The notes under the pieces were generated by a model. It saw only the letters and a list, made by a program, of their open reading frames with translations, had not been told where the DNA came from and did no database searches. The position numbers were made by a program, and so were the translations under genes. From NCBI GenBank assembly GCA_016841825.1, contig JAENYK010000026.1:1-32005 (forward strand): a stretch of 32,005 nucleotides of DNA, in the 5' to 3' direction. Origin of the DNA: Halothermothrix sp. Its GTDB lineage: Bacteria > Bacillota > Halanaerobiia > DY22613. Below are positions 1 to 32,005 of this stretch, one piece after another. How positions within the stretch are numbered: the first letter of the stretch is position 1; the number at the start of each line of letters is the position of its first letter.

Positions 1-2
1 TA

Positions 3-137
3 GAAGGTAAACGTAATATTGCCGTGCGAATGATTGAGGCTGGAATGCCTGTTGACTCGATAGTTAAGCTTACTGATTTATCCGCAGGAGAGATCTCAAG
101 ACTGGCTAAGCGGTTAGAATATTCTTTGGAAGATTAA
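3..137 (+). CDS. C-terminal fragment, Rpn/PD-(D/E)XK nuclease-transposase-like protein
   Basis: The reading frame is open from the window edge to TAA at 135-137, giving 44 residues that begin EGKRNIAVRMIEAGMPVDSI. This matches the usual tail of Rpn-type (recombination-promoting nuclease, PD-(D/E)XK family) putative transposases: an 'EGK...A..M...G...I...TGLS..EI..L' helix pair that reads like a small helix-turn-helix. The catalytic part lies outside the window, so whether the gene is intact cannot be judged. The family call rests on this short tail only; the fact that it is the 3' end of a gene is more secure. Confidence 0.55.
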   Translation, partial: EGKRNIAVRMIEAGMPVDSIVKLTDLSAGEISRLAKRLEYSLED

Positions 138-200
138 TATCTGCCTGGAGGATCACAACCAGAGGTGGAATCCTATTTTTCTTTTATTATAACAAGAAAT

Positions 201-281
201 CAACCTCTTTTACGCTACTAATGTTTTATTTGAGATATGTTACAGGATGTAAATTAATGATTAGACTGTGTGAAGAGGTTG
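201..281. repeat. Widely spaced 9-bp inverted repeat
   Basis: CAACCTCTT at 201-209 is the exact reverse complement of AAGAGGTTG at 273-281, with 63 nt between. It lies in the otherwise empty 138-461 stretch, where I see no reading frame with a plausible ribosome binding site. Function is unknown and chance occurrence is possible. Confidence 0.3.
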
Positions 282-369
282 CTGAACCGTGTAGTATAAA
301 CATGAAAAGAGGAAACGAATTTCCAAACCATGGTTTCTATGCTAAGGCAAAAGAGAATAATAGAACAGT

Positions 370-406
370 AAAGGCCTGTGAACCCTTCTGAATTTCACAG
401 GCCTTT
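370..406. terminator. Bidirectional intrinsic terminator
   Basis: A perfect 13-bp stem, AAAGGCCTGTGAA (370-382) with TTCACAGGCCTTT (394-406), closes an 11-nt loop. It lies between the plus-strand gene ending at 137 and the minus-strand gene ending at 462. The 3' arm ends in TTT but the T tract beyond is poor on both strands, so it may act mainly as a stable 3' hairpin. Confidence 0.65.
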
Positions 407-461
407 ATTAGTTTGAGTTACCGTGCATAGATCTTATGTATCCCAGTTAATCAGGAATAGA

Positions 462-632
462 CTAGCGCTTCTTTTTGGCAAATTCTAAAAAACCATACAC
501 CGCAAATCCTACCAGGGCGATTGGAATAGCAATTTTTAACAGTGCAAAACCCACAGAAAAGAGGACTTTTAAAATTTGTAGAGCAATAATAATGGCAATA
601 ATTACAAACAGAACAGTCCAAAAATTCCTCAT
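462..632 (-). CDS. Small hydrophobic membrane protein, 56 aa, function unknown
   Basis: A short minus-strand gene starts with ATG at 632 and stops with TAG at 462. A strong Shine-Dalgarno GGAGGTG (complement of 641-647) sits 8 nt upstream. The product begins MRNFWTVLFVIIAIII and ends FAKKKR. Two hydrophobic stretches (about residues 5-21 and 23-49, the second with a central lysine and proline) suggest one or two membrane passes, and the basic tail KKKR suggests a cytoplasmic C-terminus. A -10 TATAAT with a CTGACA -35 lies upstream, and a 13-bp hairpin lies about 55 nt past the stop, so this looks like a self-contained transcription unit. I do not recognise the family. The long plus-strand frame across the same bases lacks a ribosome binding site and is discounted. 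Confidence 0.7.
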   Translation of the reverse strand: MRNFWTVLFVIIAIIIALQILKVLFSVGFALLKIAIPIALVGFAVYGFLEFAKKKR

Positions 633-668
633 AATATGTTCACCTCCAGAAAGTTATGTACTTGTATT

Positions 669-699
669 ATTATACACAAAGTTGTTCTTACTGTGTCAG
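669..699 (-). promoter_or_regulatory. Putative sigma-A promoter of the 56-aa membrane protein gene
   Basis: On the minus strand a perfect -10 TATAAT (complement of 669-674) is preceded by CTGACA (complement of 694-699) with a 19-nt spacer, slightly longer than ideal. It sits about 37 nt upstream of the ATG at 632. Confidence 0.5.
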
Positions 700-879
700 C
701 TTCTGATGATCGGATACACTTATGTATCTAAATTGTGAGAAGCTATAGGTTTACAAAACTATTTCGCTGTTTTTCAAAAAACTCCTTTCAATTACACCTA
801 TCTTTTCAGTAAATTTTTCGTGATTAAAGTCGCTAAATATCTGTTGAGATAAATTTTTTTAAAGTTGGGTACATTATTG

Positions 880-1200
880 ATGAATAGGAAAGGGTGTGAT
901 TCAGAGGTGGATGAAGAGGAGAAACGTTTAGTGGAAGATTTGTATGACCGATTAGAAAATATCTCTGAAAACATTCAAAAGATAAATATTGCTGAATATA
1001 TTGAAATGGTGAGATCTCCGCGGCGGATGATCTATATTAACTTTATCTCTGGATTGGCTCGTGGTCTGGGTGTTGCAGTTGGTGCCACTATTCTTGGAGG
1101 TCTGGTCCTAATGATACTCTTTCGGCTTGCTGAACTGAATATTCCCCTGATCGGCTTTTTTATCGCTAAAATAGTGAAAATAGTTCAGACATACTTATAA
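880..1200 (+). CDS. DUF5665 family single-pass membrane protein
   Basis: The product is about 106 aa from ATG 880. An acidic, helical N-terminal half (about 1-45) is followed by the conserved core RSPRRMIYINFISGLARGLG (45-64), a glycine-rich membrane helix (about 62-84) and IPLIGFFIAKIVKIVQ. This is the signature of the DUF5665 family of small Firmicute membrane proteins, whose role is unknown. The start is uncertain: ATG 880 has no good ribosome binding site, GTG 907 has AAAGGG 12 nt upstream, and TTG 865 is also in frame. The nitroreductase gene follows after 21 nt, so the two are probably co-transcribed. Confidence 0.75.
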   Translation: MNRKGCDSEVDEEEKRLVEDLYDRLENISENIQKINIAEYIEMVRSPRRMIYINFISGLARGLGVAVGATILGGLVLMILFRLAELNIPLIGFFIAKIVKIVQTYL

Positions 1201-1221
1201 AACTATAATGAGGTGATTGAG

Positions 1222-1743
1222 ATGACCAAAGATCTAATTGATGCTATTGAAAGTAGAAGGAGTGTGCGAAGTTATAAATCTGACCCTATTCCTGATCCCA
1301 CGATTGGTAGAATTTTGGAATGTGGCAGACTGGCTCCCAGTGCGGGAAATCTGGAGCCGTGGTTTTTTTATGTAGTGAAAAATTCTCAGATTAAAGACCA
1401 ATTAGCAGCAGTCTCTGAACCATGGATAAAAGCTGCACCAGTGGTAATTGTGGTTACCGCTGATTATACTCTGGAAAGCCAAAATTTTGGAGAACGGGGT
1501 AGAGAGATGTATCTCTATCAGGACAGTGCTGCAGCTACACAGAATATGTTATTGGCTGCTCATGGCTATGGACTCGGCAGCTGCTGGGTAGGAAAATTTG
1601 ATGAGATAAAGATTAAACAGATTCTCAATCTTCCTGAAGGTCAGCAGCCGGTAGCTCTCTTACCATTGGGTTATCCAACTGAAGAAAATCAACCTCCTCT
1701 GGCTCATAAATCTATTGATGAGATGGTGAAGATTATACATTGA
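1222..1743 (+). CDS. Nitroreductase family FMN-dependent oxidoreductase
   Basis: The product is 173 aa from ATG 1222, chosen because AGGTG at 1211-1215 sits 6 nt upstream; a GTG at 1213 is also in frame but has no spacing. The N-terminal AIESRRSVRSYKSDPIPD carries the R-R-S-x-R FMN phosphate-binding motif. LAPSAGNLEPWFFYVV and the late GLGSCWVGKFDE are typical of the short, single-domain nitroreductase family. Members reduce nitro compounds, quinones or flavins with NAD(P)H as cytoplasmic homodimers; the substrate here cannot be deduced. It lies between DUF5665 (21-nt gap) and the TraR/DksA-type gene (29-nt gap), suggesting one transcription unit. Confidence 0.88.
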   Translation: MTKDLIDAIESRRSVRSYKSDPIPDPTIGRILECGRLAPSAGNLEPWFFYVVKNSQIKDQLAAVSEPWIKAAPVVIVVTADYTLESQNFGERGREMYLYQDSAAATQNMLLAAHGYGLGSCWVGKFDEIKIKQILNLPEGQQPVALLPLGYPTEENQPPLAHKSIDEMVKIIH

Positions 1744-1772
1744 GCTAAAAACTATAATAAGGAGGAGTTACA

Positions 1773-2492
1773 ATGAAGAAACATTCTATGGATAAATATA
1801 GGAAGATTTTGCTTGATGAAAAGGATAGATTTTTGAAATCAAATGATGTTTTAGAACATGGAGTTCAGGGAGAAGGAGGTGGTCTGGATCAAAGTTTTTT
1901 GGATTCAGTAGGTGAACTTTCTTCTTATGATAACCATCCGGCAGATCATGGGGATATAATGTTTGAGCGGAGTAAAGATATAGCTTTGCGGGATAATAAT
2001 AAATCATTTCTTGGGATGATAGATGATGCTTTGAACAAGATTGATCAGGGAGTATATGGTATCTGCGATCACTGTGGAAAACCAATCGCTTCAGAAAGGT
2101 TGGAAGCTTTTCCATATACCACTATGTGTCGCGAGTGCAAAGATTTTGTTGAAAGATATGATGACTCTACTGAACGACCTCTTGAAGAGGTCATTTTGGA
2201 CGTGCCCTTTGCCAGAACTTTTACTGATGGGGAAGACAATGTGGTCTTTGATGGAGAAGATGCCTGGCAAAAGGTGGCCCGTTATGGTACATCCAATGGC
2301 CCCGCCTATGAACCTGGTGCCGTTGACCCAGATGATGCTTTTGAAGATGCGGATGAACCACAGGGTGAGGTTAGCTGGGGTGATGGTGTTATTGATGCGG
2401 GATTTACCGGGGAATTTGCCGAAGATGTGCACACTGGAAATAGACGCAGAATTGGACGAACTGAGAATATTGGTCAAGATCAGAAAGAGTAA
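1773..2492 (+). CDS. TraR/DksA C4-type zinc-finger protein (YteA/YlyA type)
   Basis: The product is 239 aa with a strong AAGGAGGAG ribosome binding site. A helical N-terminal part carries GELSSYDNHPADHGDIMFER (48-67), the signature of the YteA/YlyA subgroup. It is followed by a C4 zinc finger C98-X2-C101-X17-C119-X2-C122. The acidic C-terminal half (about 150-239) is rich in Asp/Glu/Gly and probably flexible. DksA-type proteins act at the RNA polymerase secondary channel; whether this subgroup does so is not established by sequence. In Bacillus subtilis a TraR/DksA-like gene (ylyA) sits directly before lspA, as here, supporting positional orthology. Confidence 0.85.
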   Translation: MKKHSMDKYRKILLDEKDRFLKSNDVLEHGVQGEGGGLDQSFLDSVGELSSYDNHPADHGDIMFERSKDIALRDNNKSFLGMIDDALNKIDQGVYGICDHCGKPIASERLEAFPYTTMCRECKDFVERYDDSTERPLEEVILDVPFARTFTDGEDNVVFDGEDAWQKVARYGTSNGPAYEPGAVDPDDAFEDADEPQGEVSWGDGVIDAGFTGEFAEDVHTGNRRRIGRTENIGQDQKE

Positions 2493-2601
2493 AGGCTAAC
2501 CTTTTTTGCATTTACTTCTGTCATAGAAAGGAGTCTATTTTCCTCTTAGATGTGAACTGACATTCAGTTCTGGAACAGCACTTTTGCTGTCAAAATATTA
2601 G

Positions 2602-2690
2602 TTATCCGGAGAGGATAGTGAAAAGGGTCAATTCTTTGTTAAAAGGAATGCAATAATTTCACTATCCTCTGATATTTCAGCAGTGGATAA
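2602..2690 (+). other. Long intergenic hairpin before lspA
   Basis: A perfect 14-bp stem pairs AGAGGATAGTGAAA (2610-2623) with TTTCACTATCCTCT (2657-2670) around a 33-nt loop. An outer 6-bp stem pairs TTATCC (2602-2607) with GGATAA (2685-2690). No T tract follows, so it is not a standard terminator. A candidate lspA promoter lies downstream at 2716-2744, so the hairpin would belong to the upstream transcript's 3' end or to a separate RNA. The rest of the 2493-2793 gap holds only a weak AAAGG/CCTTTTTT hairpin just after the TraR/DksA gene. Confidence 0.5.
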
Positions 2691-2715
2691 TCAAAGAAAG
2701 GGTTGTCTGTCGTAA

Positions 2716-2744
2716 TTGCGTATTGTAGAAATATATGCTAAAAT
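2716..2744 (+). promoter_or_regulatory. Putative lspA promoter
   Basis: TTGCGT (2716-2721) and TAAAAT (2739-2744) are separated by 17 nt. The -10 matches consensus at 5 of 6 positions and the -35 at 3 of 6. It lies about 60 nt upstream of the lspA start. Confidence 0.4.
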
Positions 2745-2805
2745 AAGATAGGTATGGTCGATGAAAGGTTGACTAAATTTATCTTGAGATGGAGTGGTTA
2801 TACTA

Positions 2806-3321
2806 ATGACCTGGATTATCATGTTAGGAATATTTGTGATTGATCAAATTAGCAAATATTATGTAGTACAGAACTTGCATTATTTGGAGTCCACGCCAGT
2901 GATTCCTAATATTTTCCATCTGACATATGTTCATAACTATGGAGCAGCTTTTGGAATATTACAGAATAAACGGGTATTTTTCATTGTGATTTCTGTATTG
3001 GTGATTACAGTTTTTCTTTATTTTTATCGTCATCTACCTAAAGATTGGATGACAAAGATAGCTGTTGGAATGGCTTTGGGTGGGACTATTGGTAATTTGT
3101 TCGATCGATTGAGATTAGGTTATGTAGTAGATTTTTTTGATTTCCAAATCTGGCCTGTATTTAATATTGCGGACTCGGCCCTTGTTGTCGGAATGATCTT
3201 ATTGGCCTGGCGGGTTCTTTTTACAGATGAAGATGCTGTTGAAGCAAACGAATCATTAGAGTTGGATCTGGAGAATGATCAAGAGATGACCGGGGATGAT
3301 ATATCGGAGAGCGATATCTAA
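2806..3321 (+). CDS. lspA: Lipoprotein signal peptidase II
   Basis: Aspartyl protease of the cytoplasmic membrane that removes signal peptides from diacylglyceryl-modified prolipoproteins. The product is 171 aa from ATG 2806, chosen because GGAGTGG at 2791-2797 is 8 nt upstream; a GTG at 2794 would give 175 aa. Four membrane segments are visible. The family motifs are present: FVIDQISKYYV near the N-terminus, and the two catalytic aspartates in GNLFDR (D100) and FNIAD (D123). The C-terminal tail after about residue 140 is unusually acidic (ESLELDLENDQEM...) and extends the family core by about 30 residues. The pseudouridine synthase follows 24 nt later, the same order as in Bacillus. Confidence 0.95.
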   Translation: MTWIIMLGIFVIDQISKYYVVQNLHYLESTPVIPNIFHLTYVHNYGAAFGILQNKRVFFIVISVLVITVFLYFYRHLPKDWMTKIAVGMALGGTIGNLFDRLRLGYVVDFFDFQIWPVFNIADSALVVGMILLAWRVLFTDEDAVEANESLELDLENDQEMTGDDISESDI

Positions 3322-3345
3322 GAACTAGCACAGGAGAGATATATA

Positions 3346-4275
3346 ATGGATGAGATTCGTGATTTTGAGATTATTCCAGAGGATGAGAATTTGCGTCTGG
3401 ATAAGTATTTGGCTGAGGTCAATGATGATCTTAGTCGTACATATATTAAACAACTGATTGATGATGGTCGGGTAAAAGTTAATGGGCAAGTGGAGAAAGC
3501 TAGCTATAAACTGAAACCGGGAGATCAACTTTTGTTACAGATTCCTGAGGCCACCGAATTAGAAGTCAAAGCTGAAGCTATACCTTTAGATATTCTTTAT
3601 GAGGATCAGGATATAATAGTTATTAATAAGTCGTGGGATATGGTAGTTCATCCTGCTCCTGGTAACGAGAGTGGTACATTGGTCAATGCACTTTTATATC
3701 ATTGTGAAAACCTTTCAGGGATTAATGGTGTGATTAGACCAGGAGTTGTACACAGATTGGACAAAGACACTTCCGGGGTACTGGTTGTAGCTAAATCTGA
3801 TAGTGCCCATCGTTCTCTGGTAGATCAGTTCAAGGGACGAGAGGTAGAGAAGTTTTATCTAACTCTGATTAAGGGGTATCTGCCATATGAGACGGGAACT
3901 GTAGATGCTCCTATCGGTCGCGATCCCAGAGATCGAAAGAAGATGGCTGTGGTTAAGGAGCATAGCAAACCTGCTGTAACTCATTTTACTGTACTGGAAA
4001 GGTTTCGTGATTATACCTGGGTGCAGGTCAAATTAGAGACAGGTAGAACTCATCAGATCAGGGTTCACTTCTCCTATATGGGCTATCCTGTAGTGGGAGA
4101 TGATAAATATGGACATAAAGAGACATTGGCAGTAGAACGTCAGATGTTACATGCATATCAGTTGACCATCAAACATCCTACCAATGGTGAGCAGATGGTC
4201 TTTACTGCACCTATTCACCAGGATATGGAGGATATACTTCAGGAATTACAAAAAAATAATCGAATTAACTCTTGA
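3346..4275 (+). CDS. RluA/RluD-family pseudouridine synthase
   Basis: The product is 309 aa with GGAGAG upstream of ATG. An N-terminal S4 RNA-binding domain (about 13-60) precedes the RluA catalytic domain. The catalytic motif HRLDKDTSG contains the nucleophilic Asp at about D139, and TGRTHQIRVH lies downstream. The family isomerises uridines in rRNA or tRNA; RluD-type enzymes act on the helix 69 region of 23S rRNA, but the target is not predictable here. The usual KP-x-GM-x-VHP segment reads INKSWDMVVHPAPG, replacing the normally conserved Pro-Ala-Gly. It corresponds by position to Bacillus ylyB between lspA and pyrR. The stop codon overlaps the -35 box of the pyr promoter. Confidence 0.92.
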   Translation: MDEIRDFEIIPEDENLRLDKYLAEVNDDLSRTYIKQLIDDGRVKVNGQVEKASYKLKPGDQLLLQIPEATELEVKAEAIPLDILYEDQDIIVINKSWDMVVHPAPGNESGTLVNALLYHCENLSGINGVIRPGVVHRLDKDTSGVLVVAKSDSAHRSLVDQFKGREVEKFYLTLIKGYLPYETGTVDAPIGRDPRDRKKMAVVKEHSKPAVTHFTVLERFRDYTWVQVKLETGRTHQIRVHFSYMGYPVVGDDKYGHKETLAVERQMLHAYQLTIKHPTNGEQMVFTAPIHQDMEDILQELQKNNRINS

Positions 4276-4300
4276 CAGAGTGTGCTATTTCTGATAAAGT
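4272..4300 (+). promoter_or_regulatory. Pyrimidine operon promoter
   Basis: A perfect -35 TTGACA (4272-4277) is followed after exactly 17 nt by TAAAGT (4295-4300, 4 of 6). The -35 overlaps the last codons and stop of the pseudouridine synthase gene. Transcription would start near 4307, just upstream of the PyrR-binding hairpin, as expected for an attenuated pyr operon. Confidence 0.75.
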
Positions 4301-4329
4301 TAATGCAGTAAAGCGTATAACATGAATCA

Positions 4330-4486
4330 CTCTTTAAATTAGTCCTGTGAGGCTAGTAAGGGGTTGGGATTTTTGACTGATAGAGATACAGTTTCCTTTT
4401 ACTGATTCAGTGTATCTATTAGTCTAACTTTGAGATCTGAGATGATCCAAAGCCTTCTTACTGTTTCACAGTGGGAAGGCTTTTTT
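4330..4486 (+). promoter_or_regulatory. PyrR-dependent attenuator 1 (leader of pyrR)
   Basis: Anti-antiterminator: CTCTT (4330-4334) pairs with AAGGG (4358-4362) around the PyrR-binding element AGTCCTGTGAGGCT (4341-4354), which matches the consensus ARUCCNGNGAGGYU. Antiterminator: AGTAAGGGG (4355-4363) can instead pair with CCTTCTTACT (4453-4462), with a separate hairpin (GACTGATA...AGATACA 4375-4390 with TGTATC...TAGTC 4411-4424) between them. Terminator: 4450-4463 pairs with 4469-4482 around a 5-nt loop, followed by T6. UMP- or UTP-bound PyrR is known to stabilise the first hairpin, freeing the terminator; when pyrimidines are scarce the antiterminator forms. Confidence 0.88.
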
Positions 4487-4522
4487 ACGTATAGGTACTA
4501 TTTATTGTGAGATAATGATTAA

Positions 4523-5089
<567 letters not shown>

Positions 5090-5110
5090 TAATTATTGAA
5101 CTGACAAAAA

Positions 5111-5267
5111 CCTTTAATTCGGTTCCGTGAGATCGGAAAGGGAAGGTGTAAATTCACCAGTCGGTTTCTTTAAGCTGCCATCAGTCGGTTAATTTACCGG
5201 GATGGTGCAAAGGAATAACTGGTATCTAGAATCCCTTGAGATCTACAGATCGAAAGGGATTTTTTTA
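5111..5267 (+). promoter_or_regulatory. PyrR-dependent attenuator 2 (pyrR-pyrB gap)
   Basis: PyrR hairpin: CCTTT (5111-5115) pairs with AAAGG (5137-5141); the upper stem GGTT/GATC (5121-5124/5131-5134) carries the hexaloop CCGTGA (5125-5130), which fits the PyrR consensus loop CNGNGA. Antiterminator: GATC...AAGGG (5131-5142) can pair with CCCTT...GATC (5233-5243). Terminator: AATCCCTT (5230-5237) with AAGGGATT (5254-5261), extended by GATC/GATC, then T7. Small hairpins between (GGTG/CACC 5146-5159; GCCATC/GATGGT around 5177-5209) would bring the antiterminator arms together. The upper stem differs from attenuator 1 but stays paired. Confidence 0.82.
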
Positions 5268-5311
5268 ATAAAAATTTAACCATGTGGAAAAATTTTAAGG
5301 AGGTAGTCGAA

Positions 5312-6256
5312 ATGAGCAGCTTAAAGAGTAAACATATGTTAGGCCTGGATGGTGTAACAAGAGAAGAAATCTCCCTGATTCTAAAAACAGCGGAAGCAAT
5401 GAAAGAAATATTTACCAGAAAGGTGAAAAAAGTTCCAACTTTAACCGGTAAAACAGTGGTCAATTTATTTTATGAACCAAGTACCAGAACCAGAGCATCT
5501 TTTGAACTGGCGGGTAAGATGTTAAGTGCAAATATGATGAACCTATCATCTTCATCCAGTAGTGTGGTCAAAGGTGAGAGTTTGATCGACACTGGAAAAA
5601 CTCTGGAAGCGATGGGGGCAGACATTATCATCATGCGCCACTCTGCTCAGGGATCCTGTAAATTGTTATCACAACATGTTAAAGCTTCTATTATTAATGC
5701 AGGTGATGGTAATCATGAACATCCAACTCAAGCTTTATTAGATATGTTTACTATTAAAGAGAAAAAAGGTCAGATTGAAGGTTTAACAGTTCTGATCGTC
5801 GGAGATATTCTGCACAGTCGGGTAGCCCGCTCTAACATCTTTGGACTGTTAACTATGGGTGCTAAAGTTAGAGTAGTTGGGCCAGCTACATTAATTCCTG
5901 TAGAATATAAGAAATTGGGTGTAGAGGTTTTCTATACTCTAGAAGATGCTTTACAGGGAGCAGATGTGGTAAATATCCTGAGAATTCAAAGAGAACGTCA
6001 AAAGAAAGGAATGTTTCCATCAATTCGTGAGTTTCATCGCTTTTATGGGATGAATGAAAGAATAATTCCTTATCTGAAAGACGATGTCTTGATCTTACAT
6101 CCGGGACCAATGAATCAAGGTGTAGAAATTGATCCAATTATAGCGTTAGATGACCGGGCAGTAATTGAAGAACAGGTAACCAATGGAGTGGCTACACGAA
6201 TGGCGTTATTTTATCTTTTAGCTGGGAGGGGGAACCAAAATGAAGATCTTAATTAA
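5312..6256 (+). CDS. pyrB: Aspartate carbamoyltransferase catalytic subunit
   Basis: Transfers the carbamoyl group of carbamoyl phosphate to aspartate, the first committed step of UMP synthesis, in the cytoplasm. The start at ATG 5312 (314 aa) follows AAGGAGG, which rules out the in-frame ATG at 5282. Carbamoyl-phosphate motif YEPSTRTRASFE (54-65), HPTQALLD, and the C-terminal HPGPMNQGVEI are all present. No regulatory-subunit gene pyrI is nearby, so it is probably an unregulated trimer of the Bacillus type with control at transcription. It overlaps pyrC by 17 nt. Confidence 0.96.
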   Translation: MSSLKSKHMLGLDGVTREEISLILKTAEAMKEIFTRKVKKVPTLTGKTVVNLFYEPSTRTRASFELAGKMLSANMMNLSSSSSSVVKGESLIDTGKTLEAMGADIIIMRHSAQGSCKLLSQHVKASIINAGDGNHEHPTQALLDMFTIKEKKGQIEGLTVLIVGDILHSRVARSNIFGLLTMGAKVRVVGPATLIPVEYKKLGVEVFYTLEDALQGADVVNILRIQRERQKKGMFPSIREFHRFYGMNERIIPYLKDDVLILHPGPMNQGVEIDPIIALDDRAVIEEQVTNGVATRMALFYLLAGRGNQNEDLN

Positions 6257-7538
6257 GAATGGAATTGTAGTAGAACCGATTAAAAAGTTAACAGACAAAA
6301 TGGATATTCTAATCGAGGAGAACAAAATCACCAGAATGGCAGAGGAGATCGAAATTACTGAGGATATGCAAGTAGTTGATGCATCGGAAAAGCATATCTT
6401 TCCCGGTCTGGTGGATATACACGTTCATTTACGGGAACCAGGTTATGAGCATAAAGAGACAATATATAGTGGGACAAGAGCTGCAGCTAAAGGTGGTTTT
6501 ACCAGCATTTGCTGTATGCCAAACACAGACCCCGTTGCCGATAATTCTTCTGTAATTCGGTTTATTCAACATCGGGCTGCAGACGAAGGGGTAGTCAAGG
6601 TGTTTCCCATTGGTGCTATCTCCAAAAAGTTAGAAGGACAAGAGATTTCTGAGATAGGTATGTTAGCTGAAGCAGGCGTTGTAGCATTATCTGATGATGG
6701 CAATACGGTTATGAACTCTGGAGTAATGCGGCGGGCTATGGAATATGCGACTCCATGGAATTTGCCATTCATTAGTCATTGTGAAGATCAAAATCTGGTA
6801 GACAACGGCATGGTTAATGAAGGATATGCTTCTCTGATGACAGGTTTGCCAGTATATCCAAAGGCAGCAGAGGAGACCATTATTGCCCGGGATATTGCCC
6901 TGGCTGAGCTGACTGGTGCTAAACTGCATATCGCTCACCTGACAACAAAAGGTGGTGTAGAGTTAGTTCGGCAGGCGAAAGCAAAAGGTTTGCCTGTTAC
7001 TGCTGAAGTTACTCCCCATCATCTGGCTTTGAGTGAAGAGGATGTATTAAGTTTTGATACTAGCTATAAAGTAAATCCACCTCTAAGAAGCAAGGAAGAT
7101 GTAACAGCACTGATCGAGGGATTACAGGATGGTACAATTGATATCATTGCTACTGACCATGCCCCACACGCGTACGAAGAGAAGATGGTTGAGTTTATCT
7201 ATGCACCTTTTGGAATTGCCGGAATCGAAACAGCTTTACCAGTAATCTATACTTACCTGGTCAAAGATGGCAAATTGAGTCTTCTGGAGATGGTAGAAAA
7301 AATGAGCAGCAAACCTGCAGAAATTCTAGGTTTGCCAGTGAGTAAACTCAGTGAAGGCGAGAATGCTGATCTGATCATTGTTGACCTGGATCGGGAACTG
7401 GAAGTTGAGATTAAAGACCTGGTGAGTAAAGGGAAAAATAATCCTTTCATTGGGCAAAGACTTACTGGATGGCCGGTGATGACTATGGTAAATGGTAAAG
7501 TGGTTTATCAACGGAGTGGTTTCAATGCAAGCAATTGA
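6240..7538 (+). CDS. pyrC: Dihydroorotase (class I)
   Basis: Zinc amidohydrolase that cyclises carbamoyl-aspartate to dihydroorotate. 432 aa, standard for the class I bacterial enzyme. Metal ligands are visible: HVH (H61, H63) in DIHVHLREPG, D153, H180 (ISHCED), H233, and D306 in ATDHAPH. The ATG follows a GGGAGGGGG ribosome binding site inside the end of pyrB. Its own 3' end overlaps pyrF by 14 nt, so pyrB-pyrC-pyrF translation is probably coupled. Confidence 0.96.
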   Translation: MKILIKNGIVVEPIKKLTDKMDILIEENKITRMAEEIEITEDMQVVDASEKHIFPGLVDIHVHLREPGYEHKETIYSGTRAAAKGGFTSICCMPNTDPVADNSSVIRFIQHRAADEGVVKVFPIGAISKKLEGQEISEIGMLAEAGVVALSDDGNTVMNSGVMRRAMEYATPWNLPFISHCEDQNLVDNGMVNEGYASLMTGLPVYPKAAEETIIARDIALAELTGAKLHIAHLTTKGGVELVRQAKAKGLPVTAEVTPHHLALSEEDVLSFDTSYKVNPPLRSKEDVTALIEGLQDGTIDIIATDHAPHAYEEKMVEFIYAPFGIAGIETALPVIYTYLVKDGKLSLLEMVEKMSSKPAEILGLPVSKLSEGENADLIIVDLDRELEVEIKDLVSKGKNNPFIGQRLTGWPVMTMVNGKVVYQRSGFNASN

Positions 7539-8460
7539 TCGTTTAATTGAAAAGATTAATCTGAAGAATAGTTGTGTCTGCGTGGGTTTAGACCCCCGTT
7601 TTGTCCAGATTCCCGATCAGGTGAAAAATCCGATAAAGAAAGCGATGGGTGAGACTAAAGAGAGTCTGGCTCAGGTTCTGGTGGAATTCAATCGGGGTAT
7701 TTTGGAAACAGTAGAACCTTATGTGCCTGTGGTCAAATTTCAGATCAGTTTTTATGAACAATATGGTTTGAGTGGTTTACAGGCATTGATTGAATCGTCT
7801 AAAATTGCACGGAAAATAGGTTTAGAGATTATCATCGATGCCAAAAGAAATGACATTGCTTCAACAGCAACCGCTTACGCTAATGGTTATCTGGGTAAAG
7901 TAGATGTATGGGGTCAGAAAGAACCGATTTTTGACGTAGATAGCATTACTATCAATCCTTACCTGGGAAGTGATGGAATAAACCCATTTATTCAGGTTGG
8001 TAGGGAGAATGAGAAAGGTTTATGGGTTTTACTCAAGACGTCCAATCCTTCTTCAGGTGAATTACAGGATTTATCTTTGAATACAGGGGAACTGGTTTAT
8101 GAAAGGTTGGCTTTACAGTTACAGGATCTGGGGAATCAATGGTGTGGTGAGAGTGGTTATTCTAATCTTGGAATGGTAGTTGGTGCCACTTATCCAGAAG
8201 CAGCAGCAAAAGTACGTAAGATGCTGCCCACTACTTTCTTTCTCATTCCTGGCTATGGAGCTCAGGGAGCTGGGGCGGCTGAGTTGAAACCATTTTTTAA
8301 CTCTGATGGACTTGGTGGAATTGTTAACTCTTCCAGAGGGATTATCTTTGCAGCTGCTCAGTCAGGTGAAGATTTTAAGTCGGCAGCGCGTAGAGCTGTA
8401 ATTGCGATGAGAGATGAGATAAATCAATTACGAACCGATAGGTCAGGTCGTCTATTTTAA
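7525..8460 (+). CDS. pyrF: Orotidine-5'-phosphate decarboxylase, long (type 2) form
   Basis: Decarboxylates OMP to UMP, the last step of the pathway. The ATG at 7525 (311 aa) is chosen because GGAGTGG lies about 5 nt upstream; an in-frame ATG at 7492 would overlap pyrC further. The active-site signature is DAKRND (105-110), preceded by GLDPRF (21-26) and VVKFQISFYEQYG. At about 310 aa it belongs to the long subfamily found in mycobacteria, myxobacteria and some clostridia, not the about 240-aa Bacillus/E. coli type. A 165-nt gap separates it from pyrK. Confidence 0.93.
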   Translation: MQAIDRLIEKINLKNSCVCVGLDPRFVQIPDQVKNPIKKAMGETKESLAQVLVEFNRGILETVEPYVPVVKFQISFYEQYGLSGLQALIESSKIARKIGLEIIIDAKRNDIASTATAYANGYLGKVDVWGQKEPIFDVDSITINPYLGSDGINPFIQVGRENEKGLWVLLKTSNPSSGELQDLSLNTGELVYERLALQLQDLGNQWCGESGYSNLGMVVGATYPEAAAKVRKMLPTTFFLIPGYGAQGAGAAELKPFFNSDGLGGIVNSSRGIIFAAAQSGEDFKSAARRAVIAMRDEINQLRTDRSGRLF

Positions 8461-8484
8461 GTTAAAATTAATGAAATTAGCTGA

Positions 8485-8594
8485 GAAATCTTGATGTACC
8501 AGGGATTTCATGATTTAGAGTCAGTCATTCTCTGCCTTTGAGTTTCCGAATATTTTTGAGATAGAAATTAATCTAAATTGTGAAATCCTTTTTT
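8485..8594 (+). promoter_or_regulatory. Possible attenuator-like structure before pyrK
   Basis: GGATTTCA (8503-8510) can pair either with GAAATC upstream (8485-8490) or with TGAAATCC downstream (8581-8588), and the latter is followed directly by T6. Mutually exclusive pairings with a T tract on the distal one are what an attenuator looks like. The distal hairpin has a loop of about 70 nt, unusually long, and no PyrR loop (CNGNGA in the right context) is visible. Confidence 0.35.
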
Positions 8595-8625
8595 AAAAAA
8601 TATTGGTGTAAGGGGGAAGTACTTT

Positions 8626-9423
8626 ATGTCTCAAATTTGTAGATCCCAGATCATAGAGGTTTTGCATTTAAATGATAGATATAGTTGTTTGCAAATTTAT
8701 GCTCCCCAGATAGCAGAGACAGCCCAGGCTGGACAGTTTGTGAATCTGCAAGTGGGAGAAGATGGAAGTATTGATCCTCTACTGAAACGCCCATTCAGTA
8801 TTCATCGAATTGATCGGGAATTAGGGATGATTTATTTATTAATTAAGGTAGTAGGAGTGGGTACTGAAAAACTTCAAAAGATGAAAGCTGGTCAGGGGTT
8901 GGAGATGATCGGTCCATTGGGACATGGTTTTAGACTTCAAAATACGGGGAAAGCTTTGCTGGTTGCAGGCGGTATCGGAATCGCACCTCTGTACGAACTG
9001 GCAGTTCAACTGAGTGAAAGTGGTGTTGAAGTGACTGTGCTTCTGGGAGTTACCGATCAGAAGGATCTAATCCTCAGTACGGTAATGGAAGAATATGATC
9101 CACAAATTATTATGGTCAATCCCGGAGTTAGCAGTCAGCGGAAGGGATTAGTTACTGAATTAGCTGCAGAGTGTCTGTCATCTAAAGAATATGATCAGAT
9201 TTATGTCTGTGGACCAGAGCCAATGTTAAAAGCTCTGCACCAACAGCTGGGAAGTAATCTTATAAATTCTCAATTTTCACTGGAGGAGAGAATGGGCTGT
9301 GGTGTTGGGTTATGCTTCTCTTGTGTCTGTAAGGTTAAGCAAGATGACGGAACAGGGGAATGGAAACATGAACGCGTTTGTACCTGTGGCCCTGTCTTTA
9401 TGGGAAATGAGGTGGTCTTTTGA
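8626..9423 (+). CDS. pyrK: Dihydroorotate dehydrogenase electron transfer subunit
   Basis: FAD and [2Fe-2S] subunit that passes electrons from the PyrD subunit to NAD+. 265 aa. FAD motif RPFSI (55-59), nucleotide-binding GGIGIAPL (115-122), and C-terminal iron-sulfur ligands C225-X4-C230-X2-C233 and C252 in VCTCGPVF. The last motif has an extra cysteine where many PyrK proteins read CTDGPVF. Start ATG 8626 follows AAGGGGGAAG. The stop overlaps the pyrD start (TGATG), so the two subunits are translated together. Confidence 0.95.
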   Translation: MSQICRSQIIEVLHLNDRYSCLQIYAPQIAETAQAGQFVNLQVGEDGSIDPLLKRPFSIHRIDRELGMIYLLIKVVGVGTEKLQKMKAGQGLEMIGPLGHGFRLQNTGKALLVAGGIGIAPLYELAVQLSESGVEVTVLLGVTDQKDLILSTVMEEYDPQIIMVNPGVSSQRKGLVTELAAECLSSKEYDQIYVCGPEPMLKALHQQLGSNLINSQFSLEERMGCGVGLCFSCVCKVKQDDGTGEWKHERVCTCGPVFMGNEVVF

Positions 9424-10346
9424 TGAATCGGCTGAGTGTGAATTTAGGCAAATTACAGTTAACCAATCCAATCATTACAGCTTCAGGAACCTGTGGATTT
9501 GGCTATGAATTGAGTCCCTATTTGACTACCCTACCGGGAGGAATTGTCTTAAAAGGTTTAACTTTAGAGGAAAGGCAGGGCAACCCGACTCCCAGAATTG
9601 CTGAGACTCCTGCTGGTATTTTGAACTCTATAGGTTTACAGAATCCAGGATTGGCGAAATTTAAGCAGAGCTATCGGACAAAAATAGCTGATATAGATAC
9701 ATGTATCATTGCCAATATCTCCGGGAATACAGTGGAAGAATATGCCAGATTAACCGAGGAGTTAAGTAAGTTGGCAGAAATAGATGCTATTGAAGTTAAT
9801 ATCTCCTGCCCCAATGTTAAAAAGGGGGGCATGGCCTTTGGTACAGACCCTATAGCAGCTCATCAGGTGGTGAGTGAAGTGGTAAAGCGGAGTAGTCTGC
9901 CAGTAATTGCTAAACTCAGCCCGAATGTGACTGATATTCGGGTTATTGCCAGAGCTGTTGAAGAAGCAGGTGCAGATGTGATCTCGATGATTAATACAAT
10001 GCTTGGGATGAAAATAGATATTCGGTCAGGTTGCCCAGTGTTGGGAAATATTATGGGAGGATTGTCGGGGCCAGCCATTAGGCCTATAGCTATACGCATG
10101 GTCTATCAGGTCGCTCAAGTAGTAGACATTCCCATTATCGGTATGGGTGGAGTGAGAACTCTGGAGGATGTGTTGGAGATGTTGATGGCAGGTGCTACTG
10201 CAGTATCTGTAGGCACAGCCACAATGATTGATCCTGCGCTGCCTTCCAGATTAGTACAGGAACTGGCAGATTATTGTCGGGAGAAAGAGATTGTAAATCT
10301 AAAGAGTATCGTAGGAATGGCACTGCCATCTGAAATGAATGTTTAG
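9423..10346 (+). CDS. pyrD: Dihydroorotate dehydrogenase catalytic subunit, class 1B
   Basis: FMN enzyme that oxidises dihydroorotate to orotate, working as a PyrD2-PyrK2 complex with NAD+ as acceptor. 307 aa from ATG 9423, which shares one base with the pyrK stop. The class 1 active-site loop IEVNISCPNVKKGG contains Cys129 as the catalytic base, as expected for class 1A/1B rather than the membrane class 2 (Ser). Adjacent pyrK settles class 1B. C-terminal GMGGVRTLEDVLEMLMAGA is the usual FMN phosphate region. Confidence 0.95.
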   Translation: MNRLSVNLGKLQLTNPIITASGTCGFGYELSPYLTTLPGGIVLKGLTLEERQGNPTPRIAETPAGILNSIGLQNPGLAKFKQSYRTKIADIDTCIIANISGNTVEEYARLTEELSKLAEIDAIEVNISCPNVKKGGMAFGTDPIAAHQVVSEVVKRSSLPVIAKLSPNVTDIRVIARAVEEAGADVISMINTMLGMKIDIRSGCPVLGNIMGGLSGPAIRPIAIRMVYQVAQVVDIPIIGMGGVRTLEDVLEMLMAGATAVSVGTATMIDPALPSRLVQELADYCREKEIVNLKSIVGMALPSEMNV

Positions 10347-10466
10347 GTGATTTTTTCGAAGCAAAATAAGGCTAGATGGACTAATTCCTGAAATCTAATC
10401 ATTTAGTGATTAAATGAAAAAAATAAACTGGTTGTTTGATAATCAAAGGAAAGGTAGGTTAGTACT

Positions 10467-11048
10467 GTGACAAGAGATGAGACTATCACAATATTAAAAG
10501 AGGTTGGTGCATTATTAGAAGGTCATTTTCAACTATCGTCCGGTCGACACAGTAATGCGTATGTACAGTGTGCACAGATTTTGCAGTATCCATGGCAGTT
10601 GGACAAATTTTGTAATGCTTTAGCAGAAAAGTTTGCTGATCGAGAAGTAGATGTAGTGATCGCCCCGGCTATGGGTGGGGTATTAATCTCTAATGGTGTA
10701 GGTCGGGCATTGAAAAAGCGAGCTCTGTTTACTGAGAGAGAGAATGGTCAGATGACTTTACGGCGTAACTTCCATATTGAATCAGGTGAAAAGGTACTAA
10801 TTGTTGAAGATGTCGTTACAACAGGTAAGTCGGTAAAAGAAGTAGTGGAAGTAGTTCGTCGAGTCGGTGGTGAGATTGTTGGAATTGGTTCTTTTATTGA
10901 CCGCAGTGGTGGTCAAGTTGATTTTAGTGGTCTTGAGTTTCGACCATTGGTTACTTTTGAGCTAGAAACATATCTACCCGAAGAGTGTCCAATGTGTAGG
11001 GCTGGAGAGGTAATAACTAAACCGGGTACACGTTTTATTAAGGCGTAA
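10467..11048 (+). CDS. pyrE: Orotate phosphoribosyltransferase (Thermus-type)
   Basis: Converts orotate and PRPP to OMP. 193 aa, starting at GTG 10467 with GGAAAGGTAGG about 8 nt upstream. PRPP motif VLIVEDVVTTGKS (110-122); FQLSSGRHSNAYVQC near the N-terminus. The C-terminal CPMCRAGEVITKPGTR is typical of the Thermus-type PyrE subfamily. It is the last gene of the operon: a strong terminator follows at 11073. The 120-nt gap to pyrD shows only a small TCATTTA/TAAATGA hairpin. Confidence 0.94.
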   Translation: MTRDETITILKEVGALLEGHFQLSSGRHSNAYVQCAQILQYPWQLDKFCNALAEKFADREVDVVIAPAMGGVLISNGVGRALKKRALFTERENGQMTLRRNFHIESGEKVLIVEDVVTTGKSVKEVVEVVRRVGGEIVGIGSFIDRSGGQVDFSGLEFRPLVTFELETYLPEECPMCRAGEVITKPGTRFIKA

Positions 11049-11072
11049 AAGTATAGTTTTTGAGTAACTGCT

Positions 11073-11106
11073 AAAACTTCTTGAGTCACTGATTCAAGAA
11101 GTTTTT
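11073..11106 (+). terminator. Terminator of the pyr operon
   Basis: Twelve-bp stem AAAACTTCTTGA (11073-11084) with TCAAGAAGTTTT (11094-11105), 9-nt loop, T tract at the 3' end. It lies 25 nt after the pyrE stop. Confidence 0.9.
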
Positions 11107-11157
11107 CACTTAGGTTTGCTTTTTCTCAGGGAAGGATATTGATAGATCACTTAGCCT

Positions 11158-11182
11158 AAAAGACTGGTGCAGAAAGTCTTTT
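11158..11182. terminator. Secondary hairpin in the pyrE-metalloenzyme gap
   Basis: AAAAGACT (11158-11165) pairs with AGTCTTTT (11175-11182) around 9 nt; the stem ends in A/T runs on both strands. It could be a backup terminator. The rest of the gap up to 11381 is AT-rich, with no further gene or clear promoter that I can support. Confidence 0.45.
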
Positions 11183-11381
11183 TATGGAAAGGTGTTGCAA
11201 AAGTCGTGCAAAAACTCTTCTTGTAAAGATAAAAAATTGAAAATAATGTAGATGAAATTGATAAATATTTCGTTTCCCGAACATTTCTAAAAAAACCGGC
11301 AGGATTTTGTGTAAACCTATTGAATAATTAAGTGTATTAGATGAAATTGATTATCAAAACAATATAGGAGTTGTGTTGCCC

Positions 11382-12260
11382 ATGAAAGTATTGTTAATCT
11401 TCATAGACGGTTTTGGAATAGGTTCAGATGATCCCAGGGTTAACCCAATTGTAGCGGGAAAGACACCGACTTTTGATAGGTTATTTGCTGAAGAAGATGA
11501 TTATCTGATGATTCCGACAGATGCCTCTCAAGGTGTTATAGGCATTCCCCAGAGTGCAACAGGACAGACTGCTCTTCTCACCGGAGTTAATGCTGCACAG
11601 ATATTAGGTAGGCATATCAGTGGTTTTCCTGGGCCCAGATTAAGACAGATTATTGCTGAAAAAAATATATTAAAACAACTAAAAGCTAAAGGTAGAAAAG
11701 TCACTTTTGCTAATGCCTATACTGAAGAATATGTTGCAGCATATTTCAATGGTAAGATCAAAGGTTCAGTAACCACAGTCTGTGTAGATAAAGCAGGTAT
11801 TTCTTATCGCTATGCCCATCAGATACCTTCAGGTCAGGCAGTATATCAAGAGTTTACTAATCGACAGTTGATAAAAATGGGACTAGAGCTTCCTGTTATG
11901 GAACCCGAAGAGGCGGCGCTGAATCTGGTGAAGATTGTCAATGAACATGATTTTACTCTGTATGAGTATTTTCAGACTGACTTTGCTGGACATAGTCAGG
12001 ATTTAGATTTTGCCCTGCCGATTATTGAAAATTTAGACCGTTTTATAGGTCAAGTATTGGCAGGATTGGATTTAGTAAATACTCTGGTAGTAATCTCTAG
12101 TGACCATGGGAATGTGGAAGATCTTTCTGTAGTACAGCATACCTGTAATCAGGTTCCCACTTTTCTTATTGGCAGAAATAAAGAGATTGTCGCGGCAAAA
12201 ATAAAAGAATTAGCCGATATTACACCTGCTATTATCTCTTTATTTGATGGTAGCGATTAA
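11382..12260 (+). CDS. Alkaline-phosphatase-superfamily metalloenzyme (phosphoglycerate-mutase-like)
   Basis: 292 aa from ATG 11382. GTG 11373 and TTG 11376 are also in frame and closer to the GGAG at 11367-11370, so the start is uncertain. Metal-site residues typical of the superfamily: D9 in FIDGFGIG, S58/T60 in the nucleophile loop PQSATGQT, D200/H204 in TDFAGH, D241/H242 in SDHGN, and H253 in HTCNQVP. It resembles the phosphatase half of cofactor-independent phosphoglycerate mutase but lacks the inserted phosphotransferase domain (about 290 versus 510 aa). The substrate is unknown; a phosphohydrolase or phosphomutase is plausible. It stands alone between a terminator and a hairpin-bearing gap. 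Confidence 0.82.
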   Translation: MKVLLIFIDGFGIGSDDPRVNPIVAGKTPTFDRLFAEEDDYLMIPTDASQGVIGIPQSATGQTALLTGVNAAQILGRHISGFPGPRLRQIIAEKNILKQLKAKGRKVTFANAYTEEYVAAYFNGKIKGSVTTVCVDKAGISYRYAHQIPSGQAVYQEFTNRQLIKMGLELPVMEPEEAALNLVKIVNEHDFTLYEYFQTDFAGHSQDLDFALPIIENLDRFIGQVLAGLDLVNTLVVISSDHGNVEDLSVVQHTCNQVPTFLIGRNKEIVAAKIKELADITPAIISLFDGSD

Positions 12261-12286
12261 TTCAATAACTATCTATGCAACCAATG

Positions 12287-12358
12287 CCCCTTTAAGCAGA
12301 GAACAGATTAAATGTAAAAGAATTATTAGGGGAATTTTTCTCTGTTTAAATGAAGGGG
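12287..12358 (+). other. 17-bp imperfect intergenic stem between metalloenzyme and DUF401 genes
   Basis: CCCCTTTAAGCAGAGAA (12287-12303) pairs with 12338-12358: CAGAGAA/TTCTCTG, one G-T wobble, TAA/TTA, a 4-nt bulge (12349-12352), then CCCCTT/AAGGGG. The loop is about 34 nt. No T tract follows, so it is not a standard terminator. It could stabilise the upstream mRNA 3' end or lie in the leader of the DUF401 gene. Confidence 0.5.
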
Positions 12359-12483
12359 ATGGATGATCTATAATCGTTCAAAATTAACATAAGTTTTGAT
12401 TTTGAAATGACAAATGTAGTAATGGTTATTACGGGTCATAATAAATGTAGTTTTTCATTAACGTAAAGGGGGCAATTGTAATA

Positions 12484-13689
12484 ATGGAAATCATAGGATT
12501 AATAGTAGCATTTATCGTTATAGTCAGTCTAGTGATGAAAAGGGTAAATCTAGGAATTGCAATGATTATAGGTTCTATAATCATTGGGATACTGTCACCA
12601 AAGATTGGTTTATCGCGACTTTTTTCAGTTGCAGCTACAGGTATCTTTAACACCACTACTCTGGATTTGGTATTGGTAATTATCTCAATCGGGATGATCG
12701 CCAAACTGATGGATAAAACAGGATTAGTTGATCAGATGATTAGTGCATTATCAATTCTGTTTAAAAAATTTCAACCCATTCTGGTTCTGGTTCCTTCAGT
12801 AATGGGAGCATTGGCGATTCCCGGAGGTGCGATGCTTTCTGCACCAATGGTAAATTCTATTTCTAGAGACTTAAACCTGAGTGCATCAAAAAAGATGGCG
12901 ACTAATTTGCTTTTCCGTCATATCTGGTACTTTGTTTTTCCTTTTACTCCGGGATTGATTCTCAGTGCATCCTTGATTGGATATGATGTTTTCTATCTTA
13001 TAAAGCATTTTTTTCCACTAACTCTGACTCTGGGTGTGGTAGGTTACTTTACTTTGTTTAGGGGCCTTGAGAATCCTGATGTTCCAACTGCCACAACTGC
13101 AGATAAAAGACGTGCTTTTGTAGATGTATTACTGGCTTTGATGCCGATGTTAATCGGAATTATTTTACCTTTTATTTTTCCTATGCCATTCTGGGTAGCT
13201 TTAGTTGTGGGGTTATTGAGTCTGCTTATTTATAAGCGAAAGCAAATTAATTCACAGATGCTAAAAGAATCTTTTGAATGGAAATTGAGTCTGGCCATTC
13301 TGGGAATCATGATTTTTCGGGAGTTTGTTAATAATCTGGATGCTTTGAAGATTTTGGCCAATAATATAATTGATGCAGGTCTACCAATTTGGGTATTAGC
13401 GGTAGTGTTACCAGGCATTGTTGGTTTTTTGACCGGATCTACTTCGGGTTCTATAGGGATAACCTTTCCATTATTGGCTCCAATAATTGGTGGAACTCAA
13501 CTTGATATAAATTATATTGTTTTAATGTATGGTTCATCCTTTTTTAGTTATTATGTCTCTCCTGTTCATTTTTGCTTAATTCTAACAGCTGAGTATTTTG
13601 GCGTAAGTTTAAAGAACACCTATAAAGAGTTAGTCTTACCTACTCTTGCAGGCATTGGTATGATGGTACTATTATTCTTCCTTTATTAA
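12484..13689 (+). CDS. DUF401 family integral membrane protein (probable transporter)
   Basis: 401 aa, very hydrophobic, about ten membrane segments along its whole length. The motif region MGALAIPGGAMLSAPMVN (about 102-119) and the repeat-like later GFLTGSTSGSIGITFPLLAP match the DUF401 family, related to ion/anion-transporter (IT superfamily) permeases such as gluconate- or citrate-type carriers. Glycine/proline-rich re-entrant loops at both places suggest two inverted halves. The substrate is unknown. AAAGGGGG lies about 10 nt upstream of ATG. The acidic repeat protein gene follows after 82 nt with no terminator between that I can see. Confidence 0.8.
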   Translation: MEIIGLIVAFIVIVSLVMKRVNLGIAMIIGSIIIGILSPKIGLSRLFSVAATGIFNTTTLDLVLVIISIGMIAKLMDKTGLVDQMISALSILFKKFQPILVLVPSVMGALAIPGGAMLSAPMVNSISRDLNLSASKKMATNLLFRHIWYFVFPFTPGLILSASLIGYDVFYLIKHFFPLTLTLGVVGYFTLFRGLENPDVPTATTADKRRAFVDVLLALMPMLIGIILPFIFPMPFWVALVVGLLSLLIYKRKQINSQMLKESFEWKLSLAILGIMIFREFVNNLDALKILANNIIDAGLPIWVLAVVLPGIVGFLTGSTSGSIGITFPLLAPIIGGTQLDINYIVLMYGSSFFSYYVSPVHFCLILTAEYFGVSLKNTYKELVLPTLAGIGMMVLLFFLY

Positions 13690-13718
13690 TACTTTCCAAA
13701 AGAGATACAGGATAGTTT

Positions 13719-13764
13719 CCCTCCTTTAGTTCAAACTATACTTAGAACTAAAAATTAAGGAGGG
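13719..13764 (+). promoter_or_regulatory. Hairpin sequestering the ribosome binding site of the acidic repeat gene
   Basis: CCCTCCTT (13719-13726) is exactly complementary to AAGGAGGG (13757-13764), which is the Shine-Dalgarno sequence for the TTG start at 13772. An inner stem TAGTTC/GAACTA (13727-13732/13745-13750) closes a 12-nt loop, with a 6-nt bulge AAAATT on the 3' side. If the transcript starts upstream (for example in the DUF401 gene), translation would be blocked while the hairpin is folded. A TATACT at 13737-13742 in the loop could be a -10 box, and a transcript from it would escape the hairpin; its -35 is poor. Confidence 0.65.
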
Positions 13765-13771
13765 ATTCTTC

Positions 13772-14749
13772 TTGTCTACATTATGGTGGATTATCGGATT
13801 AGCAATTGTTGGTGCAATCGTCTATAGCCTGTTATCACGGCAAAATGTTGAAGATGCGGATGACGAAGGGATGGTTAGACTTACTAATGAAGAATACGGT
13901 GAGGAGCTTAGTCGGCATATAATTAAAGATAATGATGAAGAGTATGCAAAGGAAACCACGTCACAGATGCGTCATGACAAAGAAGAAGATACCACCTCCA
14001 GCCCTCTGGGAAGTGTGGATGCCGCTATGGGAAGGGCACGTCGAGACCGTGGGAGGATTGCCGAAAAAGATAAGGAGTATGGTGAGGAATTGGATTATGG
14101 TAATGCTGATGAAGAGTATGGTATTGAATTAAATCCGGGCAGAACAGATGATGAGTATGAGCGAATTTTTCAGTTTGATGTTGATGAAGAATATGGGAAG
14201 GAGTATGATCCAGCAAGATGGGGTGAAGGAGGCCGGACTCTAAAGAATAATCCGAAACCCAAAAAAGATCTTGATCATGAACGAGATATTAGGGAACATG
14301 CAATACTCATGGGTCATGAAAAGGAAGAGACCGCAGATGAGATTAGTGAGTATGGAACAGGGGATTTTCGGTATCAGTTGACTACGGCAGATGAAGAATC
14401 TTCTAATGCCTCGGATCCCGAATTAGGAGAATATAGTCTGAATTTTACTCAGGCTGATGCAGAATTTGGTGGTGATCTGGATCTGATTGATGATATTCGA
14501 AAACATGCCAATCTTATGGGTTATGAAGAGGAAGAGTTCGGGAACAAGTTCAGAGGTGATTTAAAAAATCATCATCGATCAATCGGTTCGAGAAGAATAA
14601 AATTAGAAGATGATGATGACGATGATGATCTGCCAATGGCTTCAAAAACCCGGATGACGGGCTTTGCAGATCATCCTTTTATGATGGATGATGATGTATC
14701 CAGGAGAAAGGAAGAACGGCGGAACAGAATGAAAAAAAGAAATCATTGA
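13772..14749 (+). CDS. Membrane-anchored acidic protein with EYG-type repeats, function unknown
   Basis: 325 aa; TTG start at 13772, 7 nt after a perfect AAGGAGGG. One membrane helix (about 4-21), then a long, highly charged and probably disordered domain. I do not recognise the family. A short motif, (D/E)E(Y/F)G-x-x-(L/F/Y) with variants, recurs about ten times, with aromatic residues at 42, 58, 103, 116, 129, 141, 194, 221, 232 and 256; four copies (103-141) are spaced 12-13 residues apart. A second motif occurs twice: DIREHAILMGHEKEE (172-186) and DIRKHANLMGYEEEE (241-255). Then a run of eight acidic residues (279-286) and a basic tail RRKEERRNRMKKRNH. This layout suggests a tethered multivalent binding platform, which is inference only. 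Confidence 0.8.
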   Translation: MSTLWWIIGLAIVGAIVYSLLSRQNVEDADDEGMVRLTNEEYGEELSRHIIKDNDEEYAKETTSQMRHDKEEDTTSSPLGSVDAAMGRARRDRGRIAEKDKEYGEELDYGNADEEYGIELNPGRTDDEYERIFQFDVDEEYGKEYDPARWGEGGRTLKNNPKPKKDLDHERDIREHAILMGHEKEETADEISEYGTGDFRYQLTTADEESSNASDPELGEYSLNFTQADAEFGGDLDLIDDIRKHANLMGYEEEEFGNKFRGDLKNHHRSIGSRRIKLEDDDDDDDLPMASKTRMTGFADHPFMMDDDVSRRKEERRNRMKKRNH

Positions 14750-14754
14750 ATCAA

Positions 14755-14787
14755 AAGAAGACCCTCTTTTTACAGGAGGGTCTTCTT
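14755..14787. terminator. Bidirectional terminator between convergent genes
   Basis: Twelve-bp perfect stem AAGAAGACCCTC (14755-14766) with GAGGGTCTTCTT (14776-14787), 9-nt loop. It lies 5 nt past the acidic repeat gene and about 100 nt past the 3' end of the minus-strand deacetylase gene. On the minus strand the stem is followed by a TTTT run. Confidence 0.85.
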
Positions 14788-14887
14788 AGTGTCAAATGCA
14801 TGATGTTTAAAGTGAAAAGGATCTGCTGATGTGAAAAACGTAATTGTTAGATTCAATGAATAGGAGGTTTTGAAGTTCTATCTGATA

Positions 14888-16255
14888 TTAATTTTGACTC
14901 CAGTGGATGTACTCATCAGCGACCTGGTCCTGCAAATAAACATGGTGGAACTGTTTGCTGGCACAGTATTTTGCATATTTTTCTCTGGCTGTTTTCTGAC
15001 ACTCTTTGCATGATAGACGCGGCAGGATAACAGCAGCAATAGGCACCTGATGACCTGTTCGTCCTAAATGGTGACCTACAGATTCAATAAAAAGATGTCC
15101 CTGGCAGTTATCGGTTGAACAGAGTTTGACGATCTCTTTCTGATCTTCAGAGATGTAGTCGGTATCGTAAAATATTTGTTTTTCGCGATAATAGTAATCA
15201 TCTTCAAGATGTTGAAACTCATTGGAAACCAACCGCTGACGATTTTCCCAATAATACCTGACCTGCTCGGTTACCTTTTTGATCCGGTCCAAAACTTTGA
15301 CCGTCTGGAGCGAACGGGAGGGAGTGTAATCAGGTTCTCTGAGGTGTGAGTAATCTAAACCAGCCATTGCGAGAATTATCCCCACATTGACATAAGGTAA
15401 AGCATCTTCTATACTATATCCTCCCTGGAGAACAGCGAGTTGTGGATCAAGTTTCTGGTTTAATCTGGCATAACCCTGAGCTGTGATACTCATGTTGGTT
15501 AAGGGGTCACTGTAGTGATTGTCTTGACCAGCTGAATTGATAATAATATCTGGTTTAAATTCCTGAACAATCGGTAAGATCAACTGATCAATTACATATA
15601 AATATCCTTCATCGGTTGTATAGGGAGGAAGCGGTATATTTAGAGTCATTCCCATCGCTCCGGGTCCGCCAAGTTCCCAACTAAACCCTGTTCCGGGATA
15701 AAGGGTACGCCCATCCTGATGAATACTGATGTGTAAGACATGGGGATCATGATAATAAATATCTTGAGTGCCATCAGCGTGATGGGCATCAGTATCTATG
15801 AATGCTATCTTCAGATTAGGATTATAGGTAGTCCTTAGCCATTCAACCATAATAGCTTCATTGTTGATATTGCAAAATCCCCGATTTCCATGAACTACTC
15901 GAAAAGCATGATGACCAGGTGGCCGAACCAGGGCAAAAGCTTTATCGACTAATCCATCAAGATATTTTTTGGCAGCTGTGATCGCTCCACCTGCTGAAAT
16001 TAGATGAGATGTGGTGGCTAAGTTAGTAACATTGGGAACACAGATATGTACTCTGGCTACATCTTTTTCGGTAGCCAGTTCAGGTTTAAACTCCTGAATG
16101 CCTGGGAGGTCTAATAAACCTTCTTCCAAAATTTGATCGTGAGTGTATAATAATCGTTCTTCACGTTCAGGATGGTCTGGGGTGATCGCCCAATCATAAG
16201 CAGGGAAGAAGACTAGGCCTAAGCGATTTTTGATTTGAGGTAAAGTGTTCTTCAA
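14888..16255 (-). CDS. Histone-deacetylase-fold amidohydrolase with cysteine-containing C-terminal domain
   Basis: 455 aa. Residues about 12-305 form an arginase/deacetylase domain: RPPGHHA (H115, H116), DTDAHHADGT (zinc ligands D156, H158), HISIHQDGRTLYPGTG, SAGQDNH (third ligand D245) and GGY (catalytic Y280). All key residues are present, so it should be an active zinc amidohydrolase; bacterial relatives deacetylate acetylpolyamines or acyl-lysines. The last 150 residues are an extra domain with C379-X4-C384 and C416-X2-C419, resembling a zinc ribbon, plus C431. The start is TTG at 16255, overlapping the upstream stop by 4 nt (TTGA), with GGAGGG 7-8 nt before it. No ATG occurs early in the frame. 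It is coupled to the hydantoinase-like gene. Confidence 0.85.
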   Translation of the reverse strand: MKNTLPQIKNRLGLVFFPAYDWAITPDHPEREERLLYTHDQILEEGLLDLPGIQEFKPELATEKDVARVHICVPNVTNLATTSHLISAGGAITAAKKYLDGLVDKAFALVRPPGHHAFRVVHGNRGFCNINNEAIMVEWLRTTYNPNLKIAFIDTDAHHADGTQDIYYHDPHVLHISIHQDGRTLYPGTGFSWELGGPGAMGMTLNIPLPPYTTDEGYLYVIDQLILPIVQEFKPDIIINSAGQDNHYSDPLTNMSITAQGYARLNQKLDPQLAVLQGGYSIEDALPYVNVGIILAMAGLDYSHLREPDYTPSRSLQTVKVLDRIKKVTEQVRYYWENRQRLVSNEFQHLEDDYYYREKQIFYDTDYISEDQKEIVKLCSTDNCQGHLFIESVGHHLGRTGHQVPIAAVILPRLSCKECQKTAREKYAKYCASKQFHHVYLQDQVADEYIHWSQN

Positions 16256-18018
16256 GGTTTAACCCTCCTTTCGGGAGATAGAGGAGATGTAGAATTAGTT
16301 TTAGTAATAAAAGTGTCTGTAAAATCAGAGATGATTCCCGGTTTGATTTGAGCTTCCAGACGAAAAATCTGACCTCTAGTCTGATAATCCCTGACGATAT
16401 TAAAACTTTCCTCAAAGGTGATCTCTACAAAATCATCTGAGCATACTGGATTTTGTTTTTGAACGGCCAAACTTGTGGTATAATCTAAAAGAATTTTTTT
16501 GGCTTTATCCAGGGTGAAATTATTCTTTTGGGTATGATTAATGGATTGTTTACCGGAGGCCTCATCTTTTCCGGAAAGGATATAAAATCGCTGTTCAGTA
16601 TCAGCATATAAGGTTTCACGTAAAGTGGGTCTCGCCAGGGCAGCACCTAAAGCATTGGCTACATGGTGATATCTGGGCAATACTGGTTCCAGATCTAGAA
16701 ATTCTGCTATTCCAGGTAATAGTGCGTTGGCAGGACCACCGATCATCATCACAACTTCTGGTTTAAGCTCGGAATCAGTTAACAGTTCATGAATGGTGTA
16801 TACTGGACGCTGTTTAAGCTCGTTTAATAATTTTTCAACTTCTGAGGCAATTATTTGATAGAATTGTTGGATTATTGCTCTGGCGGTGGTGATAATCTGA
16901 TTGGGATCATTGTTCTCTGTGAGTTGTTCAAAGGCGGAGAAGGCATGTTCTCTATCTCCTTTTGACATCAGTTTAGTGATAACTAGCGCGTCGGTAAGGG
17001 TTGGAGTGTTTCCACCAAAAGCAGCGGCTGGACCGATCCTTTTCGACTGTAGGCGAATATTACCTGTCTGATCTTTGTATACATAACTATCTCCCCCAAA
17101 TGAGATAGAGCGATTTAATAGACCACGAACAGAGGTATTATAATTGCCAATCTGCACTCCTTCAGGCTCAAAGAGAGGTATACCACCAATCAAAAGTGCA
17201 ATATCAGTGGTAGTTCCACCGATGTCTAACAATAGTGAAGTTCGGTTATCAGTACCTGTCAAAGCCAAAAAACCCATAATGCTGGCTGCTGGCCCTGATT
17301 TAATGGTCTCAACACCAGCACTCAAACCATTTTCCAATGGCATAGTACCTCCGTCTGCCTTTAAGAGAAATAACTCCGCTGTGATCCCCCGTTCCAGCAC
17401 AGACCTCTGAACACTGGCAGCAAATTTACTGTATTCCTGATATACCGCTGTATTTAACCAGGTTGTTTGTACACGGCGCGGAAAATTAAGTACAGGAGCT
17501 ATTTGGTGACCTAACTGAATATTTCTTAGCCTGTCAGGTAAGCTACTCTGGAGAAAAGCAGTCAGTTGCTTTTCTTGTACTGGGTTACGCGTAGAGAATT
17601 TACCTACTATCGCCAGATCGGTAATACCTGCGCACTGAATTTCAGCCTGTAGTTGATTTAGTTCTTCCTGATTAAAAGCTGTTACCTGGCGTCCCCGATG
17701 GTCGATAGAACCTGAAATAACCCAATTGTGAGCTGCTATCTTCAACCAGTCGGGGTTTAGTCCTGGTCCTGGAATCATTATCAGACCAGTTGGTGGATAG
17801 TTTTTTTGTGCAATCAGGTTCGTGGTTAATGTAGTAGAAAAGACAATGCGTGTCACCTGGTCTTTGTCCTGATTGAGTAGTAAATTATCCAGAACCTTCA
17901 AAATACTGGTCGTCAAATTGTTCTGATCGGTGATAACTTTGCTGGTCTGATGAATTTGTTGGTTTTTAATTAACACACCATCAGTATGGGTGCCGCCTAT
18001 GTCAATGCCGATTATCAT
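16252..18018 (-). CDS. Hydantoinase/oxoprolinase (HyuA) family protein
   Basis: 588 aa, ATG at 18018 with AAGGAG about 8 nt upstream. N-terminal phosphate-binding motif DIGGTHTD (6-13; most family members have F where this has H), KADGGT (220-225), SGPAAS (241-246) and a second ATPase loop DIGGTTTD (265-272) mark the ASKHA-type hydantoinase A/5-oxoprolinase fold. Family members use ATP to open cyclic amides or carboxylate ketones. No HyuB partner is adjacent; instead the deacetylase-fold gene is translationally coupled downstream. At 588 aa it is shorter than the common about 680-aa HyuA, and its C-terminal 110 residues are unlike what I know of the family. Confidence 0.82.
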   Translation of the reverse strand: MIIGIDIGGTHTDGVLIKNQQIHQTSKVITDQNNLTTSILKVLDNLLLNQDKDQVTRIVFSTTLTTNLIAQKNYPPTGLIMIPGPGLNPDWLKIAAHNWVISGSIDHRGRQVTAFNQEELNQLQAEIQCAGITDLAIVGKFSTRNPVQEKQLTAFLQSSLPDRLRNIQLGHQIAPVLNFPRRVQTTWLNTAVYQEYSKFAASVQRSVLERGITAELFLLKADGGTMPLENGLSAGVETIKSGPAASIMGFLALTGTDNRTSLLLDIGGTTTDIALLIGGIPLFEPEGVQIGNYNTSVRGLLNRSISFGGDSYVYKDQTGNIRLQSKRIGPAAAFGGNTPTLTDALVITKLMSKGDREHAFSAFEQLTENNDPNQIITTARAIIQQFYQIIASEVEKLLNELKQRPVYTIHELLTDSELKPEVVMMIGGPANALLPGIAEFLDLEPVLPRYHHVANALGAALARPTLRETLYADTEQRFYILSGKDEASGKQSINHTQKNNFTLDKAKKILLDYTTSLAVQKQNPVCSDDFVEITFEESFNIVRDYQTRGQIFRLEAQIKPGIISDFTDTFITKTNSTSPLSPERRVKP

Positions 18019-18181
18019 ACAATCAACTCCTTAATAAATCTTCAGTACTAGATTCCTTCTATTATCATAATACATTTTCGCTTTAAAAAAAAGGGAAACA
18101 GGGTAGAATTACCGAATATTATTACGTTGCCTGATCAGATTGGTAATAGATGTGGCATACTGTTTTGGTAGCTGTTCTTTG

Positions 18182-18196
18182 TGCAAAATTTTTGCA
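18182..18196. repeat. Palindrome in the divergent hydantoinase-mazG region
   Basis: TGCAAAA (18182-18188), one T, then TTTTGCA (18190-18196): a perfect 15-nt palindrome about 45 nt upstream of a TATAAT. It could be an operator, but the run of A/T makes chance occurrence fairly likely. Nothing else is evident in the 256-nt gap apart from the promoter box. Confidence 0.3.
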
Positions 18197-18238
18197 AAAA
18201 AAAATTCTGTTTTATACAACATATCTGGAAATATTGGG

Positions 18239-18244
18239 TATAAT
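18239..18244 (+). promoter_or_regulatory. Putative -10 box for the MazG-type gene
   Basis: A perfect TATAAT lies about 30 nt upstream of the ATG. The matching -35 position (ACAACA, 17 nt upstream) is weak. Confidence 0.4.
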
Positions 18245-18274
18245 CTCTGTTAGGGAGGAGGGATTGGTAGCTAG

Positions 18275-18598
18275 ATGGAGATGAAAGAGATGCAGACAGA
18301 GGTTGACCGCTGGATTGGTCAGTTTGAAGAAGGTTATTGGAAGCCATTGTCGATGCTGGCCCGTCTGACAGAAGAGGTGGGAGAACTGGCCCGGGAGATA
18401 AACCATCTTTACGGTGAAAAACCGAAGAAGCCATCGGAGAATGAAGGTGATCTGGCATTAGAGTTAGCAGATATTTTTTTTATCATCTGCTGCATGGCTA
18501 ATTCACTGGAGATTAATTTGGAGGAAGCATTTCAACTGATGATGGAGAAATATCACAAACGTGATGCTGAACGTTGGACGCGTAAGGTAAATACATAG
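18275..18598 (+). CDS. MazG-type nucleotide pyrophosphohydrolase (YpjD-like)
   Basis: 107 aa, one all-helical MazG domain. The Mg2+-binding residues are EEVGE (33-37) and ELAD (63-66). The order EVDRWIGQFEEGYWKPLSML, RLTEEVGELAREINHLYGEK and the ending RDAERWTRK closely follow Bacillus YpjD. Family members hydrolyse (d)NTPs to monophosphates and pyrophosphate, often as house-cleaning enzymes; substrate specificity is unknown here. GGGAGGAGGG lies about 12 nt upstream of ATG 18275, a rather long spacing; ATG 18281 is an alternative start. Confidence 0.88.
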   Translation: MEMKEMQTEVDRWIGQFEEGYWKPLSMLARLTEEVGELAREINHLYGEKPKKPSENEGDLALELADIFFIICCMANSLEINLEEAFQLMMEKYHKRDAERWTRKVNT

Positions 18599-18715
18599 CA
18601 ATCAAATGCCATATAACAAATATAAAAAGAATTCTGTCAATAAAGCAGGAAAACCGGGCAACTTCCCCGAATAATAAATTATCTATAAGCTTTATTAGTC
18701 ACGTAGATTTTACAT

Positions 18716-18935
18716 TATTCCGGAAGGGAAGTCACTCGACCTCAATAGGTGGGAATATAAATAATAACTAAGTAGTGTTTACTTCAGTGGAGGTACAAAT
18801 CCGCTTCCAAAGTCGTTAAATCCAGGTATTAACAGCTGCTGTTAATACGACTTTAATTTCTGACAACTGGTTTGTAACGATAGTTGAGAGTTTGGAGTAA
18901 TCAATTTGGGCAACCCCCATTTTATATGGGATTTG
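18716..18935 (+). ncRNA. Candidate structured RNA or leader upstream of the EF-G paralogue
   Basis: The 18599-19064 gap has no plausible gene but contains consecutive hairpins. TATTCC/GGAATA (18716-18721/18752-18757) encloses ACCT/AGGT (18739-18742/18747-18750). AAGTA/TACTT is at 18770-18784. AGTGGA/TCCGCT (one G-T) is at 18786-18805. A 16-bp stem, AAAGTC + GTATTAACAG (18809-18814, 18826-18835) with CTGTTAATAC + GACTTT (18839-18854), has an 11-nt one-sided bulge. CCCAT/ATGGG (18915-18929) is followed by GGGTGTTTT, a weak terminator-like end. I do not recognise any known riboswitch, T-box, 6S, SRP or RNase P signature. Confidence 0.4.
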
Positions 18936-19001
18936 GGTGTTTTATACCGACATAACTTTATGGTTATTTGTTATATTGGAGGGAGGGAAAAGACTTTTTT
19001 A

Positions 19002-19022
19002 TTTGTACAGTTATTGTACAAA
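19002..19022 (+). promoter_or_regulatory. Inverted repeat just before the EF-G paralogue
   Basis: TTTGTACA (19002-19009) and TGTACAAA (19015-19022) are exact inverted repeats with a 5-nt centre, ending about 43 nt upstream of the start codon. It could be a repressor operator or a small mRNA hairpin. Confidence 0.4.
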
Positions 19023-19064
19023 AGGTATTAGCAGTTAAATTTTAAAAGGATGGTGGTAACATTT

Positions 19065-21155
19065 ATGAAAGTACAAAGTACTGAGCAGATTAGAAATATA
19101 GCTCTTGTTTCACATAGTGGAGCTGGTAAAACTTCCTTAACTGAAAGTATGCTTTTTAAATGCGGAGTGGTTAACCGCTTAGGTAAAGTTGATGATGGCA
19201 CAACCGCTTCTGACTGGACTCCAGAAGAAAAAAACCGCAAGGTTTCCATTAATGCAACTTATCTACCAGTTCTTTATAGAGATCATAAGATTAACATCAT
19301 TGACGCTCCAGGATACAGTGATTTTATCGGCGATGTCCGTGGTAGTTTACGTGTTGCTGACGGTTCTATCATCTTGGTATGTGCTGCTTCAGGTGTCGAG
19401 ATTGATACTAAGCGATATTGGAAGATGGCTGACGAATTTCAACTGCCTAAACTGGTATTTATTAATAAGATGAATCGTGAAAGTGCTGACTTCCGCAAGG
19501 CTTTGGATGAATTACAGAATAACTTTGGTCAACATGTAGTACCTGTAGTGATTCCCATTGGTGCTGCGGGAGATTTCAAAGGTGTAATTGACATCCTGAA
19601 GAAGAAAGCCTATTTATATAAAGATGAGTTGGGGCAAGATGTGCAGGAGATAGAGATCCCAGCTGAGATGCAAGATGATGTAGATGAATTCCGGATGATG
19701 CTAGTAGAGTCTCTGGTAGAAACTGATGATGAATTATTAATGAAATATTTAGAAGAAGAACCTTTGTCTGACGAAGAACTAATTTCTGTATTAGGTGAAG
19801 CTGTCAAAAACAATCAAATCGTTCCTGTTTTGACTGGTGCTGCAACAGTTTGCACTGGTGTAGACATTTTGATGAATTATATAATTGAAGCTATGCCAGC
19901 ACCGAATATTAAAGGAGAGATTACAGGTTTCAAACCAGGTACTGAGGAAGAAGTTGTTCGTAAGATCGAAGTCAAAGAACCAGCTAGTGCTCTGATAGTC
20001 AAGACTATCGTTGACCCATTCATTGGTCGTTTGAGTATTTTCAAAGTATTGAGTGGTAAGGTTACTTCTGATACTGAGTATCTGAATGCTACTAAAGATA
20101 CTAAAGAGAAGCTGGGTAAGATTTATTTCTTAAAAGGTAAAGAACAGGAGCAAACCACGGAAGTTATCGCTGGTGATATTGCTGCTGTTGCTAAATTGAA
20201 TGTGACTGAGACCGGTGACACCCTGTGTACTACTGATGCTCCTATTCAATATCCAGCCATTCAATTCCCACAGCCGATGTATTCTGTAGCTGTCTATCCA
20301 AAGAATGAAGGTGAAGAGGAGAAGGTTGGTACTGCGTTGAATAAAGTTGCCGAAGAGGATCCTACTTTTGAGGTATTCCACCACCCAGAAACAAAAGAAT
20401 TGGTTGTTAATAGTATGGGCTCTCAGCATATTGAGGTTGTGCGTGATGTTGTTAAGCGTAAGTTCAATGTTGAGTTTGACATTAAAGCTCCAAAGATTCC
20501 ATACCGTGAGACGATCACAACTAAAGCTGATGTGGAAGAGAAATATAAAAAACAATCTGGCGGTAAAGGTCAGTATGGTCATGTATTGATGAGATTTGAA
20601 CCTTTATCAAGGGGTGAAGGTTTTATCTTTGATGAAGAGATTTTTGGTGGATCGGTTCCTGGTCAGTATATCCCTGCTGTAGAAAAAGGTCTTCGAGAAG
20701 CTCTGGATTCTGGTAACCTTGCTGGTTATCCAGTAGTAGACTTTAAGGCAGTATTATATGATGGATCTTATCATGCTGTAGACTCTTCTGAGATGGCTTT
20801 CAAAATAGCTGCTTCGAAAGCATTTAAAAAAGCAATGGACGTTGGTAAGGCTGTACTTCTTGAACCAGTTATGGATATGGAGATCACTGTACCTGATGAG
20901 ATGATGGGCGACATTATGGGACATATGACCAGTAAACGCGGTCGTATCCTGGGTATGGAACCAATTGGAGATGGACTACAATTAATTCGTGCTCAGGCTC
21001 CATTGGCGGAGATCTGGAATTATTCAATAGAATTGAAGTCTATGACCGGTGGGCAAGGTATCTTTACTATGCACCACAGTCATTATGACAAAGTTCCAGA
21101 AAGACAGGCAGAAGAAGTTATGGCAGCCCGTGCTGCTGAGAAAGAAGAAGAATAA
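19065..21155 (+). CDS. Elongation factor G paralogue (EF-G2/FusA2-like GTPase)
   Basis: 696 aa from ATG 19065; the in-frame ATG at 19050 has no spacing from the ribosome binding site. Five-domain EF-G layout. G1 is HSGAGKTS (17-24), G3 is DAPG (80-83, canonical DTPG) and G4 is NKMN (134-137, canonical NKMD). The switch I region TASDWTPEEKNRKVSI replaces the EF-G core (EQERGITI-like) and marks the EF-G2 type of paralogue rather than the main translocase. Domain IV has GGKGQYGHVLMRFEPL and the C-terminus is full length. Such paralogues are translational GTPases with poorly known roles. The gene stands alone with its own terminator, not in an str operon, which also argues against the housekeeping fusA. 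Confidence 0.88.
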   Translation: MKVQSTEQIRNIALVSHSGAGKTSLTESMLFKCGVVNRLGKVDDGTTASDWTPEEKNRKVSINATYLPVLYRDHKINIIDAPGYSDFIGDVRGSLRVADGSIILVCAASGVEIDTKRYWKMADEFQLPKLVFINKMNRESADFRKALDELQNNFGQHVVPVVIPIGAAGDFKGVIDILKKKAYLYKDELGQDVQEIEIPAEMQDDVDEFRMMLVESLVETDDELLMKYLEEEPLSDEELISVLGEAVKNNQIVPVLTGAATVCTGVDILMNYIIEAMPAPNIKGEITGFKPGTEEEVVRKIEVKEPASALIVKTIVDPFIGRLSIFKVLSGKVTSDTEYLNATKDTKEKLGKIYFLKGKEQEQTTEVIAGDIAAVAKLNVTETGDTLCTTDAPIQYPAIQFPQPMYSVAVYPKNEGEEEKVGTALNKVAEEDPTFEVFHHPETKELVVNSMGSQHIEVVRDVVKRKFNVEFDIKAPKIPYRETITTKADVEEKYKKQSGGKGQYGHVLMRFEPLSRGEGFIFDEEIFGGSVPGQYIPAVEKGLREALDSGNLAGYPVVDFKAVLYDGSYHAVDSSEMAFKIAASKAFKKAMDVGKAVLLEPVMDMEITVPDEMMGDIMGHMTSKRGRILGMEPIGDGLQLIRAQAPLAEIWNYSIELKSMTGGQGIFTMHHSHYDKVPERQAEEVMAARAAEKEEE

Positions 21156-21168
21156 CAATAAAGTTTAA

Positions 21169-21208
21169 AGAGAGAGTTTTTCGGCAGATACTACCGGACT
21201 CTCTCTTC
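21169..21208 (+). terminator. Terminator after the EF-G paralogue
   Basis: Nine-bp stem AGAGAGAGT (21169-21177) with ACTCTCTCT (21198-21206), with inner CGG/CCG. The T tract after it is poor (TCTACTT). It ends 24 nt before the Crp-family start, so read-through into that gene is possible. Confidence 0.7.
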
Positions 21209-21229
21209 TACTTGAAGGAGAAATACGAT

Positions 21230-21916
21230 ATGGATGATCTCAGGTTTTTAAATACGGTATCATTATTTGCATCTCTTGGAGAAGAAGATTTGACCAGAAT
21301 TGCTGGTTTGGCTGTTGAACGATTTTACCCCAAAGATAGTATCATATTTTTTGAAGGAGAGTCTGGTGAGGCATTTTATTATTTAAAATCTGGAAGGGTT
21401 AAAATATCTAAAACCACTCCAGAAGGTGGAGAGCAGATTTTAAAACTGGTTGAACCGGGGACTGTTTTTGCTGAAGCTATTCTCTTTTCTGATGAAGACT
21501 ATCCTGCTACTGCGAGAGTTTTGGAAGATACCAGAGTTGGAGTGATTAAAAAAGAGGATTTTGAAGCGATGATCACAGAACAGCCGGCTTTGGCCATTCG
21601 TCTCTTGAAACTGATTAATGCTCGCTTACGTGAGGCTCAACTAAAAATAAAGGAGATGGGGTTATTAGACACCCATTCGCGAACAGCCAGTCTATTGATA
21701 AGATTAGCCAGGACTTACGGTAGAGAAGATGGACAGCAGATCGCTTTTGAACTCAATCTAAATCGCCAGGAATTAGCCAGTATGATTGGCACAACCCGTG
21801 AGACTATCACTAGAATACTATCCAAATTTCGGAGACTGGGAATTATAAAGATTGAGGGAGATAGAATTACAATAGTAAATCTTCCGGAATTGGAAAGTTG
21901 GATAGATATAGATTAA
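21230..21916 (+). CDS. Crp/Fnr family transcriptional regulator
   Basis: 228 aa from ATG 21230, which follows AAGGAG by 9 nt; a TTG at 21212 is in frame but overlaps no ribosome binding site. Cyclic-nucleotide-binding-like beta barrel about 10-120, dimerisation helix about 120-145, winged helix with recognition region LNRQELASMIGTTRETITRI (176-195). It has no cysteine, so it cannot carry an FNR-type iron-sulfur cluster of its own. The effector is unknown. It precedes the ferredoxin/siroheme-like gene in the same direction, with a near-consensus FNR-type site between them, so local regulation is plausible. Confidence 0.88.
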   Translation: MDDLRFLNTVSLFASLGEEDLTRIAGLAVERFYPKDSIIFFEGESGEAFYYLKSGRVKISKTTPEGGEQILKLVEPGTVFAEAILFSDEDYPATARVLEDTRVGVIKKEDFEAMITEQPALAIRLLKLINARLREAQLKIKEMGLLDTHSRTASLLIRLARTYGREDGQQIAFELNLNRQELASMIGTTRETITRILSKFRRLGIIKIEGDRITIVNLPELESWIDID

Positions 21917-21960
21917 TAAATCTCATAAATATAAATATAAATAATTGTAAAGAGAAGATT

Positions 21961-21974
21961 TCGATATTAATCAA
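21961..21974 (+). promoter_or_regulatory. Near-consensus Crp/Fnr-type binding site
   Basis: TCGATATTAATCAA differs from the FNR consensus TTGAT-N4-ATCAA at one defined position. It lies 45 nt past the Crp-family stop and about 80 nt upstream of the iron-sulfur gene start. AT-rich context raises the chance of coincidence. Confidence 0.4.
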
Positions 21975-22054
21975 TTTTTTTCTAAAAATTTAATAAAAAC
22001 CACTGTACAAAATGATGTGAAAGGTATAGAATGTATAGGGAGGTGGAGTCAGTC

Positions 22055-22741
22055 ATGGGTGAATCTTTAGTGGGGAGACTGGCAAAGAGGCTAATCTCTC
22101 AGGTAACAGATCCGATTAAGATTGAAGTATGTAGAGGTTGTCTTTTTGGGTGTCCTAAAGGTATTATTGAACCAAAGGATTTAGAGATGGAGATCCTTGA
22201 TCTGGTTGATCAACTTGGATTAGAGGAAGAATTGAAGGAACATCTTCCTGATGAGAGTGTGTTTCATCCAACTTTATGTATCTCAATCTCAGGCTGTGTT
22301 AATGGTTGTTCTCGTCCTTATATTAAAGATATCGGCCTTGAGGGTATCGTATCGTTAAGAAAGAATCAAGAGAAGTGTAACAACTGTGGAGCCTGCAGTG
22401 AAGTCTGTCAGGAAAAAGCGATACACCTGGAGAAAGATGGATTTATTATAAACTCTCAAAAATGTCTTTCATGTGGGGAATGTGCACGTGTATGTCCAAA
22501 TGGGGCATTAATTATAGAGAAATCAGGGATTAATTTAATGGTTGGTGGAAAATTAGGTCGCCATCCACAGATTGGGCATCCAATAGCGAATTTTCTGACC
22601 AAAGACCAGGCAGTGCAGAAACTACGACAGATATTAGCTTTTATCCTGCAGGAACATCGTCAAGGTCATAATGTTGAAGATGCTCTGAAACTATTAGAAG
22701 GATCAAATCAGATCACTTCTATAGGAATTTCAACTCAATAA
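22055..22741 (+). CDS. 4Fe-4S ferredoxin-type protein with nitrite/sulfite-reductase-like cluster region
   Basis: 228 aa from ATG 22055, with GGGAGGTGG 8 nt upstream (ATG 22031 is in frame but precedes that ribosome binding site). C26, C29 and C33 near the N-terminus; CISISGCVNGC (C75-X5-C81-X3-C85) resembles the siroheme/4Fe-4S motif of sulfite and nitrite reductases. Two classic ferredoxin motifs C-X2-C-X2-C-X3-C follow (108-118 and 137-147), then GGKLGRHPQIG, also typical of the reductase family. At this size it lacks the full siroheme-binding half of SiR/AsrC, so it is probably a small SiR-like redox protein or subunit. No partner subunit is adjacent. Substrate is unknown. Confidence 0.78.
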   Translation: MGESLVGRLAKRLISQVTDPIKIEVCRGCLFGCPKGIIEPKDLEMEILDLVDQLGLEEELKEHLPDESVFHPTLCISISGCVNGCSRPYIKDIGLEGIVSLRKNQEKCNNCGACSEVCQEKAIHLEKDGFIINSQKCLSCGECARVCPNGALIIEKSGINLMVGGKLGRHPQIGHPIANFLTKDQAVQKLRQILAFILQEHRQGHNVEDALKLLEGSNQITSIGISTQ

Positions 22742-22757
22742 AGTTTTTTGCAGTAGT

Positions 22758-22793
22758 CAGACTGACAGGATAATTACCCGTTGGTCTGTTTTT
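22758..22793 (+). terminator. Terminator of the iron-sulfur gene
   Basis: CAGAC (22758-22762) pairs with GTCTG (22784-22788), with partial inner pairing (AGG/CC), followed by T5 and further T-rich sequence. It lies 17 nt after the stop. Confidence 0.65.
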
Positions 22794-22819
22794 ATTTTGA
22801 CTTTCTTCTGTCATAATAA

Positions 22820-22868
22820 AAAAGCCGAAAGCGAGATTAAAAATTAAGAGTTCTCGATTCCGACTTTT
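22820..22868 (-). terminator. Terminator of rqcH
   Basis: AAAAGCCGAAAGCGAGA (22820-22836) pairs with TCTCGATTCCGACTTTT (22852-22868) with three mismatches or wobbles and a 15-nt loop. On the minus strand the stem runs into CTTTTTTATT, a proper terminator tail for rqcH. It may act weakly in the plus direction too. Confidence 0.75.
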
Positions 22869-22883
22869 ATGTTCGATAATGAC

Positions 22884-24653
22884 TTATTTTTCTGACACCC
22901 GTAATGTTTCTACTAGTTCTTCATCGGGAGTAATTAATACAGTTTGAAAGTTCTCGTAAAACACCAATCCAGGTTTGGCTCCTTTAGCTTTATTTACATG
23001 TTTGATCAATGTATAGTCAACGGGAACAGTAGAAGATGATCTGGCCTTACTGTAATATGCTGCTAAAGTTGCTGCTTCCTCAATGGTTCTGTCAGGAATT
23101 TCTCGCCGATCATGGTTGCGAATTACCACATGTGAACCGGGAATTCGTTGAGCGTGGAACCAGTGGTCATCTCTGGAAGCTATTCCTTTGGTTAATTGAT
23201 CATTTTGGCGATTATTCCGCCCAACCAGAATATCAAAACCATCAGAGCTTTTGAATCGCATGGGTTTACTTTTGACCTGACGTCGGTTTGGAGTAGTTTT
23301 GCGTTTGTCATGAAAATATCCTTCAGTAATCAATTCTTCACGAATCTCTTCAAAATCCACTGTAGATTCTATCTGTTCAAGACTCACTTCTACATTTTTA
23401 AGATACTCTATCTCGGGATCCAATTTTGCTAATTCTATTTTAATGTATTGAATACTGGTTTTTAACTTATTATAACGCTTAAAATATTTAGCAGCATTAT
23501 TTTGGGGTGATAGAGCAGGATCGAGTTCGATTGTTATCTCCCGCATCTCGGGATCATAGTAATTGATGGCAGAAAATTGTTGCGTACCCTTTTTAATCTG
23601 ATAAAGATTAGCTGTTAACATCTCTCCTTTGACCCGATACTCATTGGCATTACGGGCTTCGTCTAATTGGGATAAAAGTTTTTCACGTTTTTTGAGATCT
23701 TTTTCCAGTAAATTTGATATAGTCTTATGCAGATTACCCGAAATCTGACTTAACATCTGTTTTTTAATTCTTTTTTCAAAATAGTGATCTAAAAGTGCAC
23801 TCATGGATGGAAAAGATGTTTGTTTTAGCTCGCCATACTGCTTTAAAGGAAGACAGGAATAGGCTTTGACTTTGCCGCTCTCATCTTCTACTATCGTCGG
23901 AGTGGTTTGACCTGTTGTTAAAATGGAAAATAAGTGCATGAATGATTCCCAGAGAAGCTCTAAATCTTGCAGACTATACTCATCTAATCTTGCATTAGGG
24001 TTTAATCCTGCACGTAGAACAATCTCTCTGGCGATCAGTGGGCTGATTCCCCGATAGTTCTTCATCACAGCTTGAAATAGTTTTGTTTCACGTTCCAGCA
24101 TAATCAAAGCTAGAAAGGCTGCTTTTTCTGCCATTAATGGATTAGCCTTATCCTGTTCTGGTGGAGTTATATAGTCTCTTCCTGGTAAGATTTCCCGATG
24201 TCTGCTTATCCCGGAAGAGATTCTTTTGATGCCATCCAGAATGGTGTTATTCTCTGATAATAGGATTAAGTTACTGTGTCGTCCCATCAGTTCAGCTACC
24301 AGACGATATTGTACAACTTCTCCCTCTTCATTGAGATTTTGGATCACGATATGTAAAATACGTTCAAATCCAGGCTGCTCCAGTGCAATAATTCTACCAC
24401 CACTCAAATATTTTCTGAGAAGCATACAAAATGCAGGTGGATGGGGGGGATTGGTAAACTTTTCATTTGTTAAATGAATCCGGGAGAATTGGGGGTTGGC
24501 AGACAGAAGTAAATATAAGTTTTCACCGTGCCCCCTGAGAGTGAAGGTAATCAGATCACCATCAGGTTGATAGATTTTATCCACTCTGGCAGTAATTAAT
24601 TTTTCTTTTAACTCATTCATTATGGTATATAAAACTAATCCGTCAAAGGCCAT
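22884..24653 (-). CDS. rqcH: Rqc2/RqcH-type ribosome quality control protein (NFACT family)
   Basis: 589 aa, ATG at 24653 with AAGGAGG upstream. Binds obstructed large ribosomal subunits carrying peptidyl-tRNA and directs C-terminal alanine tailing in Bacillus; older names are FbpA/YloA. NFACT-N domain with KFTNPPHPPAFCMLLRKYL (65-83); the functionally important Asp-Arg pair of B. subtilis RqcH appears as E97-R98 in GFERIL, a conservative change. A central coiled coil (about 300-345 and 390-430) is followed by the NFACT-R domain with GFDILVGRNNRQND and DDHWFHAQRIPGSHVVIRN. It is divergent from the Ca2+ ATPase gene, whereas Bacillus yloA and yloB run together. Confidence 0.93.
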   Translation of the reverse strand: MAFDGLVLYTIMNELKEKLITARVDKIYQPDGDLITFTLRGHGENLYLLLSANPQFSRIHLTNEKFTNPPHPPAFCMLLRKYLSGGRIIALEQPGFERILHIVIQNLNEEGEVVQYRLVAELMGRHSNLILLSENNTILDGIKRISSGISRHREILPGRDYITPPEQDKANPLMAEKAAFLALIMLERETKLFQAVMKNYRGISPLIAREIVLRAGLNPNARLDEYSLQDLELLWESFMHLFSILTTGQTTPTIVEDESGKVKAYSCLPLKQYGELKQTSFPSMSALLDHYFEKRIKKQMLSQISGNLHKTISNLLEKDLKKREKLLSQLDEARNANEYRVKGEMLTANLYQIKKGTQQFSAINYYDPEMREITIELDPALSPQNNAAKYFKRYNKLKTSIQYIKIELAKLDPEIEYLKNVEVSLEQIESTVDFEEIREELITEGYFHDKRKTTPNRRQVKSKPMRFKSSDGFDILVGRNNRQNDQLTKGIASRDDHWFHAQRIPGSHVVIRNHDRREIPDRTIEEAATLAAYYSKARSSSTVPVDYTLIKHVNKAKGAKPGLVFYENFQTVLITPDEELVETLRVSEK

Positions 24654-24697
24654 TGTGCATCCTCCTTAAAATACAAAATTAACTTCCTCAAGTCTTA

Positions 24698-24726
24698 AGT
24701 ATAATTGATTTTTTTGTCACAGTCAA
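24698..24726 (-). promoter_or_regulatory. Promoter of rqcH
   Basis: On the minus strand TTGACT (complement of 24721-24726) and TATACT (complement of 24698-24703) are exactly 17 nt apart, each 5 of 6 to consensus. It lies about 45 nt upstream of the rqcH ATG. Confidence 0.78.
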
Positions 24727-24815
24727 ACTATCCCTCTGGAATTAAGGTTATTTTTCGATAATTCGTTGAATAAAATTAGTAGAGTGATGACATTCAGGAG
24801 GTGAGAGCAGGGCAG

Positions 24816-27551
24816 ATGTATAAAAAACCTGGTGAAAATAATGATATACCTTATCGCAATACTGTTGACGAAGTAGTTAAAACATGGGAAACCGATCTAT
24901 CTAAAGGTTTAACCGAGCGACAAATAGTTAGTCGTTCTAAAACCTTTGGCCCAAATGCTTTACCAACAGGTAAAAAGTTAAATGCGTTTGAAATCTTGAT
25001 AGATCAATTTCGTGATTTCATGATCATGGTTTTAATGGCTGCTACCATTATTTCTGGAGTAATGGGTGAGATTGAAGATGCTATTACAATTATGGCTATC
25101 GTACTCTTAAATGCCTTCCTTGGATTTATTCAGGAGTTTAAAGCAGAACGTTCATTACAGGCTTTAAAAGAGTTAACAGCCCCGGATGCTAAAGTCTGTC
25201 GGGATGGAGAGATAAAATTCATTAAAGCCCGGAATCTGGTTCCCGGTGACCTGGTATATTTGGAGGCAGGTGATAAGGTTCCAGCTGATGGAAGAGTTAT
25301 TGAATCACAGAATTTAGAGATAGATGAATCTCTATTAACCGGGGAATCTATGCCTGTAGAGAAGGAAACAGGTGCTCTGATAGCTCAAGTAGTGGTAGCT
25401 GATCGTAAAAATATGGTTCATATGGGTACTATTGTTACCAGAGGTAGAGGTCAAATTTTGATCACCTCAACAGGATTGGATACGGAGATGGGTAAAATCG
25501 CCAACTTGCTATCCGGAATGGAAGAGGAAGAGACACCATTACAGAAGAGACTACAATATCTGGGAAAATGGTTGGTCTGGTTATGTCTCCTTGCCTGTGC
25601 GGCAGTGGTGGGAGTTGGAGTTTTTAAAGGTGAATCTTTGTATCAGATGTTCCTGGCTGGAGTTAGTCTGGCAGTAGCTGCAATTCCTGAAGGTCTGCCA
25701 GCTATTGTCACTCTGTCACTGGCGATAGGAGTCCAGCGGATGATTAAGCGTAATGCTATCGTTCGAAAATTACCGGCAGTTGAAACTCTAGGCTGTGCTA
25801 CAGTGATCTGTTCTGACAAAACGGGAACCCTGACTCAGAATCGGATGACTGTAAGGAAAGTATATACGATGAACAGAATGATTGATTTTGATCGGCAATC
25901 TGATGATTCAGATCTCCAGATGGCCTTGGAGATAGGAGTCTTTTGTAATAATGCTACTCTGGTAACACCGCAGAAGAGAAGTTTTTTCAATCGCAAAGTT
26001 AGCCATAATGATTTACAGGTAATTGGTGATCCTACTGAAGGGGCACTCTTATTGGCGGGAGCTAAAGCTGGAATTAAAAAAGATCAGTTGATAAAATATG
26101 AATTCCAGTCGGAAATTCCTTTTGATTCTAATCGTAAGCGAATGTCTGTGATTGTTAAAGAAGGTTTGATGCAAAAGTTATTGATCAAAGGGGCACCAGA
26201 TATTATAATAGAAAGATGCTGTAAATATCAGGATGGCCATCAGATAAAAAACTTGAGTCAACAGATGAGAGAAAAAATATTACGACAGAATGATGAAATG
26301 ACTCATAATGCCCTACGGGTATTGGCTGTGGCTTATCGGCGAATCTCAATTGGTGGACATAACAATAGTCGAGATCTTTCTGAATATGAGAATGACCTCA
26401 TTTTTGTAGGGTTGATCGGAATGATAGATCCCCCAAGAGAGGAAGCGAAGGAAGCGATAAATCGTTGTCGGATGGCAGGGATTAAACCAGTAATGGTAAC
26501 AGGTGACCATCGAAATACTGCCAGGGCCATTGCTAAGGAGTTAGGTTTGTTATGTAGGGGAGATATGGTTGTTACTGGTGAAGAACTTAATCAGATGACT
26601 AATGAAGAGTTTATCTCCCAAATTGATCAGATTGCTGTTTATGCCAGGGTATCTCCTGAAGACAAATTACGGATTGTCAAAGCCTTCAAATCTCAGGGGG
26701 AGATTGTAGCTATGACGGGAGATGGGGTTAATGATGCTCCTGCAGTCAAAGAGGCTGATATCGGAATCGCTATGGGAGAAAAGGGGACTGATGTTACTAG
26801 AGAGTCATCGTCGCTCATTCTGGCAGATGACAATTTTGCTACGATTGTAGCAGCCGTGGAAGAAGGACGCAATATTTATGATAATATCCGAAAATTCATT
26901 CGTTATCTACTCTCATGTAATATTGGAGAGATTTTGACTATCTTCATTGGAATTGTTTTGGGGCTTCCTTTACCTTTATTACCAATACAGATTCTTTGGG
27001 TTAATCTGGTGACCGATGGTCTTCCTGCACTGGCCCTGGGGGTTGACCCAGGTGATCAGGATGTTATGGTGAGACCGCCGCGAGATCCACAGGAGAGTAT
27101 CTTTAGCCATGGTCTGCAAACTAAGATAATTGTGCAGGGGATATTGATTGGCTTAAGTACTTTAGGAGCATTTGTTCTGGGATTGTATTGGGAAGGTGGT
27201 TCACTGGCAGAGGCTAGAACTATGGCTTTTACCACATTGGTGATGGCTCAGTTAATCTTTGTCTTTGCCTGCCGTTCTGAGAGACATTCTCTCTGGCAGA
27301 CTAATCCTTTTACAAATATCTGGATTCTGTTGTCAATATTCTTCTCGGCGGGTATGCATGTAGGTGTGTTATATATCCCGTCAATGCAGAACATCTTTAA
27401 AACCACTCTGTTGAACTCGCGGGAATGGTTGATTATTCTGGGAATGGCCAGTTGGTCCACTATTTTGTTGGATGTGATTCAAACAGTTTTACATAAAACT
27501 GTGCACAAAGAGCATGTTAAGAGATACCAAACTGATAAAAAGTTCAGTTGA
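24816..27551 (+). CDS. Calcium-transporting P-type ATPase (SERCA-like, type IIA)
   Basis: 911 aa from ATG 24816; GTG 24801 is in frame but abuts the AGGAGG sequence. Membrane pump that exports Ca2+ at the cost of ATP. Actuator TGES (175-178), M4 calcium motif PEGLP (291-295), phosphorylation site [10 protein letters not shown] (D334), hinge [11 protein letters not shown], and the M6 region [20 protein letters not shown], nearly identical to SERCA's calcium site. Ten membrane segments expected. It is the positional counterpart of Bacillus yloB, next to yloA and before yloC. Ca2+ specificity is inferred from M4/M6; Mn2+ transport is a known variation in the family. Confidence 0.92.
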
Positions 27552-27619
27552 GAAAGCATAATTATAATATTTAGCTAATGGGTAAACTATTTTCAAAAAG
27601 AATACTAATTTTCGGTTTT

Positions 27620-27658
27620 GAGGCTGCTCCAAAATTTCTATTTTAGAGGAGCCTCTTT
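27620..27658 (+). terminator. Terminator after the Ca2+ ATPase gene
   Basis: GAGGCT (27620-27625) pairs with AGCCTC (27650-27655); inner CTC/GAG and AAAAT/ATTTT extend the stem with two mismatches. A TTTCTATATT tail follows. The remaining gap to yicC (27659-27978) holds a candidate promoter and no gene I can support. Confidence 0.75.
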
Positions 27659-27862
27659 CTATATTCAGATATAGGGGAATCATTGACACTCTCACAGTTA
27701 ACGCAGGTGTGCTTTTTTCCCTAACTCTGTAAGTATGCTAATAGCGAAACGGATAAAATATAATATTCTACCAAGTTTAACGAATGAATTTGCGGTTAAA
27801 ACTATATGGGGAAAAAAATTCGCATTCAGATTAAAATTTTCCTGATTCAAAGTAAAATAGTC

Positions 27863-27892
27863 TTGCAATTGAATCAATGCCTATGGTATTAT
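27863..27892 (+). promoter_or_regulatory. Putative promoter of the yicC-remA-gmk-rpoZ unit
   Basis: TTGCAA (27863-27868) and TATTAT (27887-27892, 5 of 6) are 18 nt apart, about 85 nt upstream of yicC. Inverted heptamers GATTCAA (27844-27850) and TTGAATC (27869-27875) flank the -35 box and could be an operator. Confidence 0.5.
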
Positions 27893-27978
27893 AAGTTATA
27901 GATTTAAAGGAAGAATGAGGGAGAGGAAGAATTATTGCGGTAATCGAGGTTAATGGAAGAATAGGAGGTGGAAGTGTA

Positions 27979-28860
27979 ATGATAAAAAGTATGACAGGAT
28001 ATGGGATAGGAGAGACTAAGCGAGATGGTTATCACATTACTGCAGAGTTGAAAACAGTGAACCATCGTTATTCAAATATTTATTTACATATGCCGGGGCA
28101 TCTCTTATCATTGGAGTCAACCTTACAGAAAATGCTAAAAGAGAAACTTGACAGAGGCCGGATTGATCTCTACCTCAAGATAGAAGAAGATGAGGTAGAA
28201 GGAGCCTATATTCCCAAGATTAATCATGAACTGGCTAAGAGTTATTATAATGAATTGACAGTTTTACAGAATAACTTAGGATTTGCAGAGGAACTAAAAA
28301 TTGAGACTTTAATCTCTTTACCGGAGGTTTTGAAAGTCAAAGAAGCAGATCAAAATGAAGAGATCTTGCATGATCTGATTGTTGAAACTGTGAAGAAGAG
28401 TTTGGATTCTTTACTTGAGATGAGGGTTCACGAAGGGACCGAGCTTTGTTATGATCTGATTCAACGTTTAGATATTATTGAAAGAGAAGTTGAGCAGATA
28501 AAACTTAGAGCACCACAGATTCTGGAAGAGTATAAGGCCAGGATGAGAGATCGAATTAATGAAATTTTAGATGATATGAGTATTGATGATGATCGTTTAG
28601 CAATGGAGGTAGCTATATTAGCTGAACGTAGTTGTATTAATGAAGAATTAGTGCGTTTAATGAGCCATCTGGGACAATTTCGCAAGAATTTAGATAGTAC
28701 TGAAGCGGTTGGCCGCAAATTAGATTTTATTGCTCAAGAGATGTATCGGGAGACGAATACTATTGGTTCTAAGGCTAATGATTCCGTTATTTCTAATTAT
28801 GTTGTCAATATGAAAAGCGAAATTGACAAAATACGTGAGCAAATACAAAATATTGAATAG
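27979..28860 (+). CDS. YicC/YloC family endoribonuclease
   Basis: 293 aa, ATG 27979 with AGGAGGTGG 7 nt upstream. Starts [12 protein letters not shown] and ends with the conserved [36 protein letters not shown]-type helix (DUF1732). Acidic clusters and a long helical middle are typical. E. coli YicC and Bacillus YloC have been reported as RNases; the physiological targets are unclear. remA follows after 29 nt, as in Bacillus. Confidence 0.93.
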
Positions 28861-28889
28861 GGTATGTTGAAGAAGGGGGTTTTTGGTTT

Positions 28890-29141
28890 ATGGAGATCAA
28901 ATTGATTAATATCGGTTTTGGCAACATTGTAGCAGCTAATCGTATCGTAGCAATTGTTAGCCCTGAATCTGCGCCAATTAAGAGAATTATTCAAGAAGCA
29001 AGAGATCGCGGTATGTTAATCGATGCAACTTATGGCAGGAGAACTAGAGCTGTTGTAATTACCGACAGTGATCATGTTATTTTATCGGCTGTACAACCTG
29101 AAACTGTTTCACATCGTTTAACTGATTCGCAGGAGGAATAA
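28890..29141 (+). CDS. remA: RemA-type DNA-binding regulator (DUF370)
   Basis: 83 aa with AAGGGGG upstream. Near-textbook DUF370: [20 protein letters not shown], then [31 protein letters not shown], where the basic RDRG...YGRRTR segment corresponds to the DNA-contact surface. In Bacillus RemA activates biofilm matrix and osmoprotection genes; in clostridial relatives the regulon is unknown. Adjacent to gmk (18-nt gap) in the conserved order. Confidence 0.93.
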
Positions 29142-29159
29142 TTTAGAGGGGGAAATAGG

Positions 29160-29735
29160 ATGAGGGGCAAATTATTTGTACTTTCCGGGCCTTCAGGTGT
29201 TGGTAAAGGCACGGTACGCGCAGCACTGTTAAATGATTATACTGACATACTTTACTCTGTTTCTGCCACAACTCGTAAGAAACGGGAAGGTGAAGTTGAT
29301 GGTAAAGACTATTTCTTTGTATCTTTAGAAAATTTTAAAGGAATGTTAAATAATGATGAACTGATTGAATGGGCAGAATACTGTGGTAATTATTATGGAA
29401 CTCCCCGGACATACGTGGAAGAGAAGTTAAATCAGGGTTATGATGTAATTCTGGAGATCGAAATTCAGGGAGCCGAACAGATCAAAAAAAAATTCCCAGA
29501 TGGAGTTTTTGTATTTTTGGCACCACCTTCTTTGAATGAACTACGCTCCCGGATTCAAAAAAGGGGAACTGAAGATGCATGTATTATCTGTGAAAGATTG
29601 AAAACCGCTGAAATTGAAATGGATGAGATGTATAACTATGATTATGTTATAGTCAATGATGTGATCAATAATGCTGTAGAAAAGTTAAAAGCTATCATTA
29701 TCGCTGAAAGATGTAAAATTGAAAATTATAAATAA
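29160..29735 (+). CDS. gmk: Guanylate kinase
   Basis: 191 aa; GAGGGGG precedes ATG. Phosphorylates GMP to GDP using ATP. P-loop SGPSGVGKGT (9-18), GMP-binding SATTRKKREGEVDGKDYFFV, and GNYYGTP. C-terminal part contains VFLAPPS and the lid arginines. Length is normal. Part of the remA-gmk-rpoZ unit linking nucleotide supply and transcription genes. Confidence 0.95.
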   Translation: MRGKLFVLSGPSGVGKGTVRAALLNDYTDILYSVSATTRKKREGEVDGKDYFFVSLENFKGMLNNDELIEWAEYCGNYYGTPRTYVEEKLNQGYDVILEIEIQGAEQIKKKFPDGVFVFLAPPSLNELRSRIQKRGTEDACIICERLKTAEIEMDEMYNYDYVIVNDVINNAVEKLKAIIIAERCKIENYK

Positions 29736-29749
29736 GGGGGATATCTTCC

Positions 29750-29962
29750 ATGGTGGTTAAGCCTTCTCTAGATGACTTATTAAAAAAGGTTGACAGTGCT
29801 TACACGCTGGCTATAGCTTCGGCAAGACGGGCTAGGATGTTAAATGAAGGTGGCAAACCTCTGCTGAAAGTTGAGGGCAATAAGCCAGTGTCTCATGCTT
29901 TAGAGGAGATTGTTGCTGATAAGATTATTATTAAACGGAGAATTCTTAAAGGAATCAAATAA
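29750..29962 (+). CDS. rpoZ: DNA-directed RNA polymerase omega subunit
   Basis: 70 aa, ATG 29750 after AAGGGGG. Assists RNA polymerase assembly. MVVKPSLDDLLKKVDSAYTL, ASARRAR, and ALEEIVADKI are the standard omega motifs. A strong hairpin starts 3 nt after the stop. Confidence 0.93.
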   Translation: MVVKPSLDDLLKKVDSAYTLAIASARRARMLNEGGKPLLKVEGNKPVSHALEEIVADKIIIKRRILKGIK

Positions 29963-29964
29963 TT

Positions 29965-29994
29965 ATTGGCCTACCCGACAGGGGGCCAATTTTT
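29965..29994 (+). terminator. Strong terminator between rpoZ and coaBC
   Basis: ATTGGCC (29965-29971) pairs with GGCCAAT (29984-29990); the inner stem CCC/GGG (29974-29976/29981-29983) closes a GACA loop, with a TA bulge. Five T follow (29990-29994). It lies between genes normally co-transcribed and only 15 nt before coaBC. Confidence 0.85.
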
Positions 29995-30009
29995 ATCGAG
30001 GTGATTAAG

Positions 30010-31203
30010 GTGGTCAAAGGGAAAACTGTAGTTATAGGGATAACAGGAGGTATTGCTGCATACAAAGTGGTTTATGTAGTCAGTGCACTCAAGAAGCTGG
30101 GGGTTACTGTAAGAGTTGTGATGACCAGAGCGGCTACCGAATTTGTTCAGCCTATGACTTTTAGAATTCTTTCAAACAACCCGGTATTTGTTGAACAGTT
30201 TGCAGAACCAAAAGTCTGGAATGTAGAACATATCTCGCTGGCTGACTCGGCTGATTTATTTGTCATTGCACCTGCCACCGCCAATATTATCGGCAAAATA
30301 GCGCATGGCATTGCAGATGATTTACTTTCAACGTCAGTTATGGCTGTACAATCTCCTGTACTAATTGTTCCTGCTATGAATGTTAAGATGTATAATAATC
30401 CCATTGTTCAGGACAACATCGCCAGATTAAAGAATTATGGGTATCTTTTTATGGAACCCAATGCTGGCTTACATGCCTGTGGAGATGTGGGTAAAGGACG
30501 ACTTCCGGAACCAGATGAGATTCTTCAACGAATCATTCATGAACTAACACCTAAAGATTTAAAAGGTAAGAAAATTGTTGTTACTGCAGGCGGGACAAGG
30601 GAGGCTATTGATCCGGTGCGTTTTCTTTCTAATCCTTCAACTGGGAAGATGGGATATGCCATAGCTGAAGCAGCATATCGTAGAGGCGCAGAAGTTGTTT
30701 TGGTTAGTGGACCGACCCATCTACAGGCTTCTTCGGGAATCAAGGTAATTCCAATCATCAATACTCAACAGATGGCGAATGCTGTTTTCGATGAATTCGA
30801 TGATGCTGATCTGGTGATTAAAGCCGCCGCCGTCGCTGATTATACTCCTATTGCTTATTCGGAACAGAAGACTAAAAAAACAGAGGGAGAGTTTGTTATC
30901 AGGCTGAGGAGAACTACGGATATTTTGGCTGAGTTAGGAAAACGAAAAAAACCTGGTCAAGTATTAGTGGGATTTGCTGCTGAAACCCAAAATTTGTTAG
31001 AAAATGCCAGATCTAAGTTGGAGAGGAAGAATGCTGACATGATTGTGGCCAATGATGTTTTACGACCTGATTCTGGTTTTGCAGTTGACACTAATCGGGT
31101 TACGATCATTACTAAAGAATATACTGAAAGACTGGATTTGATGTCCAAAGAGCAGATAGCTGAGATGATTCTGGATCAAGCTATGAAGATTAATACTAAA
31201 TAA
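30010..31203 (+). CDS. coaBC: Bifunctional phosphopantothenoylcysteine decarboxylase / phosphopantothenate-cysteine ligase
   Basis: 397 aa. GTG 30010 is preferred since GAGGTG is 6 nt upstream; GTG 30001 is also in frame. N-terminal CoaC flavoprotein: GITGGIAAYK (9-18), active-site H74 in VEHISLADSADLFVIAPATAN, PAMN (121-124) and catalytic C157 in HACGDVGKGRLPEP. C-terminal CoaB: TAGGTREAIDPVRFLSNPSTG and KAAAVADYTP, the latter holding the nucleotide-binding signature. Together they make 4'-phosphopantetheine for coenzyme A. No promoter fits between the preceding terminator and the start. Confidence 0.95.
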   Translation: MVKGKTVVIGITGGIAAYKVVYVVSALKKLGVTVRVVMTRAATEFVQPMTFRILSNNPVFVEQFAEPKVWNVEHISLADSADLFVIAPATANIIGKIAHGIADDLLSTSVMAVQSPVLIVPAMNVKMYNNPIVQDNIARLKNYGYLFMEPNAGLHACGDVGKGRLPEPDEILQRIIHELTPKDLKGKKIVVTAGGTREAIDPVRFLSNPSTGKMGYAIAEAAYRRGAEVVLVSGPTHLQASSGIKVIPIINTQQMANAVFDEFDDADLVIKAAAVADYTPIAYSEQKTKKTEGEFVIRLRRTTDILAELGKRKKPGQVLVGFAAETQNLLENARSKLERKNADMIVANDVLRPDSGFAVDTNRVTIITKEYTERLDLMSKEQIAEMILDQAMKINTK

Positions 31204-31215
31204 AACAGGCATGAA

Positions 31216-31266
31216 TCACTTAAAGAATGTAAGACTAAAACTTTACAATCTTTAAGTGACTTTTTT
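31216..31266 (+). terminator. Terminator of coaBC
   Basis: TCACTTAAAGA (31216-31226) pairs with TCTTTAAGTGA (31249-31259); inner TGTAAG/CTTTACA continues the stem. T6 follows at 31261-31266. In Bacillus priA follows coaBC; here no gene follows. Confidence 0.92.
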
Positions 31267-31442
31267 GTTCTACAGGCATTTTATTATACTAGGATTTATG
31301 TCTTTTTACGGGATGTGGATTGTGTAGTAAGTTGGGCATAGGGGCTGAGGGCAAAAGAAAAATTTGTCTAGTGGCAAGCACTGCAAAGTATTAAGATAAT
31401 TAATACTACCATTCAGTTAGTCAATAAATGACGGCTGTTTGG

Positions 31443-31925
31443 CTAAAATTTCCTTTCAGGGAGATATATTTTTCCTTGTATATATTCAATAATTTGATTC
31501 AAATCCAAGGCCTTTCTCATAACCGAATGATATAAGTCAGCTTTCTGGATAATAAGAGCTATTTTCTTCAATGCAGCTGGTTTGCTCTTGGCATGGAGTC
31601 TCTTCGTGTATTGTTGTATGCTTTAGAGCCTGCCTGTTAGTTAAAGCTTAGCCTTCTACAGACTCCAGACACATACTCCATGTCAAGAGTTCGCTACTAC
31701 GCCAAATCTCTGATTACTTGCACAATGATAGTCATTTCTACGTTGTAATGTTTCCTCTTTGATTCTTTTTCCTTCTGCCAGTATTATAACGTCTCTACCA
31801 GTATGGTGATTACTTTTAATGGAACATATAGAATTTTCATTGCCAGAAAGCTCTGTCCTATCTGTTGTAAAACCTATTCTCAAATTTCTGACTTCTTAAT
31901 TCCATATTTCCAATACGCCTATAAC
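31443..31925 (-). pseudogene. Decayed minus-strand coding remnant, possibly a transposase
   Basis: Three adjoining minus-strand segments read like protein but in different frames. One of 59 residues ends at TAG 31443 and contains YTKRLHAKSKPAALKKIALI and IIEYIQGKIYLPERKF. Another ends near 31696 and contains KHYNVEMTIIVQVIRDLA. A third, near 31860-31925, contains RRIGNMELRSQKFENRFYNR. None has a start codon with a ribosome binding site, and stops separate them. The basic composition suggests a broken transposase, but I cannot name a family. The 31267-31442 stretch holds nothing I can identify. Confidence 0.35.
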
Positions 31926-31938
31926 TCATCATTATTAT

Positions 31939-31994
31939 GCTTACTTTATGGTAAGCGTCAAATAGCCTCCACCTTGAAACGAGGTAGAGGCTAT
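31939..31994. other. Two adjacent hairpins at the window end
   Basis: GCTTAC/GTAAGC (31939-31944/31951-31956) is followed directly by ATAGCCTCCACCT (31962-31974) pairing with AGGTAGAGGCTAT (31982-31994), one mismatch, 7-nt loop. The second is terminator-grade in strength but has no long T tract. It could end a gene lying beyond the window or be the end of a mobile-element remnant. Confidence 0.5.
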
Positions 31995-32005
31995 AGTATC
32001 ATTTA

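Follow-up and report, generated by a model that had tools for sequence, protein, structure and literature searches.

An orphan membrane-anchored acidic protein with repeated E-[YF]-G motifs in Halothermothrix sp.

Orphan genes are common, and most, lacking relatives, are inseparable from noise. The question raised here by a 325-residue open reading frame of Halothermothrix sp. is whether it is a gene at all and, if so, whether the short acidic-aromatic motif repeated along its product is there for a reason. The frame lies at positions 13,772–14,749 (+) of the 32,005-nucleotide stretch of DNA that was analysed (the window), with a TTG start sitting directly after AAGGAGGG and a TGA stop, exactly the limits given in the original prediction. 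Its synonymous codon choice scores +23.0 bits in frame and fits that of the neighbouring genes, with all five other frames negative, while G+C by codon position (0.57, 0.36, 0.32) resembles that of the neighbours (0.53, 0.35, 0.33). On these two grounds, 13,772–14,749 is a real gene. It begins 82 bases downstream of the gene for a DUF401 membrane protein and is convergent with a histone-deacetylase-family gene.

A hairpin at 13,718–13,765 (+; −18.4 kcal/mol, z −3.7, or −3.15 in a longer context) carries the ribosome-binding site, AAGGAGGG, in its 3′ arm. This structure could control translation of the orphan gene or terminate DUF401 transcription. No sigma-70-type promoter was recognised upstream of the orphan gene; a TATACT hexamer at 13,737–13,742 lacks a good −35 element, and it is speculation that a transcript started there would be without the first hairpin arm. 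Rfam families were absent from the window. Downstream, a perfect 12-bp inverted repeat at 14,755–14,787 (+) forms a terminator-like stem between the convergent genes.

The protein comprises an N-terminal membrane helix (residues 3–24; 13,778–13,843, +), approximately 265 acidic residues that are predicted to be disordered, and a basic C-terminal tail (residues 292–325; 14,645–14,746, +) with 11 Lys/Arg and six Asp/Glu, in agreement with the layout originally proposed from the sequence. AlphaFold2, run on the single sequence, models the membrane helix as the sole confident helix (pLDDT 81–84), with weak, low-confidence helices at residues 237–248, 253–269, and 309–322, the last within the tail. 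The mean pLDDT is 47 and the pTM 0.16, values to be read knowing that single-sequence AlphaFold2 often models poorly and that disorder does not follow from a low pLDDT. A charge-hydropathy value of 0.341, against a boundary of 0.459, also places the chain beyond the helix in the disordered range, so that both approaches give the same answer to the disorder prediction proposed at the outset. With one membrane helix and a chain for which the single-sequence model predicts no fold, the product has the predicted features of a membrane-tethered disordered multivalent motif protein. The helix is not followed by an Ala-x-Ala cleavage site, and the charges flanking it are ambiguous as to the side of the membrane on which the chain lies.

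Beyond the membrane helix, the chain holds seven copies of E[YF]G, against a mean of 0.24 in shuffled sequences, and the longer pattern [DE]E[YF]G-x-x-[LFY] occurs four times against a mean of 0.008 (20,000 shuffles). A broader pattern fitted post hoc, after inspection of the sequence, E[YF][GAS]x[EDNK][LTYF], is found eight times (shuffle mean 0.036). Including degenerate copies there are ten sites, with Glu at positions 41, 57, 102, 115, 128, 140, 193, 220, 231, and 255, which together with the excess over shuffles bears out the ten or so EYG-type repeats first reported. Copies 1–2 (NEEYGEEL, DEEYAKET) occupy residues 39–59 (13,886–13,948, +), and copies 3–6 (DKEYGEEL, DEEYGIEL, DDEYERIF, DEEYGKEY) residues 100–145 (14,069–14,209, +). 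These are followed by the degenerate copies 7–9 (ISEYGTGD, LGEYSLNF, DAEFGGDL; 14,342–14,473, +) and by copy 10 (EEEFGNKF; residues 253–260; 14,528–14,551, +). The 12–13-residue spacing that had been described holds for four copies only, where Glu102, Glu115, Glu128, and Glu140 are separated by 13, 13, and 12 residues (within residues 102–141); the remaining gaps are 16, 45, 53, 27, 11, and 24. An offset of 13 has no significance as an overall period; the local segment at this offset reaches a score of 55, with the 99th percentile of shuffles at 57.

The ten copies were compared with one another residue by residue. Recent slippage or duplication would leave far more identical codons between copies than were observed. 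Among 141 pairs of the same amino acid, the codon is identical in 81, where 78.9 are expected for fully randomised synonymous sites under the codon usage of the window genes; as copies were recognised by their motif, decayed copies are not counted in this test. Since same-codon pairs are no commoner than chance, the comparison shows the copies to be old (or convergent) and kept at the protein level. Glu is retained in 10 of 10 copies, Tyr or Phe in 10 of 10, and Gly in 7 of 10. Judged by this internal comparison, the motif is repeated beyond chance and maintained as protein, which argues both against a recent expansion of the DNA and against neutral filler.

The same result bears on a reading in which the acidic chain acts unspecifically as a polyelectrolyte, through cation binding or as an osmotic or surface brush, the aromatic motif being incidental. 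The composition suits such a role (84 Asp/Glu in 325 residues, pI 4.6, and an Asp-rich run near residues 280–286), as does the ambiguous topology, which would allow the chain to lie outside the cell. Bulk charge does not need E-[YF]-G, however, and the motif is in clear excess with old copies, so this explanation is considered unlikely.

A second element, DIR-x-HA-x-LMG, is also repeated. The 21-residue block is found at residues 166–186 (14,267–14,329, +) and 235–255 (14,474–14,536, +) by self-comparison, with a pattern search also identifying both blocks; the second coincides with low-confidence AlphaFold2 helices. Its separation, 69 residues, is the strongest internal offset in the protein, and the segment score of 66 exceeds the shuffle 99th percentile of 57, so the duplication claimed originally is genuine. 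The pattern occurs only twice among 398 genomes, both times in the orphan gene.

Searches for relatives were uniformly negative. Pfam (E up to 10), NCBIfam, and PDB sequences gave no usable match, and tblastn against 50,697 phage records and searches of plasmid and viral-contig collections gave none. PHROG 32505, a family of unknown function, matched weakly at residues 6–90 (E = 0.008), a region spanning just the membrane helix and the acidic start of the chain, and this match is probably compositional. The view that no described family has this layout is thus upheld in Pfam, NCBIfam, PHROGs, and the PDB, and a literature search for orphan acidic repeat proteins anchored in the membrane turned up no paper. 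The search with protein and motif that had been proposed yielded no orthologue in 59 genomes of the class, 398 of the phylum, or two scans of an 84,980-species collection, in which only chance matches appeared; motif-profile searches and a double-motif DNA pattern likewise found no relative. The scans detect close relatives only, and the genome search covers no genome of the genus besides the source genome, so that an orthologue that has diverged might have gone unnoticed.

Several candidates were rejected on inspection. The 84,980-species scan returned 56 apparent relatives, of which the three that were read are Streptomyces or Kitasatospora short-chain dehydrogenases matching through KEYDPARW, a stretch common by chance; the remaining matches involve the same stretch. 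The weak matches that the class and phylum yielded, in G005 and G059, are solute-binding proteins, and motif-profile matches in G022 and G088 appear, by eye, to be SfsA- and GreA-like housekeeping proteins. The double-motif DNA pattern matched in eight other class genomes; seven of these matches are readable in the protein frame, and all are unrelated proteins, which by eye we take to be a hemerythrin-like protein, an arginyl-tRNA synthetase, an amidohydrolase, and others.

The one same-family genome (G001) retains both flanks of the locus: the pyr genes and DUF401 (71% identical) on one side, and deacetylase, hydantoinase-like, MazG, and EF-G genes on the other. The EYG gene is absent from G001 between DUF401 and the deacetylase. 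Because it is missing at a conserved site, the orphan gene is dispensable within the family; its absence fits a loss in G001 as well as a gain in the source genome. The corresponding interval in G001 (L037, 6603–18323) spans approximately 11.7 kb with nucleotidyltransferase, transposase-like, and hypothetical genes, and is possibly a local insertion hotspot. Two further features of the region were observed. In the pyr cluster, pyrF is followed directly by pyrK at 8460–8626; in G001, carA and carB separate these two genes (L038, 3299–7838). The histone-deacetylase-family protein (14,888–16,255, −) has a C-terminal extension past its Pfam domain with several Cys pairs (CSTDNC, CKEC), which is present in G001 too.

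The lack of a relative in any searched collection, the absence from G001 at a conserved site, and the low-complexity composition would all fit a fast-evolving orphan or filler with no specific role, the remnant of an older repeat expansion. Yet the frame is intact and follows host codon usage, and the motif persists between copies whose synonymous sites are saturated. Such an origin is accordingly held to be improbable, on a par with the polyelectrolyte.

The motif also invites comparison with the sites cut by the germination protease GPR, which have Glu at P1, a hydrophobic residue at P1′, a small residue at P2′, and Glu at P4′. If E-[YF]-[GA]-x-E-[LT] mimicked such sites, the protein could be a spore protein degraded at germination. 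The source genome, that of a spore-forming bacterium, encodes GPR (two pieces of one 333-residue frame, E 2.6e-85) and small acid-soluble spore proteins (SASPs) with the site E-V-A-Q-E-L, and motif copy 2, E-Y-A-K-E-T, is similar to the gamma-SASP site E-F-A-S-E-T. The likeness to alpha/beta (PF00269) and gamma SASPs is therefore a repeated short Glu-aromatic/hydrophobic-small-x-Glu site in a host with both components. In contrast to SASPs, the orphan protein is large and membrane-anchored, has no match to the SASP alpha/beta model (PF00269; Pfam, E up to 10), and carries Gly rather than Ala at P2′, Ala being found in a single copy. The sigma-G-type promoter GAATA-N17-CACATAATA, which lies upstream of one SASP gene in the source genome (G000) and two in G001, was not found before the orphan gene. 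A role as a GPR substrate is therefore very unlikely. The SASP upstream regions themselves (L066, L054, L065) share this near-identical spore-type promoter and a common CTAGTSAAGATTGTCAGAATA block around the −35 element.

The reading we prefer, at a probability of roughly 0.4, is that the gene encodes a lineage-specific, membrane-tethered, disordered acidic protein whose E-[YF]-G motifs are repeated weak docking sites for one partner. Each of the ten copies would act as a short linear motif, and the membrane helix would anchor the array, gathering numerous partner molecules at the membrane. Both DIR-x-HA-x-LMG blocks may fold into short helices upon contact with a second surface, and the basic tail could contact lipid or nucleic acid. 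Docking, multivalency, and the role of the tail are what we infer from sequence, as is disorder, with the model, for the chain. The repeated docking sites of the original prediction gain indirect support from copies that are synonymously saturated and still retain E-[YF]-G; the irregular spacing, the gene-free locus of G001, and the want of an orthologue for comparison count against them. A bolder version would make E-[YF]-G a bacterial docking motif not yet described and the protein a genus-specific membrane scaffold that clusters its partner through ten copies, with translation switched by the hairpin hiding the ribosome-binding site; it appears a long shot.

Bacteria have, as a general kind, disordered proteins that are tethered to the membrane and carry repeated linear motifs, and the orphan protein shares their layout of one membrane helix, a disordered chain, a repeated short motif, and a basic end. 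It differs in that E-[YF]-G and DIR-x-HA-x-LMG match no described family (Pfam, NCBIfam, PDB); it is ordinary as a kind and unusual in its motif. Here the internal copies substitute for orthologues, and synonymous saturation alongside a kept motif suggests function from within one genome. Should the motif turn out to bind a partner, a new linear motif would have been identified in bacteria.
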